Part shown: positions 1-64,000 of the stretch, piece by piece | Layout: every line of letters starts with the position of its first letter | Numbering within the stretch: the first letter of the stretch is position 1 | NCBI GenBank assembly: GCA_937861115.1 | Contig: CALMBD010000303.1 | Span: 22,181 to 86,180 of the forward strand | Length of the DNA: 64,000 nt | Direction: 5' to 3' | Origin: an uncultured Bacteroidota bacterium | GTDB lineage: Bacteria; Bacteroidota; Bacteroidia; Chitinophagales; Saprospiraceae | Notes under the pieces: generated by a model | Told to the model about the DNA's origin: nothing | What the model saw: the letters and a program-made list of their open reading frames with translations, nothing else | The model's database searches: none | Made by a program: the position numbers and the translations under genes

Positions 1-743
1 CTGGTTATGGCGACTTTTTCTGTAAAACAGGCCTTTTCCCCCAGTTCCAGCCACACATCGCCATCACCAAAGGCGGATATAAAACTGCCGTCGAAACTGC
101 ATTGGAACAGGGTCGGCGTGTTCATCTGGGTAACAGACCCGGGTACTTCCAGCACGATACCCGGCAAGTGTTCATCTTCGATATACAGGGCGCCGATCTT
201 CCCGAGACGCGTGTTCTTTACACATATCGTGCGGAGCAGGGTGTCGCCTTTTTCTCCGCTCATCAGCGCATCGGTTACGCTTTCAATAAGCAGCAGGCCC
301 GTTTCTATGGTAAAGGACGAAGTGTTCAGTTGTGCGCTGGCGACCGAGGAATTCACCTTGAGTCCTGCAACAAATAACTGGCCGGCATCCAGCGCATCGG
401 CTGCTGCACAATTGGCGCCGATTTGCAGTGCAACAGTAGCGACGGCGCCCGGGGCGAGGCTGGAAAGCGAAAAATTGGGCTCCGCCGGATTGCTTACGTT
501 CTGCTCGGTGGCTCCCAGGACAGTTCCCGGTATGTATTCCGTACCGGAAGGAAGCGTCACCTGCAGGACGCCATCCGTTATCGGGGTGTTACCTGTATTT
601 CGTATGCTGACAAAAAAGGTGTCGGTTCCGCAAATAAAGAGCGAATCACATTTTTGAAAGGTGAGGAGTATGCCCTGGGAAAAGAGCATCTGCGAAAAAA
701 GACAGCACAGTAATGTGGTAAACAGCCGGGTAAAGGTTGTCAT
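1..743 (-). CDS. Secreted DUF11-like repeat protein, 3' end cut by window edge
   Basis: An open frame reads leftward from an ATG at 743 to the window edge without a stop (247 complete codons). Its first residues form a Sec signal peptide: MTTFTRLF, a hydrophobic stretch, then FSQG. After that comes a Cys-containing beta-rich region with phrases such as SIRNTGNTPITDGVLQVTLP and SLSSLAPGAVATVAL. These are typical of the DUF11/conserved-repeat family found in secreted and surface proteins. A second related unit appears to follow from about residue 150. Bacteroidota proteins of this kind usually end in a T9SS sorting domain, but that part lies outside the window. The function is unknown; a surface or adhesion role is inference. 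The frame choice is secure because signal peptide and repeat read through unbroken. Confidence 0.8.
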   Translation of the reverse strand, partial: MTTFTRLFTTLLCCLFSQMLFSQGILLTFQKCDSLFICGTDTFFVSIRNTGNTPITDGVLQVTLPSGTEYIPGTVLGATEQNVSNPAEPNFSLSSLAPGAVATVALQIGANCAAADALDAGQLFVAGLKVNSSVASAQLNTSSFTIETGLLLIESVTDALMSGEKGDTLLRTICVKNTRLGKIGALYIEDEHLPGIVLEVPGSVTQMNTPTLFQCSFDGSFISAFGDGDVWLELGEKACFTEKVAIT

Positions 744-795
744 AAGTAGAAGCGGGTAGGCGAGTCTTGCGTATTTGATTGGACGCATAAATTTA

Positions 796-826
796 GGATC
801 AAAAAGCGATTAAGACCTTTTGATCC
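796..826. repeat. 9-bp perfect inverted repeat in the upstream region
   Basis: GGATCAAAA (796-804) is mirrored by TTTTGATCC (818-826) with a 13-nt spacer. It lies between two divergent genes, next to a TAAATTTA box (788-795) that could be the -7 element of the leftward secreted-protein gene. It could be an operator or a small hairpin; nothing in the sequence decides which. Confidence 0.4.
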
Positions 827-921
827 ACGTATAAAATGGAAGAGATGGCCGGTATTGCCGATCCGCTGCTTTTGTGTGGTCAAAAACATGAACCTAACCA
901 GATTAACGCGCGCGCTTTTCC

Positions 922-929
922 TACCTTTG
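922..929 (+). promoter_or_regulatory. Bacteroidota -7 box (TACCTTTG) for the acyltransferase gene
   Basis: A perfect match to TAnnTTTG lies 19 nt before the ATG at 949. Transcription would start near 935-937 and leave a leader of about 13 nt. No convincing TTTG -33 element is seen at the usual distance. Confidence 0.45.
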
Positions 930-948
930 CGCGCAATTTTACAGGACT

Positions 949-1686
949 ATGGCAGTTTTTCGCAAAATCTGGGCGGTATATGCGGTGGCGCTGTTTCTGA
1001 TACTCATGACATTGAGTCTCCCGGTCATCGGTATCAATATGGTATTTTCTCCCGGCGTTAAGGCATTGCGAAGAAATATCTGGTACCTGCACCACTTTTT
1101 TACCCCGCTTTTTCTGGCACTGATCGGCATTCGGCTGGATATCAGCGGGCAGGAAAAACTGGACCGCAAACAATCATACGTGCTGGTGGGCAACCACCGT
1201 TCATCGCTTGACTTTATCGTTCATGCCCACGCCTTTCCCGGCGTCTTCCGTTTTTTGGCAAAACAGGAGTTGCAGAAAATCCCGGTATTCGGCTGGGTCG
1301 TAAAGAAGATGTGCCTTAACGTTGATCGCAGCAGCGCCATGAGTCGCGCCCGCAGCGTTGTGGCGCTGAAACACCAACTGGCCGACGGCTGGAGCATATT
1401 TATTTACCCGGAGGGTAGCCGCAATAAAAAAAGCGACGCGCTCGGCCCCTTTTTCGACGGCGCATTCCGCATTGCCATTCAGACCGGAGCGCCCGTCGCT
1501 ATTGAAACCATTGTCAACATTAACGACGTAACCATCGGCTACGACCTCCAGCCCGGCGTTGTGCGCGTTATCTGGGACGAGCCGATCCCGACCACCGGTA
1601 TGACGGCTGAGGATATCCCCGCGCTCAAGAACAAGGTCGAGCAGATCATGTTGGGCCATATTAACCGATACTACGGATTGTCCTGA
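949..1686 (+). CDS. plsC: 1-acyl-sn-glycerol-3-phosphate acyltransferase (PlsC/LPLAT family)
   Basis: A 245-aa inner-membrane acyltransferase, close to the usual PlsC length. It would move an acyl chain onto lysophosphatidic acid to make phosphatidic acid in phospholipid synthesis. One or two hydrophobic segments occupy residues 5-60. The catalytic HX4D motif is N82-H83-RSSL-D88, and the lysophosphatidate-binding block is YPEGSRNKK at about 153-161. A Lys-rich stretch (LAKQELQKIPVFGW) lies between, as usual in the family. The ATG follows a perfect TAnnTTTG box. It is followed after 26 nt by the CBS-type gene, so the two may be co-transcribed. An ornithine-lipid or other LPLAT substrate cannot be excluded. 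Confidence 0.88.
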   Translation: MAVFRKIWAVYAVALFLILMTLSLPVIGINMVFSPGVKALRRNIWYLHHFFTPLFLALIGIRLDISGQEKLDRKQSYVLVGNHRSSLDFIVHAHAFPGVFRFLAKQELQKIPVFGWVVKKMCLNVDRSSAMSRARSVVALKHQLADGWSIFIYPEGSRNKKSDALGPFFDGAFRIAIQTGAPVAIETIVNINDVTIGYDLQPGVVRVIWDEPIPTTGMTAEDIPALKNKVEQIMLGHINRYYGLS

Positions 1687-1712
1687 TCACACCAAATTAC
1701 ATAAAAACATCT

Positions 1713-3071
1713 ATGCATTTCAAACAGAACATACTCGAAACCATAGGCGGCACACCGCTGGTGAAACTCAACAGGGTAGCCGCAGAGATCCCGGCGCTTG
1801 TATTGGGCAAAGTGGAAACGTTCAACCCCGGACACAGCATTAAAGATCGCATGGCGGTCAGAATGATCGACGACGCGGAGGCGCGCGGCGACCTCAAAAA
1901 AGGTGGCACCATCATCGAATGTACCTCTGGTAATACGGGAATGGGGCTTGCGCTCGTGGGCTGCGTACGCGGATACCGCTGTATTTTTACCACAACCGAC
2001 AAGCAAAGCAAGGAAAAGGTCGATTTGCTGAAAGCGCTTGGCGCAGAAGTAATCGTTTGCCCGACAAATGTCGAGTCCGACGACCCGCGGTCGTATTATT
2101 CCGTCGCACGGCGCCTGAGCCAGGAGATACCCAATTCTTTCTGGTGCAACCAATACGACAACCTGTCGAACCGGCAGGCGCATTACGAAAGCACCGGACC
2201 GGAGATATGGCAGCAGACGGAAGGAAAAATTACCCATCTGGTGGTCGGTGTCGGTACGGGCGGTACGGTGAGTGGTGTGGCGAAATACCTGAAGGAACAA
2301 AACCCGAACATCCAGGTTTGGGGCGCCGATACGTATGGGTCGGTGTTCAAAAAATACCACGAGACGGGAGTTTTTGATCCGAAAGAGATCTACCCCTATA
2401 TCACGGAAGGCATCGGAGAGGATATTCTGCCGGCAAACGTCGACTTCAGTGTTATCGACAAGTTTGAAAAGGTCACGGACAAGGATGCCGCCGTGTGGGC
2501 GCGCAGGCTTGCACGGGAAGAAGGGCTTTTGCTCGGGTATTCCGCCGGCAGCGCCATGGGCGCCCTGTCGCAGTTGCGGGGTCAGTTGAAAAAGGACGAC
2601 ATCGTGGTCGTTATTTTCCACGATCACGGCAGCCGGTACGTCGGTAAGATATACAACGACGACTGGATGCGCGAACGCGGCTTCCTCGATGTCGAACTGA
2701 AAGTCAGGGACCTGATCGCCCGCAAAAAAGACCGGCGGTTCATTTCCGTTCAGGCCGATGAATCGGTTCGCCAGGCATTTAACCTGATGAAATCATACGA
2801 TATCAGCCAACTTCCTGTTCAGGATGGCGATAAAATGGTCGGCTCGATCACGGAAACACAGGTGTTGCATTTTCTGTTGGAAAACCCGCTTCAAAACTCG
2901 GAAAAAACGGTGCAGGATGTCATGGGCAAGGCGTTTCCCGTTGTGAAGGAAGACCTCCCGATCAGTCAACTCAACCGCTATATCAGCAAAGAAATACCCG
3001 CAGTCGTCACAACGGATCGCTCCGGGATGCTCCATATCGTTACGCAGTATGATCTGATACAGAACCTGTAG
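1713..3071 (+). CDS. cbs: Cystathionine beta-synthase (PLP fold plus CBS-domain pair)
   Basis: A 452-aa fold-type II PLP enzyme. The expected reaction is condensation of homocysteine and serine to cystathionine, with cysteine synthase activity as the alternative. The PLP lysine is K44 in SIKDRMA, the substrate loop is TSGNTGMG (about 71-78), and the PLP-phosphate loop is GVGTGGTVSG (about 179-188). The segment GSRYVGKIYNDDWM ends the catalytic part as in eukaryotic-type CBS. Residues from about 335 to the end form two CBS motifs, which in homologues bind adenosyl ligands and regulate activity. The CBS tail and length favour cystathionine beta-synthase over CysK. A possible partner for transsulfuration (gamma-lyase) is not in the window. 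Confidence 0.88.
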   Translation: MHFKQNILETIGGTPLVKLNRVAAEIPALVLGKVETFNPGHSIKDRMAVRMIDDAEARGDLKKGGTIIECTSGNTGMGLALVGCVRGYRCIFTTTDKQSKEKVDLLKALGAEVIVCPTNVESDDPRSYYSVARRLSQEIPNSFWCNQYDNLSNRQAHYESTGPEIWQQTEGKITHLVVGVGTGGTVSGVAKYLKEQNPNIQVWGADTYGSVFKKYHETGVFDPKEIYPYITEGIGEDILPANVDFSVIDKFEKVTDKDAAVWARRLAREEGLLLGYSAGSAMGALSQLRGQLKKDDIVVVIFHDHGSRYVGKIYNDDWMRERGFLDVELKVRDLIARKKDRRFISVQADESVRQAFNLMKSYDISQLPVQDGDKMVGSITETQVLHFLLENPLQNSEKTVQDVMGKAFPVVKEDLPISQLNRYISKEIPAVVTTDRSGMLHIVTQYDLIQNL

Positions 3072-3074
3072 ACA

Positions 3075-3235
3075 GAGGGTGTCGCATAAGTGATCCGATA
3101 TTTGCCAATACCAAATTATTATTGGACTGCGCCGGACTATTCACGGGGTGACTCGAAGTCACCCCGTGAATGAGCCCCTTAAGCCAAACAAAATTTCGAA
3201 CGCTTGGAGGCTGATTTTACTTATGAGACACCCTC
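3075..3235. mobile_element. MITE-like palindromic unit with 17-bp terminal inverted repeats
   Basis: The outer ends are GAGGGTGTCGCATAAGT (3075-3091) and its near-perfect reverse complement (3219-3235), matching at 16 of 17 positions. The core is a separate perfect 15-bp hairpin (3139-3171). No ORF is present. The GAGGGTGTC-type end resembles termini of bacterial IS elements, so a non-autonomous miniature element is likely. No clear target-site duplication is visible. It fills the gap between two convergent genes. Confidence 0.5.
3139..3171. terminator. Perfect 15-bp hairpin between convergent genes
   Basis: ATTCACGGGGTGACT (3139-3153), loop CGA, then the exact reverse complement (3157-3171). 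It sits between the stop codons of cbs and the TraB/GumN gene, so it may stop transcription in both directions. No U-run follows on either side. It may instead be only the structural core of the MITE-like unit. Confidence 0.4.
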
Positions 3236-3239
3236 CTTT

Positions 3240-6200
3240 TTAGTATCTGTCGAAATAATACCGCTCTCCGCCCATGCTATCGCTGACATACCGTTCGCGG
3301 TTGGCAAAGCGAGCCTCTCCGATCTTTTTGCGGATAAATTCTTCCTTTTCCTTTCCGGCCAGTTCGGGCATGACCTGTTTGATGGGGCCGTCGCCGAGGC
3401 TGCGGCCGTAGTAGTCATATGGATCGAAGGTTAAACCCGTATCTGCATCTTCCTTGGCCAGGTAGCTGAAGTCGTTGGGCATGGTAGCGCAAGCCAGCCC
3501 CCAGTCGTTGAAGTTTTTCGCCTTGATGTCGAAGAAATAAAGGGTCGCGGGTTTGTTGTTCAGCACGGTTTTATGCTTGCTGATGAATTGAATGGAATCC
3601 AGTTCGCGGTCTGCCCCTTCCATCAAATATGATTTGGCGAGCGCTACCGTATCGGTAAACCAGCCCGAGAAGGCTTGCAGTTTGTTTGTTTTCGCCAGCA
3701 GGCCGAAAAAGGCATATCGCGTTTTATCGTCCTCCGTGAACGGCTTCAGTTTATCCGGCGCGACCGGAATGCCGTTTCTAAGGTACAGGCCATAGGCCAG
3801 CAGCCGCACCTCATTGTCGCCGTATTTGATCGCGCGTTCCACCAGGCTCTTTACTTTGTCGTCCTTCGCCAGGAAAGGGGCGAGGAGCTGGAAATTGCGT
3901 TCAATCGTAGTGTTTGCGTCAGCGCCGTCGTAGTCCTCATAATAACCGTACTGGCCGTAGCCGTTTTCACTTTTGGCCCTGTCTGCTTCGTCTTCATATT
4001 GGCTTTGCGAGAGGTGCCAGGCTGTTTCGCGAAGGAGGGAGGGCTTGAGGTATTGGTAGGCTTTGGGCTTGATAAGCCCCCGTTTTACCAGGGCATTCAG
4101 TATTGTATATACTTCGTCGCGGTTGCTCTTTACGTCTGCGAGTTGCATCAGTTTCGGGAAAAAAGCCGCGGTAAGTTCGAGTGTATCGTGGAACCGGGAA
4201 AAAAGGATGCTTTTATCCTTGCCGAAGTAAATCGGGCGCTCCAGCCAGATGTCGAACAGCGTATTGAAGGATGCTTTGGTCTTCATGGCCGCCAATGCGC
4301 CGAGGGCCAGCGACTGGTAGCGGGCAGAGTCGGTGCGGGTGGAGCAAAAGTCGCGGAGCCAGGTGACGGCTTCGGGTGATTTGGAATCGCCGACGGCATT
4401 GATCAGGATCGAGCGTTCCAGGAATTTGAGTTTGTCGAATCCGGGGTTGGAGATGGCCGATTTCAGCATGGGAAAATCGCCCGGCTGAAAACGCACTCCC
4501 CATGATTTGCGCAGTTCGCTCAGCGCCGCTTTGCGTTTCAGGCTGTCTGTCGCGTAAATATCCTGCAGGAATGCTACGCTCCGCTCGCCAAAGCGCACGG
4601 GGCCGGTAATACTGTCGGTCGGCGCGAACGTCGAGAATACCGTCTTGATGAAATCTGTTTCCGGCGTCTTGAGGTTGACCGTAGCCTGAAGCGTGTACAT
4701 CCGCTTGTTGATCAGTACGATTTTTGCGCGGATGCCCCTGGTGCTGTTGGTGTCTTCAATCAGAAAATGACCGACGAGCATGCTGTCGACGCTTTCCCAC
4801 TTGCTTTCCCGAAGGGCCATTTTGTTGTTCCGGGTAAGCGTTTTCCGGATATCGAGTTCAAAGGAGTCGCGGGTAGGTACCGTGCCCCTGTTGGCAAAAT
4901 CGGAGGAACGCACCGAAACCTCCTCCCCGGTGAGGGGCGATTTCAATACACGGCCGCCGTTCATGCTCCAGTCGTACGCGTCTTCATTATCGTACATGCG
5001 ATACCGTTTGCGATTGCCTTCTTCGAATATTTTTTTCAGTTTTTCCATGAACGCCTTGCGGGGCTTCTCCGGCGTTTGCCGCATCTTGATCGTGAAATCC
5101 AGCGTGGTATCCGTCATTAGAGTCCAGCCCTCGGGGTACTGCATAGGCTCAATTGAAAATGAATTGAAGAACGCATCCGGCGCAACCTGCACTTTTTTCC
5201 GGCAGCCGAGCATGTAATAGTGGGGCCCGTCCACAACGATCCGGACAAAATGCCAGGCGCTGTCCCGTTCGGACTGGAAGGAAATGTCCTGTGTGGGATA
5301 GGGCGATTCCGACAACAGGCGCATCTGCGGCGCTTTTTTGGTAAACTGCTCGGCAATTTTTTCACCGATGATATTCAGTTCGAAGGTGTCTTCTTCTATG
5401 AAGCCCCAGTCGTGATAATCCGTGCGATACACGAAATAAAAGGCGCTGTCTGCGGGGTCTACCGTGGAGGCCATGAAGTACTGGGCATTTTTATCCTCTG
5501 TCGTGTTGACCTGCAGCGAAGCCGGGAAGGTGGCCTTGAAGCCGCCGTGACTTGGTTTTACGGTGACGGGTTGGCGCTTTGTTGCAGTCAGTTGGTGGGA
5601 AAACTCGATACTGTTCAGAAAGCGGTCTGCCTCTTCACCGAGCGCATAATCGCCGTTGCCGCCCGTGGTGAACATGATCACCTCGAACGGTGTCACGAAT
5701 ATCTTGTAGCGCTGAATATCGCCCCGGCGGGTGCGTGTTGTGATCTGGTGTCCCGGGAAGGGTTTGTCGAGCCGGATGCGCTCCTGGATTTTTCCCGGTA
5801 TTTGCTCATACAGCAGACTGTCGAGCCGTTCGGCGATGTATTCCGGGCGTTGGCCCGACCACCAGCCGAATGTTTTGAGCCGGTACACCGCATAAAAGGC
5901 GCCGTTGTTCATATCGGCGCAAAGGTTCTGCTCGAAGCCCCGGTAATTGGCCGTCGGATAGAAGTTGCCGGGCGCATCTGCCGACCACAGCGAATCTTTC
6001 GACCACTGTTTGGACAGATGGACGGGGTATCGAATCTTTTCGATCTCCTCCTTGTCCTGGTTGCCCCTTGCCGAAGTGAACCGGACCGGTCGCAGGGTAT
6101 AGCCCTTGCTGCGCAACAGGGTGATCACGCCCGTTTCGCCCGGCAGGTGCGCGGCGCCGACGGCTGAAAACAGCGAGGTGCCCGACTGCAGGATGGAATC

Positions 6201-6968
6201 GATGCGGTTGGCCATGATGATGTTGCGCTCGTCGAGCATCCATTTCTGGAAGTTCTTGCTGGGGCTCGACAATTTATTCAAAGAATCCAGCAGGGAAAGA
6301 TCCTGGTTGCGGTAGGCTTCCTCCATTTTGGATGGGTCGAAGTACCCGCGGTAGTAGTTATTGTTCTTTTTCTCGTCGTCATCGGGTATCTGGGCGCGCA
6401 TGGCCGCTTCGTAACTGCCTTCCAGTGTTTCCAGGCCGATCACCTTTTTCCCAAGTTTTCTGCCGGCCTGAAAAATGAATAAGTCGAGGTAAGTATCTTC
6501 TTCATATTCCTGCCTGTATTGGTTGGAGCGATATAAAAACTCGTTGCTCATGGCGGGTTTCCAGGAAAGCATGGCGCTAAGCAGTTCGTTTTCAGGGGCG
6601 GCAAACCGGAACGACTCGTTGTACAGGTTTTGATAGCCGGCCCTGCCGCCATATGCAGCATAGGGATTTCGGAGCGCCATGAGGCCATCTTCGTCGTCGT
6701 CCGACAAGTCGTCGGTAAACTGTTGCCACTCGTCGTGGTTGGTCTCCAGCGCCACCATGTCCACATTGCGCAGGGCCACAAAAAAAGTATCGCTGAGGTT
6801 AAAAACCAGTTTTTCCGAAACGTGCATGGTGCCGTACAGGTAGCCGGGTTTGGAAATTCCCTTGCCGGAAATTTCCCAAAGCAGGCCGGTCATTTTTTCG
6901 GGTTTGTTCTGGGCCTGGACCGAGATAAAACACAGGTTGAGTGCAAAAAGAAGGGCAATACGGAGCAT
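3240..6968 (-). CDS. Large secreted TraB/GumN-domain protein (1,242 aa)
   Basis: It starts with a signal peptide (MLRIALLFALNLCFISVQAQ). Residues about 25-295 form a TraB/PrgY/GumN domain, with the family's metal/active-site motifs intact: GTMH (46-49), ERN (247-249) and GAAH (271-274), plus conserved Glu at 75. In the related TIKI family such residues make a metalloprotease. Typical GumN-like proteins are about 300 aa, so the remaining ~950 aa are unusual. They comprise about three beta-rich modules (about 310-450, 460-600, 620-790) with paired aromatic/Tyr phrases, then a mainly helical region with HEAT-like repeats to the end. The role is unknown; a periplasmic or surface protease is inference. 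It ends five bases from the MITE-like unit. Confidence 0.8.
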   Translation of the reverse strand: MLRIALLFALNLCFISVQAQNKPEKMTGLLWEISGKGISKPGYLYGTMHVSEKLVFNLSDTFFVALRNVDMVALETNHDEWQQFTDDLSDDDEDGLMALRNPYAAYGGRAGYQNLYNESFRFAAPENELLSAMLSWKPAMSNEFLYRSNQYRQEYEEDTYLDLFIFQAGRKLGKKVIGLETLEGSYEAAMRAQIPDDDEKKNNNYYRGYFDPSKMEEAYRNQDLSLLDSLNKLSSPSKNFQKWMLDERNIIMANRIDSILQSGTSLFSAVGAAHLPGETGVITLLRSKGYTLRPVRFTSARGNQDKEEIEKIRYPVHLSKQWSKDSLWSADAPGNFYPTANYRGFEQNLCADMNNGAFYAVYRLKTFGWWSGQRPEYIAERLDSLLYEQIPGKIQERIRLDKPFPGHQITTRTRRGDIQRYKIFVTPFEVIMFTTGGNGDYALGEEADRFLNSIEFSHQLTATKRQPVTVKPSHGGFKATFPASLQVNTTEDKNAQYFMASTVDPADSAFYFVYRTDYHDWGFIEEDTFELNIIGEKIAEQFTKKAPQMRLLSESPYPTQDISFQSERDSAWHFVRIVVDGPHYYMLGCRKKVQVAPDAFFNSFSIEPMQYPEGWTLMTDTTLDFTIKMRQTPEKPRKAFMEKLKKIFEEGNRKRYRMYDNEDAYDWSMNGGRVLKSPLTGEEVSVRSSDFANRGTVPTRDSFELDIRKTLTRNNKMALRESKWESVDSMLVGHFLIEDTNSTRGIRAKIVLINKRMYTLQATVNLKTPETDFIKTVFSTFAPTDSITGPVRFGERSVAFLQDIYATDSLKRKAALSELRKSWGVRFQPGDFPMLKSAISNPGFDKLKFLERSILINAVGDSKSPEAVTWLRDFCSTRTDSARYQSLALGALAAMKTKASFNTLFDIWLERPIYFGKDKSILFSRFHDTLELTAAFFPKLMQLADVKSNRDEVYTILNALVKRGLIKPKAYQYLKPSLLRETAWHLSQSQYEDEADRAKSENGYGQYGYYEDYDGADANTTIERNFQLLAPFLAKDDKVKSLVERAIKYGDNEVRLLAYGLYLRNGIPVAPDKLKPFTEDDKTRYAFFGLLAKTNKLQAFSGWFTDTVALAKSYLMEGADRELDSIQFISKHKTVLNNKPATLYFFDIKAKNFNDWGLACATMPNDFSYLAKEDADTGLTFDPYDYYGRSLGDGPIKQVMPELAGKEKEEFIRKKIGEARFANRERYVSDSMGGERYYFDRY

Positions 6969-7260
6969 AATTGTTCGTAAAATTCAGTGGTGAAGATTTT
7001 GGAGTTGGGTAGCACGGACGGTGCATACAAAACGTAAAGATGAAGCGCTCCGGGATTATGGCGTTGAAAACCCTAAGAAATATTTAAAAAATTCAACGGC
7101 TGAGTGTTCGGGTTTGGTATATATCCTGAAACAGAATTTTAACATATCCGATCCGAATGGGCACAACTGCCCGGGATAGTGTGGTTTGCAATTAGTGTTT
7201 TAAGACTTTCCCGCTTTGCATCACCTGCTCATACGGGCTTTTCAATTCCGGTATGTTTCT
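6969..7260. other. Gene-free spacer
   Basis: About 290 bases upstream of the TraB/GumN gene contain no supported ORF or RNA. An AT-rich segment (7075-7150) and a weak -7-like box (AAAACGTA on the plus strand, 7029-7036) are the only things visible. The palindromic repeat described next follows. Confidence 0.5.
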
Positions 7261-7385
7261 CGCAGATTTCACACAGATTTATTTCGCGCAGATTTGACAC
7301 AGAAAGTCTGCGCGAAATCTGCGCGAAATAAATCTGTGTGAAATCTGTGCGAAATAAATCTATGCGAAATAAATCTGCGCGAAAC
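7261..7385. repeat. Long intergenic palindrome of CGCAGATTT-type units
   Basis: A 35-nt arm (7261-7295) is mirrored by 7315-7349 with a single mismatch. Two more direct copies of GCGAAATAAATCTGCGC-like units follow to 7385. The transcript would fold into a long hairpin. The core word CGCAGATT recurs in the palindrome upstream of ccmE (33037-33131), suggesting one dispersed intergenic repeat family. Confidence 0.7.
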
Positions 7386-7422
7386 AAAAAAATGCCACCC
7401 CGCAACAACAGGATGGCATTTT
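7386..7422 (-). terminator. Rho-independent terminator of the choice-of-anchor L gene
   Basis: Read on the minus strand it is AAAATGCCATCC, a short loop, then GGGTGGCATTTTTTT. That gives a 9-12 bp stem directly followed by seven T. It lies 20 nt after the stop codon of the 1,639-aa gene. Confidence 0.75.
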
Positions 7423-7441
7423 CAAACAAAAGACTTTCGAT

Positions 7442-10400
7442 TTACCTCAATAACGCAATATCGCCCTTCAACGTTTCCACATCGCCGTTGGAGTATCGCA
7501 GCACGATGTAATAGACGTAAACATCACTCGGCGCATCCTTGCCGTCGACCTTCCCATCCCAGCGTTCTTTTCCGGGCGACGATTCAAATACTTTATCGCC
7601 CCAGCGGTTGAAGATGATGAATTGGGTGATCTCCGTATTGCTGCCGAAAAGCAGCGGACCGAAAGTGTCGTTTACGCCGTCGCTGCCGGGGGTAAAGGCA
7701 TTGGGCACGGCCAGGCATCGTTTGAAGTCGTACGTAACCGGCGCGGATTCATCCGAACAGCCGTTCGCAGCCGTGGCGATCACAGTAAAGGTCGCGCTGC
7801 CTTCCGGAACGGACGGTACAAACGTGACCGAATCACCTGTAACGCCCGGTATCGTGCTGCCGTCAATGGTCCAGGTCAGTACGGCAGACGCCGGTGTTGC
7901 CGAACTCTTCAACGTGATGGGTACGCCGATACAAACCGTGTCGGTCGGATCCGGCGCCGCGGTGATGTTTTCGACCGATACGCCGGGTATGACCGTCAGC
8001 CGCACCGTATCCGATTCCACGCAGTTGGCGCCGAAGGAGAGTGTTGCGGTATAGGTGGTGCTTGTCAGCGGATTTACATTGAAGGTATTACCCAGGAAAT
8101 TGCCGGGCGTCCAGGTAACATTGCCCGGTGTGCCTGTGGTGATCGCCGTCAGCGTAGCGCCGTCGCCAAAACAGATGGTCTGGTCCGGGCCGGCGTCGAG
8201 GGTAGCCGCTGCGACGGTGATCGTGACGGGCTCCTGTATGGTGCAGTCGGCGTTGGAGGCCGTGACCGTGTAGGTGGTCGTGGTAGTCGGGGTCGCAACC
8301 GGCGTGGCGCTGTTCGGGTTGTTCAGGCCCGTTGCCGGCGACCACGAATAGGTGACGCCCGGTTCCGAAACCGTGTTGAGCGCCAGGCTTTCACCGAGAC
8401 AGATGGTCGTGTTTTCGGCCAGATCGAGCGCGGGGATAGGCAGTACGGTGATGGTAACCTCATCGGTGAAGAAACAATCGGCGCTGAAGGCTATCGTAGC
8501 GGTATAGGTTGTAGTCACCGTCGGGTTTACATTGATGGAGTTGCCGGTAAGGTTGCCGGGCGTCCAGGTCACCGTGCCGGGGGTGCCTGTAGTTACCGCC
8601 GTCAGTGTAGCGCCTTCGTTTGCACAGATGGTTTGGTCGGGGCCGACATCAATAGTCGCCGACACGACGGTTACATTTACCTCCGCTTCAATATCACAGG
8701 CGGCGCCGGAAGTGGTCAGCGTATAGTTGGTGCTGGTTGTCGGTGTCGCAACCGGCGTCGCGCTGTTGGGATTGTCCAGACCGGTCGGAGGCGACCACAA
8801 ATACGTCACACCCGGTTCTGATATGGTATTGAGTTGGACGCTTTGGCCGAGGCAGAGCACCGGATTTTGCGGAAGGTTGAGCAATGGTAGCGGCAGTACG
8901 TTGACTGTTACGCTTGCGCCCGACGGACAGGGCACATCCTTGGCGACAATGGTATAGGTCGTAGTCACCATGGGCGTGGCTGTGGGGTTGGGGCAATCGG
9001 AGCAGGACAACGTGGTTGGCATGTCCTGCCATTCCAGCGTGAGGCCGGGCGGATCAGCCGTGACGGTGATCTGCGCAGACTCACCGGGGCAAATATCCGT
9101 CGGGTTAACCGTTGCCATAATGGTCGGCGGTATGGCAACCGGAACTTCAATAGAAGAAGTGTCCCTGCAACCCCGGTTGGTCACGATCCGCTCAAAAATA
9201 TGTGTGGAGGTAGCAGTAATAACCATGTTCCAGTTTTCGAGCGGGGTTTCCTGACCGCTGAACGGCAACCATTCGATCATAATGTCGGGGAAATTGGCAG
9301 GCTCGTAGGTCGGGGAAATGAGGTAAACCGTGTCGCCGGGGCAATAGATTTCCTTGTCCATTTCCCGGATCAGCGATTGATCGGGCAGGGAGTCTACACG
9401 AATCCGTACGGAGTCGCTGACGAAGCAGCCGTTGATGGTATAAGAAGCAAAAACGGTAACAGATTCGTCGGGATACGCTTTGACCGACGGGCCGGTCGTG
9501 GTGTTCAGGTAGAACGAGGGCGACCATTTTACATCTGCCCCTGTCGGGCTGAACAGAGCGTTCAGTGCCACGGTATCGCCCAGGCATATCTCGTAATAAT
9601 CATCCCCCTGAATTTCCACGTCGGCGGCGATCACATTGATCTTGACCGAAGCGGTTTGGGAACAGTAGTTGTTGGCGCTGGTGGCCACCAGGGTATAAGT
9701 GGTGGTCGCATCCGGCAGGGCAATCGGCCCGGAACTGGAGGCATCATCCAGGCCAAGGGTGGGCGTCCAGCTATACTCAGTCGTCGAGCTGAGCACATTG
9801 GCCAGTTGTACCGGGTAGTTCTGGCAAACCGTCGTATCCGTTGTGGTCAGCACCGGGAAAAACAGGGTGTCGACATTGATCGTCACCTGGTCGCTGACGG
9901 AGCAACCGGCAATGGAGACCGTAGCGGTGTAGGTTGTGGTAGCCAGTGGTGTTGCCACGGGTGTGGGGCTGTTCGGGTTATCCAGTCCGGCAGCAGGTGT
10001 CCACACCAGTCCGGTGTTGTTCACATTGTTATTGGCCTGGAGCAGGACCGCAGTGCCCTGGCAGATGTTGGTGGGTGTCAAGGCAACCACTTCGATTTCC
10101 GGGTCAATGATCCGGATATAAACGGAATCGACATCCACGCAGCTCGATACGGTACCGGTCACTTCAAGCCAGATGTCCTGGGTCGGAGTGATGGTCGGAT
10201 TATTGATGAAAGGGTTGCTGACGGCTCCGGGGGGCGCCCAGAAGTAGTTGGAAGCGCCTTCAGCCTGCAGTTGCAGCGTGCTGCCGGCACATACGAACAG
10301 GGTGTCGCCGCCGATCACATTCACCGTGACATTATCCGCCAGTTCCACCGTAAGTGTTTTGTACACCACCGTTCCGCAACCGAAATTATTGGACAACGAG

Positions 10401-12361
10401 ATGGTGATCGTTTCGGTGCCTTCCATCAAGGCATCGGGAAGTGGAACGATCGGGAAAGACAAGGTGGTTTCACCTGCCGGGAAAGTAATGATGGGCGGTA
10501 TGTTAAGGGTGTAGTCGGTTCCGAGTGTTGCCGTGCCGCCGACGGTGACGATGAAACTGGTTGGCTGGTCAAACGGCTGCGAGAGCGAAATGACCAGTTG
10601 ATCCTGGGTGCCGGAGCAGTCTTCAATAAAATAGTCGATACCGCTGGCAAATTGTACCGCCAGATTGGGCGTGCCGCCCTGTATCTTGGATACAAAAACG
10701 CCGGAGTCGAACGCCTCATCGGCGCGGTCGGCCACGGCCAGTTTCAGGTGATAGGTATTACACGGAATTACCGGTGTGCGGGCCGTCAGGGTCTTTTTGA
10801 TGCCCAGAGAGTCGGACGTTAACCCGTCGTACTGGAGCGCTTTGTTGTTGTTAAAGCTCCAGGGCTGGTTGTTGCGGTAATACTGCCAGTTGAGCAGGTT
10901 GTTCACACTGTTGATCTGCACGAATGTGTTGGAGTTGGGCAGTGTGGCAATATTGAGTGCTCCCCCAAGGCCCGGATCACCTACAATGCCGGGACCCGAA
11001 ACGAGGAAGGCGAATATGTCGTTGAAGTTGCTGTTGACGTATTCCGGGTACTCTTCCGAGCCGAATACGTATTCAAAGGTCAACTCGTCCGTGGCTACGA
11101 AGACATCCAGTTCCACGATACAGGCATCATTCGACGCCAGGCCGTTGCCTTGCTGCACGGAGAGGTAGTCCAGGTCCGCGTCGCCGGGATCGTTGGGGAA
11201 GAACGGGGCAACGCCCAGACCGGCGCCCGTCTGGTTGTTCGGGCCTACGGCAATCTGTGCGCTTCCAGATGTCAGGATCAAACCCTTGTCGAGACCCAGG
11301 TCATTGTTGTCGGTAGGGAAACTGAACGTGCCGTAAGCGCCGTCGCCACAGTTGATGTTGGTGACGGTTACGGTTGTGGCGGGGGTGGAAACGGCATCTA
11401 CGATGTCGTCGGCAGTAATATTGGTGTTTACCGTCATTTGCTCCGGCGCTGTACACGGTGTTGAACTGCACACCCAGTGTCCTTTCCAGCCTTCCAGTTC
11501 GTTGGTCGCATCGGACGTGAATTGCACGGTCAGGCAACCGCTACTGGCCTGTACGGTAAAACAGACACCGCCGCCGGCGGCTTGCTGGGCAGTAAAACCT
11601 CCGTCCTGCAATTGGGAAATAATCGGCGAGTTGATGTCCGGCCCGTCGTAAAACGTCAGCGCATCCCCGCTAAAGAGGCCGCCGTTGCCGATTTCGATGT
11701 TATAGTATTCCAGGGTAAACGTGATACATCCGGAAGGATCGTTGGGGCAAATATTGAATACATAGTCTTCGTCGGGGCCGTAATCGTTATCAGGCCCGCC
11801 AGAATCATACAAGGTGCCTTCGCACAGCCCTGAACCGCCCTCGTCGATGGTTGTGATGGGCGGAATTTTGTCTACACACAAGGTAAATTCACCCCAGTTG
11901 GGCGTTGCGGTCTGGGAGTAGTCGGATACCCGGATGAAATAAGGCAGCCCGGGCGTCAGGCCTGTCACATCGAGAAACAAGGTGTTTTCTCCGACATCTG
12001 CCTTGGCGCACAGCAATTCAGCCAGTCCGTCGAACTCGCAGTCGCCACGGTAAACCGCAAACTCCGGGTTTACAATGGAGTTGCCCACACCGGTCAGGGT
12101 AATCCGGAAATCGAACAAGGTATCCGGGCAGGTAAACATGAACCATACATCCCGGTGCGCAATGCCGCTGTTAAAACAGCTGGGAGCATTGTCGTTGCCT
12201 ATATCGGTAGGTGTGGCGTTCACATTGGTATAAACATCGGGGGAGCAAGAGGGTGCAAAGCCGAGATCTATGATGCCGGAGCAGTCGTCATTGACCGGAG
12301 TTTGCGCGGAAAGCGTGCAGATGGTGCAAAGCGCTGCGATCAGGATAATGTGTTTTTTCAT
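7442..12361 (-). CDS. Choice-of-anchor L / Ig-like repeat protein with type B T9SS sorting domain
   Basis: A 1,639-aa secreted protein. It has a signal peptide (MKKHIILIAALCTICTLSAQ), then a Cys-containing CUB-like region to about residue 300. A choice-of-anchor L domain follows (about 305-565; FVFGSEEYPEY-type core, here EYVFGSEEYPEYVNSNFND). Next are a Calx-beta-like segment (about 570-680) and roughly nine PKD/Ig-like modules, each with a phrase like WSPxTGLDNPNSxTPVATP. A gliding-motility-associated C-terminal domain (CHU_C, about 1545-1639; VPNAFTPGSDGVNDTF, FNRWGDKVFE) directs T9SS export and surface anchoring. Two neighbouring modules (about 8090-8400 and 8530-8830) are nearly identical, a recent duplication. 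An adhesin-like role is inferred. A near-consensus -7 box lies at 12407-12414. Confidence 0.9.
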   Translation of the reverse strand: MKKHIILIAALCTICTLSAQTPVNDDCSGIIDLGFAPSCSPDVYTNVNATPTDIGNDNAPSCFNSGIAHRDVWFMFTCPDTLFDFRITLTGVGNSIVNPEFAVYRGDCEFDGLAELLCAKADVGENTLFLDVTGLTPGLPYFIRVSDYSQTATPNWGEFTLCVDKIPPITTIDEGGSGLCEGTLYDSGGPDNDYGPDEDYVFNICPNDPSGCITFTLEYYNIEIGNGGLFSGDALTFYDGPDINSPIISQLQDGGFTAQQAAGGGVCFTVQASSGCLTVQFTSDATNELEGWKGHWVCSSTPCTAPEQMTVNTNITADDIVDAVSTPATTVTVTNINCGDGAYGTFSFPTDNNDLGLDKGLILTSGSAQIAVGPNNQTGAGLGVAPFFPNDPGDADLDYLSVQQGNGLASNDACIVELDVFVATDELTFEYVFGSEEYPEYVNSNFNDIFAFLVSGPGIVGDPGLGGALNIATLPNSNTFVQINSVNNLLNWQYYRNNQPWSFNNNKALQYDGLTSDSLGIKKTLTARTPVIPCNTYHLKLAVADRADEAFDSGVFVSKIQGGTPNLAVQFASGIDYFIEDCSGTQDQLVISLSQPFDQPTSFIVTVGGTATLGTDYTLNIPPIITFPAGETTLSFPIVPLPDALMEGTETITISLSNNFGCGTVVYKTLTVELADNVTVNVIGGDTLFVCAGSTLQLQAEGASNYFWAPPGAVSNPFINNPTITPTQDIWLEVTGTVSSCVDVDSVYIRIIDPEIEVVALTPTNICQGTAVLLQANNNVNNTGLVWTPAAGLDNPNSPTPVATPLATTTYTATVSIAGCSVSDQVTINVDTLFFPVLTTTDTTVCQNYPVQLANVLSSTTEYSWTPTLGLDDASSSGPIALPDATTTYTLVATSANNYCSQTASVKINVIAADVEIQGDDYYEICLGDTVALNALFSPTGADVKWSPSFYLNTTTGPSVKAYPDESVTVFASYTINGCFVSDSVRIRVDSLPDQSLIREMDKEIYCPGDTVYLISPTYEPANFPDIMIEWLPFSGQETPLENWNMVITATSTHIFERIVTNRGCRDTSSIEVPVAIPPTIMATVNPTDICPGESAQITVTADPPGLTLEWQDMPTTLSCSDCPNPTATPMVTTTYTIVAKDVPCPSGASVTVNVLPLPLLNLPQNPVLCLGQSVQLNTISEPGVTYLWSPPTGLDNPNSATPVATPTTSTNYTLTTSGAACDIEAEVNVTVVSATIDVGPDQTICANEGATLTAVTTGTPGTVTWTPGNLTGNSINVNPTVTTTYTATIAFSADCFFTDEVTITVLPIPALDLAENTTICLGESLALNTVSEPGVTYSWSPATGLNNPNSATPVATPTTTTTYTVTASNADCTIQEPVTITVAAATLDAGPDQTICFGDGATLTAITTGTPGNVTWTPGNFLGNTFNVNPLTSTTYTATLSFGANCVESDTVRLTVIPGVSVENITAAPDPTDTVCIGVPITLKSSATPASAVLTWTIDGSTIPGVTGDSVTFVPSVPEGSATFTVIATAANGCSDESAPVTYDFKRCLAVPNAFTPGSDGVNDTFGPLLFGSNTEITQFIIFNRWGDKVFESSPGKERWDGKVDGKDAPSDVYVYYIVLRYSNGDVETLKGDIALLR

Positions 12362-12525
12362 TTGTGTGTAGCAGTTGTCAAAATCAGGATTTGCCGGGCG
12401 TTTTTACAAAGATTACGGCCGCATGGGCGAGCCAAAAATAAAGAGACCTTTGTGAACGCCAAATCGCTGCTGGCCTTTTGTGTCGCACAATGGCAGATGT
12501 GATCGAAAAAGTGTCGTTTACCCGC

Positions 12526-12933
12526 CTAATGTCGGCATTTTTTTAACGAAGTCCGTACTTCTTCGATCATAAACGGCTGGTTTTGGTTGCCCCAACTGGT
12601 GTTGACAAAGTTTAAAATGTTCGCGACCTGTATTTCGGAAAGCGATTCCACACCCGGCATTTGTTCGGCGTAAACTTTTCCGTTTACCACGATCGTATCG
12701 TGAATTCCGTGAATGACCAAGCAAGGTAACTGATCGCGGTTGTTTTTCAAATAATCCGCACCGGCAAGCGGGGGAATCAGTGCATTCAGCCCTTCTCCAT
12801 GGTCCATGTGACAATTGGAACAATTGACCTTATACAGACGCTCACCTTCCTTGTAAGGGTTGGGCTGGCAGGCTGTGACAAGAAAAAGGGCAAACAAGCC
12901 GGAAGCGGCCCCTAAGTGTTTGAGTTTTGTCAT
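12526..12933 (-). CDS. Monoheme cytochrome c lipoprotein
   Basis: A 135-aa class I cytochrome c. The N-terminus carries a lipobox (LVTAC, Cys22), so the protein is probably anchored to a membrane facing the periplasm. The heme motif is CSNCH (Cys38, Cys41, His42), and Met92 in QMPGV is the likely distal ligand. It is the third gene of a leftward operon after the metal-binding lipoprotein and SCO. This suggests electron transfer linked to a copper-containing terminal oxidase, though it could also serve another electron carrier. The gap to SCO is 18 nt. Confidence 0.85.
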   Translation of the reverse strand: MTKLKHLGAASGLFALFLVTACQPNPYKEGERLYKVNCSNCHMDHGEGLNALIPPLAGADYLKNNRDQLPCLVIHGIHDTIVVNGKVYAEQMPGVESLSEIQVANILNFVNTSWGNQNQPFMIEEVRTSLKKCRH

Positions 12934-12951
12934 AATAGCGAAAGAACCGGT

Positions 12952-13575
12952 TCATTTGGGAAATTGCTCCGCAAGCAGCCGGTCTATATCTTTCATAAAC
13001 CGGTCGACCTCCTCTGCATTTGTGCCGTCGCAAAAAGAACGCACATGCCGGTTTTTATCCACCAGAATCAACCTTCCGGAGTGGTCGAAGCCGCCCGGCA
13101 CATCCGGATCTTCCGTCGCCACGCTAAAATAGTTATCTGCGATGCCGTATATCTCGTCATGGTCGCCCGTGACGAGGTGCCAGTGTTTGGCGTCGATCCC
13201 GAGTTTTTCGGCGTGGCGTTTCAGCGCGGCCACCGTGTCGTTGCGAATGTCGATAGAGTGGGAGAGGAGTACTACCCGGTCGTCGTTTTTATATTTTTCG
13301 TATATCCGCAACCCGTTCTTTTTCACCTTGGGGCAAATCGTCGGGCAATGGATGAAAAAGAAATCCACGACATAAATCTTTCCGGCAAAGGTGGCATTGG
13401 TCACCGTCTGGCTATCCTGGTCGACAAACGAGAAATCGGGGATGGTCGGATATACGGTATCGCCTGCCGGCGATATGTCGCGTTCGCCTAAAATAGGCAA
13501 TGTTGAGTCGGACGGCGATTGCATACACGCTGCAAATCCGCTGACAATCAGAAAGATAAATAGTGTTTGTTTCAT
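12952..13575 (-). CDS. SCO1/SenC family copper chaperone lipoprotein
   Basis: A 207-aa thioredoxin-fold protein with a lipobox ending at Cys17 (GFAAC). The copper ligands of the SCO family are all present: CPTIC (Cys77, Cys81) and His165 in GGFDHSGRLILVD. SCO proteins deliver copper to, or reduce the cysteines of, the CuA site of cytochrome c oxidase. Its start overlaps the stop of the upstream HMBD gene by 4 nt (ATGA), so the two are translationally coupled. The cytochrome c lipoprotein lies just downstream. No oxidase subunits are in the window. Confidence 0.92.
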   Translation of the reverse strand: MKQTLFIFLIVSGFAACMQSPSDSTLPILGERDISPAGDTVYPTIPDFSFVDQDSQTVTNATFAGKIYVVDFFFIHCPTICPKVKKNGLRIYEKYKNDDRVVLLSHSIDIRNDTVAALKRHAEKLGIDAKHWHLVTGDHDEIYGIADNYFSVATEDPDVPGGFDHSGRLILVDKNRHVRSFCDGTNAEEVDRFMKDIDRLLAEQFPK

Positions 13576-14132
13576 TCCGGCAACAGTTTTTTGCCCGCTT
13601 CCAGGGCAGCGCGAATATCATCGCGGCTCTTTTCGATCTTTTGTTTTTGATCCTGCAGGTATTTCACGGCGTCGTCTTTGGCCATGCCTGCCGGCTTCTT
13701 GTACTCCGCCATCCAGCCCATCATGCCGGCCTCGGCCTTCTCCATGGCGGCCAGCACGTCGTTGTACTTTTCCGCCACTTCTTTCGTCATGCTCATTCTG
13801 GCCATCATTTCCTTGATCCGGCGACTTTGGCGGTTCATTTCGGCCATGTCCTTCATCGCTTCGTCGTGGATGGCTTCCGTTTCTTTCGACAGTGCCTCGG
13901 CCTCGGCGGGCAACTCTTCCGGGGCGGCAACTGCGCGCGGTTCCAGGTCCATGCCGCATACGGGGCATTGGCCGGGCTTGGTGTACATTTTCCCTTTTTC
14001 ACAGTCCATGGGACAGGCATATACCGTGGACCCATCAATGGCTGTAGTCGAATCGGCGGGTTTGCCCTGGTTGCCGTGGCCGCAGGAAGCAAGTATCAGG
14101 CTGAGGAAAACGATCTGTGTGATGTATTTCAT
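13572..14132 (-). CDS. Heavy-metal-binding-domain lipoprotein (Met-rich helical tail)
   Basis: A 186-aa protein from the ATG at 14132. This start fits a lipobox (LASC, Cys17) and a promoter 18-25 nt upstream; an upstream extension of 35 codons would cross that promoter. Residues 38-62 read YACPMDC...CPVCGMDL, the heavy-metal-binding domain found at the N-terminus of copper-efflux proteins (Cys40, Cys44, Cys56, Cys59, plus Met). The rest is charged amphipathic helix rich in Met, probably a coiled coil. It starts the operon with SCO and cytochrome c, so copper binding or relay in the periplasm is the likely job. The coupling is inference from context. Confidence 0.85.
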   Translation of the reverse strand: MKYITQIVFLSLILASCGHGNQGKPADSTTAIDGSTVYACPMDCEKGKMYTKPGQCPVCGMDLEPRAVAAPEELPAEAEALSKETEAIHDEAMKDMAEMNRQSRRIKEMMARMSMTKEVAEKYNDVLAAMEKAEAGMMGWMAEYKKPAGMAKDDAVKYLQDQKQKIEKSRDDIRAALEAGKKLLPE

Positions 14133-14156
14133 AGACGAGATTTGTTTGACAAAGCA

Positions 14157-14188
14157 CAAAGATAGCGATCCGTTTGTTGCCGGAGAAA
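14157..14188 (-). promoter_or_regulatory. Promoter of the HMBD-SCO-cytochrome c operon
   Basis: On the minus strand TTTC (14188-14185), a 20-nt spacer and TATCTTTG (14164-14157) match the Bacteroidota -33/-7 pattern (TTTG, TAnnTTTG) except for one base. The predicted start site near 14150 gives a leader of about 18 nt to the ATG at 14132. Confidence 0.55.
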
Positions 14189-14268
14189 GAAGGCTAACTG
14201 TAATGCCAAAACAGATTTTCTTTTGGAATGACTCCAAATTTCATCCCGGCATGGCGAAAAGGAATGTT

Positions 14269-14276
14269 TAGATTTG
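14269..14276 (+). promoter_or_regulatory. -7 box (TAGATTTG) upstream of purB
   Basis: A perfect TAnnTTTG box 55 nt before the purB ATG. A -33 TTTG is not evident at the right spacing. Confidence 0.35.
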
Positions 14277-14330
14277 TGCAATTTTTGATAACGGTCGGGC
14301 GACGTCGCGGCCCGGATAAAATTACCTTGA

Positions 14331-15662
14331 ATGCTTCTAGCCATCTCTCCTGTCGACGGGCGCTATGCCGACAAGACAAAGGAACTTGCCGATTATTTCA
14401 GCGAATATGCGCTCATCCGGTACCGGGTTTTTGTTGAAATTCAATATTTTATCGCGCTGTGTCAGTATGGGCTGCCGCAACTGACGTCGTTTGAAGATGA
14501 CAAGATCGACGACCTGAACGGCATTTTTGAGAACTTCAGCATGGCCGACGCGGAGCAGATCAAGGCCATTGAGCGGACGACCAACCACGATGTAAAGGCC
14601 GTCGAGTATTTTCTCAAGGAGCGTTTCGATGCGCTTGAACTGGTGGAGTTGCGCGAATTTGTCCATTTCGGGCTTACTTCCCAGGATATCAACAATACAG
14701 CCACCCCGCTGCTGTTCAAAAATGCCCTGGAACAGGTGTATTATCCGCTGCTCCAGCGCCTGCGCGACCATCTCGAACAACTGGCCCAGGACTGGTCGCA
14801 CGTGCCCATGCTCGCGCGCACGCATGGCCAGCCTGCATCGCCGACACTGCTCGGAAAGGAGTTCAGGGTGTTCGTCGAACGGATTGATGTTCAACTCGAA
14901 CTATTGAAACAGGTGCCGCATCGCGCCAAATTCGGCGGCGCAACAGGCAATTTCAACGCGCATTACGCCGCTTATCCCGATTACAACTGGCAGCAGTTCG
15001 GCGATGACTTTGTCCGCGAGTTTCTCGGACTGGAGCGCTCCCAACACACCACTCAAATCGAGCATTACGACTGTCTTGCCGCTCAGTTTCAGGCACTTGG
15101 CCGCATCAATACCATACTGATCGACTTCGTCCGAGATGTGTGGACCTACGTTTCGATCGAGTACTTTCGCCAAAGGACGGTCAAGGATGAAGTCGGCTCT
15201 TCCGCCATGCCCCATAAAGTGAATCCCATCGACTTTGAAAACGCAGAGGGCAACCTCGGTCTGGCTAACGCATTATTTCAGCACCTTGCGGAAAAACTGC
15301 CCGTTAGCAGGCTTCAGCGCGACCTTACAGACTCCACCGTGTTACGGAATATCGGTGTACCGATGGGGCACACCATCATCGCGTTTAAATCCATCCTGAA
15401 AGGGTTGGGAAAACTGATGCTCAACGAAGGCCAGTTGTTCGACGACCTGGAAGACAACTGGATGGTCATCGCAGAGGGGATACAGGTTATCCTGCGCCGG
15501 GAAGGGTACCCTCAACCCTACGAGGCGCTGAAAAACCTCACCCGGGGCCGCGCCCTTGTTACACGAGAGGTGCTGCACGAGTTTATTGACAGTCTGGACA
15601 TCGCAGATACGGTAAAAGACGAACTGAAACAACTGACGCCGCACAATTACGTCGGCGGTTAA
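14331..15662 (+). CDS. purB: Adenylosuccinate lyase
   Basis: A 443-aa member of the fumarase/aspartase superfamily. It catalyses two fumarate-releasing steps: SAICAR to AICAR, and adenylosuccinate to AMP. The fingerprint GSSAMPHKVNPIDFENAEGN (about 289-308) with its catalytic Ser is intact. The general-acid His lies in RTHGQPASPT (about 163-172), and TSQDINNTA (about 116-124) is the first signature. Length and the ALxxxISPVDGRY opening resemble the E. coli-type long PurB. It stands alone between a divergent operon and a convergent gene. I am confident of the assignment. Confidence 0.96.
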   Translation: MLLAISPVDGRYADKTKELADYFSEYALIRYRVFVEIQYFIALCQYGLPQLTSFEDDKIDDLNGIFENFSMADAEQIKAIERTTNHDVKAVEYFLKERFDALELVELREFVHFGLTSQDINNTATPLLFKNALEQVYYPLLQRLRDHLEQLAQDWSHVPMLARTHGQPASPTLLGKEFRVFVERIDVQLELLKQVPHRAKFGGATGNFNAHYAAYPDYNWQQFGDDFVREFLGLERSQHTTQIEHYDCLAAQFQALGRINTILIDFVRDVWTYVSIEYFRQRTVKDEVGSSAMPHKVNPIDFENAEGNLGLANALFQHLAEKLPVSRLQRDLTDSTVLRNIGVPMGHTIIAFKSILKGLGKLMLNEGQLFDDLEDNWMVIAEGIQVILRREGYPQPYEALKNLTRGRALVTREVLHEFIDSLDIADTVKDELKQLTPHNYVGG

Positions 15663-15672
15663 ATCCCTGTCA

Positions 15673-17160
15673 CTATCGTTTATCTGTTTGTAAATCAAAC
15701 AAATAGACCGCAGAGCCTGTCGTTTCAAAAGACTTCAACAGCACACCCCTCCCGGAGCAGTAATCCAGGATAAACGAAGCCTCGGCCTGGGTCTGAAACG
15801 GATTGAGGTGTGAGAACAGTACCCAGGTCCGGCCCCGGAAGGGCGCTATGTCCGCTGCAAAGACTTCCGGATATCCATCATGCCTGCGGCCGAATACTGC
15901 GGGGTTGCCAAAAGCAACACGACCCGTCTCCCGGTAATACCGAAAGGCCTCTGCCGCGCCGTGGTACACATACACCGCATCAACCGGCGCGACACTTTCA
16001 TTCATGAACCGGATGCTTCTTTTGATTTCCTCCCGCTCCACCGGAAAATCACGCAGTATCTGGAACAGGTAGATCCCGGCAGGTAACAGGAACAGCAAAG
16101 GCGCCCGGCTGAGGCCGGTGACATGAACCAGGGCGTCCTTTACTGTACCGAATCCGATCGAAATAGTCAGCACAAACAGGGGCAGTTGGTACAGGATCAG
16201 GCGATGATCGAAAGGATAGACCCGGAAATATGCAATGACGGCATGCAGTAAAACGGGGAAGGTCAGCAGAAACAGTAATGCGTATTTTTTTGTGCGGACA
16301 AGGTGCGCCACTCCCGCCACATAAACCCCGATAAATGGTATGAACAGCCGATATTCCTCCGGAAAGGCCAGTATGCCGGTAAACAGCATGATGGTCTTTT
16401 TTAAACTCCATACCACAAAATCCCGGCTAATCAGATTGCCCGGGGGAAATGCTTGCTGCCAGTAATTCATCATCTCCCCTCTGTGCGGGTGCCCGTCGAT
16501 AAAGAGGACATAGCAGACTGTAAAACCGGCCAACCATATCGCAAATACAGGTATGACAGCATACCGGGCACGCACCGGCACGTGTTTGCCTGAAGACTCG
16601 CAAAGCAAATAAATGGCTGCGGTAAACAGGATCAAAACCCCGGCATGAGACAAAAAGAGGGACACCACGCCGAGCAGGCTCAAAACCGCCATGCGGTACC
16701 GGAAAGAAGAAAGCAGCGCATGGTACACGGCCAGCAGAACCAGCACATCGGCCATGTACTGTTTTACTTCAGTGGCAAAATAGACGAACGAAGGGGATAA
16801 AACAAACAGTGCCAGCGCGAGCAGGCGCGTGGCGTCGTCCGGGATTATCTTCCGTGAAACGTTCCAAAACAGAACAATGGAAAGCAAGGCGCAGAGCACC
16901 GGAAATGCCCGGAGGCTCATTTCGCCCGGACCGAAAAATTGCACGAAAAAGCGTTCGATCCAGAGGAACAGGATGGGCGCCACCTGGTTGTGGTCGAGCG
17001 GCAGGAGTAACGCCCGATAGTCTTTTTGAATGAGGTTTACGGCCAGCAGGGACTCATCGAGCCATAAACTCCGGTTATAGCCGTATTGTATCAGGATAAA
17101 AGTGCAGCCCAATGCGGCGATACCTGCGGAAATAAAGGTATGTGTTGCATTGGGCTGCAT
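15673..17160 (-). CDS. Polytopic GT-C-like glycosyltransferase (GT39/ArnT-like)
   Basis: A 495-aa integral membrane protein with about 11-12 hydrophobic segments and a soluble C-terminal tail of about 100 aa. The first loop carries WLDES, the acidic pair typical of PMT/ArnT-type enzymes that use polyprenyl-linked sugars, followed by LPLDHNQVAPILFLW. The substrate is unknown. I chose the ATG at 17160 because it lies 7 nt after the stop of the upstream gene. A longer start at 17226 would overlap that gene's sorting domain. The close spacing suggests co-transcription with the choice-of-anchor B gene. Confidence 0.65.
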   Translation of the reverse strand: MQPNATHTFISAGIAALGCTFILIQYGYNRSLWLDESLLAVNLIQKDYRALLLPLDHNQVAPILFLWIERFFVQFFGPGEMSLRAFPVLCALLSIVLFWNVSRKIIPDDATRLLALALFVLSPSFVYFATEVKQYMADVLVLLAVYHALLSSFRYRMAVLSLLGVVSLFLSHAGVLILFTAAIYLLCESSGKHVPVRARYAVIPVFAIWLAGFTVCYVLFIDGHPHRGEMMNYWQQAFPPGNLISRDFVVWSLKKTIMLFTGILAFPEEYRLFIPFIGVYVAGVAHLVRTKKYALLFLLTFPVLLHAVIAYFRVYPFDHRLILYQLPLFVLTISIGFGTVKDALVHVTGLSRAPLLFLLPAGIYLFQILRDFPVEREEIKRSIRFMNESVAPVDAVYVYHGAAEAFRYYRETGRVAFGNPAVFGRRHDGYPEVFAADIAPFRGRTWVLFSHLNPFQTQAEASFILDYCSGRGVLLKSFETTGSAVYLFDLQTDKR

Positions 17161-17167
17161 GGTAGCG

Positions 17168-19576
17168 TTATTGTTTAACCAAACGGACGGGCGCGCTTTG
17201 CCGGCCTTCGTTGCGCAAAACGACAATGTAAACGCCCTTTGTCCACGTCTCGCCGCAATTCAGCACACCGGTAGCCGTAGCCAGTTGCTGCGACATCACG
17301 GTTTGTCCCAACAGGTTGCGTACCTCCATCGAGAGGTTTTGAGCGCCCGGCCAATCATACCGGATGGCGAAGGACGTTGCTGAAGGATTAGGCATCACCA
17401 TCATGGAAGCGGACGTGTATATGTCATTTACGCCGGAAACGAGTGCGCCGGGCACAACGCTGAAAATATCTACGCCGGCTTCTACAAAATGCCCTGGGTC
17501 GAGGTCGCTGGCAATAAACTGCACCCGGACGTCATCCGTGAGGTTGATGTAGTCTTTCATGCTGATATCTCCGGAAAAACGCCAGTTGCTTTGCGAAACG
17601 GTTTCCGTGAGCAGGGTTACTGTTTCCGTGCCATTGAGTATCCGTACTTCGAGGTTGTCGTTGGGCGGAGTGCCCTGGCCGCCGCCATTGTAAAACCAGT
17701 ACCAGAAACTCAGGGTGGCATCCTGATATGCGGCAAGCCGCATGGGAGGGCTGGTCAGGGTGACAGAGCCATCGTCTACATCGTCACTTCCGGCAGAGCC
17801 GCCGCCGTTACCGGTTACATAACATAGTTCGTTGTTGTCGGTCTGCACATCAAATCCCGGATTGACGGCATTGTTTTGGCTAAAGGTGCCCTCTGGTTTT
17901 CCACGCTCCCAAAGACCGGAGGAAGCAGTGGCCTCGGTTGACCAGCCCAGGTCGACTTCGAAATCATCGTAATACACCGGCTTAAGGTATATTTGGACCG
18001 GCGTGCCGGCCGTAACAGTGACATTGCTGACGAGGTAGCCCCACTGGCTGACTTTTGCCTGATAAGTCCCGGAAGGTACACAACTCACATCAAACGAGCC
18101 ATCCGGAGCCGACTGGATGGTATAGGTGTCATTCACACTGGTCAGTACGATATTTGCATTCCCGACAGGTGTGGAGGAGCCTTCCTCCAGGAGCGTACCG
18201 CTGAGGTCACCGGCGTTTTCGGCTTCCAGTGTAACGGTGATCTGCGTCACTTCTGCTGTTGCCAGGGTTACATCGACGGTTTTGCTGTAAAAACCCGGCT
18301 TGCTGATGGTGACCGTGAAGTTACCCGGCTGAGTCTGGCCGGTTTTGAACGTGCCGTCAAGTTTTGTCTTGGTATTGATCCAGGGATCGCTGCTGTTCAC
18401 CTCGATGGTAGCGCCGAACATGGGCTGGCCGTTGCAGCCGTTGGTCACGCTTCCTTCCAGGTAGCATGCGCGGGTATAGGTAGGGGTCAGCACAAACAGT
18501 TTGCCTATGCCGCCGGTTTCGTTGGGGATATTGGAGGCAACGATCGTTCCCGAAGGCAGGAATGGATACACCCCCCAGCAACCGTCGAAGTTAGCCCCCG
18601 TGCCCGGCCAGGTGTCGTACCAGCCTGTGATGACCATGTTGTCGGGACGATGCGCATCGGCGATGACCACACCGTCGGAGTACCAGGAGGTAATGGCCCA
18701 ATCGTTGAGCACGTGGGTATTGTGACCAATAGATTTGGTGCCATCGTTGGTGGAAACGCGGTCCAGTTCCCGGATATCTTCCGGATCGCTGATATCGTAG
18801 CAGGTGACAAACGACGGCGCGTTTTCATTCTCATCGGTGGTCAGGATGTGCTTGTGGTCGTCGAGCAGCCAGGAGTTGTGGGTGAATTTCCCGGGTGTTT
18901 GGACCGTGCCGAGCAACTGCGGATTCGCCTTGTCGGTCATATTCACAATGGCTAACTGACCTGCATAAAGGTTGCAGGCATACAGCGTATCGTTTTCGGC
19001 ATAACCGTCGTGAATGTAACCCAGGGCATCGTATTTACCCACATAGGTCGGATTGTAGGGGTCGGCATTCAGGTCGAACACTTTGGCGCCACCGGCGTAC
19101 AGGCCGCCGCCATAGAGGTACATAAACCCTTTCTTGGTATCGATGTGCAGCGCGTGGACGGCATTGAGTTTAGTGCCCGGCTCCGGAAACTGGCCCTCGC
19201 CAGTGTAAAAGTGGTAGGTGAGGTTTGGGCTTGGCAATGCGCTGAGGTCGACGATTTGTACGCCCTGGCCGCCTTCGGATGTCACATACGCATAGTGACC
19301 GTAGGTTTTGATTTCTTTCCACAGGTTGTCGGGACCGGGCAACTGGACGATGTTCACCGGGTTGTCGGGATTGGTCACATCCACGATCACCAGCCCTTTG
19401 GAGGCGCCTACCAGGGCATATTCCTTGCCATTTTGGGCGTAACCGTAAATATTGGCCAGGGTTTGGCCGGGGTACTGTAAGGAAGAGCGGATATCGAGAT
19501 TGAAGTTTTGGGCAAAAGCCGGCGATGTGGTCAGCACAAGCATCGACCACAGCAGGTATTGCAATGCGTTTTTCAT
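17168..19576 (-). CDS. Choice-of-anchor B protein with carboxypeptidase-like domains and type A T9SS sorting domain
   Basis: An 802-aa secreted protein. It has a signal peptide to about residue 22, then a choice-of-anchor B beta-propeller (about 25-390) with LVIVD-type repeats (GLVIVDVTNPDNPVNIVQL, GVQIVDLSALP). Two carboxypeptidase-regulatory-like beta-sandwiches follow (about 395-480 and 480-555). Next is a galactose-binding-like segment (about 560-720). The type A T9SS sorting domain occupies the last ~80 aa (MVMPNPSATSFAIRY, LLGQTV, KGVYIVVL). Such proteins are exported across the outer membrane and anchored or released. Ligand unknown. A perfect -7 box lies upstream at 19653-19660. Confidence 0.9.
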   Translation of the reverse strand: MKNALQYLLWSMLVLTTSPAFAQNFNLDIRSSLQYPGQTLANIYGYAQNGKEYALVGASKGLVIVDVTNPDNPVNIVQLPGPDNLWKEIKTYGHYAYVTSEGGQGVQIVDLSALPSPNLTYHFYTGEGQFPEPGTKLNAVHALHIDTKKGFMYLYGGGLYAGGAKVFDLNADPYNPTYVGKYDALGYIHDGYAENDTLYACNLYAGQLAIVNMTDKANPQLLGTVQTPGKFTHNSWLLDDHKHILTTDENENAPSFVTCYDISDPEDIRELDRVSTNDGTKSIGHNTHVLNDWAITSWYSDGVVIADAHRPDNMVITGWYDTWPGTGANFDGCWGVYPFLPSGTIVASNIPNETGGIGKLFVLTPTYTRACYLEGSVTNGCNGQPMFGATIEVNSSDPWINTKTKLDGTFKTGQTQPGNFTVTISKPGFYSKTVDVTLATAEVTQITVTLEAENAGDLSGTLLEEGSSTPVGNANIVLTSVNDTYTIQSAPDGSFDVSCVPSGTYQAKVSQWGYLVSNVTVTAGTPVQIYLKPVYYDDFEVDLGWSTEATASSGLWERGKPEGTFSQNNAVNPGFDVQTDNNELCYVTGNGGGSAGSDDVDDGSVTLTSPPMRLAAYQDATLSFWYWFYNGGGQGTPPNDNLEVRILNGTETVTLLTETVSQSNWRFSGDISMKDYINLTDDVRVQFIASDLDPGHFVEAGVDIFSVVPGALVSGVNDIYTSASMMVMPNPSATSFAIRYDWPGAQNLSMEVRNLLGQTVMSQQLATATGVLNCGETWTKGVYIVVLRNEGRQSAPVRLVKQ

Positions 19577-19652
19577 TGAAAACAGGTTGAAAAATTAAAA
19601 CAATAACACAGTAGGTGTTTTTCCGCCGGGTGAGCCGGTCGCAAAACGGCAG

Positions 19653-19660
19653 CAAATGTA
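19653..19660 (-). promoter_or_regulatory. -7 box (TACATTTG) of the choice-of-anchor B gene
   Basis: On the minus strand TACATTTG matches TAnnTTTG. It predicts a start near 19646 and a leader of about 70 nt. Confidence 0.4.
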
Positions 19661-19746
19661 TAACCCGCCACCGGCCTTTGAGTCACCCGTCAGCCATATT
19701 CATGGGCAGGAGTCGGCTATTCTGCGACAAATGCCTATTCTGGGGT

Positions 19747-20658
19747 CTAATCTTCCTCGTCCATGACGACAGGGGTGCTGCGCACCCCGTTGCTTTTGTT
19801 GGCATGATAGGCGAACAGGCAGGCTGTCCAGAAGGAATAGAGGGAATACACCAGGGCGGGTTTGACCATATCCTGGTTGCCGAGGAGGTTGTTGGCGATC
19901 AAAAAAGCGAGGGTCGTATTTTGTACGCCGCTTTCCATGGCAGCCGTGATGCGCGAAGCATGGGGCAGCGCCATATATTTCATAAAAAAGTAGCCGAAAA
20001 ACAGGCAACTCGCATTTTGGATCAGGGCAACCGGGGTGATGACCAGAAAATCGCTCCATTTCAGGCCTGCACCGCCGTGGCTTTCCCCGGCAAACATCTT
20101 GATGGCGAATACCATAGCCAGCAAGACCAGCATCACGTATTTGGACGGCTTGCTGATCGTATTGGCAAACAGTGGAAACCGTTGTCGTACAAACAGGCCG
20201 ATCGAGGCCGGAATGATCGTGATAAAAAATATCTGGCTTACCGTTTCCCAAAAGGGGAGATGCAACTCCGTTTCCTTGCCGAGAAATACCCGGAGACCGA
20301 TGTTTACCACGATGGGGATGGAAAACAGGGTAAGAAAACTGTTCACGGCAGTCAGCGACAGCGATAAGGCTACATTGCCGCGCCACAGATAGGTCAGGAA
20401 CCCGGAGGTTGCGCCGCCGGGACTTGCCGACAAGATAATAAACCCCACTTTTAGTACTGCGGGTATCGGCATCAGCAGGCTGATCGCAAATGCAATAATG
20501 GGCAGCCCGATCATCTGGGCACTCAAAGCGGTAAAAAACGCCCGGGGGTGCCTGAAAATATGAATAAAGTCGGTGATCGTCAGCGATAAGCCAACACCAA
20601 ACATCACCAGCCCTAATACTGAACTGACGGCAAGGTCTACAACTGCAGTGGGAGCCAA
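19747..20658 (-). CDS. Bile acid:sodium symporter (BASS) family transporter
   Basis: A 303-aa inner-membrane protein with about nine hydrophobic segments. It carries the BASS hallmark ILSASPGGATSGFLTYLWRG (about 75-94) and a second crossover segment (MESGVQNTTLAFLIANNLLGN, about 240-260). Family members co-transport sodium and organic anions such as bile acids or pantoate; the substrate here cannot be read. The frame appears to begin with TTG at 20658, since the first in-frame ATG (residue 19) would cut into helix 1. A perfect -7 box lies 22-29 nt upstream, which fits the TTG start. Confidence 0.85.
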   Translation of the reverse strand: MAPTAVVDLAVSSVLGLVMFGVGLSLTITDFIHIFRHPRAFFTALSAQMIGLPIIAFAISLLMPIPAVLKVGFIILSASPGGATSGFLTYLWRGNVALSLSLTAVNSFLTLFSIPIVVNIGLRVFLGKETELHLPFWETVSQIFFITIIPASIGLFVRQRFPLFANTISKPSKYVMLVLLAMVFAIKMFAGESHGGAGLKWSDFLVITPVALIQNASCLFFGYFFMKYMALPHASRITAAMESGVQNTTLAFLIANNLLGNQDMVKPALVYSLYSFWTACLFAYHANKSNGVRSTPVVMDEED

Positions 20659-20679
20659 AGGGGAACAGTTTTACGGCCG

Positions 20680-20687
20680 CAAACTTA
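20680..20687 (-). promoter_or_regulatory. -7 box (TAAGTTTG) of the BASS transporter gene
   Basis: On the minus strand TAAGTTTG matches TAnnTTTG. The expected start near 20673 leaves about 15 nt before the proposed TTG start codon. Confidence 0.45.
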
Positions 20688-20767
20688 CAGGAAAACTCCA
20701 CATAGCACTACGTCGCCACACACTATTAACGGCGCGATATCTTTTTCCACCCGATATTTGCAGGGTT

Positions 20768-21544
20768 ATGAAGATAACTGCTTTCTATATCGCCGAAGAA
20801 TTAAGCCTCAAGGGCATCAAGGCCGCCTATGCCGGCGCCTTGCTACAGGAAACGCCTTCCGAACTTTTTTACCGCCTCGATGAGGACCGGTACATGTACG
20901 CGTTCGATTACGGCGCCGTGGTATTTGCCAACCTGGATGACACGGATATCAGCAAAAACCTGGCGCTGCTGCTCCCGCTTTCCGGACACCTGCTGCCGGA
21001 AAAAATCCGGGAAGACCTGGAGATCGTGCACCGCCCGGAAGCGCAAATTGACTTTGGGTTCGACGCACTGGTGGTGCCGGTCCTGAGTGTCGATGTGATC
21101 AAAATCGCCATGCTTAATGCCGCCCATTCGGTCGCCATGGATTTTTATTCCTATCGCGCCGATGAACTGTTGTCGGAAATCCGTCGCTTTACCGATCAGA
21201 TGGAAACCGACGGCTCGATCCGGATCAGCCGGAAAAACATGCTGCGGTTCATCGGGCGCACCCTGAACAGCAAAAACAGGGTCGTACAGAACCTGTTCAT
21301 CTTTGATGCGCCCGACCTCACGTGGGAAGACGAATACCTCGACCGCATCCATCGGGGACTTTCCCGAACGTTTGAAATACCCACCCGTTTCAAGGAGGTC
21401 GAGTACACCTTCAAGGTCGTGGAAGACAACCTCAGCGTGTTTCGCGAACTCTACCTCCACCGCGAAAGCAGTAAACTGGAGTGGATCATTATCATCCTGA
21501 TCTGTATCGAGGTATTCGATCTTATCCTCAGCAAGATTATTTGA
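20768..21544 (+). CDS. RMD1/DUF155 family membrane-anchored protein
   Basis: A 258-aa protein from the ATG at 20768; upstream codons are out of character and overlap the divergent promoter. The core shows the RMD1/SIF2 (DUF155) pattern: an N-terminal alpha/beta part with YMYAFDYGAVVFANL (about 42-56), a helical middle, and a C-terminal hydrophobic anchor (EWIIIILICIEVFDLIL, about 238-254). Yeast members sit in mitochondria or act in meiotic division and sporulation. Bacterial members have no assigned function. It is convergent with the BtuG-like gene, whose stop is only 15 nt away. Confidence 0.8.
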   Translation: MKITAFYIAEELSLKGIKAAYAGALLQETPSELFYRLDEDRYMYAFDYGAVVFANLDDTDISKNLALLLPLSGHLLPEKIREDLEIVHRPEAQIDFGFDALVVPVLSVDVIKIAMLNAAHSVAMDFYSYRADELLSEIRRFTDQMETDGSIRISRKNMLRFIGRTLNSKNRVVQNLFIFDAPDLTWEDEYLDRIHRGLSRTFEIPTRFKEVEYTFKVVEDNLSVFRELYLHRESSKLEWIIIILICIEVFDLILSKII

Positions 21545-21559
21545 AATCCCGCTACGGTT

Positions 21560-22597
21560 CTATTCCACAATGATGATCTCGCCCGGTCCGACACCGACGG
21601 GGAAGGACCCCTGCACGACTCCTGCCGTATTGTAAATGAACACTTCGCCCTGACCGACGAAGTTATTGGGGTCTGCACAGTACAGTTCGCCGGTCGTCGG
21701 GTGGCAGGCAAGCCCGTAGGCGTCCTGTGCAAATAACTGGGTGACCGTAAACTGGTTAGCGGACCATACTTTCCCTTCGGCGATGAAATACAACTGGTTG
21801 CCCGAAGGGCTGCTGCACAGGTCGTCGGCAAATGCCGGCACAGTGAAGCCGGCGCCGGCCGGATCAAATTTGTCCAGAAAACCGCCTGCGCTCGGGTCGT
21901 CGAACGGACCTTTGCACAACACCCAGGGGTTGGCGCCGGTAAAGTTGGCGCTGGCAAAACAACAGGGATTCAGCCCTCCCACCGTAATACGCGCGTCTTC
22001 GGTTTCCGTGCTCAGGTTAATGACAGAAACGGTGGAATCGACCCCGAATCCGCCGCCGTTGGCGACAAGCAGGGTATTCGCATCTTTCAGGAACATTTTC
22101 TCGGGCCCTGTACCGGTTGGAATAACCTTTACGACCTCGTTGGTATTCAGGTTAATCTTGGCGATACTGCCGTCGAGACCGTCTTTGCCCCACTGGCTGA
22201 CATAGGCGAAATTATTGTCGATGGGCATAAAATACCTGGGACCGATCAGTCCTCCAATCGTATCGACATACCGGAACGTCATCTGATCGACGACCACAAC
22301 CAGGTTGATCCCGTTGACACAGATGTAGCCTTTGCCGTTGTGAAAAGTGAGCGACTGGACAAATTTACCCAGCGCACCGTTGTTTTCCCGCCCGAAAACG
22401 TCCTGTACGGTGACGTCGGTATCCGGGTTGTGCCAGGTGATGGTTCCGCTGCCGGAAGTGCCTTCGTTTACGACAAAAATGCCCTTGGAGTAGTCGTAAA
22501 CCGGCAAGGTGTTATCATCGCCGCCAAGATTGCAGGCGCTAGTTGCCAGTATGGTTGCAGCAAAAAACAGGAATTGATAGAGATGGCTAACCTTCAT
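21560..22597 (-). CDS. YncE/DUF5074-type beta-propeller lipoprotein, BtuG-like (cobalamin-linked)
   Basis: A 345-aa lipoprotein. The signal peptide ends in a lipobox at Cys22 (TSAC), followed by NLGGDD; acidic residues here resemble the Bacteroidota surface-export signal. The mature part shows repeated four-stranded blade phrases (KGIFVVNEGTSGSGTITWHN, SIAKINLNTNEVVKVIPTGTGPEKM, STVSVINLSTETEDARITVGG), as in seven-bladed YncE-like propellers. In Bacteroides, BtuG proteins of this class bind cobalamin at the cell surface and pass it to BtuB. A cobalamin riboswitch directly upstream strongly supports that role here. No BtuB partner is adjacent. Naming it BtuG is inference from fold plus regulation. 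Confidence 0.75.
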   Translation of the reverse strand: MKVSHLYQFLFFAATILATSACNLGGDDNTLPVYDYSKGIFVVNEGTSGSGTITWHNPDTDVTVQDVFGRENNGALGKFVQSLTFHNGKGYICVNGINLVVVVDQMTFRYVDTIGGLIGPRYFMPIDNNFAYVSQWGKDGLDGSIAKINLNTNEVVKVIPTGTGPEKMFLKDANTLLVANGGGFGVDSTVSVINLSTETEDARITVGGLNPCCFASANFTGANPWVLCKGPFDDPSAGGFLDKFDPAGAGFTVPAFADDLCSSPSGNQLYFIAEGKVWSANQFTVTQLFAQDAYGLACHPTTGELYCADPNNFVGQGEVFIYNTAGVVQGSFPVGVGPGEIIIVE

Positions 22598-22734
22598 TTT
22601 TGAATGTTTAAGTTATTGATAACGAACGGAAAGCGGGAAAGGAGGTCGATGACAACACCAATAGATTCCGCCAATGCAGGCAGGACGGAACCAGAATAGT
22701 CGCCATATAACCCGGCCTTCACCCGAAGCCCGAT

Positions 22735-22920
22735 CAATGCGTTGGTTAGTGGCAGGTCTTCTGGCTCGTTTCGACGAGGAGCACCTTCCCGGTTTCCCAG
22801 TGGTGTTGCGGCTCTTCGCTTTGAATGAAACTTACAGCAGCGGGGACTGCCCCGGATTTTCACCGGTGTTCCCTTTTAATCGGAATAAGGCGAATGATCG
22901 CCTACCGAACCAAAACCGGG
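22735..22920 (-). ncRNA. Cobalamin (B12) riboswitch
   Basis: On the minus strand the conserved parts appear in order. First comes ATTAAAAGGGAA, then GGTGAAAATCCGGGGCAGTC continuing CCCGCTGCTGTAAG (22864-22831). The GCCACTGGGAAACCGGGAAGG-like region (here ACACCACTGG...) follows, then the B12 box AGCCAGAAGACCTGCC (22766-22751). About 140 nt separate the box from the ATG of the BtuG-like lipoprotein, enough for an expression platform. It sits in the 440-nt gap between dinB-like and BtuG-like genes and should repress the latter when cobalamin is plentiful. Confidence 0.93.
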
Positions 22921-22955
22921 ATAAAAGTATGACGGGTTTTAAGATTTCGGAGAAT

Positions 22956-23513
22956 TCAACCCTTTGAAATTGTCGCCTGGACCTGAATAACATGCCGTTG
23001 CAAGTGCAGGACCATGTATTCCAGGAGGTCGCCCAGCATAAACTGAAACCCGGGCCACCGGAAATGCGGTACCCTCGTTTTATTCAGGTTGACTTGCCGC
23101 GCCTGCTGGATGCACCGCAACAACATTTCACAATTGATCAGAAAGGCTTTGAACTCAAAAGGCCGGATGCTCAGTCGCGCGGGGTCCATCCGCTTTGGAC
23201 TCTTTCGGCGTTTTTTACTTGTGTTCTCAGGGCGAACGGCGTTTATGGCCATGCGTCCGAGCCAGGTTTGCCTGCGCTCGTCGGCAGGCTCCCAACTTCT
23301 TGCCTTGGATTTATGGATGGCTCGTTCGATCTGCGGTAGAAAGTAGTCCGAAAACGCATTGAGGTGGGCAAAACATTCCAGCGCGTTCCAGCGCCCCGGC
23401 CCCGGATGCAGGAGAAGCGCTTCTTCGGGAAGTGCGGAAAATTGCGAGCGGGACTGCTCCATGAGTTGTCGTAAGTCGGATTCGAGGCGGTCAAGCAGGG
23501 CGGTCTGCGTCAT
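22956..23513 (-). CDS. DinB family protein (DinB_2)
   Basis: A 185-aa four-helix-bundle protein. The three metal-binding histidines of the DinB/YfiT superfamily are recognisable: His50 (CFAHLNAFSDYF), and His170 and His174 (EYMVLHLQRHVIQ). Homologues include bacillithiol or other low-molecular-weight-thiol transferases and many proteins of unknown function. The substrate cannot be predicted. A basic insert (KKRRKSPKR, about 100-108) is unusual. The gene ends just before the cobalamin riboswitch. It is divergent from rimO, with a perfect -7 box at 23542-23549. Confidence 0.85.
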   Translation of the reverse strand: MTQTALLDRLESDLRQLMEQSRSQFSALPEEALLLHPGPGRWNALECFAHLNAFSDYFLPQIERAIHKSKARSWEPADERRQTWLGRMAINAVRPENTSKKRRKSPKRMDPARLSIRPFEFKAFLINCEMLLRCIQQARQVNLNKTRVPHFRWPGFQFMLGDLLEYMVLHLQRHVIQVQATISKG

Positions 23514-23541
23514 CTATTTCGTGCATTTTGAACGGCGGCCG

Positions 23542-23549
23542 CAAAGGTA
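23542..23549 (-). promoter_or_regulatory. -7 box (TACCTTTG) of the dinB-like gene
   Basis: On the minus strand TACCTTTG matches TAnnTTTG, 28 nt before the ATG at 23513. The expected start is near 23535. Confidence 0.45.
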
Positions 23550-23631
23550 AAAGATAATTTGTCATTGTTGGGTATTGCTGCATTGTTGCCATCCCAACAA
23601 TCCCGAATTTTCCCGACATTTGCGCCCTCGT

Positions 23632-24945
23632 ATGAAAGCAAGATCATTTCGCAAAGACAAGATAAACGTCATCACGCTCGGCTGTTCCAAAAATCTGGTA
23701 GACAGCGAGAACCTCATCACGCAATTGCGCGGCAACGATTTTGAGGTGACGCACGAAAACCCGGAACTGGATGCAAATGTGGTCATCATCAATACCTGTG
23801 GCTTTATCGATGTAGCCAAGCAGGAAAGTATCGATACGATAGTGGAATACGCAGGCATCAAACAGGCCGGCGGTATTGATAAACTCTATGTTACCGGGTG
23901 CCTGTCGCAGCGCTATAAAGACGATCTGGAGCAGGCCATTCCCGAAGTAGACGCCTTTTTCGGCACGCTGGAAATGCCGGCACTGCTGTCGCGCCTTGAG
24001 GCGGATTACAAATACGAACTGCTCGGCGAACGCCAGATCACGACATTGCCGCATTACGCCTACCTCAAAATATCGGAAGGCTGCAACCGCACCTGTTCCT
24101 TCTGCGCTATCCCGCTCATGCGTGGCAAACACATCAGCCGCCCGGTGGAAGAACTGGCGCTGGAGGCCGGAAATCTGGCAAAAAGAGGCGTGAAAGAGTT
24201 GTTGTTAATAGCCCAGGAGCTCACCTATTATGGCCTGGACCTGTACAAAACCCGCGAATTGCCCCGCCTGCTCCACGCGCTTGCCGATGTGGAAGGCATC
24301 GAATGGATCAGGCTGCACTATGCCTATCCGAGCAAGTTCCCGCTCGACATCCTCGACGCGATGGCGGAGCGAAAAGAGATCTGCAATTACCTCGATATCC
24401 CCCTGCAACACGCTTCCGACCATGTGCTCGACCTGATGCGCAGGCAGATCACCCGTTCCGAAACGGAAGACCTGCTCGCCAGGATCAGGGAAAAAGTGCC
24501 CGGTATTGCCCTGCGTACCACATTCCTGGTGGGTCACCCCGGCGAAACGGAGGAAGATTTCGAGCAATTGCTTGATTTTGTCCGCCGGCAGGAATTCGAA
24601 CGTGTGGGCGTTTTCCAGTATTCCCACGAAGAAAATACCCGTGCGCACGAACTCCCCGACGACATTCCGGCTGAAGTGAAAGCCGAACGCGCCAACCGCC
24701 TGATGGAACTGCAGCAGGACATTTCGTACCGCAAAAACGAAGCGAAAATCGGCCAGGTGTTCCAAACACTATTCGACCGGAAAGAAGGCAAGTATTTTAT
24801 CGGGCGCACGGAGGCCGATTCGCCCGAGGTAGACAATGAAGTGCTGGTGCCCGCCAAAAACAACTACGTACGGCTCGGCGATTTTGCGCAGGTGCGCATC
24901 ACAGGCGCGGAAGAATTCGACCTGTACGGCGAAGTGGTCCAATGA
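23632..24945 (+). CDS. rimO: Ribosomal protein S12 methylthiotransferase
   Basis: A 437-aa radical-SAM methylthiotransferase. It adds a methylthio group to the conserved Asp of ribosomal protein S12. An N-terminal UPF0004 domain supplies the first cluster cysteines (TLGCSKNLVDSE at about 16-27, NTCGFID, TGCLSQRY). The radical-SAM CX3CX2C is Cys151, Cys155 and Cys158 in GCNRTCSFCAIP. A TRAM domain ends the protein. The CSKN-V and GCLSQRY phrasing and the short C-terminus fit RimO rather than MiaB. The ATG at 23632 gives the usual start just before INVITLGCSKN; a 19-codon upstream extension is unconvincing. Confidence 0.95.
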   Translation: MKARSFRKDKINVITLGCSKNLVDSENLITQLRGNDFEVTHENPELDANVVIINTCGFIDVAKQESIDTIVEYAGIKQAGGIDKLYVTGCLSQRYKDDLEQAIPEVDAFFGTLEMPALLSRLEADYKYELLGERQITTLPHYAYLKISEGCNRTCSFCAIPLMRGKHISRPVEELALEAGNLAKRGVKELLLIAQELTYYGLDLYKTRELPRLLHALADVEGIEWIRLHYAYPSKFPLDILDAMAERKEICNYLDIPLQHASDHVLDLMRRQITRSETEDLLARIREKVPGIALRTTFLVGHPGETEEDFEQLLDFVRRQEFERVGVFQYSHEENTRAHELPDDIPAEVKAERANRLMELQQDISYRKNEAKIGQVFQTLFDRKEGKYFIGRTEADSPEVDNEVLVPAKNNYVRLGDFAQVRITGAEEFDLYGEVVQ

Positions 24946-25344
24946 TCACAATCCGCCCCAAATCGCCCTGACCAGGAGGGCGGCGAGCAATATTCCAATC
25001 ATGATGGCCAGCACAGTCAGGATACCCGCATCGTTCGTACCGGTGGCGGGGTTGACGGTTGTTATGGCCGCCTCCTGCAAAATTTCCCGCGCACGGGCCG
25101 AATCAAGGGGGTGGACATGCAGGCGTACAATCGACTGTAAATGTGGTAAAACGGAAGTTGAAGCCGTATTCGCCAGAAAACAATGAATCCCTTCTGCGCG
25201 CAGCCGGGCTGCCGCCACTTCGGCTTCCATCAATGAAAAAAACTTGGCCACGACCTCACCTTCCTCGGCAAGGCCTCGGTAGTCTTTTTCTTCAAATTCA
25301 AAGTCGTCGAGAATATCGGGCGGCGCCATATTGCACTCAAACAT
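24946..25344 (-). CDS. DUF2007 domain protein with C-terminal membrane anchor
   Basis: A protein of about 132 aa. The core EVVAKFFSLMEAEVAAARLRAEGI...LHVHPLDSARAREILQ matches the DUF2007/putative signal-transducing family, in which a ferredoxin-like fold may sense or bind ligands. Residues from about 110 form one hydrophobic anchor (ILTVLAIMIGILLAALLVRAIWG). A second ATG at 25329 is an equally good start. The stop codon touches that of rimO, so the two genes converge with no spacer. The function is unknown. Confidence 0.75.
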   Translation of the reverse strand: MFECNMAPPDILDDFEFEEKDYRGLAEEGEVVAKFFSLMEAEVAAARLRAEGIHCFLANTASTSVLPHLQSIVRLHVHPLDSARAREILQEAAITTVNPATGTNDAGILTVLAIMIGILLAALLVRAIWGGL

Positions 25345-25427
25345 CTGACATTTCCCGGAATTCACAAAATCTCAGTACTTATGCCGCGTCAAACTTCGGA
25401 CTAACATCTGTTACAATTAACTCTTGC

Positions 25428-28400
25428 ATGAAATACCATATCCTTCCTGCGCTGCTGCTGGCCCCTTTTTTCCTTTTTTCCCAGGAAAAACCCAAATGGG
25501 ACGTATCCAATCCCCCCGGACAACCCTACAAAGAGGTGGCATTCACAACCACTGAAGGTACCTGGATGAGCCTCGACGTGTCGCCCGACGGCAAAACGAT
25601 CGTTTTCGATATGCTGGGCGACATTTACAGCATGCCCGTCGCCGGCGGAGATGCCAAGGCTTTGCGACTGGGGCTTGCCTGGGAGGTGCAGCCGCGGTTT
25701 TCACCCGACGGCAAAAAAATCCTGTTTACTTCGGATGCGGGCGGCGGCGACAACTGCTGGGTGATGGACAGCGACGGAAAAAACGCCAGGCAGGTGACGA
25801 AAGAAAGTTTTCGCCTGCTGAACAACGGGGTATGGATCGACAATGAATATATCGTTGCCCGGAAGCACTTCACCGGTACCCGTTCGCTCGGCGCCGGCGA
25901 ACTCTGGATGTACCACATCAGCGGCGGAGAGGGCCTCCAACTGACCAAGCGCAAAAACGACCAGCAGGATGTGAACGAACCTTCGGTTTCGCCCGACGGC
26001 CGTTACATCTACTTCAGCGAGGATATGTACGGCGGCGGATTTTTTCAATACAACAAAAACCCCAATACCCAGATTTTTGCCGTCCGGCGCTATGACCGCG
26101 AGGAAGGCAAGGTGGAGGATGTGACCGGCGGCTCCGGCGGGGCGTGCCGCCCGCAAATCTCCCGCGACGGCAAATGGCTGGCCTTCGTGCGGCGTGACTA
26201 CACCAAAACGGTGTTGTGCGTCCGGGAGCTGGCAACCGGTATGGAATATCCCGTCTATGAAGGTCTGGACAAGGATCAGCAGGAGGCCTGGACGACTTTC
26301 GGGTGTTATCCCGGGTTTGCATGGATGCCCGGCGGGGAGGCAGTTGTGATCTGGACCGGTGGTAAAATTGTACAAATTCCGATGCAGCGAAGCCCAAACG
26401 GCAGGTATAATTTTAATACTGGTGAAAGCGCCCCGAAGGTTCGCGACATCCCGTTCGCCTGCAATGTAAAGGCAAAGGTTGCCGAGACGCTGCATTTTGA
26501 GAATAAGGTTTTTGAGCCCGAATTCACGGCGAAGGCGATACGGCAGGCGGTTACTTCGCCAGACGGCAAAACGCTGCTCTTCAATGCGGCAGGTGAATTG
26601 TATAAAAAAGAATTGCCGACAGGCAAAGTTGAAAGGGCCTTAAGCGGCGTGTTTATACCTCCGGTCGTATCAAAAAGCGCCACGCAGGAATCATCGTCCG
26701 GAAATAATTCAGAGCCTTCTTTTTCTCCCGATGGCCAATCAATGGCTTTCGTTCAATGGAATGATGAAGAAAAAGGAAGTATCTGGACCGTCCGCAACTT
26801 TAATATGAGAGGGGCAACCGGTTCCAGAATCCTGAACACCCCCGCTATTTACCGCACCCCGTCATTCTCTCCCGACGGGAAGCAGATCGTCTTTCGTATA
26901 CAGGACGGCGACGACGAACTCGGGCCCGGCATGACCGACAAGCCGGGTATTTACATCATGGACGCCGACGGAAAAAACATGCGATTTGTCACGGACAACG
27001 GTGAGAACCCGAAATTCTCCCCGGATGGCAAACGCATTTATGTCAGTACGGGCGGCACACTGTTCGGCGCCCTGGACAAGTCGTTCAAGTCGTACGACCT
27101 CAACGGTGAAGACGAAAAAGTGCTGGTCAAGTCGAAATACGCCCATTCCTTCACCCCTTCACCCGATGGTAAATGGCTGGCATTCATTGAATTGCATAAA
27201 ACCTACATCTGCGCTTTTCCGCAAACCGGCAAAACCGTCGACCTCGGCGCCGACACCAAAGCCATCCCGGTAACCCAGGTCAGCCGCGACGCCGGCTACA
27301 ACCTGCACTGGAGCAGCGACTCAAAAAAACTGCACTACACCCTCGGTGACGAGTACTTTACCATTGACCTCAACAAGCGGTTTGCCTTCCTGCCCGGTGC
27401 GCCCGACAGCCTGCCGCCGCTGGATTCTGCCGGACTCAAGATAGGGCTGGCCCTGGGAAGCGACATGCCCAAGGGCCACGTAGTGTTTCAAAACGCACGC
27501 ATCATCACGATGGAGGGAGACCAGGTCATCGAAGACGGGGTGATCAGGGTGATCAACAACGAGATTGAATTTGTAGGCACAACAAAGGAGTTTGAAAATG
27601 CCCCGCGTTACAAAACAAGCGACCCCATCAAATACATCGACTGCGCCGGCAAAACCATCATGCCGGGGATAATCGACGTCCATGCACACCCTGGCAATTT
27701 CCGGTATGGCCTGAACCCGCAAAAACAGTGGGAATACTACGCGCAACTCGCCTATGGCGTTACCACCCAACACGACCCTTCCGTGAACTCTGAAATGGCT
27801 TTCAGCAACGCCGAGATGATCAAATCGGGGCGTATGGTCGGGCCGCGGCTGTTCTCTACCGGTACGATTCTCTACGGCGCCGACGGCGATTTCAAGGCGC
27901 CCATCAATTCACTCGACGACGCGCGCGCTGCGCTGCGGCGCACCAAAGCCTGGGGCGCCATTTCAGTAAAAAGTTACAACCAGCCGCGCCGGGAGCAGCG
28001 CCAGCAGGTCATTGCGGCGGCCCGCGAACTCGGTATGCTCGTAGTGCCCGAGGGCGGCTCGTTTTTCCACCACAACCTGACCCAGGTTGTGGACGGACAC
28101 ACCGGCGTGGAACACAATATCCCCGTCGCGCCCCTGTACAACGACGTGTTGAGCCTGTGGAGCAAAACCGGCGCCCACAATACCCCCACGCTGATCGTCA
28201 ACTACGGCGGCCTGAACGGCGAATACTTCTGGTACCAACATTCGGAGGTCTGGAAAAAGAAACCGCTGCTGAACTTCACCCCCAAACACATCCTGGACGA
28301 ACGCAGCCGCCACCGCACCATGGCGCCGGAGGAGGAATACCAAAACGGGCACATCCTGGTCGCCCAATCCTGCAAAAAACTGCAGGACGCCGGCGTCGAC

Positions 28401-28799
28401 ATCAACCTCGGCGCCCACGGGCAGTTGAATGGCCTCGGCGCACACTGGGAACTCTGGATGCTGCAGCAGGGCGGTATGAGCAACATGCAGGCCCTGAAAT
28501 GCGCAACCCTCAACGGCGCGAAATACCTCGGCATGGACAAGGAAATCGGCTCCCTGACGCCGGGCAAACTCGCCGACCTGATCGTACTGGATAAAAACCC
28601 GCTGGAGAACATTCAAAATACGGAATCCATCCGCTACGTCATGGTCAACGGACGCCTCTACGAATCGGAAACGCTGAACGAAGTCGGCAATTACGACGTA
28701 AAGCGCAGCAAGTTCTGGTTTGAACAACCCGGTAGCCAGACCAGCGGTGCCGGGATGACGCATACCTGTCAGGAAGCGAAATGCGTGTGCGGCCATTGA
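25428..28799 (+). CDS. Secreted TolB-type beta-propeller / amidohydrolase fusion
   Basis: A 1,123-aa protein beginning with a signal peptide (MKYHILPALLLAPFFLFSQ). Residues about 30-690 hold numerous PD40/TolB repeats (SPDGKTIVFD, SPDGKKILFT, SPDGRYIYFS, SPDGKQIVFR). Residues about 710-1100 form an imidazolonepropionase-like amidohydrolase. Its metal site starts with DVHAH (His752, His754) and it ends in GSLTPGKLADLIVLDKNPL. A similar arrangement is known in secreted peptidase-like amidohydrolases that hydrolyse dipeptides or cyclic amides. The last residues are Cys-rich (CQEAKCVCGH), an odd tail. The ATG at 25428 fits the signal peptide; earlier codons do not. Substrate unknown. Confidence 0.88.
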   Translation: MKYHILPALLLAPFFLFSQEKPKWDVSNPPGQPYKEVAFTTTEGTWMSLDVSPDGKTIVFDMLGDIYSMPVAGGDAKALRLGLAWEVQPRFSPDGKKILFTSDAGGGDNCWVMDSDGKNARQVTKESFRLLNNGVWIDNEYIVARKHFTGTRSLGAGELWMYHISGGEGLQLTKRKNDQQDVNEPSVSPDGRYIYFSEDMYGGGFFQYNKNPNTQIFAVRRYDREEGKVEDVTGGSGGACRPQISRDGKWLAFVRRDYTKTVLCVRELATGMEYPVYEGLDKDQQEAWTTFGCYPGFAWMPGGEAVVIWTGGKIVQIPMQRSPNGRYNFNTGESAPKVRDIPFACNVKAKVAETLHFENKVFEPEFTAKAIRQAVTSPDGKTLLFNAAGELYKKELPTGKVERALSGVFIPPVVSKSATQESSSGNNSEPSFSPDGQSMAFVQWNDEEKGSIWTVRNFNMRGATGSRILNTPAIYRTPSFSPDGKQIVFRIQDGDDELGPGMTDKPGIYIMDADGKNMRFVTDNGENPKFSPDGKRIYVSTGGTLFGALDKSFKSYDLNGEDEKVLVKSKYAHSFTPSPDGKWLAFIELHKTYICAFPQTGKTVDLGADTKAIPVTQVSRDAGYNLHWSSDSKKLHYTLGDEYFTIDLNKRFAFLPGAPDSLPPLDSAGLKIGLALGSDMPKGHVVFQNARIITMEGDQVIEDGVIRVINNEIEFVGTTKEFENAPRYKTSDPIKYIDCAGKTIMPGIIDVHAHPGNFRYGLNPQKQWEYYAQLAYGVTTQHDPSVNSEMAFSNAEMIKSGRMVGPRLFSTGTILYGADGDFKAPINSLDDARAALRRTKAWGAISVKSYNQPRREQRQQVIAAARELGMLVVPEGGSFFHHNLTQVVDGHTGVEHNIPVAPLYNDVLSLWSKTGAHNTPTLIVNYGGLNGEYFWYQHSEVWKKKPLLNFTPKHILDERSRHRTMAPEEEYQNGHILVAQSCKKLQDAGVDINLGAHGQLNGLGAHWELWMLQQGGMSNMQALKCATLNGAKYLGMDKEIGSLTPGKLADLIVLDKNPLENIQNTESIRYVMVNGRLYESETLNEVGNYDVKRSKFWFEQPGSQTSGAGMTHTCQEAKCVCGH

Positions 28800-28816
28800 T
28801 TTACGGCAGTACCTTT

Positions 28817-30082
28817 CTATTCAGCCGCTGTTGCGCCGCTCCCGGCAGATATGGCATACCAGCACATCACTCCGCCGAGCATCAGCGGCACCAGCATATA
28901 GTATTGAAAAACCATCGGACTGAAAATGTAAAACAACATCAACGCCAGCTGTAGTGAGGCCAGGCTGAATGCGTAGATATCCGTTCTTTGATGCCATTTT
29001 TTTACATAAAGCCATATACTGCCGGCAGATAGCAGGAGCATGATAGCACCTTGCAATGCCCGCGCGAGGAACAGGCTGTGTTCCGGAACGCCGGGCAGCC
29101 ATTCGCGCAAATGGATGGCCATGGTCAGGCCGTGTTCATAAGTATACTGGTCGGGCCTCGTCCAGCCGCCGAGCGCGCACATATTGTGGTACAGGACGCC
29201 CTGCTCCAGAATTCCCGGCTCTTTCAGCAAAAAAGGAACAATGTAAAATCCCAAAACAGCGGCTGCAACACCTCCCCACAGATAGTAGCTGTGTTTTTTG
29301 GGTTGGTATCGCCACAACAGGCAGGCAAACGTGGGCACCCAGAACACCCCGGTGTACCGGGACAGTAAACAGCCCGCCAGCCCGATCCCGATCAGCCAGT
29401 GGTTTTTGGACAGTAATCCGGCGGCAAGCAATAGATACCAGGCAGCAACGATCGTTTCCAGACTGACGGCGATCTCGAGCGGGTTCCACACGATAAAACT
29501 CCAGAGGGGGACGGACCACAATATCAGGGCAATGTAATTTCGGGTGGAGACAGTGATTCGTGCGCTTTTGGCAATACAGTATGCTGCCAGACCCATGAAG
29601 GCCAGCAACATCAGAAACCCCACCCATCGAACATCCAGGGACAACAGACTGGAAAACCGGGCGGGCATCCAGTGCAAGGGCATGTACACCGGAAATGCCT
29701 GGTACGATTCAAAACGGACCCACTGGTACGGAAACTGTCCGGAAAAAAACCAGTCGCTCTGTGCCTGCAACTGGGGTATCACATCGGAAACCTTGCCCGG
29801 ATCAGACCATTTGGCCCACATTTTTCTCAATTCCTCGTAGGCCAGAACAGATGGCAACATCGCCAGCGCCGCAATAAGCCATGGCCTGACCGGACGGGAA
29901 AGTGCAACGCTTTCTGCTTCAGGCGCCGTCAGCGTTTTAAGATAATACACCGGAAAAGCGGCCGATACCACCAGTAAAACGATTGGATTGACACGGATCT
30001 GAAAAATCAGCGTACCGGTAAGAGAAAGGATGACTTGCCCCAGGAAAAGGGCGATCATATAATTGGCTGAACGTTGCTTCAT
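28817..30082 (-). CDS. Polytopic membrane protein, GT87/DUF2029-like
   Basis: A 421-aa protein with about ten to eleven hydrophobic segments. Features such as FSGQFPYQWVRFESYQAFPVYMPLHWMPARF in a periplasmic loop and LSRYTGVFWVPTFACLLW resemble GT-C type mannosyltransferase-like membrane proteins (GT87/DUF2029), but clear catalytic acids are not obvious. The ATG at 30082 precedes MKQRSANYM and the first helix. An extension of 34 codons to 30184 is less likely. It is convergent with the amidohydrolase gene (17 nt apart). Function unknown. Confidence 0.6.
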   Translation of the reverse strand: MKQRSANYMIALFLGQVILSLTGTLIFQIRVNPIVLLVVSAAFPVYYLKTLTAPEAESVALSRPVRPWLIAALAMLPSVLAYEELRKMWAKWSDPGKVSDVIPQLQAQSDWFFSGQFPYQWVRFESYQAFPVYMPLHWMPARFSSLLSLDVRWVGFLMLLAFMGLAAYCIAKSARITVSTRNYIALILWSVPLWSFIVWNPLEIAVSLETIVAAWYLLLAAGLLSKNHWLIGIGLAGCLLSRYTGVFWVPTFACLLWRYQPKKHSYYLWGGVAAAVLGFYIVPFLLKEPGILEQGVLYHNMCALGGWTRPDQYTYEHGLTMAIHLREWLPGVPEHSLFLARALQGAIMLLLSAGSIWLYVKKWHQRTDIYAFSLASLQLALMLFYIFSPMVFQYYMLVPLMLGGVMCWYAISAGSGATAAE

Positions 30083-30221
30083 GTTTGATTGCAGATGCAG
30101 GAAGTGCAAAACAATCAAAAAAAATGCAGATGGCGCGGTGCGGCTAAATTTTTTGCCTTTCCGACGAGTGGTTAATGGCAACATTGCAAACTATTTGAGA
30201 TGGCCGGGGTTTATGGTATAA

Positions 30222-30229
30222 TAGTTTTA
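30222..30229 (+). promoter_or_regulatory. Candidate -7 box (TAGTTTTA) before the Cys-helical protein gene
   Basis: TAGTTTTA matches TAnnTTTG at seven of eight positions. TTTG occurs at 30194-30197, but the 24-nt spacer is longer than usual. It lies 9 nt before the first plausible ATG. Confidence 0.25.
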
Positions 30230-30238
30230 CTTTTAAAA

Positions 30239-30973
30239 ATGAGTGTCATGTTAAATAAAGTCTTTTTTGTATTCATTTTTGCATTGGGCGTTTTCACGCC
30301 TGCCAAGGCCCACCCGGGCGATGCTCCGGAAACCCTCGACTGGGTAATTCGTACCGCCACCCAAATTGAAAACAGTTTGAGTGATGCTGTTCTGACCACG
30401 GATTGGTCCAATCTGCTGATAAAACTCATGGAAGCGCACGATGAATTTGACGCCGTAGCGCTTACGGGGCTCTATTGTCACGAGGCCCGCACGGCGGCGG
30501 AGACAGGCAGGGCCTTTTGCAACTGGTTGAATAAGAGCGATATGGATATAGATTTAAATACCTGTGTTGTACGGGCGACGGAGGCGCGGCTCCAGGCCAT
30601 ACGCATGAAAAATGCCGCAGAAGCCTGCCTGCAAAACGCGCGTCAAAATCCGCCCGACACCACTTTCGCATTGGCGGATATTATCCGGTCCAATGCCGAA
30701 ACGATTGAACATGACCTGTCGGACGGCCTTGCCAGTGAGGACTTTCACATCTTTTCGCAAAAAATCGAACACGCCGAACGGGTTTTTCACAACACGGAAA
30801 TTCTGGCCGCAACCCTGATCGATTGCAACGAGGTGTACTTTGCCGCCAGGGAAGGCCTGCGCGCCTGTTCAGCAGCTTTGCTGTCCGACGAATGGGGAGA
30901 AGTCGTCAAAAACATACAAGTTGCTTCCGTGCAGTTGGATAAAATGAAGGCCGCTGCAGCAAACTGCAAGTAA
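30239..30973 (+). CDS. Unknown secreted helical protein with an internal duplication
   Basis: A protein of about 244 aa from the ATG at 30239 (30248 is an alternative). It has a signal peptide (LNKVFFVFIFALGVFTPAKA). The mature part consists of two related all-helical halves of about 100 residues. Half 1 (IRTATQIENSLSDAVLTTDW, then CHEARTAAETGRAFC) and half 2 (IRSNAETIEHDLSDGLASED, then CNEVYFAAREGLRAC) share LSD, an acidic turn, and paired cysteines. Nine or so Cys suggest disulfides outside the cytoplasm. I do not recognise a family. It is followed after about 80 nt by a kelch T9SS-cargo gene on the same strand. Confidence 0.75.
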   Translation: MSVMLNKVFFVFIFALGVFTPAKAHPGDAPETLDWVIRTATQIENSLSDAVLTTDWSNLLIKLMEAHDEFDAVALTGLYCHEARTAAETGRAFCNWLNKSDMDIDLNTCVVRATEARLQAIRMKNAAEACLQNARQNPPDTTFALADIIRSNAETIEHDLSDGLASEDFHIFSQKIEHAERVFHNTEILAATLIDCNEVYFAAREGLRACSAALLSDEWGEVVKNIQVASVQLDKMKAAAANCK

Positions 30974-31050
30974 AAGCGACTTTTAGGCCATTTTCTGACA
31001 AACGGGCCTTCGACTGCCCGGTGTTGATCTGCCCGGCGTAAATTAGTGTC

Positions 31051-32373
31051 ATGAAAACCATCACATTTTTTCTCGCACTGCATTGTTCTGCACTGTGTAT
31101 CGCCCAGGGCCAACTTTTTGAAGAACTGCCCTCCATGCCGGAGGCCGTCACCAATAACGCCGTCACCGGCGCCATATCCGGCGACACTTTCTGCGTGTAC
31201 TCGTTTTGTGGCCTGGACTTCACCAAAATCTGGTCGGGCATTCACCTGAAGGCCTGGCGGATGAATACCGTTACGGGAGAGTGGAGCAGCCTCCCACCCG
31301 TGCCGGACCCGGCCGGCGGCAAGATCGCGGCGGCGGCCAGCACGGTCAAAAACCGGATTTATGTGATCGGGGGCTATCATGTGGCCCAAAATGGCAGCGA
31401 GACCTCCTCTGCCAAAGTGCATCGCTTCGATCCGCAAACCAATGCCTGGCTCTCCGACGGTACTCCGCTGCCCAAGGCCATCGACGACCATGTGCAGGCC
31501 GTCTGGCGCGACAGCCTGATCTACGTGATAACCGGCTGGAGCAATACAGGAAATGTGCCGGATGTGCAGATATACAACCCTTCTTCAGACACCTGGATGG
31601 CCGGCACTGCCGTGCCCAACAATGTCAATTACAAGGTATTCGGCGCCTCGGGCGTGATTGTTGGCGACAAAATCTACTACTGCGGCGGCGCGGCGGCAGG
31701 TATTAACTTTCCCGCTTCCTCTTTTTTCCGCATAGGTCAGATCAATCCTGATAATCCCGCCGACATCACCTGGTCCGGATTTAATTCAGCCGCCGCAAAG
31801 GGCTATCGCATGGCTGCCGCGATAAAATTCGGTGACCCTGTGTGGGTGGGCGGCTCCGATGTCACCTATAATTACAACGGAATCGCTTACAACGGTAGCG
31901 GCGGCGTGCCGGCGCTTTCCAGAAGGAAGCAGTACTTCGCATTAAATAACAGCCTGACCAATGAAGACAGTCTTGCCCTGCCGCCGGTCATGGACCTGCG
32001 CAGTACCGCCCAGCGGGATTACGGTTATTTTATCACGGCCGGGGGAATGGGGCCGGGCCAGCAGGTATCCAACCGGGTATTTGCCTATACCTGGTTCGGT
32101 ATAACAAACAACAATGAGCCGGTCGAAGATTTTCAATATGAAGTGTATCCCAATCCGGCATCCGACCGGGTAATACTTTCCTGGGAAAACGGCGGCGCAG
32201 CCACGGTGCGCCTGTTCGATGTGCTTGGCCGGGAATTAGCGGTACAGTCGGGTGAAAGTCCGTTGCAAATCACTACGGGGCAATTGCCGGAAGGCATGTA
32301 CTCGCTGCAGATAACAGGCCCCGGTCAGAAAATGACCACGCGCAAAGTCATCTACGCGTACCGACGGCTTTAG
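31051..32373 (+). CDS. Kelch-repeat protein with type A T9SS sorting domain
   Basis: A 440-aa secreted protein with a signal peptide (MKTITFFLALHCSALCIAQG). It carries kelch-type propeller blades, for example GGYHVAQNGSETSSAKVHRFDP, VITGWSNTGNVPDVQIYNPS and GGAAAGINF. The C-terminal type A T9SS sorting domain occupies the last ~80 aa (VYPNPASDRVILSW, FDVLGREL, PEGMYSLQITG). The stop codon (32371-32373) and the last codons (YRRL) fall inside the first copy of a dispersed palindromic repeat, so this element shapes the protein's C-terminus. The role of such propellers at the cell surface is unknown. Confidence 0.88.
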   Translation: MKTITFFLALHCSALCIAQGQLFEELPSMPEAVTNNAVTGAISGDTFCVYSFCGLDFTKIWSGIHLKAWRMNTVTGEWSSLPPVPDPAGGKIAAAASTVKNRIYVIGGYHVAQNGSETSSAKVHRFDPQTNAWLSDGTPLPKAIDDHVQAVWRDSLIYVITGWSNTGNVPDVQIYNPSSDTWMAGTAVPNNVNYKVFGASGVIVGDKIYYCGGAAAGINFPASSFFRIGQINPDNPADITWSGFNSAAAKGYRMAAAIKFGDPVWVGGSDVTYNYNGIAYNGSGGVPALSRRKQYFALNNSLTNEDSLALPPVMDLRSTAQRDYGYFITAGGMGPGQQVSNRVFAYTWFGITNNNEPVEDFQYEVYPNPASDRVILSWENGGAATVRLFDVLGRELAVQSGESPLQITTGQLPEGMYSLQITGPGQKMTTRKVIYAYRRL

Positions 32374-32539
32374 CCGTTGCCCCCCAGGTACCGGCGGCTT
32401 CAGCCGCTGAATACCCAGAGTATCATGTACCGACGGCTTCAGCCGCTGACATCACAAAATTCACATGCTGACCACTTTAGCCGCTGAATACCTTATCCGG
32501 TAGATGGACTTTTTTTCGCCGGCTAAAGCCGGCGGTACC
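32358..32539. repeat. Cluster of GTACCGRCGGCTTYAGCCG palindromic repeats
   Basis: Three clear direct copies (32358-32379, 32388-32415, 32427-32449), one degenerate copy (32466-32492) and one inverted copy (32517-32539). Each core GGCTTYAGCC is itself palindromic. The inverted copy reads CGCCGGCTAAAGCCGGCGGTACC. The first copy overlaps the end of the kelch gene. This looks like an expanding intergenic repeat family rather than a gene. Confidence 0.8.
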
Positions 32540-32545
32540 TTCCAT

Positions 32546-32620
32546 CGGTACCTACAACCAGTACCTACAACCAGTACCTACAACCAGTACCTACAACCAG
32601 TACCTACAACCAGTACCTAC
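32546..32620. repeat. 13-bp tandem repeat (CAGTACCTACAAC), about 5.8 copies
   Basis: The first unit differs by one base (CGGTACCTACAAC), four exact units follow, and a 10-nt partial copy ends at 32620. It begins at the GTACC that belongs to the neighbouring palindromic repeat, so it probably grew out of it by slippage. It lies next to the ccmE stop codon. Confidence 0.85.
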
Positions 32621-32623
32621 CGG

Positions 32624-33022
32624 TCAACTCTTTTTCTCCGACCGCACATATATCTCCTGGTCCTTGTATTTCGACGGACATTTCAGCAGCATATCGGATG
32701 CCTCGAACGTCTCGCCGGCCATCTGACCGGTCAGTACGATCGATTCGGAGCGCTCGAAGTCCTGGGGCTTGGTAGCGTGTAACTCCACCCGGCGCACATC
32801 GCCTGCTTCATCCTTGAGATAAAAAGCCATAAAAGTCGGATCCTTTTCCGGGTTGTATTCCACCGGACGGTCTTTAACGAGTTGACCGATGAGTTTTACC
32901 CGGTCGCCGCTTTTGGCGGCCTGGGAAAAACTGGCATAGGTGGTCACATCCTTGCTGGCGGAAATAAGGATGGCAATGGCGACGGCAATGATGCCAATAG
33001 CGATGATATGCGATTTTTTCAT
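32624..33022 (-). CDS. ccmE: CcmE-type heme chaperone with CxxxY motif
   Basis: A 132-aa protein with one N-terminal membrane anchor (IIAIGIIAVAIAILISA, about 6-22) and an OB-fold domain facing the periplasm. The family's heme-attachment segment reads LLKCPSKYKD: Cys115 and Tyr119 form CxxxY in place of the usual HxxxY of E. coli-type CcmE. A CxxxY variant is known from Desulfovibrio and archaea. It would carry heme to CcmF, which lies at 44346-47129. The ATG at 33022 fits the anchor; an extension upstream would run into the palindrome at 33037-33131. It stands alone rather than in a ccm operon. Confidence 0.85.
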   Translation of the reverse strand: MKKSHIIAIGIIAVAIAILISASKDVTTYASFSQAAKSGDRVKLIGQLVKDRPVEYNPEKDPTFMAFYLKDEAGDVRRVELHATKPQDFERSESIVLTGQMAGETFEASDMLLKCPSKYKDQEIYVRSEKKS

Positions 33023-33036
33023 AGTTGTGTGTTGTG

Positions 33037-33131
33037 TTTCCCGCAGATTGACGCGGAAAAACTGCGCTGATACACGCAGATTTTTTTTCTGCAGCAATCT
33101 GCGTCATTTTTCCGCGTCAATCTGCGGGAAA
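33037..33131. repeat. Long palindrome upstream of ccmE
   Basis: A 25-nt arm TTTCCCGCAGATTGACGCGG... (33037-33061) is mirrored perfectly at 33107-33131. Inner CGCAGATT copies add further pairing. It begins 15 nt before the ccmE start codon, so it would form a strong hairpin in the leader if transcription starts further out. It shares the CGCAGATT core with the palindrome at 7261-7385. Confidence 0.75.
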
Positions 33132-33234
33132 TATCTCCGGACAAAATTACGACGTAAAACAACAGCCGAAAGCTACATTTGGATCAGTTTATTTGATGAT
33201 CACGGTCAAGGCGTTGTTTAAAACCGCTCCAAAT

Positions 33235-34050
33235 TCAGTTTTTCCGGCTCATTTCTGCCACTTCGATCATCTTGTCTTCCACCTTGCGCACCAGTTCGTT
33301 GAAATGGGCCGAGTGTTTTACCTCCCGGTCGCGGTTGAAGGGCAGGTCTACGGACACATGGTGCACGAAACGTCCCGGATTGGCCGCCATGATATAGATG
33401 TCGTCACCGAGGTACACGGCTTCTTCAATGTCGTGCGTGACGAAAATAATGGTCGGCTGAAACTTGAGCCACACATCTTCCAGCATGTCCTGCATCTGAA
33501 GGCGTGTGTTGATGTCGAGCGCGCCAAAAGGTTCGTCCATCAACAGTATCTCCGGGCTTGCGATAAGGCTGCGGGCGATCGCGATGCGCTGCAATTGTCC
33601 GCCCGACAGCGTGGGATACACCGCATACTTGTTCTCGTGTCCGGCCAGTCCGACCAGTTCAATCATTTCCATGGCCCTGCGGCGGCGTTCCTTGGCCTCT
33701 ATGCCCTGAAAGTCGAGCCCCAGTTCGACGTTTTCCAGTACGGTGAGCCAGGGCAGGGAGGAGTATTGCTGAAACACCATGCCCGCCCGGACCCCTGATT
33801 GGCGCACAGGCTTGTCCAGGATCAGTACTTCACCGGAGGTGGGTTTTTGCAAGCCGGCAATGAAGCGCAACAGCGTGCTCTTGCCGCAGCCCGATGCACC
33901 GAGGATCACGACAAACTGTCCCTGCGCCGGTTTGTTCTCGACCAGGAAGTTAACGTTCTCCAGGATAGGCGTATCGGTTTTGCCGTACACCTGCGTGACG
34001 TTTTTCAGTTCAATGATGTTCGGCAGGTCGGTATCTGATATCTTGAGCAT
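33235..34050 (-). CDS. ABC importer ATP-binding protein (TauB/SsuB/NrtD-like)
   Basis: A 271-aa cytoplasmic ATPase. Walker A is GASGCGKST (51-59), the Q-loop is FQQYSSLPW (about 93-101), the signature is LSGGQLQR (148-155), Walker B is ILLMDEPFGALD (about 168-179), and the H-loop is VTHDIEEAV. The Q-loop and D-loop wording are typical of the nitrate/sulfonate/taurine uptake family. It lies 91 nt downstream of the permease gene in the same direction. No periplasmic binding protein is present, so the substrate cannot be assigned. Confidence 0.9.
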   Translation of the reverse strand: MLKISDTDLPNIIELKNVTQVYGKTDTPILENVNFLVENKPAQGQFVVILGASGCGKSTLLRFIAGLQKPTSGEVLILDKPVRQSGVRAGMVFQQYSSLPWLTVLENVELGLDFQGIEAKERRRRAMEMIELVGLAGHENKYAVYPTLSGGQLQRIAIARSLIASPEILLMDEPFGALDINTRLQMQDMLEDVWLKFQPTIIFVTHDIEEAVYLGDDIYIMAANPGRFVHHVSVDLPFNRDREVKHSAHFNELVRKVEDKMIEVAEMSRKN

Positions 34051-34141
34051 AATGGATAAAGATTAATATTGATTGGCATTGTGCGCATCGGCTCTCCCTA
34101 AAACCCTGACAATGACTTTATTGATGAAAAGACGTTCAACA

Positions 34142-35236
34142 TCACACCCCCTCCAGGCTTTTCCACAATTTCAACTCACCCATGACGATCAGTCCGACAG
34201 CCGCCAGAAATACCAGGCCTGCGCCCTGAACAAGTAAATCGCCCGGGATGGATACGAATAGCGGCAACAGAATGGATAATGCAAAAACGCCGAACACGAT
34301 ATAAATGCCCGTTTGCACTTCCTTCAGCCCGTCTGCCTTGGTTTTGTAGTACTTATGTGGAAACAGCCGTTTGTCGAGGTACACAAACAGCCGGTCCTGC
34401 AAAATACCGATCAGGATAATGAGCAACAGGACGGCAAACACCTTGTCGGTCTTGTCGCGCCGTGCCAGCCAGTAGATCAGTGATCCCAAACCGCCGGTGT
34501 TGTTCAAAATCTCGGCAATGATGATATAGGTCCATGAAATGGCGGTGAGCACGCGCAGGTCTTCCATGAATTTGGAAAAAACAGAGGGAAGGTACACCGC
34601 GCGCAGGGTTTGCCAGTTGCCGGCGCCGAGCGTATAACTCGTTTGCAGGTGCACATCTTCCACCTCGCGGATGCGCTGCACAATCACCGGGATCATATAT
34701 ACCAGTATGCCGAAGGCCAGAAAAGCCACTTTCATACCGTCGCCGAGACCGAACCAGAGCATAAACAGTCCGGTCAGTGCGGAGATGGGCAGGTAGCGCA
34801 TGGCATCGACCGGTTTGGCGAACAGGCCGTTAAACAGCGGGATAAAACCGATCAGGCCGCCTATCAAAAACGAAATCAGGATGGCCCAGAAATATCCTTT
34901 CAGGTTCAGCCAAACGGAATGAAGGGTATGTTTAACCATATTGTCTTCCTCCAGCAGTTTCGGATAGGCCTGCACCACGTGCATGGGCGTCGGCAGTATT
35001 TTATAAATCTTGCCCACCTGGCGCGCGTTGACAAACAGGATGCTGTCGGCGCGCAGCAGCGAATCGCGGTTGAGGTTTTGCAGGGCCGGATCATCCAGAT
35101 TCGGCGCGCGATAGTCGAGCGCAGGTACGGCCAGGACTTCGGCGAGTACCCACCAAAGGGCGATCAGCACGGTGCCGCCGATGATCCCCAGCGCAATGCT
35201 CTGGGTTTGTGTAAGTTGTCCTCTCAGGTCGAACAT
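34142..35236 (-). CDS. ABC importer permease (TauC/SsuC-like) with extra C-terminal helices
   Basis: A 364-aa inner-membrane protein. The core (about 95-290) is the usual binding-protein-dependent permease, with an EAA-type loop (TSYTLGAGNWQTLRAVYLPSVF, about 200-221). Family members are about 250-280 aa. This one has a longer periplasmic segment after helix 1 (about 38-85, with DYRAPNLDDP and NRDSLL phrases) and two further hydrophobic helices at the C-terminus (about 300-355). The partner ATPase lies downstream. The additions may adapt the transporter to a partner other than a soluble binding protein; that is inference. Confidence 0.85.
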   Translation of the reverse strand: MFDLRGQLTQTQSIALGIIGGTVLIALWWVLAEVLAVPALDYRAPNLDDPALQNLNRDSLLRADSILFVNARQVGKIYKILPTPMHVVQAYPKLLEEDNMVKHTLHSVWLNLKGYFWAILISFLIGGLIGFIPLFNGLFAKPVDAMRYLPISALTGLFMLWFGLGDGMKVAFLAFGILVYMIPVIVQRIREVEDVHLQTSYTLGAGNWQTLRAVYLPSVFSKFMEDLRVLTAISWTYIIIAEILNNTGGLGSLIYWLARRDKTDKVFAVLLLIILIGILQDRLFVYLDKRLFPHKYYKTKADGLKEVQTGIYIVFGVFALSILLPLFVSIPGDLLVQGAGLVFLAAVGLIVMGELKLWKSLEGV

Positions 35237-35346
35237 AAGACGTTATTTTCTTCTTAAAGCCGCCGTAAAAATACACGACAGCGCGGTCCGCGCAGGTTTT
35301 TAATAGAAACCCTTTGAAAATTTCCTTCAGCACCCGCTTTAAGCCC

Positions 35347-35354
35347 TACATTTG
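35347..35354 (+). promoter_or_regulatory. -7 box (TACATTTG) of the REC-AraC regulator gene
   Basis: A perfect TAnnTTTG box with expected start near 35361, 27 nt before the ATG at 35388. A TTG codon at 35352 lies inside this box, which argues against that earlier start. Confidence 0.45.
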
Positions 35355-35387
35355 CCTGTAATTGCTTCTCTGAAAACAGTCTGTCCC

Positions 35388-36950
35388 ATGTGCCGGTTGA
35401 CTCAAATCATTCTTGCTGTGATGCTCCTGTGTGCGGGCCCTGCTTTGTTTGGGCAAAGCCAGGCGCTGCAGGACACCCTCAACAGCCGCCTGTCGCTGTT
35501 GTCGCAACTGAGCCAGTCGGGCAATTACGAGCAGGCACAGGTAGAGGCTGAAGCTTACCGCAATTTCCTCAAATTACAGGCCGTTCCGGTATCGCCCAAA
35601 GCCCTGGCGCTGATCTCAGGTATCTATAAAGCCAACTCGGACGACCGCAGTGCCACGCGATTTCTCGCCGAGGCCGAGCTCGATGCCAGAAAAGATCCCG
35701 ATCCGTTTTCGAAGGCGGCTTTGTTGAATGCCCTGGTGCAGGAATGCCGGCGTTGGGACCTGCCCGAACAGGCGCTTACCTGCCAGCAGTTGCTGGCCAT
35801 AGCGCAGGATTCTATTTCTGCCCGCAAACGACGCAGTGCCATACTGGAAATGCAGCACCAGATCGACTCCCTGGCATCGATCCGGCAAAAAGAGATCGCA
35901 GAGCAGTCCAATTACCTGCATTTCGAACGCGGCAAGGCAATGGGCCTGGGCGGCGTCATCCTGCTGGGCTTTCTGGTCTTGTTGTTCGCTTATTTCCGGA
36001 ATACGGAACGCTGGCGTAAACTGCTGGAAAAGAAGGAATTGGAGTGGGATATGTTGCGATCCAACCTGCGAAGGGAAGTAGAGGAAAATACCTATGCACA
36101 GGTGATGGAAGCCGCTGCCCAGTCCGATGGGGTAGGCGCCCCGGTACAGCCAGACCCGTACACGGTTTATCACGGACCAAAGCCCGAACAAATAGCGCTG
36201 CTGATCGAGCCGAACCGTCAGGTAGTGTTGTACCTCAAGTCGCTTTTGTCCGACAGGTTCCAGATCGAAACGGCCTCCACAGCTACCGAAGGCATGCAAA
36301 TGGCGAACGACCTGCTGCCCGATCTGGTCGTATGCGACGCGCTGTTGAATGGGAAAACAGGTATCGATGTTGCCAGGCAGATCAAACTTTCCCAACGCAC
36401 CAATCATATTCCGGTCGTTTTGCTCACCGACAAATTCGGTAACGAGGGCAAACTCGATGCCCTGCGCGCCGGCGCTGAAGCCTGGTTCACCCGCCCGGTG
36501 ATCGACGATGAGTTCGATGCATCGGTCCAGCGGCTGCTTGACGCCCGCAAAACAAAACACGAGCAATTCAACCGCTTCCTCCAGCTTTATTTTTCGGAGT
36601 CACGACTGTCGCTCGACGATCCGTTCCTGATCCGTACCGTGCAAATGATCGAACAGCACCTGGCCGACCCGGACTACACGGCAGACGACATTGCCAACAA
36701 ACTGCAATTGTCCAAAGCCCACTATGTCAAGAAGTTAAAAGCGCTTACCGGAAAGGAGCCCGTCCAACTCATCCGGGAGATGCGACTGGAAAAGGCCAAA
36801 GTGCTGCTCGAAAAACGCGCCGGTACCCCGCAGGCTATTTCAGAACTGGTCGGCTTCTCCAGTCCCGGCACCTTTGCGCTGGCGTTCAAGGAATATTTTG
36901 GAGAAAATACCTCCCTTTTGTATTCGCTTCCCGGCAACAGACTGACCTGA
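35388..36950 (+). CDS. Membrane-tethered regulator: periplasmic helical domain, REC domain, AraC-type HTH
   Basis: About 520 aa from the ATG at 35388. A signal peptide (MCRLTQIILAVMLLCAGPALFGQ) precedes a helical, probably TPR-like sensor region (about 25-180), then a transmembrane helix (about 186-204). A short coiled coil leads to a response-regulator receiver domain (about 265-385) with the phospho-acceptor in LVVCDALLNGK (Asp317). The switch Lys is replaced by Arg in WFTRPV. The C-terminus is an AraC/XylS helix-turn-helix (about 415-515; DIANKLQLSKAHYVKKLKALTG, ISELVGFSSPGTFALAFKEYFG). No histidine kinase domain is present, unlike Bacteroidota hybrid two-component systems. A single-protein sensor that binds DNA from the membrane is inferred. 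Confidence 0.82.
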   Translation: MCRLTQIILAVMLLCAGPALFGQSQALQDTLNSRLSLLSQLSQSGNYEQAQVEAEAYRNFLKLQAVPVSPKALALISGIYKANSDDRSATRFLAEAELDARKDPDPFSKAALLNALVQECRRWDLPEQALTCQQLLAIAQDSISARKRRSAILEMQHQIDSLASIRQKEIAEQSNYLHFERGKAMGLGGVILLGFLVLLFAYFRNTERWRKLLEKKELEWDMLRSNLRREVEENTYAQVMEAAAQSDGVGAPVQPDPYTVYHGPKPEQIALLIEPNRQVVLYLKSLLSDRFQIETASTATEGMQMANDLLPDLVVCDALLNGKTGIDVARQIKLSQRTNHIPVVLLTDKFGNEGKLDALRAGAEAWFTRPVIDDEFDASVQRLLDARKTKHEQFNRFLQLYFSESRLSLDDPFLIRTVQMIEQHLADPDYTADDIANKLQLSKAHYVKKLKALTGKEPVQLIREMRLEKAKVLLEKRAGTPQAISELVGFSSPGTFALAFKEYFGENTSLLYSLPGNRLT

Positions 36951-36977
36951 AGGACACCGTAACGAACACCGTGGGAG

Positions 36978-38396
36978 CTACAAAGCCTCCTGACGCTTCG
37001 TGCGGTTTTCCCAATAATTCCAAAGCATCATGCCGGCGGCCAGCGGCAGAAACCAGGAAACCCGCGACTGAAAGCGGTCGCAAATACTCGCCAGACTCGA
37101 GGTCACGAACGCATTCGCGACCATGCCGCAGAGGAGCAGACACACGGCGCTCACCAGGGCCGGTGCGAACGGATCTTTTGTCTGGGCGACAAACAACGCC
37201 GGAACCATCAACAGGCTCAGCAACATGGCCCAGAAGAACAGGTTGCTGTAAAATTTAAAATCCAGTCCTTGTCCCCAAAGGTTGCCGCATTGCCTGGAAA
37301 AGCGGTATTCGTTCAATTCATAGGGAAAGTACTTCGCTACTGCCTGATAGGGCGGACTTTCCGGGCTTCGGTACCAGCCGAGTTCGAGTCCCGACCCCAC
37401 CGAGTTTTGCATCAACTGGGCGGGGGTGGAAAGCAGGCTTTCCCAAACATGGAGCGCCAGGTATTTGGGAGTGGTCAGGGTATTCCACACGATTTTCCCG
37501 TATTCCGCTTCCGGGGCGCCCCAACCGCCTTCTTTGGCCAGCGGACTGTCAGGGTCCCAGTGAAAATTGCGGCTGTTGGCCGGCAGCGAGTCTTTATACA
37601 GACACAGCCGAAAATTCTCGTGTCCGCAATTTTCATCGAGATAACGCTTCAACACACCGTTATCGAGCAGCCGACCGATAAGAAAGGTGTAGCTGCCCTT
37701 GCCCATCGTCCATTGCCGCTCTACAAGCCAGTTGACGGAGGGTAAAGTGAGGTAGGCTGCTGCGCACCAGATCAAAATGATGGCGGATTTGCGTCCGAAG
37801 CGGTCGATATGTCGCAATGCAGGCAGGCCGGCAACCCGCAACAACGCGACGGCCAGCAGGGTAATCACACCGATGAAAAGATTGGAAAAATGGGCGACCG
37901 AGCAAAAAACGAACAAGCCCCCCAGCACAATCCATTGCCACACCGGCAGGGTTTTCCGCAACAAAACAACGAATACGATCAGTAACAGCACTTCCGTAAA
38001 GACATCCGGCATCAACTGGCCGCTGTACCATGCGATGGGTGTAAAAGCACACAGCAGCGACAGGACCAGGAGGAAAGGCACGCTGATCGAGTCGCTGTCC
38101 GGAAAAACGGAGCGCCAGAACAAGCGCAGCAGCCAGGCCAGGGTAAAGCATTGCACCATGACCGGCAGCCACAGAGAAAAACCCAGGCTTGTCGCCCGGA
38201 TAAACAGCCCGTACACAATAGGCCGGTCGGCCGGAACTTTCCATTCAAAGCCGCTGGACACATAGGTGCCTGTATCGGAAAAAACCAGGGGATAGGCATT
38301 GAAAAAGGCCACACAAAGCAACAAAATCGTTGCGATGGCCTGCTCCGTCCATTGCAACTTGAATGGAAAGCGTTGTCCCGTGCTGTTTTTTTCCAT
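36978..38396 (-). CDS. Polytopic membrane protein of unknown function (GT-C-like topology)
   Basis: A 472-aa protein with about ten to twelve hydrophobic segments. The first external loop is VFSDTGTYVSSGFEWKVPADRPIVYG and a large loop of about 100 aa precedes the last helices. This layout resembles GT-C enzymes, but only one loop acid (SDTG) stands out, so the assignment is weak. It lies between the AraC-type regulator (convergent, 27 nt away) and the aminotransferase gene (same strand, 67 nt upstream). Confidence 0.55.
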   Translation of the reverse strand: MEKNSTGQRFPFKLQWTEQAIATILLLCVAFFNAYPLVFSDTGTYVSSGFEWKVPADRPIVYGLFIRATSLGFSLWLPVMVQCFTLAWLLRLFWRSVFPDSDSISVPFLLVLSLLCAFTPIAWYSGQLMPDVFTEVLLLIVFVVLLRKTLPVWQWIVLGGLFVFCSVAHFSNLFIGVITLLAVALLRVAGLPALRHIDRFGRKSAIILIWCAAAYLTLPSVNWLVERQWTMGKGSYTFLIGRLLDNGVLKRYLDENCGHENFRLCLYKDSLPANSRNFHWDPDSPLAKEGGWGAPEAEYGKIVWNTLTTPKYLALHVWESLLSTPAQLMQNSVGSGLELGWYRSPESPPYQAVAKYFPYELNEYRFSRQCGNLWGQGLDFKFYSNLFFWAMLLSLLMVPALFVAQTKDPFAPALVSAVCLLLCGMVANAFVTSSLASICDRFQSRVSWFLPLAAGMMLWNYWENRTKRQEAL

Positions 38397-38463
38397 CAGG
38401 TTTGATCTTGCGTATAGATGTAACGATACATCAGGATTGGATTTCCGCCGTACAGGAGCGGCA

Positions 38464-39672
38464 CTACTTCAATCGACCCAAAACATCCTTCATCCGGCGG
38501 ATCGCTTCGCGCAGTTGCTCCTCAGAAGCGGCATAACTCAGTCGGAAGCAATTGGGATCGCCGAAAGCGGAACCTGAAACCAGCCCGACGTAAGCCTGCG
38601 ACATCACATAATCGCAGAAGTCGTCGGCATTATGAATGGTGGTGTGGCCATCCGATTTGCCAAAATAGGCGCTGATATCCGGAAAAACATAAAAAGCCCC
38701 GTCAGGGTGGTTGGCCTTGATGCCCGGGATTTCCTCGAGCATAGACAGCACGATATCCCTGCGTTCACGGAATGCTTCACGCATCGTTTCTGTCGGTCCC
38801 AGGTCGCCCATCAACGCTACGGCGCCCGCTTTCTGACCGAAAGAGGAGGCGCCACTCGTCACCTGCCCCTGAATTTTGGAGCAGGCATCGGCAATATACT
38901 TGGGTGCACCCATATAACCGAGGCGCCAGCCCGTCATGGCAAAGCCTTTGGCAAAGCCGTTAATAGTGATCGTGCGGTCTTTCACCTGTGGAAAACTGCC
39001 GATGCTGACGTGCTCGTGGGTGAAGTTGATGTATTCGTATATTTCATCGCTGACGATCAGGACGTGCTGGTGCGGCGCGATGGCATTGGCGTAAGCCTCC
39101 AGTTCGTCGCGATCGAACACCGACCCGGTAGGATTGCAGGGCGAGGAGAACAGGACAAATTTTGTGCGCTCCGTGATAGCAGTGGCAACCTGATTCGGAG
39201 ATGGTTTGAAATCGCGGTCAACGCCTGCATAAACCGGTACCGGGATACCGCCGGAAAGTTTTACAATCTCCCAGTAGGATACCCAGTAAGGTGCGAGCAC
39301 AACGACTTCATCACCCGGATCAAGCAGCGCCTGGCAGAGGTTGTAGACGGTTTGTTTGGCGCCGTTGCTCACGACGATCTGCTCGGGGCGGTACTCGAGT
39401 TGATTGTCCCGCCTGAATTTTTCGCTGATGGCTTTGGTCAGTTCGGGAAGGCCCGCAACGGGCGTATACTTGGTATAGCCGTCTTTAAGCGCCTGATAGG
39501 CAGCATCTTTAATGTGATCGGGGGTGTCGAAATCAGGTTCGCCGAGACTCAGGCTGATCACGTCGTGGCCGAGCGCCTTGAGCTCACGGGCCATACGGGC
39601 CATTTTGAGGGTTTCTGATTCCGCGAGATTCTGGACGCGCTGAGAAAGGATGTTCTGTGTTGTGGCTGTCAT
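38464..39672 (-). CDS. Class I/II aminotransferase, aspartate aminotransferase-like
   Basis: A 402-aa PLP enzyme from the ATG at 39672. The Schiff-base lysine lies in INGFAKGFAMTGWRLGY (about Lys242), and SSPCNPTGSVF carries the cofactor/substrate Asn (about 180). VSDEIYEYI and the final Arg-containing segment (NCFRLSYAAS) match the AspC family of fold type I. It most likely interconverts aspartate and oxaloacetate with 2-oxoglutarate/glutamate; prephenate transamination is also possible in this family. A perfect -7 box lies at 39697-39704. An upstream start at 39699 would remove the leader. Confidence 0.92.
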   Translation of the reverse strand: MTATTQNILSQRVQNLAESETLKMARMARELKALGHDVISLSLGEPDFDTPDHIKDAAYQALKDGYTKYTPVAGLPELTKAISEKFRRDNQLEYRPEQIVVSNGAKQTVYNLCQALLDPGDEVVVLAPYWVSYWEIVKLSGGIPVPVYAGVDRDFKPSPNQVATAITERTKFVLFSSPCNPTGSVFDRDELEAYANAIAPHQHVLIVSDEIYEYINFTHEHVSIGSFPQVKDRTITINGFAKGFAMTGWRLGYMGAPKYIADACSKIQGQVTSGASSFGQKAGAVALMGDLGPTETMREAFRERRDIVLSMLEEIPGIKANHPDGAFYVFPDISAYFGKSDGHTTIHNADDFCDYVMSQAYVGLVSGSAFGDPNCFRLSYAASEEQLREAIRRMKDVLGRLK

Positions 39673-39696
39673 TTTCGAAACATTAATAACCGGGCG

Positions 39697-39704
39697 CAAA
39701 AGTA
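39697..39704 (-). promoter_or_regulatory. -7 box (TACTTTTG) of the aminotransferase gene
   Basis: On the minus strand TACTTTTG matches TAnnTTTG. The start would fall near 39690, giving a leader of about 18 nt before the ATG at 39672. Confidence 0.45.
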
Positions 39705-39873
39705 TGCAAAATCGTCGGGGCGGAGCGTTTGATCCAGGGATTTCAAATGTCCGGCCGATTCTGTGGAAAATACGACCGCTTTTTCTTCAATTTGTTTCAA
39801 TTTTGTACCGTCCCTTTAAGACCGTTCCTGCAAATCAGAACATTCAATTTCACCAAAAAGAGAATTCACCATT

Positions 39874-40878
39874 ATGGCACGACTAACCACCTTTTCCCGC
39901 CTGCTGATCACCGCTGCTATTGTTGCAGCCGTCTTCTTCGGCGTCCGTCATTTTTTTCCTAACCTCGGAAGTTCCGATGCCGGTGCGCCGCCGCCGGTAG
40001 AGCAGCCTGCCGGCAGCAGCCAGACTCCCGCTGCGGGAACCAACGGCACCAGCAGCACCTGGGGGAAACAATCTTCTTATACTCCCACGCCATTCAACTT
40101 CACCGCGCCGGTGCCTGCCGGAGGCAAACTGAAAGGGGTGGTTGAACTGGGATCAGCAGGGTTTAACTCCTTCATTATCCGGATGGACGCACAAAAAAAC
40201 TGGAAACTGGAGAAAGCCGAGTTCGGGGTCAGTCTGGTAAAGGAAAACCTGGCTACCGACGACGACATCAAAAGCGGCCTCAAGCGCTTTATCAATGATA
40301 TGATCAGTTTTGGCGTCGGCAAAAAGGACATCCACTTTGTGATCAGTTCGGGCGCCAAAAAGGAGGCCGTAACCCAGCAGATCAGCACGGCATTAAAGGG
40401 AATGGGCTATTTTGTCAATGAGGTGACGCCGCAACAGGAGGCCAAATATGCCTTGCGCGCGGCACTGCCCGATGCTTACCAGAACAAGGGCTTTGTCGTG
40501 GATATCGGCTCGGGCAACACCAAAATATCCTGGTTGCCGGGCGGTGCACTGGAGTCCTATGGCGCAAAGTATTACCAGGATAACATGAGCGATGAAACTG
40601 TTTTTCAGGACGTTAAGCGCAAGGCTGCCATGGTGCCTTCCAACCTGCGCGGCACCTGTTTTATCATCGGCGGGGTGCCGTACGATCTGGCCAAGCAGAC
40701 GCGCAACGGCAAAGAACGGTATACCCTGCTGAAAGCACCGGCCGACTACACTCCCGACGGCGCCAAGCAGAAATCTGGCCTGAATATTTACCAGGCCATC
40801 GCCGAGGCAACAGGCTGCAAGCAATTTGTATTTGACTGGGATGCGAACTTTACGATCGGGTTCCTGCTGAACCTGTAA
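39874..40878 (+). CDS. Membrane-anchored Ppx/GppA-like (actin-fold) protein
   Basis: A 334-aa protein with an N-terminal membrane anchor (about 8-24) and a Pro/Gly/Ser-rich linker (30-85). Its domain resembles the N-terminal half of exopolyphosphatase/GppA. The first phosphate loop is VVELGSAGFNSFIIRM (89-104), a middle helix is VISSGAKKEAVTQQI, the QQEAKYAL motif is at about 187-194, and the second phosphate loop is FVVDIGSGNTKISWL (207-221). Ppx/GppA enzymes bind polyphosphate or (p)ppGpp; the usual C-terminal HD-like part is absent. The anchor suggests extracytoplasmic or surface placement, so the activity and substrate are uncertain. Confidence 0.68.
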   Translation: MARLTTFSRLLITAAIVAAVFFGVRHFFPNLGSSDAGAPPPVEQPAGSSQTPAAGTNGTSSTWGKQSSYTPTPFNFTAPVPAGGKLKGVVELGSAGFNSFIIRMDAQKNWKLEKAEFGVSLVKENLATDDDIKSGLKRFINDMISFGVGKKDIHFVISSGAKKEAVTQQISTALKGMGYFVNEVTPQQEAKYALRAALPDAYQNKGFVVDIGSGNTKISWLPGGALESYGAKYYQDNMSDETVFQDVKRKAAMVPSNLRGTCFIIGGVPYDLAKQTRNGKERYTLLKAPADYTPDGAKQKSGLNIYQAIAEATGCKQFVFDWDANFTIGFLLNL

Positions 40879-40893
40879 AGTAGTGACTACCTG

Positions 40894-40952
40894 GTGATGG
40901 CACATAAAAACAGCCCTCCCGTAACAGGAGGGCTGTTTTTATGTGCCATCAC
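40894..40952. terminator. Bidirectional terminator with 26-bp perfect stem
   Basis: GTGATGGCACATAAAAACAG continues to 40919 and is mirrored exactly at 40927-40952 with a 7-nt loop. The stem contains GC-rich CAGCCCTCC and A5/T5 tracts, so on each strand a GC stem is followed by a U-run. It lies between convergent genes and should serve both. Confidence 0.85.
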
Positions 40953-40970
40953 TTGCAGAAACAATCCCGA

Positions 40971-41741
40971 TCAACGCAGGACCCGTTTTAGCCGGGATTG
41001 CACATCCTGTTTGGGAGCAGATTTGATGCGCAACATAAGCGCCAGGAATGGGGCGCTGGCTGCGGGTTTAGGCAAGTCGACATTCCCGCTGTCATTTACA
41101 ATCCAGTTGTTTTCAATAAAACGGAAGGCGTAGCCTACCCGAAGTCCCACAAAAACGTCTTTGTTGCGAACGGGCACGCCCTGTTCGAGGCTCAACCCGA
41201 GTTCACAAACCAGGGGCGCGAGTGTAAACCGTTGTTCTTTTACTTCTGTTGGGGAGGTTTGGCCTGGACTGAGCAGGTTGTTCAGGCCCATTTTGGTACG
41301 CACCGACTGGTAACTGACGCCGACGCCGACAAAAGGAAATATTTTGGAAAGTCTGTTTTGGGGCAGCATGTCGAGCAGCATGCGCGACCGAAGGGCGTAA
41401 TCGCGAAAAACAACCGATTGGCGGTCGATAGCGGTCGTTTTCTGTGAAGATCCGGAGGTGAACTCAAGCCCTGCTTCCAGTTGAAGGTGCCGCCAGAAAA
41501 TAGAAGAGCGGGCTGCAAGGGCCACACAAGGCACCGGCGATTCCAGCTCCGGCAAACCGGCAGCACTCAGGGAGCGGTTCATCTCCTCAAAATCCAGAAA
41601 ACTGAACCGCGCGCCTGCACCATAATCCCAGTCGCATTTTGGTTGAAATACCTCGTATTTGATATTAAGCGTATCGCGCTGTGCATTCAGATTAAGCACA
41701 CAGAGCAATACGATTAAAATAGAACCGGCTTTGATAAACAT
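40971..41741 (-). CDS. Outer-membrane beta-barrel-like protein
   Basis: A 256-aa protein from the ATG at 41741 (an alternative lies 11 codons upstream). A signal peptide (FIKAGSILIVLLCVLNLNAQ) precedes alternating hydrophobic strands: YGAGARFSF, LQLEAGLEFTSG, FPFVGVGVSYQSV and VFVGLRVGYAFRF. The strand FVGLRVGYAFRF is typical of porin-family or OmpA-like small barrels of Bacteroidota. No OmpA-type peptidoglycan domain is present, and the tail is basic rather than ending in an aromatic residue. Function unknown. Confidence 0.65.
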   Translation of the reverse strand: MFIKAGSILIVLLCVLNLNAQRDTLNIKYEVFQPKCDWDYGAGARFSFLDFEEMNRSLSAAGLPELESPVPCVALAARSSIFWRHLQLEAGLEFTSGSSQKTTAIDRQSVVFRDYALRSRMLLDMLPQNRLSKIFPFVGVGVSYQSVRTKMGLNNLLSPGQTSPTEVKEQRFTLAPLVCELGLSLEQGVPVRNKDVFVGLRVGYAFRFIENNWIVNDSGNVDLPKPAASAPFLALMLRIKSAPKQDVQSRLKRVLR

Positions 41742-42155
41742 CCTGCTTTGTTTTTGTGTACCGAGCGATTGCATTCAATTGGCAAGCGGGATGGCCTTAG
41801 GGGAGGGTTTTCGAAAGGCTGCTGCAAGAAAAACATTTGAAGTCTTCGCACCAGCAAATTTCGTGCACTTTTTTTCTGCAACGCCTGGAAGTACACTTAA
41901 TAAGGCAAGTGTACAGACGACCTTTATCTCAAAGGTAACAATATCAGCCTGCTATCATAACCCTTTCCCGAAAAGTTTAACGCATTTTATTTTTCATGTC
42001 CGGATCCGAATGTCGGTGGAAGTGCCACGTCCGGGCCTGTTCCACAACCTTCGGACAGATATGGCGATACAATTTTAAGGCAATTCTAATGTCTTTTTGA
42101 GGCCTTTCCGGGAGATTGGGCTGTTTCTTGCGGCGGTAAAAAAAAGAATACACCT
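41742..42155. other. Gene-free spacer before the TonB receptor
   Basis: About 410 bases separate two divergent genes. I see no ORF with coding character and no conserved RNA. The only structure is an 8-bp inverted repeat GTACACTT / AAGTGTAC (41891-41914, 8-nt spacer), which could be an operator. No cobalamin riboswitch or clear Fur-like box was recognised. Confidence 0.5.
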
Positions 42156-44339
42156 ATGTTGAAATTCGCCTTGTCCGTTTTTTTTACGATTCTGATCATT
42201 ACCGGTGCGGAAGCACAGGTTACACCAGATACACTTGTTCCTTTCGTGCTGCGCGAGGTCAATATTTCTGTTCAAAGGGAAAATATCCGGCGGTTGCCGC
42301 AGGTTCAGGGCACCTATATCTGGTCGGGTAAAAAAAGTGAAGTCATCAACCTCGAATATACCGACGCCAATATTTCGGAAAAAACGGCACGGCAGGTATT
42401 CGCCAAAGTGCCCGGCGTTTTTGTGTACGATATGGACGGTGCAGGCAACCAGACCAATATCTCTACCCGCGGACTCGATCCCCACCGGGGCTGGGAGTTC
42501 AACATCAGGGCAGACGGGATCATAACCAATTCCGATATGTACGGTTATCCGGCCAGCCATTTCAGCCTGCCGATGGAGGCCATTGGCCGTATCGAACTGG
42601 TGCGCGGCACAGGAGCACTTCAATACGGGGCACAATTCGGCGGCATGCTGAATTATGTGCTGAAACAGCCCGATACGACAAAGAAATTCGGACTGGAAAG
42701 TATCAACGCCGCCGGATCATACGGACTGCTGAGTACCTATACTGCCATCGGCGGAAAGATCGGCAAGCTTCGGTACTATACCTTTTTCAACAAACGTATA
42801 TCGGATGGCTACCGCGACAACAGCGCGTCCGACTACGACGGCCAGGGCATTGTGTTGCAATACGCAGCCGCTTCCAATATTGTGCTCAAGGCATCTTTGC
42901 TGCGCTCCAACTATGTTTACCAACTACCGGGCCCCCTGACGGATGCCATGTTTGCCGCCAACCCGCGGCAATCGACCCGCTCCCGCAATTTTTACAGCCC
43001 GGAGATCTATGTGCCGTCGTTATCTGCAACCTGGAATATCAGCGACCGCACCCGCCTGAGTTGGACGGCCTCTGCCGTGCTGGGAGAGCGGCGCAGCGTG
43101 ATGTTCGACCGGCTTGCCACTATTCCGGACACCATCAACCGCAATACACTGGATTACAACCCCCGCCAGGTAGACCTTGATCATTTCAACAGTTACACCA
43201 CGGAAATGAGGTTGTTGCAGGAATACGCCTTGTTTGGGCGGAACTCCACCCTGGCGGTTGGAGTGCAGTATATGAACAACGACCTCAATCGGCAGCAACA
43301 AGGCAAAGGCACTACCGGATCAGATTTTGACATGACGATCGACGCTTCGGGCTGGGGCCGCGACCTGCATTTGCGGAGCCGGAATATCGCGCTGTCCCTG
43401 GAAAACAGGTTCCAACTGACCGATGCATTTTCAGTTAGTCCGGGTATCCGTGTCGAATCAGGCGCCTCCAAAATGACAGGAAAGACTTCATACTACGATC
43501 CTGCCGATCTGCCCAACACCATCAACCATAAATTTGCCTTGTTGGGCATCAGCGCGGATTATGCCCTCGGCGGACAGCAAAACCTGTACGCCGGATGGTC
43601 ACAGGCATACCGGCCGGTCATCTTCAAGGATATTGTGCCCGGCAATGTTTACGAGCAATCGGATAAAAACCTGAAAGATGCTTCCGGGTATAATATGGAA
43701 CTGGGCTGGCGCGGTTCGAAAGGGGGACTCAAATGGGATGTCAGCGTTTTTTCCCTTCGATACAACAATCGTCTGGGCAATCTCGCCCGGTACAACGGCG
43801 CCCTGGATACGTTTGTACTGTTCCGGACCAATATCGGCGATTCGCGCACGACCGGGCTTGAAATGTTTGCCGAATACGGCTTCCGGGTTTTTGATGCCGT
43901 GCATGTCAGCATCTTCACTTCCACGGCCTGGTTCGACAGCAAATACCTGGGCGATTCGCTGCGTGTGAGCAGCACGGAAAACAAAAGCATCAAAGGCAAA
44001 CGTGTGGAAAGCGTTCCTGAATGGATCAGCCGGAACGGGCTGAATATTCGATACAGCAACCTGAGTGTTTCCCTGCTGTACAGTTATACCGGCGAAACAT
44101 TTTCAGACCCCCTGAACACGAGAACACCGTCGGCCAACGGCGCCGTAGGGCTTGTGCCGTCGTATGGCTTGCTCGACCTGAATGCGTCGTACCGCGTGCA
44201 CAACCTGACTTTCCGGCTGAGTATCAATAATATCACCGACAAGCAGTATTTCACCAAACGCCCGACATTTTACCCCGGACCGGGCATTTGGTCTTCCGAC
44301 GGGAGAGGCATGGCGCTGTCGGTAGGGATACGGTTATGA
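42156..44339 (+). CDS. TonB-dependent outer-membrane receptor (FecA-like)
   Basis: A 727-aa protein with a signal peptide (MLKFALSVFFTILIITGAEAQ). The plug domain (about 55-175) shows VPGVFVYDMDGAGNQTNIST, RGLDPHRGW, and IELVRGTGALQYGAQFGGMLNYVLK. A 22-strand-type barrel fills the rest, ending in GMALSVGIRL. There is no CarboxypepD-like N-terminal extension and no SusD neighbour, so uptake of an iron chelate or similar small ligand is more likely than glycan uptake. The plug wording is closest to FecA-type receptors. No partner TonB or regulator genes are nearby. A B12 role cannot be excluded, as the window holds a BtuG-like gene at 21560-22597. Confidence 0.9.
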   Translation: MLKFALSVFFTILIITGAEAQVTPDTLVPFVLREVNISVQRENIRRLPQVQGTYIWSGKKSEVINLEYTDANISEKTARQVFAKVPGVFVYDMDGAGNQTNISTRGLDPHRGWEFNIRADGIITNSDMYGYPASHFSLPMEAIGRIELVRGTGALQYGAQFGGMLNYVLKQPDTTKKFGLESINAAGSYGLLSTYTAIGGKIGKLRYYTFFNKRISDGYRDNSASDYDGQGIVLQYAAASNIVLKASLLRSNYVYQLPGPLTDAMFAANPRQSTRSRNFYSPEIYVPSLSATWNISDRTRLSWTASAVLGERRSVMFDRLATIPDTINRNTLDYNPRQVDLDHFNSYTTEMRLLQEYALFGRNSTLAVGVQYMNNDLNRQQQGKGTTGSDFDMTIDASGWGRDLHLRSRNIALSLENRFQLTDAFSVSPGIRVESGASKMTGKTSYYDPADLPNTINHKFALLGISADYALGGQQNLYAGWSQAYRPVIFKDIVPGNVYEQSDKNLKDASGYNMELGWRGSKGGLKWDVSVFSLRYNNRLGNLARYNGALDTFVLFRTNIGDSRTTGLEMFAEYGFRVFDAVHVSIFTSTAWFDSKYLGDSLRVSSTENKSIKGKRVESVPEWISRNGLNIRYSNLSVSLLYSYTGETFSDPLNTRTPSANGAVGLVPSYGLLDLNASYRVHNLTFRLSINNITDKQYFTKRPTFYPGPGIWSSDGRGMALSVGIRL

Positions 44340-44345
44340 TGTATC

Positions 44346-47129
44346 TTACACCTTACTCGTAAGCCTGCGCCACAAACTGATGGCCAGACCGATCAGCATC
44401 ATGATGGAGCCTATCCACACCAGGTTGATGCCCGGGAAAACGATGGCTTCCAGCACGATATAATCGGAGCGCGATACATTTTCGGCGATTTCTACGGGTA
44501 TTTTGCTCATCTCCTTGCTGGCTTGCGCTACTCCAATCGTTAGCACGCCTTCCTGCGGGTCGATCTTTTCAAACCTGAAATGCAGGCCGAATTCGGGCGC
44601 TTCGTCTTTCAGGCTGAACGGCTGGTTGCCGCGGATCAGGTACACCGGCGTAGCGGAAGCCGTACGGCCATCCGGAGCGGTGATCTCCAGTCTGGCTCCG
44701 ACGGCGATATCGCCATCGGCAGCAACATAGGCCGGGTGTTTCACTTCCGACTCAGGTCCAATAAAACGGACGGTATAACCCTGGTATATAAACGAACTGC
44801 CTTTTTTTACCGGGAAATTGGTGTATTGCAGGTCGTTCTCCAGTTTAAACATCTGCTCCATCGAGGCCTCGCTGAGGCGAATCTTCATTTGCAACTGGTT
44901 CACTGCCGCCGGCAGCGTGAAGGCGCCCTGGCCCATGCGCAGGTAGAACATCGGCTCGGCGGTATAGGACTTCGGGTCGTCGAGTGAATACGCGCGCATT
45001 TTCAGGCCGAAGGCTAGATCGCCTTGCTCCGGCTTGTAATCCGGGTTGCTCGGCTGTTTGGTGAGGCTCTCCACGACAAGGTAATGCCGTTTCGTAAAGA
45101 TCGTATCGCCCACGATGGCTTCATACTGTTCAAATTTCAGGCTGTCATCCTGTTGTTTGGCGTATTCCGGGTCGGATTCCGCCCGGGGCAATGCGGGCAC
45201 CAGCGTAAAAATGTCGCGGTCCCAGTAGTGCTGCGTCGAGGGGTTGTTGGCGACGACTTTTGAAAACTGACGGTCGTACATGACGTTGGGTGTCAGGGTA
45301 AATGCCTCGCCCGTGGGGTTTCCGTTTTCATCGAGGCGTTTGAAGTGCACCTCAAAAGTCCTGGTCTGACGCACAACCGTATCCTTTACATAGGTCGCCT
45401 CAAAACCGCGGATCGGCATGGGCGCATCTTTCATCAACAGCACATTCTTGTTTTTGCCGTCTTTGTCCATGCCTTCAATCAGGCCTTCCATGGCGAAATT
45501 ATTCACCGACACCCACGATTTGCCCAGGCCGGTGCTCATGATACCCAGGAGCAGCACCCCGAAGCCAAAGTGTGAAACGGCGGAACTGCCCAGTTTCAGG
45601 TTGCCTTTCATCGCGGTGATCAGGTAGTCCATATTGGCCGAAACGGCAAACATGGCGCTGAACAACAAGGCGTACAGTTGCCAGGCGCGTACCTCGATCC
45701 ACAAACTGTTCAGCACGGTAAGTCCGGCGGCGACCAGGGCGGCTATTCCCATATGCAGCCCGAATTTTTTGGCATAAACGGACCAGTTCCGTTCGTTGTA
45801 CCGCGTAAACTGCCCGATTGCCGTCAGCATTCCGATGAAAACCGCAATCCATAACTGGTACCGGTTGTGGTGTTCCACAGGATCGGTCAGCGCCCAGTCC
45901 GTACCAAATAATTTATTGATCACAGGCAATGAAGTCGCCCCGGTAATCAGTACGGCAGAAAAAAGGAGGACCAGCGAACCGATAAACATCCAGAATTCGC
46001 GCGCCGTGGCGCTTTCCTCACCCTTGATGTCCGGCACTTCCTTGTAACGCCACAGCCAGGCGACCAGGCCCAGCAGTGAAAAAACGGCGATGAACAGGAT
46101 CAACTGGAGGCCGAGTCCCATCTCCGTGAAGGCGTGGGCCGAAGTGTCGCCCAGGATACCGCTTCGGGTCAGATAAGTCGAATACAGGATCAGGACAAAG
46201 GAAAGCAAATAAAAGGCATAGGTGCTTCGGATGGAATAGCCCGTAGCGCGCGCTACCAGGTTGGTGTGGATACCTGCTACGAGCACCAGCCAGGGAACGA
46301 GAGAGGTGTTTTCCACGGGGTCCCAGGCCCAGTAACCGGCAAAGGAAAGGGCTTCATAGGCCCACGCGCCGCCCATCAGGATACCCGTTCCGAGTATGGC
46401 GCCTGAAAACAACGACCATTTGAGGGCCGGTTTCAGCCATTCCTTGTGTTCGCGCAGCCACAAACCCGCCATGGCAAATCCGAATGGCACGATGGTGGAG
46501 GCAAAACCGAGGAACAGGGTAGGGGGGTGGATGGTCATCCAGTAGTTCTGCAAAAGCGGGTTCAGGCCGTTGCCTTTTATCTGGTTGAGGTAGTCGGCAC
46601 GGGCGAAAATCGGCGCATCCATGGTATCGCGCAGCAGGTCGAAGGGGCTTGCACCGAGGCGAAATGCGCCGAAGTACAGGCCGAGGATCATGGAAGCGAT
46701 AAAAACTTCAGCCAGGGCAACGAACGTCAGTACAGGCGCCTCCCATTTGCCGCCGCGCAGCATAATGATCAGTCCAAGGACGATGTGCCAGAAACTCCAC
46801 AGCAGAAAACTGCCTTGTTGCTCCTTCCAGAAAGCGGAAAAGACATACTGTACCGGCAGATCGTCGGAGATGTTGGCCCAGGCATACTGGTACTCGTACA
46901 TTTTGCCGGTCAGAATATAGAACAGGCTGCCGATGATGCCCAGTACGGCTATGCCGTGCAGGAGGAATCCGAAGCGCCCGAGGTTGCGCCAGCCTTCCGA
47001 TTCAGGCAAATGACGGCGCTGGGTGGCGAAAAAGTACGAAATCGTGGAAAGCAGCGCCGCCACAAAGGACAGCACTACGAAAAGGTGGCCGAATTTGCCG
47101 GGAAGAAGTTGTTCGCCAATGTATTCCAT
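44346..47129 (-). CDS. ccmF: Cytochrome c biogenesis protein CcmF
   Basis: A 927-aa inner-membrane protein with about 14-16 helices and a large periplasmic domain (about 530-880). The heme-handling WWD-type segment reads YWAWDPVENTSLVPWL (about 263-278). It is followed by the conserved ARATGYSIRSTYAF and TRSGIL segments of the CcmF/CcsA superfamily. CcmF joins heme from CcmE to apocytochrome c. The ccmE here is at 32624-33022, so the ccm genes are scattered. It is somewhat longer than E. coli CcmF (about 650 aa), owing to the big periplasmic insertion common in Bacteroidota. A perfect -7 box lies only 4 nt before the ATG. Confidence 0.9.
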   Translation of the reverse strand: MEYIGEQLLPGKFGHLFVVLSFVAALLSTISYFFATQRRHLPESEGWRNLGRFGFLLHGIAVLGIIGSLFYILTGKMYEYQYAWANISDDLPVQYVFSAFWKEQQGSFLLWSFWHIVLGLIIMLRGGKWEAPVLTFVALAEVFIASMILGLYFGAFRLGASPFDLLRDTMDAPIFARADYLNQIKGNGLNPLLQNYWMTIHPPTLFLGFASTIVPFGFAMAGLWLREHKEWLKPALKWSLFSGAILGTGILMGGAWAYEALSFAGYWAWDPVENTSLVPWLVLVAGIHTNLVARATGYSIRSTYAFYLLSFVLILYSTYLTRSGILGDTSAHAFTEMGLGLQLILFIAVFSLLGLVAWLWRYKEVPDIKGEESATAREFWMFIGSLVLLFSAVLITGATSLPVINKLFGTDWALTDPVEHHNRYQLWIAVFIGMLTAIGQFTRYNERNWSVYAKKFGLHMGIAALVAAGLTVLNSLWIEVRAWQLYALLFSAMFAVSANMDYLITAMKGNLKLGSSAVSHFGFGVLLLGIMSTGLGKSWVSVNNFAMEGLIEGMDKDGKNKNVLLMKDAPMPIRGFEATYVKDTVVRQTRTFEVHFKRLDENGNPTGEAFTLTPNVMYDRQFSKVVANNPSTQHYWDRDIFTLVPALPRAESDPEYAKQQDDSLKFEQYEAIVGDTIFTKRHYLVVESLTKQPSNPDYKPEQGDLAFGLKMRAYSLDDPKSYTAEPMFYLRMGQGAFTLPAAVNQLQMKIRLSEASMEQMFKLENDLQYTNFPVKKGSSFIYQGYTVRFIGPESEVKHPAYVAADGDIAVGARLEITAPDGRTASATPVYLIRGNQPFSLKDEAPEFGLHFRFEKIDPQEGVLTIGVAQASKEMSKIPVEIAENVSRSDYIVLEAIVFPGINLVWIGSIMMLIGLAISLWRRLTSKV

Positions 47130-47133
47130 GGGG

Positions 47134-47141
47134 CAAAGGTA
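47134..47141 (-). promoter_or_regulatory. -7 box (TACCTTTG) almost touching the ccmF start
   Basis: On the minus strand TACCTTTG ends four bases before the ATG at 47129. Transcription would begin at or inside the start codon, implying a leaderless mRNA, a downstream start, or a chance match. Confidence 0.35.
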
Positions 47142-47217
47142 ACACCACGCCGCGAAATGCGATCAGCAGAAAAGTGGTTTGGAAAAGGAATAAACAGCGG
47201 TGTTAAATTCCGGCAGA

Positions 47218-49890
47218 TCACTTCTTTTCCGCGATCCGCCTCAACTCGTTCAACTTCCACAAGGCATCCATGGGCGTCATGGTATTCAGGTCGAGCGCCA
47301 GCAGTTCCTCTTTGATCTTCATGGTGAAATCATCTACATCGAAGATGTGCAGTTGCAACGGCGCCGCGATATTCTTTACCTTTTGGCGCATCTGGACCTG
47401 CGTTTCCGTTTTTTGCGCCTTGCCGTCTGCCGCCTGCCGTCCGTTGTCGACCGTTTTTTCTTCCAGGGTTTTCAAGATATCGCCGGCGCGTTCGACGATG
47501 CTCTGGGGCATGCCGGCCATACGCGCGACGTGGATGCCGAAAGAGTGGTTGGAGCCGCCGGGCGTCAGTTTGCGCAGGAAAATGACCTTGTGCCCCACTT
47601 CTCTGGTGCTGACGTGAAAATTGTGGATGCGTTCGTGGTTTTCCGCCAGTTCGTTGAGTTCGTGGTAGTGGGTGGCAAACAGCGTTTTGGGGCAGGCCCG
47701 GTCGTTGTCGTGCAGAAACTCGGCAAGGCTCCAGGCAATACTGATGCCGTCGTAGGTGCTGGTGCCGCGGCCGATCTCGTCGAGCAGGATCAGCGAACGC
47801 GCGCTGATGTTGTTCATGATGAGCGCCGTTTCGTTCATTTCCACCATGAACGTACTCTCGCCGCCGCTGATGTTGTCGCTTGCCCCTACACGCGTGAACA
47901 CCTTGTCTACCAGCCCAATACGCGCGCTTTGGGCCGGCACAAAACTGCCCATCTGCGCGAGCAGGGTAATGAGGGCGGTCTGGCGCAGCAGCGCCGACTT
48001 GCCCGACATATTGGGTCCGGTGATGAGTATGATCTGGATGGAGTCGTTGTCGAGGTAGACGTCGTTGGGCACGTAGGCCTCGCCGACGGGCAATTGCGTT
48101 TCGATGACGGGGTGCCGTCCGTCACGGATGTCGAGCACCAGCGAGTCGTCGAGTTCGGGCCGGACATATCCGCCTTTCATGGCAACTTTCGCAAACGAGA
48201 GCAGGCAGTCGAGCCGGGCGATCAGGTGCGCATTGTGCTGAACGGGCTGGATGTACTGACCGATTTCCTCCACCAGGGCGAGAAAAATGTGCTCTTCCAG
48301 TTCCAGCATTTTTTCCTCGGCGCCCAGTATTTTGGCTTCCAGAAGTTTGAGTTCCTCCGTAATGAAGCGCTCGCCGTTTGCAATGGTCTGCTTGCGCGTC
48401 CATTCGGCGGGCACATGGTCTTTCCATTTGCTCGTAACCTCGATATAATAGCCGAAAACATTATTGAAGGCGATCTTGAGGGTCGGAATGCCGGTGCGTT
48501 CCGACTCGCGCTGCTGGATTTCGAGCAGCAGCTCGCGGCTGTTGCGCACCACGTTGCGCAGGTCGTCGAGGTCCGGATCAGAGCCGTCGGCGATGGCGCC
48601 GCCCTTCCGGATATCCACCGGCGGGTCGGGCGCGATGTCCCGTTCAATGCGCTCCCGGAGGGTGTGACAGGGGTTGAGCCCTTCGGCGAGTTTGCGCAGG
48701 GCGGGGTGGTTGGTGGCCGACAGCAGTATCTTGAGTTGTTCGATCGCCATCAGGGCCCGCCGGAGTTGCATGACCTCCCTGGGATTGATCTTGCCCACTG
48801 CGGTCTTGCTCATCAGGCGCTCGAGGTCGCCCACATGGCGGACGTGCGGCTCGATCGTGCCGGCAAAATCCTGATTTTCAACAAAAAAGGAAACCACGTC
48901 CTGCCGTTCTTCAATCTGGGTAAGGCTGGTCAGCGGCAGCAGCACCCATTTTTTCAGGAGCCTTGCGCCCATGGGGCTCACCGTTTTATCGAGCACCTGG
49001 AGCAGCGAGATGCCGTTTTCGTGGTTGCTGCTCACCAGTTCGAGGTTTCGGATGGTGAACCGGTCGAGCCAGACGTATTTTTCCGTCTGCAACCTGCTGA
49101 TGCCCGTGATGTGCGCGAGTTTGGTATTTTCCGTGGTGCCGAGATAGTGCAGAATGGCGCCTGCGGCGGTTTGCCCGTGGTCCATGTCTTCCACCCCAAA
49201 GCCTTTCATGCTTTGGGTCTGGAAATGCTGGAGCAATTTTTCCCGTCCGAAATCCCGGGTAAAAATCCAGTCCTCCAGGGTGTAGGTGTAGAATTTGTCG
49301 CCGTAAACAGCCGTAAACTCCTTCAATCTGCTTTTGGGCAGGATGATCTCTGCAGGCCTGAAACTTTGCAGGAGTTTATCCATGGTGGCGGCGTCGCCTT
49401 CGGAAACAAAAAATTCTCCCGTCGAGATATCGAGGAAAGCCGCGCCGAGGTGTTCGTGCGGACCGAATGCCAGTGCTGCCAGAAAATTGTTTGAATTGTG
49501 GTCGAGCAGGGCGTCGTCGGTCGTTACGCCGGGTGTAACAACTTCCGTGACGGAGCGCCGGACCACCCGGCCGGGCACCGGTTTTTCCATCTGCTCGCAG
49601 ATGGCCACGCGAAATCCGGCGCGCACCAGTTTGGGCAGGTACATATCCAGCGCGTGGTAGGGGAAGCCCGCCAGTTCGACGTCGGAACCGCCATTGTTGC
49701 GGCTGGTGAGGGTAATGCCGAGTGCCCGCGATGCCTTGACAGCATCTTCGCCAAAGGTCTCGTAAAAGTCACCCACACGGAATAGCAGCACAGCGTCCGG
49801 GTATTTGGTTTTTACCTGAACATATTGCTGCATCAGGGGCGTTGTTTTGCCTTCGCCCGCATTATTATTGCCCTTTTTGGATTTTGCCAT
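47218..49890 (-). CDS. mutS: DNA mismatch repair protein MutS
   Basis: An 890-aa protein with the full MutS domain order. The mismatch-reading domain I has the FxE motif (Phe42-Tyr-Glu44 in GDFYETFGEDA). The connector, core and clamp domains follow. The ATPase carries Walker A GPNMSGKSALLRQ (about 625-637) and Walker B LILLDEIGRGTSTYDG (about 703-718). The C-terminal helix-turn-helix precedes a short Lys/Glu tail. It binds base mismatches and small loops and recruits MutL (not in the window). The N-terminal MAKSKKGNNNAGEGK is a basic, disordered extension seen in related MutS proteins. Confidence 0.97.
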   Translation of the reverse strand: MAKSKKGNNNAGEGKTTPLMQQYVQVKTKYPDAVLLFRVGDFYETFGEDAVKASRALGITLTSRNNGGSDVELAGFPYHALDMYLPKLVRAGFRVAICEQMEKPVPGRVVRRSVTEVVTPGVTTDDALLDHNSNNFLAALAFGPHEHLGAAFLDISTGEFFVSEGDAATMDKLLQSFRPAEIILPKSRLKEFTAVYGDKFYTYTLEDWIFTRDFGREKLLQHFQTQSMKGFGVEDMDHGQTAAGAILHYLGTTENTKLAHITGISRLQTEKYVWLDRFTIRNLELVSSNHENGISLLQVLDKTVSPMGARLLKKWVLLPLTSLTQIEERQDVVSFFVENQDFAGTIEPHVRHVGDLERLMSKTAVGKINPREVMQLRRALMAIEQLKILLSATNHPALRKLAEGLNPCHTLRERIERDIAPDPPVDIRKGGAIADGSDPDLDDLRNVVRNSRELLLEIQQRESERTGIPTLKIAFNNVFGYYIEVTSKWKDHVPAEWTRKQTIANGERFITEELKLLEAKILGAEEKMLELEEHIFLALVEEIGQYIQPVQHNAHLIARLDCLLSFAKVAMKGGYVRPELDDSLVLDIRDGRHPVIETQLPVGEAYVPNDVYLDNDSIQIILITGPNMSGKSALLRQTALITLLAQMGSFVPAQSARIGLVDKVFTRVGASDNISGGESTFMVEMNETALIMNNISARSLILLDEIGRGTSTYDGISIAWSLAEFLHDNDRACPKTLFATHYHELNELAENHERIHNFHVSTREVGHKVIFLRKLTPGGSNHSFGIHVARMAGMPQSIVERAGDILKTLEEKTVDNGRQAADGKAQKTETQVQMRQKVKNIAAPLQLHIFDVDDFTMKIKEELLALDLNTMTPMDALWKLNELRRIAEKK

Positions 49891-50084
49891 TTGTATCGAT
49901 CCTGATTTTCCGGGACGCGGTAAAGTTAGTACTGCATCGGGAACCTGACGGTGCCGGCACGCCTTTTTTGCGATTTATATTCCGGAAAATTATTGGCGCA
50001 GCGTTTCCGGACGGACAGCGTATTTTGGCAGGCCTTTCCCGCCATGCGGGCAGGGCGCCGACATCGTCAAGCGAATCAAAGAAT

Positions 50085-50348
50085 ATGCAGCAAATCAATC
50101 AATTTATCCGGATATACCTGAAAGAACTGGAAATGACCGGCGTCCTGATGCGAATAGGCAGTTTTACGCTGGTCAGTTGGCTGGGCCCGGCAAGCCCTTT
50201 TCTGTTTGTGTGGATATTCAACACCATTGACGCCATCATCCTGTCGTGGTGTTCCATTTTGAAAAGAGACCGGGCGTATACCCTGTTAAATTTGTTTTGG
50301 ATACTTGTCGGCATTGTCGGCATCTTTAGGGCTACCTATCATCATTGA
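50085..50348 (+). CDS. Small three-helix membrane protein
   Basis: An 87-aa protein from the ATG at 50085. It has hydrophobic segments FTLVSWLGPASPFLFVWIF and LLNLFWILVGIVGIF, with a middle helix NTIDAIILSWCSIL. The LLNLFWxxVGxxGI ending is like that of small uncharacterised membrane proteins in other bacteria. It lies 16 nt upstream of the ABC ATPase gene, suggesting co-transcription, and could be an accessory subunit of that exporter. A longer frame from 49842 overlaps mutS and is not supported. Confidence 0.6.
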   Translation: MQQINQFIRIYLKELEMTGVLMRIGSFTLVSWLGPASPFLFVWIFNTIDAIILSWCSILKRDRAYTLLNLFWILVGIVGIFRATYHH

Positions 50349-50364
50349 CCAAACTCCTCTTACC

Positions 50365-51150
50365 ATGAGCCAACCGGCCATTAGCATAAAAAACCTGCAT
50401 AAACACTACGGAAACAAACACGTGTTGCAGGGCATCGACCTCGAGGTGTATCCCGGTCAGGTACTTGGGTATATCGGACCCAACGGCGCCGGCAAAAGCA
50501 CCACTGTCAAGGTGCTCTGCGGACTCATCAGCGATTACAGCGGCGACGTGCGGGTGCGGGGCATCGACGTACGCGAAAACCCCGTGGAGGCAAAACGCCT
50601 GATCGGGTATGTGCCCGAGTTGGCCGAACTGTACGATGTGCTGACGCCTTCCGAATTCCTGCATTTTATGGGCAACCTGTACGGACTGGATGAACAGGTG
50701 TGTGAAGACCGGATCGTCAGGATGATGGGCGCTTTCGGGCTGCAGGCGAACATTCACCAGCGGATGGATACGTTCAGCAAAGGCATGAAGCAGAAGGTGC
50801 TGCTGACCAGCGGGCTCATCCATAATCCCGACATCATCATCTTCGACGAGCCGCTCAGCGGCCTTGACGCCAATAGCGTGATCATTGTGAAAGACCTGAT
50901 CGGCAAACTGGCCAAAGAAGGCAAAACCATTTTCTACTGCAGCCACATGATGGATATTGTGGAAAAAGTAAGCGACCGCATTATCCTCATCGACCAGGGC
51001 AGGGTAGTGGCCGACGGCAGTTTCGAGGAACTGAAACAACAACAGGGCAATCAAAGTCTGGAGCAGATATTTGCCCGGCTCACCTTGCAGGAGGGACTCG
51101 GGCGTGCTGCCGACGACCTGATGAGCGCATTTGAAACCGAAAAGCCATGA
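50365..51150 (+). CDS. ABC-2 type exporter ATP-binding protein
   Basis: A 261-aa cytoplasmic ATPase. Walker A is GPNGAGKST (38-46), Q-loop wording is YVPELAELYDVLTPSEFL, the signature is FSKGMKQKV, Walker B is IIIFDEPLSGLD, and the H-loop is CSHMMD. This is the pattern of ABC-2 family exporters (drugs, polysaccharides, antibiotics or lipids). Its stop overlaps the start of the permease by 4 nt (ATGA), so the two are translationally coupled. The substrate is not predictable. Confidence 0.93.
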   Translation: MSQPAISIKNLHKHYGNKHVLQGIDLEVYPGQVLGYIGPNGAGKSTTVKVLCGLISDYSGDVRVRGIDVRENPVEAKRLIGYVPELAELYDVLTPSEFLHFMGNLYGLDEQVCEDRIVRMMGAFGLQANIHQRMDTFSKGMKQKVLLTSGLIHNPDIIIFDEPLSGLDANSVIIVKDLIGKLAKEGKTIFYCSHMMDIVEKVSDRIILIDQGRVVADGSFEELKQQQGNQSLEQIFARLTLQEGLGRAADDLMSAFETEKP

Positions 51151-52847
51151 ATATTGTCAACAGATTTTTTCTGGCCGTGGTGCTGGCGCCGGGCTCGCTG
51201 TACAGTCGCTGGGGCGTTGATGTAAAGAAAATGCGGTCTATCCTGACCACCAAGTTGACCATGGACGACCGGCGGCCGAATACCATGCAGGCGACACGTC
51301 AGCGGCGGGGCAACAAGGATGCCATCAGCAATGCCACCCTTGGAACCATGCTGGTCAGCGGATTGATGGGTCTGGCGTTTTTAATGGCTTTCTCCCTGAC
51401 GGGCGACTACGTCGTGCAACTCACTTTCTTCTTCGGTATGTTCATCACGATGCTGTGTATGTCGCTGGTCAGCGATTTTACCTCCGTCCTGATTGACGTC
51501 CGGGATACCCAGATCATACTGCCCAAGCCCGTCAACGACATCACCTTTATCGTCGCGCGGTTGCTGCACATCTTTGTCCATGTTTGCAAGATGGTGATCC
51601 CCCTCAGCCTGCCGGCGTTTGTCTATGTCACCATTGAGGCCGGCATTGTTGCGGCTTTGGTATTTGGGTTAATGGTGTTTTTGGCGACGTTGCTTTCCAT
51701 TTTCCTGATCAATGCGGTCTATATCTTCATTTTGCGGATTACCACGCCTGAAAGGTTTAAAAACGTGATCAGTTACATACAGATCGCCTTCGCCATTGGA
51801 ATCTATGCTGCGTACCAGATTCTGCCGCGCATGTTCGACCGCCTCGGCAGTACGGGCATCGACCTGACCCAATACGACTGGCTGGTCGCCATGCCCCCGT
51901 ACTGGTTTGCCTGCGCCTTTAATACCCTGGTGACCTTTAAAACGGATAATCTGTTGCAGTTGATCAGCGCCATCCTGGCCATACTGATGCCCGTTCTGAG
52001 CATCTACCTGGTGGTGAAATACCTGGCCCCGGCTTTCAATCAGAAACTGGCCATGATATCCGGATCGGGATCGACCACCTCCGACACTTCGGCCGCACCA
52101 ACTGCGCGGCAGGCGGGCGGTTTTGCGGACCGACTGTCGCATATTCTTTCGGGAAACAGGATGGAACGGGCGGGTTTTATGATGGCCTGGAGACTTATGG
52201 CGCGCAGCCGCGATTTTAAATTGCTGGTTTATCCGAGTATCGGCTATTTCCTGGTCCTGTTTGTCATGATGGTATTTAGAGGGGTAAACCGCATGGAGGC
52301 ACAGGAGGGCGGCTTAACGACATTTTTCCCCGTACTGATTGCTTATTTTGGAGGCATCATTTCTATATCGGCGCTATCCCAGGTCTCTTATTCGAATCAG
52401 TACAGTGCGGCCTGGGTGTACTATGCTTCGCCCCTGGCCCGGCCGGGAGATATTATCGGCGGGGCATTAAAAGCCGTAATTGTTCAGTTTTACGCCTTGG
52501 TTGCCCTGTTCACACTGGCCGTTGGGTTATGGACAGGCGGCACAGATATGCTTCCCAATGTGGTGCTCGGGCTGTTCAATCAACTGCTGATCATTTATAT
52601 CTACGCCGTTTTTAACTTCAAAAAACTGCCTTTCTCGCAGCCCATGAACATGAACCAAAGGGGAGGGCAACTGATCAAAACGCTTATGATGGTATTTGCC
52701 AGCCTCATCATCGGGTCCGTCCATTACCTGTTCATCAAAGAACCGAAAGCCATCGGCTTGGCGTTTCTGCTATCGGCAACAGCCACCTGGCTTCTGATGC
52801 GCCGCATCAGGAATATTGACTGGGAGGAAATGGAGTTCGCCGAGTAG
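51147..52847 (+). CDS. ABC-2 type exporter permease
   Basis: A 566-aa inner-membrane protein with about 10-12 helices. It begins MNIVNRFFLAVVLAPGSLYSRWGVDV and has a cytoplasmic segment rich in Arg/Lys (about 20-60). A Ser/Thr/Ala-rich insert follows about residue 300. It pairs with the ATPase through the ATGA overlap. The size (a full-length, two-half permease) suggests that one chain carries both membrane halves, unlike the ~250-aa half-permeases. Exported molecule unknown. Confidence 0.85.
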   Translation: MNIVNRFFLAVVLAPGSLYSRWGVDVKKMRSILTTKLTMDDRRPNTMQATRQRRGNKDAISNATLGTMLVSGLMGLAFLMAFSLTGDYVVQLTFFFGMFITMLCMSLVSDFTSVLIDVRDTQIILPKPVNDITFIVARLLHIFVHVCKMVIPLSLPAFVYVTIEAGIVAALVFGLMVFLATLLSIFLINAVYIFILRITTPERFKNVISYIQIAFAIGIYAAYQILPRMFDRLGSTGIDLTQYDWLVAMPPYWFACAFNTLVTFKTDNLLQLISAILAILMPVLSIYLVVKYLAPAFNQKLAMISGSGSTTSDTSAAPTARQAGGFADRLSHILSGNRMERAGFMMAWRLMARSRDFKLLVYPSIGYFLVLFVMMVFRGVNRMEAQEGGLTTFFPVLIAYFGGIISISALSQVSYSNQYSAAWVYYASPLARPGDIIGGALKAVIVQFYALVALFTLAVGLWTGGTDMLPNVVLGLFNQLLIIYIYAVFNFKKLPFSQPMNMNQRGGQLIKTLMMVFASLIIGSVHYLFIKEPKAIGLAFLLSATATWLLMRRIRNIDWEEMEFAE

Positions 52848-52852
52848 AGGGT

Positions 52853-52952
52853 ACATTGCTATCATTGCTAATATTGTTTCATTGCTGACAATGGCTACAA
52901 TAAAGCAATGTTAGCAATGAAACAATGTCAGCAATAACAACAATGAAACAAT
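52853..52952. repeat. Imperfect palindrome of ATTGCT/AGCAAT units
   Basis: The AT-rich gap between the permease and lpdA is built of ATTGCTRAYATTGTTTCATTGCTGACAAT-like units and their reverse complements (left arm 52865-52893, right arm about 52905-52935). The arms match at roughly 25 of 29 positions. It may act as a terminator between the convergent genes, or represent a short repeat family. Confidence 0.6.
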
Positions 52953-52954
52953 GA

Positions 52955-54352
52955 TCAAAGGTGAATCACCTCGCCATACGCCGCTGCGGCCGCTTCCATC
53001 AGGGCTTCGCTCATGGTCGGGTGCGGGTGGATGGACTTGATGATCTCGTGGCCGGTTGTTTCGAGTTTACGGGCCACCACCACTTCTGCGATCAGTTCGG
53101 TCACGTTGTAGCCGATCATGTGCGCGCCGAGCCATTCGCCGTATTTCTTGTCAAAAATGACCTTGACAAAGCCTTCCGGATGTCCGGCAGCTTTCGCTTT
53201 GCCTGATGCCGTGAAGGGGAATTTGCCCACCAGCACCTCGTAGCCGGCGTCTTTGGCGCCCTGTTCGGTATAGCCGACCGAGGCAACCTCCGGCGAACAG
53301 TAGGTACAGCCCGGGATGTTGTTGTAGTCGATGGGTTCGGGGTGATGACCGGCGATCTTCTCTACGCAGGTGATTCCCTCTGCGCTGGCCACGTGCGCCA
53401 GTGCCTGGGTGGGCAGGACATCGCCGATGGCGTAGACGCCCGGAACGGTAGTCTGGTAATAATCGTCTACCTTGATATAACCGCGATCGGTGGCAATGCC
53501 GAGATCCTCGAGTCCGATATTTTCAGTGTTGGGCGTAACGCCGGCGGCGCTCAATACGACGTCGCAGAGGATCGTTTCCGTCGCGCCGTCCTTGCGGTTT
53601 TTCATGTGCACCTTAACCTCTTTACCGCTGGTATCGACGCTTTCCACGGCCCAGCCGGCATAAACTTTCATGCCTTTCCGGGAATAGAGTTTGCCGAGTT
53701 CCTTGGAGATGTCGGGGTCTTCGCGCGGGACAAGGCCCTGTTCCAGAAACTCCACGATGCTGACTTCGGTGCCGAGCGAATGGTAGAAATAACCGAATTC
53801 CACACCGATAGCGCCTGCGCCGACCACCACCATGCGTTTGGGCTGGCTTTCCAGGCTCATGGCCTTGCGGTATTCAATGATTTTTTTGCCGTCGATGGGC
53901 AGGTTGGGCAGTTCCTTGGCGCGACCGCCGGTGGCGACGATGATATGTTTGGCCGTATATTCGGTCGCCTTGCCTTCGGCATCGGTCACCACGACTTTCG
54001 GACCTTTGGCGAGTTTTGCAGCACCCATAATGACCGTGATCTTGTTCTTTTTCATCAGGAACTGGACCCCTTTGCTCATGCCGTCGGCCACGCCGCGGCT
54101 ACGCTTGATGACGGCCCCGAAATCGGCGCTGGACTTGCCGACCTTGATGCCGTAGTCTTCCGCATGATTCAGGTATTCGAACACCTGGGCGCTTTTCAGG
54201 AGCGCTTTGGTCGGGATACAACCCCAGTTCAGGCAAATGCCTCCCAGGCTCTCGCGTTCGATGATGGCCGTGTTCAGTCCCAATTGTGAAGCGCGGATAG
54301 CGGCAACGTATCCGCCGGGGCCGCTGCCTATGACGATAAGATCAAAATTCAT
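52955..54352 (-). CDS. lpdA: Dihydrolipoyl dehydrogenase (E3)
   Basis: A 465-aa flavoprotein disulfide reductase. FAD-binding GSGPGGY (9-15) and the redox disulfide GGICLNWGCIPTKALL (Cys40, Cys45) are intact. The NAD-binding loop VVGAGAIGVEFGYF and the C-terminal catalytic HPHPTMSEALMEAA (His-Glu pair) confirm E3. It re-oxidises lipoamide in pyruvate, 2-oxoglutarate and branched-chain dehydrogenases or the glycine-cleavage system. No E1 or E2 genes are adjacent. A promoter with TTTC / TATCTTTG lies at 54436-54468. Confidence 0.96.
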   Translation of the reverse strand: MNFDLIVIGSGPGGYVAAIRASQLGLNTAIIERESLGGICLNWGCIPTKALLKSAQVFEYLNHAEDYGIKVGKSSADFGAVIKRSRGVADGMSKGVQFLMKKNKITVIMGAAKLAKGPKVVVTDAEGKATEYTAKHIIVATGGRAKELPNLPIDGKKIIEYRKAMSLESQPKRMVVVGAGAIGVEFGYFYHSLGTEVSIVEFLEQGLVPREDPDISKELGKLYSRKGMKVYAGWAVESVDTSGKEVKVHMKNRKDGATETILCDVVLSAAGVTPNTENIGLEDLGIATDRGYIKVDDYYQTTVPGVYAIGDVLPTQALAHVASAEGITCVEKIAGHHPEPIDYNNIPGCTYCSPEVASVGYTEQGAKDAGYEVLVGKFPFTASGKAKAAGHPEGFVKVIFDKKYGEWLGAHMIGYNVTELIAEVVVARKLETTGHEIIKSIHPHPTMSEALMEAAAAAYGEVIHL

Positions 54353-54435
54353 GGTTGTTTACTATTGGTCGGTGAAATACTGATCGGAATTAAGCCGGAT
54401 GGCTCCGGTGAAAATATTATTTGGTTTTGGAGGGG

Positions 54436-54468
54436 CAAAGATAACGCATGGCGACAATTTTTTCGAAA
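54436..54468 (-). promoter_or_regulatory. lpdA promoter
   Basis: On the minus strand TTTC (54468-54465), a 21-nt spacer and TATCTTTG (54443-54436) match the -33/-7 pattern apart from one base. Start near 54428; leader about 76 nt. The same pair occurs before the HMBD-SCO operon. Confidence 0.5.
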
Positions 54469-54581
54469 ATCGCTCTTAAAGCCATATTTCAACACGGTAC
54501 CCGCCTGACTGTTTTGTAAATATGTCTATTTTTGAACTCCCGGTATTCAAATTGCACCGTAACGACTAAATCCATACCTCC

Positions 54582-56177
54582 ATGAGACAGATCGTACTTT
54601 TTTCCCTGTTGTATGCCGTGCTCCCCGTTTTTGCGCAACCTGCCGGCAAGGTGCAGGTAGAGATGAGCGCGCCCTTTGAAAATGACCGCAAACGCACCTA
54701 TGTCACCGATATGTTTCGCAACGATGCCGGCGATATTTACCTGGTCAAATCGGAAGATAAAATCACGATTGGCGAGGCGCTCGTCGGCGCAATGGCAAAA
54801 AACGACCCGACGGTTTTGATCGAAAAATACGATGCATCGCTGAAACAGGTGTACTCGACGCCCCTGTTCTCGGAGGCGATGGGCGATAAAAAAGTGTATT
54901 ACCAGGGTGTATATGTCCTGAATAAAAAGCCCTGGTTTTTTTCGGCGTATTTCGACAGCGAACAGGACATGCGCATACTTTACCGGCATGACCTGAAAGA
55001 AAACGGCCGGCTCGGCGATCCAGTCAAGGTTGCGGAGATGGAGTCGGGAAAAGGCGGCGGCCGGTTCAATATCATCTTCTCGCAAGACAGCCAGTTGCTG
55101 GCGGTTGTCGCCCGCCCGGCAGTGAAGGGCAAAAAGCCCGAGGAATTGACTTTCCACGTGTTCGACCGCGATTTTCAACTGGTGCGCGAAGGCAGCACAA
55201 CATTTCCCTATATCAACAAGGAAATGGACGTGAAGGGCCTCACCCTGACCAACCAGGGCGATTTCAGCGCGCTTGTTTCCTGGGAAAAAGACAAAAACAG
55301 GGACGGCAAGCAGTTTGTCGAGGAGATATTCATATTCCCCAACGGTGAAAACGAGCCGCGACGCATACCCCTCGATCTAGGTGAGCACTATGTCCTCGAC
55401 TTTTTCGTACTGCCCGACAAGGCCGGCAACCTTTACGGCGTCGGGCCGTATAACCTGATTTCCAAACGGCAAAAGTTCAAGGATGGCGTGCCGCCCACGT
55501 CTCTGGGAACAGCCTGGATCAGGATCGACCATGCTACCTGGCAGGCCGGCAAACCGGTATTGAACCTTTACAAGACCGAAACCAAAACCTTCATGGAGTC
55601 GAAATCCAAACTCGTTTACGGCTACGGTTTTCAGTATTTCCGCAATTTCAAGGCATGGGTTACCGACGACGCACGGGTTTTTCTGGATATGGAGCAGGAT
55701 TGGCGTACCGAGACGCAGGGGAATGCCCTGCACAGTGTGCATAACCAGTCTGAAATGATCCTGCTGGTGCAGTTTGACGCCTCGGGGAAAGTGGCGCAGG
55801 AGGTCATTGTACCGCACAAGGTATCGGGCGGCGGCATTGTCCAGGGGTTGTTTCACATAGCCTTGCGCAGGGGGGATACCTTTTATTTTATATACAACGA
55901 CAATGCGAAAAACTTCCGGAAGGTGTTCAAAACGGTGAAAGATATCGATGGCGTGGTTGCACCGGGGTCTTCCGGCATCCCCTTGAAAAGCAACAAACCC
56001 CACGTCGTACTGTGCACCGTCGCGCCCGACGGTTCAAAGACCTTTGATTCGGTTTTCGACTTCAAAGAGGTCGAGGTCTTCCTGCATACCCCGGATGTGT
56101 TGATGGCGGACAGCAACACGCTTGTCGTGGTAGGCAGTTACGGCCGGGATTTCCGCTTGTTCCGGTTGAAATTATAG
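54582..56177 (+). CDS. Secreted protein of unknown function, probably beta-propeller
   Basis: A 531-aa protein with a signal peptide (MRQIVLFSLLYAVLPVFAQ). The rest is beta-rich with recurring short phrases such as VLIEKYDASLKQVYSTPL, FHVFDRDFQLVREGST and VLLVQFDASGKVAQEVIVP, which look like propeller blades. No lipobox, sorting domain or catalytic motif was found. Export to the periplasm is likely; the function is unknown. It is convergent with the MFS gene (10 nt gap). Confidence 0.7.
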   Translation: MRQIVLFSLLYAVLPVFAQPAGKVQVEMSAPFENDRKRTYVTDMFRNDAGDIYLVKSEDKITIGEALVGAMAKNDPTVLIEKYDASLKQVYSTPLFSEAMGDKKVYYQGVYVLNKKPWFFSAYFDSEQDMRILYRHDLKENGRLGDPVKVAEMESGKGGGRFNIIFSQDSQLLAVVARPAVKGKKPEELTFHVFDRDFQLVREGSTTFPYINKEMDVKGLTLTNQGDFSALVSWEKDKNRDGKQFVEEIFIFPNGENEPRRIPLDLGEHYVLDFFVLPDKAGNLYGVGPYNLISKRQKFKDGVPPTSLGTAWIRIDHATWQAGKPVLNLYKTETKTFMESKSKLVYGYGFQYFRNFKAWVTDDARVFLDMEQDWRTETQGNALHSVHNQSEMILLVQFDASGKVAQEVIVPHKVSGGGIVQGLFHIALRRGDTFYFIYNDNAKNFRKVFKTVKDIDGVVAPGSSGIPLKSNKPHVVLCTVAPDGSKTFDSVFDFKEVEVFLHTPDVLMADSNTLVVVGSYGRDFRLFRLKL

Positions 56178-56187
56178 GGCGCCGTCG

Positions 56188-57429
56188 CTACACCGTTTCC
56201 ACGTAGTCCAGATCGTCGCTGAAGGTTTCCTTCATACCGTAGAGCGCCAGAAAGGCGATCACCAGGCAAAAGGTTCCAATGATCCACGCCGCCGTAATGA
56301 CGCTGCCGGTGGCTGCCGGGTCTTTCAGCCACTTGAACGAGGCGCCGATGGGCACCAGCATGCCCCGCGCGAAATTGGGCACCGAAGTAGCCACCGTGGC
56401 GCGCAGGTTGGTGCCGAACTGTTCTGCACCGATGGTCACAAAAATTACCCAGAACCCGACGGAGATGCCCAGCAGGAAGTGGGCGACATAGAAGGATGCC
56501 GGGGTCGAGAAGTTGCCGGCGAGGTAATAGATGACCGCGAAAACATCGAGGGTCAGGAATATCCACATGACTTTCAACCGGCTTTTCAGGTACTGACTGA
56601 GCAGGCCCGAAGCAATATCGCCGAGTATGAGCCCGGTGTAGCAGGCGGCAATGGCGTTACCGCCGGTAATGCCGCTCAGGCCCTTGGCGTGGCCAAACTC
56701 TGGCGCCAGCGTGATCAGCACGCCAACCACGTACCAGGTGGGAAAACCGATCAGCAGACATCGCACAAACCTTGAAAAGCGGTCCCAACTGGTGAACAGG
56801 GACAAAAAATTGCCCCGGCTGACGCCGACCGCAGTTTTTACCTGCTGGAACATGCCTGATTCACTGACGCTGATCCGCAACAGCAGCAACATCAGTCCGA
56901 GTCCGCCGCCCACAAAATAGCAGGTGCGCCATGGGAAAAACTGGTCGATCACCCAGGCCAGCAGTGCACCGCTCAGGCCGATGGATGCCACGATCATGGT
57001 GCCGTATCCGCGTTTTTCCCTGGGCAGCACCTCCGAAACGAGCGTAATACCGGCGCCCAGTTCGCCGGCCAGTCCGATACCCGCCATAAAGCGGAAAATG
57101 GCATAATCGGTGGCGGAGGTGGCAAACCCGTTCAGGATATTGGCGATGGAATACAGGAATATGGAAAAGTACAGGACCCGAACACGGCCTTTTTTATCGC
57201 CGAGCACACCCCATATCAGTCCGCCGAGCAGCATGCCGGCCATCTGCCAGTTGAGTAGTGAAATGCCGGTATCCGTCAGGGCCTGTCCCTGAAAACCGAG
57301 GTCCTGGAGGCTTTTTACCCGCACAAATCCGAAGAGCAGCAGGTCGTATATGTCAACAAAATAGCCGAGTGCGGCTACAATTACGGCGGCATTCAGGATG
57401 CGTTGGGTCGTCGGTGCAGGTGCAGTCAT
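56188..57429 (-). CDS. MFS transporter (sugar/acid symporter-type)
   Basis: A 413-aa inner-membrane transporter with 12 helices. The A-motif region GVLGDKKGRVRVLYFSIF (about 68-85) and the second-half repeat are recognisable. The arrangement DIYDLLLFGFVRV in helix 1 resembles metabolite/proton symporters that carry organic acids or sugars. The start ATG at 57429 overlaps the stop of the DAACS gene by 4 nt, so the pair is translationally coupled. An upstream extension of 41 codons is not credible, as it lies in the coding frame of that gene. Substrate unknown. Confidence 0.88.
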   Translation of the reverse strand: MTAPAPTTQRILNAAVIVAALGYFVDIYDLLLFGFVRVKSLQDLGFQGQALTDTGISLLNWQMAGMLLGGLIWGVLGDKKGRVRVLYFSIFLYSIANILNGFATSATDYAIFRFMAGIGLAGELGAGITLVSEVLPREKRGYGTMIVASIGLSGALLAWVIDQFFPWRTCYFVGGGLGLMLLLLRISVSESGMFQQVKTAVGVSRGNFLSLFTSWDRFSRFVRCLLIGFPTWYVVGVLITLAPEFGHAKGLSGITGGNAIAACYTGLILGDIASGLLSQYLKSRLKVMWIFLTLDVFAVIYYLAGNFSTPASFYVAHFLLGISVGFWVIFVTIGAEQFGTNLRATVATSVPNFARGMLVPIGASFKWLKDPAATGSVITAAWIIGTFCLVIAFLALYGMKETFSDDLDYVETV

Positions 57430-58736
57430 GGTTTGGATGCGTGATAGTTTTCGTCCCATCTCTTGGGTTTCGGGTCGCCCAGTTTGCCGATGCTTTTGGC
57501 GACGATCATGGATACGGTTGCATCGCTGGTCACATTCGCAACGGTCCTGCACATGTCGAGTGGCCTGTCGACGGCGAGGATGAGCGCCAGCCCTGCCTCC
57601 GGAATACCCGCCTGGGCCAGCACGATCACGAGCATGACCATGCCCGCACCGGGCACGGCGGCAGAACCAATAGAGGCCAGCGTGGCGGTGAGGATGATCC
57701 CCAGTTGGGCGCCGAGCGAGAGGTCCATGCCGTACGCCTGTGCGATGAATACCGCCGCCACAGCCTGGTAAAGTGCCGTGCCGTCCATGTTCACCGTGGC
57801 GCCGATCGGCATGACAAAACTCGCCACATCTTCATGCACGCCAAGGTGCTCTTCCACCCGCTCCATGCTCACCGGCAGCGTGGCCGCGCTGGAACTGGTG
57901 GAAAAGGCCAGCAACTGTGCGGGTGCAAAACCTTTCAGAAAAAACATCGGCTTCTTTCCCGTAAAAACGCGAACCAGCGTCGGATAAAAGATAAATATCA
58001 TGAAGGCCAGGCCCACCAGTACGGTCGCCATATATCCCAGCAATGCGATAAATATATCGGATGAGGGCGATTCCACGATCAGGGCCGCCAGCAGTGCAAA
58101 CACGCCGTACGGCGCAGCCAGCATGATGAGGTCGACCATCTTCATCACCACTTCGTTCATGCCGTCGAAAAATCCGATGACCGGCCTTGCCTTCTCCTCC
58201 GGGATCAGGATCAGCCCCACGCCGAAAAACAGCACGAAAAAGATGACCTGCAACATGTTGCCATTGGAAGATGCCGCGCCGAACACATTCTCCGGCACCA
58301 TATCGACCAGCGGCTGCAACGGCGATTTGTTTTTCTGGGCTTCCGCAGCAGATATTTTGGCCGTGGCATCACCGCCATACGTGGCGTTGAGCCGGTCCCT
58401 CGTCTCGGTATTCACGAAGTGGCCGGGCTGGGAAATATTGACGGCGATCAGGCCCACCGAAACGGCGATGGCTGTCGTCAGGATGTAAATGCCGAGGGTG
58501 CGAAATCCCATCGACGACAGTTTGGATATGTCTTTCAAATCCGTCACGCCCTTGATCAGCGAACTGATGATCAGCGGAACGGCAATCAGTTTGAGCAGGT
58601 TGAGAAAAACGGCGCCGAAGGGTTTTATCCAGTCGCTTACAAATGCATTCCAGCCGGCTGTGGCAGCGACAACGCCAAATACAACGCCGAGTACCATGCC
58701 GATAATTATTTGCCAGTGTAGCGCTAATTTTCTCAT
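57426..58736 (-). CDS. Dicarboxylate/amino acid:cation symporter (DAACS) 1
   Basis: A 436-aa inner-membrane transporter. It contains the two re-entrant-loop signatures of the GltP/DctA family: FSTSSSAATLPVSMERVEE and ATVNMDGTALYQAVAAVFIAQ. The final helix phrase is DRPLDMCRTVANVTSD. It would take up glutamate, aspartate, or C4-dicarboxylates with Na+ or H+. A longer extracellular segment (HFVNTETRDRLNATYGGDATAKISAAEAQKNK) is present. It is coupled to the MFS gene by a 4-nt overlap. The second DAACS gene lies 137 nt upstream in the same direction. Confidence 0.93.
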   Translation of the reverse strand: MRKLALHWQIIIGMVLGVVFGVVAATAGWNAFVSDWIKPFGAVFLNLLKLIAVPLIISSLIKGVTDLKDISKLSSMGFRTLGIYILTTAIAVSVGLIAVNISQPGHFVNTETRDRLNATYGGDATAKISAAEAQKNKSPLQPLVDMVPENVFGAASSNGNMLQVIFFVLFFGVGLILIPEEKARPVIGFFDGMNEVVMKMVDLIMLAAPYGVFALLAALIVESPSSDIFIALLGYMATVLVGLAFMIFIFYPTLVRVFTGKKPMFFLKGFAPAQLLAFSTSSSAATLPVSMERVEEHLGVHEDVASFVMPIGATVNMDGTALYQAVAAVFIAQAYGMDLSLGAQLGIILTATLASIGSAAVPGAGMVMLVIVLAQAGIPEAGLALILAVDRPLDMCRTVANVTSDATVSMIVAKSIGKLGDPKPKRWDENYHASKP

Positions 58737-58873
58737 AATGAATTATTTGTATCCGGATTAAAGGTCCCTCGGGACCACCTGCGGGGGATTCCGCCTGTTA
58801 TATGCCGGTCGGCAAATATACAAACGCAGGCCAAGGGGCAAAATGAACGTGTCCGGCAGGCCCCGGATACAGC

Positions 58874-60334
58874 CTATTGAAAGGCATTCGCCTTTTCGTC
58901 GTCGAACTCGCCCTCCCACCGGGCCACCACCGCAGAGGCCAGGCAGTTGCCGATCAGGTTTACGGAGGTGCGCCCCATATCCATCAGGGCATCGACGCCG
59001 AGGATCACCGCAATGGGCCACTCGGGTATGTTGAACTGGTTTACCGTGGCAGCCAGGATAACCAGGGAGGCGCGCGGTACACCAGCCACACCCTTGGAGG
59101 TGAGCAGCAGGGTCGCCATCAACACGAGCTGGGTGTGCCAGGAAAGGTGCATGCCCGCCGCCTGTGCGCAAAAGATCGCCGCAAGCGAAAGGTAGAGCGT
59201 GGAACCGTCGAGGTTAAAACTATAGCCGGTGGGCAAAACGAAGGACACGATCTTGCGCGGCACGCCAAAATTTTCCATGGCGGAGAGCGCCTTGGGCAAC
59301 GCGGCTTCCGAACTGGCGGTTGCGAATGCCAGCGATGCCGGTTCGTACACGGCGCGAAGGAACTTTCTGATGGGAATTCTGAAAAACAACATCACCGGAA
59401 GAAAGACCAGCAGTATGAATACGATAAGCGCAACGTACAGGGTTCCAAGTAGTTGTATCAAATTTCCTACCACCCCGAAGCCCATGGTGCCGATGGTGAA
59501 TGCCATGGCGCCGCCAACAGCAATCGGAGCCGAATACATGATGATGCCGGTAAACCTGAACATGACTTCAACCAGCGACTCCGCCCATTCGAGCATTTTT
59601 GCCCGGTGCGGTTCCTGCACCTGCCGAAGGGCAAACCCGAAGATCAGGCTGAACACCACCACCTGAAGCACGGCCCCTTCGTAAATCATTTTGGCGGCGT
59701 TTTCAGGGAAAATATGCAGGATGATCTGCTTCCAGTCCTGCGTCACCTTTGTCGGCGGCGTCGACATTTCCCTGCCGTTATAGAGCAGTTTCGCCGTGTT
59801 TTTGACGGAATCGAGTTTGTAGGTAAACCCCGGATCGCTGGAGGCGACCTGAATCGGCGCGGCCTCCTTTTTGGCCTCTATACCTTCCCCTGCCTTTGAA
59901 ATGTTGATGGCCACCAGTCCGATGACCAGCGCGACGGTGGTAGCGGCTATGAAGTAGGTGAACGCCTTCGCGCTCATGCGCCCTACCTGCCTGGAACTGC
60001 TCTGTCCCGCAATACCGACCACCAGCGTCCCGAACAACAGGGGCGCGATCACCGTTTTGATCAACTGGATGAAGATTTTGCTTAAAATCTCCAGGTTGCC
60101 GCCGACTTTTGGAAAATCATACCCGATGGCCATGCCGATGATCATGCTGATCAGTATCCAGGCGGTCAGCGACCCGGCCTTGTAGCCGTAGTAGCAAAAC
60201 GCGGCGACCACCCACCACCGGGCGATCAGGAGCAGAAGGGGTTCTACGGACACGCCGGTTCGGGGCAAAAAGTGCAGGCCGGTTGCTGCCAGGGCACTCA
60301 GCACGGCCAGCCAAAAGGAATTTTTAGCATTCAT
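58874..60334 (-). CDS. Dicarboxylate/amino acid:cation symporter (DAACS) 2
   Basis: A 486-aa paralogue of the preceding symporter. It has the same layout but differing signatures: ATASSEAALPKALSAMENFG in the first loop, and YSFNLDGSTLYLSLAAIF where NMDGT is usual. The NMDGT-type Na+/substrate site therefore reads NLDGS. N-terminal helices (FWLAVLSALAATGLHF and AFCYYGYKAGSLTAWILISM) include an extra hydrophobic stretch. The altered signature hints at different substrate or ion use from the neighbour. The reading frame is complete. Confidence 0.9.
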   Translation of the reverse strand: MNAKNSFWLAVLSALAATGLHFLPRTGVSVEPLLLLIARWWVVAAFCYYGYKAGSLTAWILISMIIGMAIGYDFPKVGGNLEILSKIFIQLIKTVIAPLLFGTLVVGIAGQSSSRQVGRMSAKAFTYFIAATTVALVIGLVAINISKAGEGIEAKKEAAPIQVASSDPGFTYKLDSVKNTAKLLYNGREMSTPPTKVTQDWKQIILHIFPENAAKMIYEGAVLQVVVFSLIFGFALRQVQEPHRAKMLEWAESLVEVMFRFTGIIMYSAPIAVGGAMAFTIGTMGFGVVGNLIQLLGTLYVALIVFILLVFLPVMLFFRIPIRKFLRAVYEPASLAFATASSEAALPKALSAMENFGVPRKIVSFVLPTGYSFNLDGSTLYLSLAAIFCAQAAGMHLSWHTQLVLMATLLLTSKGVAGVPRASLVILAATVNQFNIPEWPIAVILGVDALMDMGRTSVNLIGNCLASAVVARWEGEFDDEKANAFQ

Positions 60335-60435
60335 AGGAAAGGACAGGTGAAATTTAGGGCGACAAAATACAACAAGGTTCGACAGACAAAAGGCAAATAT
60401 TTATGGACCTTTCCGGCGTATAAAACACAGGAATA

Positions 60436-61017
60436 ATGACGAACAAGGAGCATGATATTCCCGGCGATCCGGGCCACTGGAAAATAACCGAAAGCCGGTA
60501 TGTACTGAACCGGCAACCCTATATGACGCTTCGGGAAGACACTGTTATTTTGCCCACCGGCGCGCAAATCGACGATTACTTTATCTTCGAATATCCCGAC
60601 TGGGTCAACGTACTGGCCGTTACGGCGCAACAGGAGTTTGTGCTGATCCGGCAATACCGCCACGGCATCGCCGGGGTGCACTACGAACTGGCGGGCGGCG
60701 TGGCCGATCCGGGAGAGCCGCACCTGGAAGGCGCCCGGCGCGAGTTGCTGGAAGAAACAGGTTACGGGGGAGGGGAGTGGCAGCCGTGGGTTCAACTATC
60801 GCCTAACCCCGCCACCCACACCAATACCTGCCATATTTTTCTCGCCACAGGCGTGTACAAGGTCGAGGAGCAGCGCCTGGACGCCACCGAAGAAATTTCC
60901 GTACGCCTGCTTACCGCCTCGGAAATGTTGCACATGCTGCGCGGGGGAGGTGTGTCGCAAGCCCTGCACGCGGCCGCTATCTGGCGGTACTTTGCCGAGT
61001 ACGGGTTGCCATTGTAA
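60436..61017 (+). CDS. NUDIX hydrolase
   Basis: A 193-aa protein. The complete Nudix box GVADPGEPHLEGARRELLEETGYG fits GX5EX7REUXEEXGU (about 88-110). The glutamates that bind Mg2+ are present. The upstream strand QQEFVLIRQYRHGI and the TNTCHIFLATGV segment resemble ADP-ribose-type pyrophosphatases, but the true substrate (nucleoside-diphosphate-X) is uncertain. The ATG at 60436 begins MTNKEHDIPGD. The divergent DAACS2 gene starts about 100 nt away. Confidence 0.9.
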   Translation: MTNKEHDIPGDPGHWKITESRYVLNRQPYMTLREDTVILPTGAQIDDYFIFEYPDWVNVLAVTAQQEFVLIRQYRHGIAGVHYELAGGVADPGEPHLEGARRELLEETGYGGGEWQPWVQLSPNPATHTNTCHIFLATGVYKVEEQRLDATEEISVRLLTASEMLHMLRGGGVSQALHAAAIWRYFAEYGLPL

Positions 61018-61057
61018 ATCCTGTAAATCCTGTCTAACAAACCTGTAAATCCTGTCA
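61013..61057. repeat. Three TGTAAATCC short repeats after the NUDIX gene
   Basis: TGTAAATCC occurs at 61013-61021, 61022-61030 and 61044-61052. The first copy contains the NUDIX stop codon (61015-61017). Similar short direct repeats are common in Bacteroidota spacers. Confidence 0.5.
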
Positions 61058-61110
61058 ACTCCCGCAGGTCGTCGTTTTATTGTCCAGCCTTGTCCCGCAT
61101 TTGACTGCCA

Positions 61111-62010
61111 TTATTTGAATCTTTTGCCGGGCACCGCACAACGGAACCGCTCCATTCCTTTCCTGTCCTGCAGGGTCACGAACACGTCGCGCCCGTCTTT
61201 GCCCCCGAAAACGAGGTTGCTGCATTTTTTTCCTTTCAACACGACCTCCCGCAACAGGCGACCCTCCGGCGACACCACCGCCACGGTTCCCTTTCCCCAG
61301 CGGGTGATGTACAGATTGCCTTCGCGGTCGCATTTCATCCCGTCTAGACCGTTGTCGGCGAATTCGATCAGCAGTTTTTTGTTGGAGACATTGCCCTGCG
61401 CATCCACATCGTAACGCCAAACCCGCCGCTGGACACTCTCGTTGACATACAGGCGCCGCTCGTCGGGACTGAGTTCAATACCGTTGGTGGTGCCCATGCC
61501 TGTCTCCAGCAGCACCGCTTTGCCGCCGGGGTCGATCCGCCACAACTGGCCGCTGCTTTCCGACCATTTGGGATCGGAGGCAAAAACCTGGTCTTTTGCA
61601 TTGATACACAGATCGTTGGGCTGGTTGAACCGCTCTTCGTGGCAAAAAACGCCCACTTCTTTAGTGGCAGGATGCAGGCGCAGGACGTTGTGCCGCGGAA
61701 AATCGGCGAGCAACATATCCCCCTTGCTGTCGAACTGTATGCTGTTGGCAATGCTGCCTTCGGGCAATTCGACGAATAATTCGCAGCTTCCGTCCGAATT
61801 GACCCTGCCGATCGTGCCGTCGCGTAGGTAATTTACCACATAGAGGTTTCCTTTGCTGTCGAATGCCGGGCCCTCGATGTTCCCGGAAAACAGGTTTTCA
61901 GCCGTAAAATCCCGGGCGACGTATAAACCTTCGGCAGGAGGTCGCGTTGTGCAGTACAGGGTTAAAACGGCCAACAGGGTAAGGGAAAGTACAGTCCTGA
62001 GTGTTTTCAT
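61111..62010 (-). CDS. SMP-30/gluconolactonase-like lipoprotein
   Basis: A 299-aa six-bladed-propeller protein from the ATG at 62010 (a GTG two codons upstream is possible). The signal peptide ends near YCTTR (lipobox-like LTLYC), suggesting lipid attachment. Blade phrases include EGPAFDSKGNLYVVNY, NSIQFDSKGDMLLADF, NQPNDLCINAKDQVFASDP and TTNGIELSPDERRLYVNES. The Glu, Asn and Asp ligands of the SMP-30/LRE metal site (Glu in IEGPAFD, Asn in QPNDL, and Asn in TNGIELSPD) can be traced. Homologues hydrolyse lactones; the substrate here is unknown. Confidence 0.8.
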   Translation of the reverse strand: MKTLRTVLSLTLLAVLTLYCTTRPPAEGLYVARDFTAENLFSGNIEGPAFDSKGNLYVVNYLRDGTIGRVNSDGSCELFVELPEGSIANSIQFDSKGDMLLADFPRHNVLRLHPATKEVGVFCHEERFNQPNDLCINAKDQVFASDPKWSESSGQLWRIDPGGKAVLLETGMGTTNGIELSPDERRLYVNESVQRRVWRYDVDAQGNVSNKKLLIEFADNGLDGMKCDREGNLYITRWGKGTVAVVSPEGRLLREVVLKGKKCSNLVFGGKDGRDVFVTLQDRKGMERFRCAVPGKRFK

Positions 62011-62045
62011 GTTCACTATAGATAGATTTGGACAAATTTTTCATG

Positions 62046-62163
62046 AGGTTTCTGCTACGCTCGAAACTTCGACAATGTACAGGGTAGTTTCGAGCGCAGC
62101 GAGAAACCTGTTTAATTCTTTCATATTCAGCGATTTGTCATGTCGAACGAAGTGAGACATCTG
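62046..62163. repeat. Imperfect palindrome and related repeat in the intergenic gap
   Basis: AGGTTTCTGCTACGCTCGAAACT (62046-62068) is mirrored by AGTTTCGAGCGCAGCGAGAAACCT (62086-62109) with one bulged base. A related word, CATGTCGAACGAAGTGAGAC, follows at about 62139-62158. Such GTTTC/TCGAAC-type intergenic repeats recur in Bacteroidota genomes. Confidence 0.6.
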
Positions 62164-62219
62164 ATTTGTTTTGAACAAAACCTATACCTAGATCACGCTA
62201 ATTTATACAGCCAGCATCC

Positions 62220-63155
62220 ATGACAAAAACAACGCGCCTCAAACTATTACAACTTTTCACCGGTCTCGCATTCGTGTTTGCGATACTCGCCGCATTCACC
62301 GTCGAAAAGGTACTGCCTTATTACGGAATTAAACCCTACCGGATGGTCGCGGCAGAAAATACCTGGCGTTTTCCGAGGGGATACATGCCTGAAAACTACG
62401 GACTGACCGGCAGGAAAATATCCGTCACAACCCGGGACAGCCTGCAATTGAGCGCCTGGTTTTTACCAGCGCAGGGCGATTCGGTCCGGGGCACGGTGAT
62501 TATGCTGCACGGGATCGGTTCCTGCAAGGAAACGCAGTTTTCCAGGGCTAAAATCCTGGCAGGCAACGGATTCAACAGCGTTGCGCTCGACCTGCGCGCG
62601 CACGGGGAAAGCGAGGGCGAATACTGCACCTTCGGCTTTTATGAAAAGAACGACATCGCCACCGTCGTCGATACGATACAGCGCCTGACCAATGGCAAAC
62701 CCGTCGGCATCTGGGGCGCTTCCCTCGGTGGCGCGGTAGCCTTGCAGGCCATGGGCGCCGACCGGCGTATCGCGTTCGGCATCATCGAGAGCACGTTTGA
62801 CGAATTTGAAAAAGTGGCGGTCGAGTACGGCGCCGACATGATGCTGGGCTTTCGCAGCAAGTGGCTGACGGACCGCGTGATCGGCAAGTCGGGGGACATT
62901 GCCCGTTTTGACCCGCAACAGGTAAAACCCGTGGTGTCAGCGGCTGAAATAAACCGCCCCATGCTGTTCATGCACGGCGACCACGACGATAAAATACCGA
63001 TCGAATTCGGCAGGCGCAATTACGAGGCGGTACCGTCGGCGCAGAAGCAGTGGATCGTGGTTCCGGGTGGCGGCCACAGCAACATCTGGCGGATGTACGG
63101 GGACCAACTGACGGTCCGCACCGTCGATTTTCTGAACAGCCTTGACCTGCACTGA
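62220..63155 (+). CDS. Membrane-anchored alpha/beta hydrolase
   Basis: A 311-aa protein with one N-terminal hydrophobic anchor (FTGLAFVFAILAAFTVEKVL, about 14-33) and an alpha/beta-hydrolase domain. The oxyanion region is HGIGSC, the nucleophile elbow is GASLGG (Ser168), the acid is probably Asp256 in HGDHDDKIP, and the base is His286 in GGGHSNIW. The arrangement resembles BAAT/DLH or serine aminopeptidase-type hydrolases. The substrate is unknown. The PfkB gene begins two bases after its stop codon, so they form an operon. Confidence 0.88.
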   Translation: MTKTTRLKLLQLFTGLAFVFAILAAFTVEKVLPYYGIKPYRMVAAENTWRFPRGYMPENYGLTGRKISVTTRDSLQLSAWFLPAQGDSVRGTVIMLHGIGSCKETQFSRAKILAGNGFNSVALDLRAHGESEGEYCTFGFYEKNDIATVVDTIQRLTNGKPVGIWGASLGGAVALQAMGADRRIAFGIIESTFDEFEKVAVEYGADMMLGFRSKWLTDRVIGKSGDIARFDPQQVKPVVSAAEINRPMLFMHGDHDDKIPIEFGRRNYEAVPSAQKQWIVVPGGGHSNIWRMYGDQLTVRTVDFLNSLDLH

Positions 63156-63157
63156 TC

Positions 63158-64000
63158 ATGGCCGGGACACCGCAATACCTGCTGGTGGGCCATTGCTGCC
63201 ACGACCGGCACGATGACCGGAATACGCTCGGCGGCACGGTCTCCTATGCTGCGCTGGTGGCGCGCCAACTGGGACAGGAGACGGCCGTGCTGACCAGCAC
63301 CGGGCCCGATTTTGAATTTATGGAGGTGTTTCGCGAAAATGGTATAGAGGTGAAGCATATCGCGGCGCCCCGCACCACCGTTTTTGAAAATATCTACCGG
63401 GAAAGCAGCCGGACACAATACCTGCACGCCCGGGCCTCGCCCCTGCTGCCGGAGCATGTTCCCGACCAATGGCGGGCTGCCCCGGTCGTTCAGTTTTGCC
63501 CCATCGCGGATGAAGTCGATTTTTCCCTGCTGCGCGCCTTTTCGGGCAGTCTGACCGCCGCCACCATACAGGGCTGGCTCAGGCAATGGGACCGGCAGGG
63601 ACTCGTATCTCCCAAACCGATGGATTGGTCCCAACTCAAAGGGCTCGATATCGTGGTCATGAGCGATGCCGACATCGCCGGTTTTGAATCGGCCATACCG
63701 ATTATTGCCTCCTGTGTAAAGATCCTGGTGATGACGGAAGGCGCAAACGGGGCAAGGGTATTCCATGACGGCCGGCAACAGCATTTTCCCGCGTTTCCGG
63801 TGGCCGAAGTTGACGCGACCGGCGCCGGCGACGTGTTTGCCACCTCGTTTGTACTGCGCTACGCGCAAACCCGCGACATAGCGACAGCGGCGGTGTTTGC
63901 CAACGCCGCAGCCTCGTTTGTGGTGGAAGGGGCGGGGATCAGCAGGTTGCCTACATGGGAGATGATTGAGAGGAGGGAGCGGGGGTATGGCAACAATTAA
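63158..64000 (+). CDS. PfkB family carbohydrate/nucleoside kinase
   Basis: A 280-aa protein that ends exactly with TAA at the window edge (63998-64000), so it is complete. The N-terminus shows GHCCHDRHDD and LGGTVSYAALVARQLG, the sugar-binding start of ribokinase-type enzymes. The C-terminal PfkB signature DATGAGDVFATSF (219-231) contains the anion hole and the catalytic Asp225. It would phosphorylate a sugar, nucleoside or inositol; the sequence does not say which. Its ATG follows the hydrolase stop by 2 nt. Confidence 0.88.
   Translation: MAGTPQYLLVGHCCHDRHDDRNTLGGTVSYAALVARQLGQETAVLTSTGPDFEFMEVFRENGIEVKHIAAPRTTVFENIYRESSRTQYLHARASPLLPEHVPDQWRAAPVVQFCPIADEVDFSLLRAFSGSLTAATIQGWLRQWDRQGLVSPKPMDWSQLKGLDIVVMSDADIAGFESAIPIIASCVKILVMTEGANGARVFHDGRQQHFPAFPVAEVDATGAGDVFATSFVLRYAQTRDIATAAVFANAAASFVVEGAGISRLPTWEMIERRERGYGNN

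Follow-up and report, generated by a model that had tools for sequence, protein, structure and literature searches.

Here we report a probable split BtuB/BtuG system of vitamin B12 uptake in an uncultured Saprospiraceae bacterium, in which the capture lid would be the only B12-regulated part. The window, meaning the whole 64-kb stretch of DNA that was analysed, carries a cobalamin riboswitch followed by a single gene for a BtuG-like lipoprotein; no btuB gene lies near it, and the homologue detected by a BtuB profile at E <= 1e-20 is encoded on another contig (C245) of the same genome. In the mechanism that we propose, the riboswitch in the 5' leader would sense intracellular cobalamin and shut down btuG when the vitamin is plentiful. 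Under B12 shortage, the BtuG lipoprotein would be made and anchored on the outer face of the outer membrane, where it would bind extracellular cobamides in its aromatic-lined, acidic propeller and, acting as a lid on the TonB-dependent BtuB encoded on C245 without a riboswitch, would pass the vitamin on. Regulation would act on the capture lid rather than on the channel. The binding and lidding roles are assigned by analogy with B. theta, where, according to excerpts of two reports, BtuG binds cobamides outside the cell and lids BtuB (PMC10404256, PMC6143338); we also infer that B12 represses btuG and leaves btuB unregulated. The features of the locus are the following.

22734-22929, minus strand: full-length RF00174 cobalamin riboswitch aptamer (cmscan)
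22751-22767, minus strand: B12 box GAGCCAGAAGACCTGCC (exact position in the sequence)
22714-22731, minus strand: conserved, hairpin-capable stretch GGGCTTCGGGTGAAGGCC, 3' of the aptamer (leader alignment)
21560-22597, minus strand: predicted BtuG-family seven-bladed propeller surface lipoprotein, 345 aa (DUF5074, BtuG matches, AlphaFold, Foldseek)
22532-22597, minus strand: lipoprotein signal peptide and lipid-anchor Cys22, then NLGGDDN, export-signal-like (sequence)
20573-21544, plus strand: DUF155 gene (RMND1/Sif2-Sif3/Mrx10; Pfam), convergent, with 15 bases between the gene ends
22956-23513, minus strand: DinB_2 gene, the upstream neighbour (Pfam)

The DUF155 gene is the convergent RMD1 neighbour named in a preliminary description of this DNA, and the riboswitch-btuG unit looks monocistronic. 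Elsewhere in the window, 3240-6968 encodes a 1242-residue protein whose sole Pfam match (E <= 1e-5) is TraB/PrgY/gumN, in its first 300 residues. The locus was compared across 60 genomes, comprising a genus group of 37 (G000-G036, with G000 being the genome of the window) and a wider-order set of 23. In 19 of the 37 genus genomes the riboswitch is followed by BtuG with no BtuB seen beside it, and this layout is called class A below.

The aptamer matched all 189 positions (1-189) of the RF00174 model at 102.7 bits, far above the gathering threshold of 31.5 (E 1.4e-24; cmscan, Rfam), so that a riboswitch core and B12 box previously read by eye at 22735-22920 proved right within 10 bases. At several outer-stem pairs of the model, the cmscan alignment shows non-standard pairing for the window aptamer. 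No other Rfam match reached its gathering threshold within the 64-kb window, and no second RF00174 match was found anywhere in the genome (5.7 Mb, 96% complete). The B12 box has identical or near-identical copies in the leaders of relatives, and GGCTTCGG, 3' of the aptamer, is common to the leaders of all 19 aligned class A genomes. By eye, the CGGG of GGGCTTCGGGTGAAGGCC can pair with a CCCG of the aptamer, presumably as a kissing loop of the L5-L13 type. The start of btuG lies 136 bases from the 3' end of the aptamer. An inverted repeat, seen by eye in 17 of the 19 class A leaders, is formed by an upstream CTTTCAT and by ATGAAAG at the start codon; its ten-base form, CTTTCATTTT/AAAATGAAAG, was counted by eye in seven leaders, and in one genome (G013) the two halves stand far apart. 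In the leaders of six relatives (L083, L084, L085, L086, L087 and L091), imperfect palindromic repeats of the GACTCAGGACT or GCGAAGTC type follow one another between the post-aptamer stretch and the btuG start codon.

It could be argued that the aptamer is vestigial or has another target, with BtuG expression being insensitive to B12. The window leader holds no run of six T and, in the leader alignment inspected by eye, lacks the CTTTCAT/ATGAAAG repeat of most relatives, and the nearest relative (L160, 64% identical) has DinB followed by BtuG as in the window with no aptamer between them, owing to genuine loss or to a gap in the assembly. We consider this reading very improbable in view of the full-length, high-scoring match and of the conservation of the aptamer, the B12 box and the following stretch ahead of BtuG proteins that are 44-51% identical to that of the window. 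In the L160 genome no cobalamin riboswitch was found among the 96 of 295 candidates that were scored. At that locus (8300-9120, JAKOXM010000482.1) BtuG starts about 36 bases after DinB, and the CTTTCATTTT/AAAATGAAAG start-codon repeat is kept.

The product of the gene at 21560-22597 matched Pfam DUF5074 at 37.3 bits (cut-off 27.2) and the TIGR02276 propeller repeats at 34.2 bits (cut-off 27.85). A lipobox-like LATSA immediately precedes Cys22 and NLGGDDN follows it; the acidic segment noticed earlier after the lipid cysteine stands in so far as NLGGDDN counts as an acidic export signal, and falls short in that its acidity amounts to two Asp only. Cys22 is invariant in 20 of 20 rows of one alignment (A3) and in the 78 rows of a larger one (A4), whose rows were picked by script for an early Cys and omit three of 80 BtuG loci (L160, L224 and L229). 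With phmmer the protein matched solved BtuG chains at E 1e-19, and a 20-row profile matched BtuG2 (8bmx_D) at E 1.2e-43 over nearly its full length. The AlphaFold model from 78 rows has a mean pLDDT of 94 and a pTM of 0.89, and in a Foldseek search with it the first 16 places were taken by BtuG structures, namely BtuG1/2/3 of B. theta and 3dsm, an entry of the BtuG type (TMq 0.75-0.80, best E 3.8e-23). BtuK1 (PDB 9s6c), a B12-binding lipoprotein of B. theta with a similar fold, occupies ranks 17-19 and is more distant from the window protein than BtuG (TMq 0.68-0.69). The profile and model comparisons support membership of the BtuG family with a predicted propeller of the BtuG type, in agreement with the earlier suggestion of a BtuG-like propeller lipoprotein as the lone gene behind the riboswitch.

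The ligand site of BtuG2 includes the aromatic residues W194, Y239, W272, Y316 and Y335, as given in an excerpt of PMC10404256. All five positions are aromatic in the window protein (F184, F232, F256, Y294 and F313, mapped by hand on the profile alignment), with Trp194 and Trp272 replaced by Phe and the equivalent of Y335 being without the hydroxyl. In A3, all 20 rows have Tyr at position 294 and an aromatic residue at position 313, and 13 have an aromatic residue at position 256. The mature lipoprotein has a net charge of about -18. Identity to solved BtuG is 20-25% in the structural alignments, which would also suit a generic YncE-type propeller unrelated to B12; such an interpretation is barely credible, given that structural matches 1-19 are all BtuG or BtuK1, that the profile spans BtuG2 almost end to end, and that the gene sits behind a cobalamin riboswitch.

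Using strict filters, we found the riboswitch in 29 of the 37 genus genomes. Besides the 19 of class A, one genome (G005) has the order riboswitch-BtuG-BtuB, eight have riboswitch-BtuB-DUF4465 (class B; one member scanned with Pfam), and in G033 the riboswitch runs into a contig end. In the class A genomes G017, G020, G021 and G026, btuG is closely followed by a same-strand gene without a known B12 role. The contig ends soon after btuG in G004 and G030, so that in these two only the BtuB found elsewhere argues against an assembly break. The class B loci are L093, L094, L095, L096, L097, L098, L099 and L100; the one DUF4465 protein scanned also has a secretion-tail match, and in G002 (L097) the contig stops within the DUF4465 gene. 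Secretion tails in each of the 60 genomes were also picked up by the DUF4465 profile, and counting was therefore restricted to domain-covering matches. Neither an unlinked BtuB nor a BtuG was found in the eight class B genomes, the one exception being a 51-residue match at E 4e-4 in a 1563-residue frame of G002. None of riboswitch, BtuG and BtuB was found in G001, G018, G019, G029 and G036, of which G018, G029 and G036 are less than 90% complete.

Among the best 80 of 190 BtuG loci from named genomes, BtuB is adjacent in 47, a riboswitch precedes BtuG without BtuB in 24, neither BtuB nor a riboswitch accompanies BtuG in seven, and the upstream region is too short in two. The riboswitches of these 80 loci were called by pattern, with Rfam confirmation for L186, L189, L228 and L229, and many of the 24 riboswitch-BtuG loci appear to come from the same MAGs as the genus set and so are not independent of its 19. 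The contig ends less than 1 kb after btuG in 5 of the 24 and in 2 of the 7 riboswitch-less loci, so that a downstream btuB could be missed there. One locus (L229) lies on the single-record chromosome CP058702.1 of Candidatus Parvibacillus calidus, where the sole riboswitch precedes BtuG and the pair is located about 1.14 Mb from BtuB. Given that 19 of the 37 genus genomes and one single-record chromosome share the layout, it is neither an accident of draft assembly nor unique to this genome. An assembly break hiding btuB was rejected on the strength of the 19 genomes with BtuB elsewhere and of that chromosome. The reverse split was observed in two genomes (G069 and G070), where a riboswitch stands before BtuB and BtuG is encoded elsewhere without one; the BtuB loci are on contig C258 of G069 (L247, L262) and contig C99 of G070 (L252, L256), and the BtuGs are at L227 and L230.

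The partner in the window genome is a single full-length homologue on contig C245, which scored 462 bits against the BtuB profile and was the sole match at E <= 1e-20. All four PDB matches of its product at E <= 0.001 are BtuB (best 8bmx_C, E 1.8e-39). With the sole RF00174 of the genome at btuG and the BtuB on C245, the capture gene lies behind its own riboswitch and apart from btuB, as had been proposed from the window alone. A strong unlinked BtuB homologue is present in each of the 19 class A genomes (338-486 bits), five of which have a second, weaker match (82-168 bits; G008, G014, G021, G028 and G034). Four further genus genomes have an unlinked BtuB, namely G033, G024, G015 and G010 (in part); in G024 (95% complete), G010 (82%) and G015 (77%) it occurs with neither riboswitch nor BtuG.

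Cobalamin riboswitches were not detected at the unlinked btuB genes that were scanned. RF00174 was absent at the gathering threshold from 13 scanned of the 23 unlinked-btuB loci of the genus, and in genome searches each class A genome showed a single riboswitch, the one at btuG. In the window genome, the 601 bases around the btuB start gave no RF00174 match even at E 10, and the 248-base gap upstream of the gene holds nothing resembling a cobalamin aptamer at that threshold. For 11 of the 23 unlinked btuB genes, with start codons picked by script, the start is at most 41 bases from the upstream gene or overlaps it; these upstream genes form a single cluster, of which one member, scanned with Pfam, is of the AhpC/TSA type, and by abutting or overlapping btuB they leave no room for a riboswitch. 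In relatives, the unlinked btuB also lies beside a gene that we take to be a malate dehydrogenase. The check for a btuB with a second riboswitch, proposed in the preliminary description, was negative: none was found by genome search or at the scanned loci.

The neighbours of btuB in relatives, the AhpC/TSA-like gene and the supposed malate dehydrogenase, could be taken to mean that the C245 TonB receptor carries something else and that BtuG pairs with another receptor of this genome. The C245 gene also scores about half as high as linked BtuBs (462 vs 805-877 bits), though on a profile of 18 rows drawn exclusively from riboswitch loci and therefore from linked BtuBs only. Against TIGR01779 (TonB-B12) it reaches 25.5 bits, under a cut-off of 599.7 that is exceeded in only 1 of 14 control genomes, and several receptors of the genome rank above it, the best with 83.7 bits on contig C128 and the window's own TonB receptor at 42156-44339 with 45.9 bits. 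The latter was considered as the BtuG partner; it has no BtuB-profile match at E <= 1e-20. Pairing with another receptor is nevertheless improbable, because the C245 product matches only BtuB in the PDB, is the only profile match in the genome at this threshold, and belongs to an unlinked group that co-occurs with BtuG and is sister to the BtuG-linked BtuB of G005. The 83.7-bit TonB receptor is encoded at 1877-2266 of its contig (L061).

These relationships were obtained from a quick maximum-likelihood tree of 56 BtuBs, which left out BtuB frames of <500 or >745 residues as well as those of G038, G039, G055, G058 and G059, and in which the G047 row is wrongly labelled as linked. The 22 unlinked BtuBs form one clade (SH-aLRT 100), sister (89) to the BtuB of G005, the genome that keeps riboswitch-BtuG-BtuB. 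A separate clade (100) holds the eight class B BtuBs and is placed near those of the Cytophagales type (86); deeper joins are unsure owing to long branches. On these sequences, the simplest reading would be that btuB left the riboswitch locus once in the genus, with btuG staying; the relatives are non-independent and the split may be one event.

The absence of a neighbouring btuB had also suggested a separated or scavenging version of the surface B12 system. In the scavenging form, the lipoprotein would not dock to BtuB and would by itself store or soak up B12, or scavenge it on vesicles, for which there are precedents in excerpts of published work: B. theta BtuH surface binders are not stably associated with BtuBG (PMC10404256), deletion of btuB2 leaves BtuG2 mainly in the supernatant (PMC6143338), and BtuJ proteins deliver B12 by vesicles (PMC12751083). 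One genome (G061) has riboswitch-BtuG and no BtuB match, though only about 390 bases of its contig remain beyond btuG and a linked btuB could be missing. We regard lone action as unlikely: a strong BtuB homologue is encoded at another site in each of the 19 class A genomes, which makes a split BtuB/BtuG pair the simpler reading, and the five genus genomes without BtuB are also without BtuG. The separated version is the one in keeping with these data.

Compared with the BtuG2/BtuB2 locus (locus 2) of B. theta, the system shares the riboswitch, the lipoprotein propeller, its fold and ligand-site aromatics and a BtuB homologue in the genome, and differs in that btuG stands alone behind the riboswitch, with btuB unlinked and without one. 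According to excerpts of the respective reports, btuG of B. theta is always next to btuB (PMC10404256), and gut strains have btuG in 106 of 109 btuB operons (PMC6143338). The DUF4465 or BtuH-BtuJ surface B12 binders resemble the window protein as riboswitch-linked capture proteins (eight class B members); they are jelly-rolls, as described in an excerpt of PMC13398666, whereas the window protein is a predicted propeller, and in class B they are linked to BtuB, unlike the window btuG. A further resemblance is seen in three genomes (G065-G067), two Aureispira and one marine Saprospiraceae, where a cobalamin riboswitch is followed by a propeller-like gene with a T9SS tail (L279 6835-8136, L280 6591-7883, L281 5022-6320), predicted to act at the surface, and btuB lies elsewhere. 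These propellers differ in having a secretion tail (Pfam, L279 scanned) and no lipobox cysteine that could be seen, and a sequence search of the PDB with the L279 protein gave no BtuG match.

With respect to the inner-membrane step, the window genome gave no match to a FecCD (BtuC-type) permease, and strong matches occur in only 2 of the 37 genus genomes (G012 and G033). A small membrane family, DUF6580, is present in 35 of the 37; its gene in the window genome lies on contig C112 (L270 6805-7350). Six of the 23 wider-order genomes (L105, L111, L113, L117, L118 and L120) carry DUF6580 no more than about 5 kb away from the riboswitch of a btuB locus, and in L199 it is a neighbour of BtuG. Across the 60 genomes, DUF6580 tends to be missing where there is a strong FecCD match (>200 bits, a threshold of our choice): of the genomes with DUF6580, 2 have such a match and 48 do not, and those lacking DUF6580 split 5 with to 5 without; these co-occurrence tests treat related genomes as independent and are indicative only. 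Against a role in B12 transport, four of the five genus genomes that have no outer-membrane B12 parts do have DUF6580, and its neighbours in seven genus regions examined are without known B12 role. No PDB homologue was found by profile, a single-sequence structure model (pLDDT 55.8) was too poor for structure search, and no mention of DUF6580 was found in the openly licensed literature searched. DUF6580 is a candidate inner-membrane B12 carrier replacing the BtuC-type permease. The genome also has four genes with B12-binding domains, among them presumably ones of the MetH and methylmalonyl-CoA-mutase types.

Literature searches, confined to listings and excerpts of openly licensed papers, brought up no description of a riboswitch-btuG unit separated from btuB. 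A broader reading, possible and rather doubtful, is that the lineage reads its B12 status at the surface lid, which is swapped on and off an unregulated BtuB coupled to a housekeeping redox gene, with DUF6580 replacing BtuCD. Under such lid control the riboswitch would govern the extracellular binder only, a lipoprotein BtuG here and a T9SS propeller in some relatives. Lid-only control is not the rule for the whole group, as in class B and in G069-G070 the riboswitch leads btuB. The relatives provide natural contrasts for the split BtuB/BtuG system, including riboswitch-BtuG alone, riboswitch-BtuG-BtuB and riboswitch-BtuB-DUF4465, as well as riboswitch-BtuB with BtuG elsewhere and a relative having BtuG and no riboswitch. 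Annotators should not take the lack of a btuB beside btuG as the lack of the system, and DUF6580 is pointed to as a candidate carrier of B12 across the inner membrane. Regulation of the lid and of the channel is hard to separate where btuG is kept beside btuB, as in the BtuG loci described in the excerpts available; a lineage in which the two genes are uncoupled would make it testable whether capture, and not the channel, is the controlled step.
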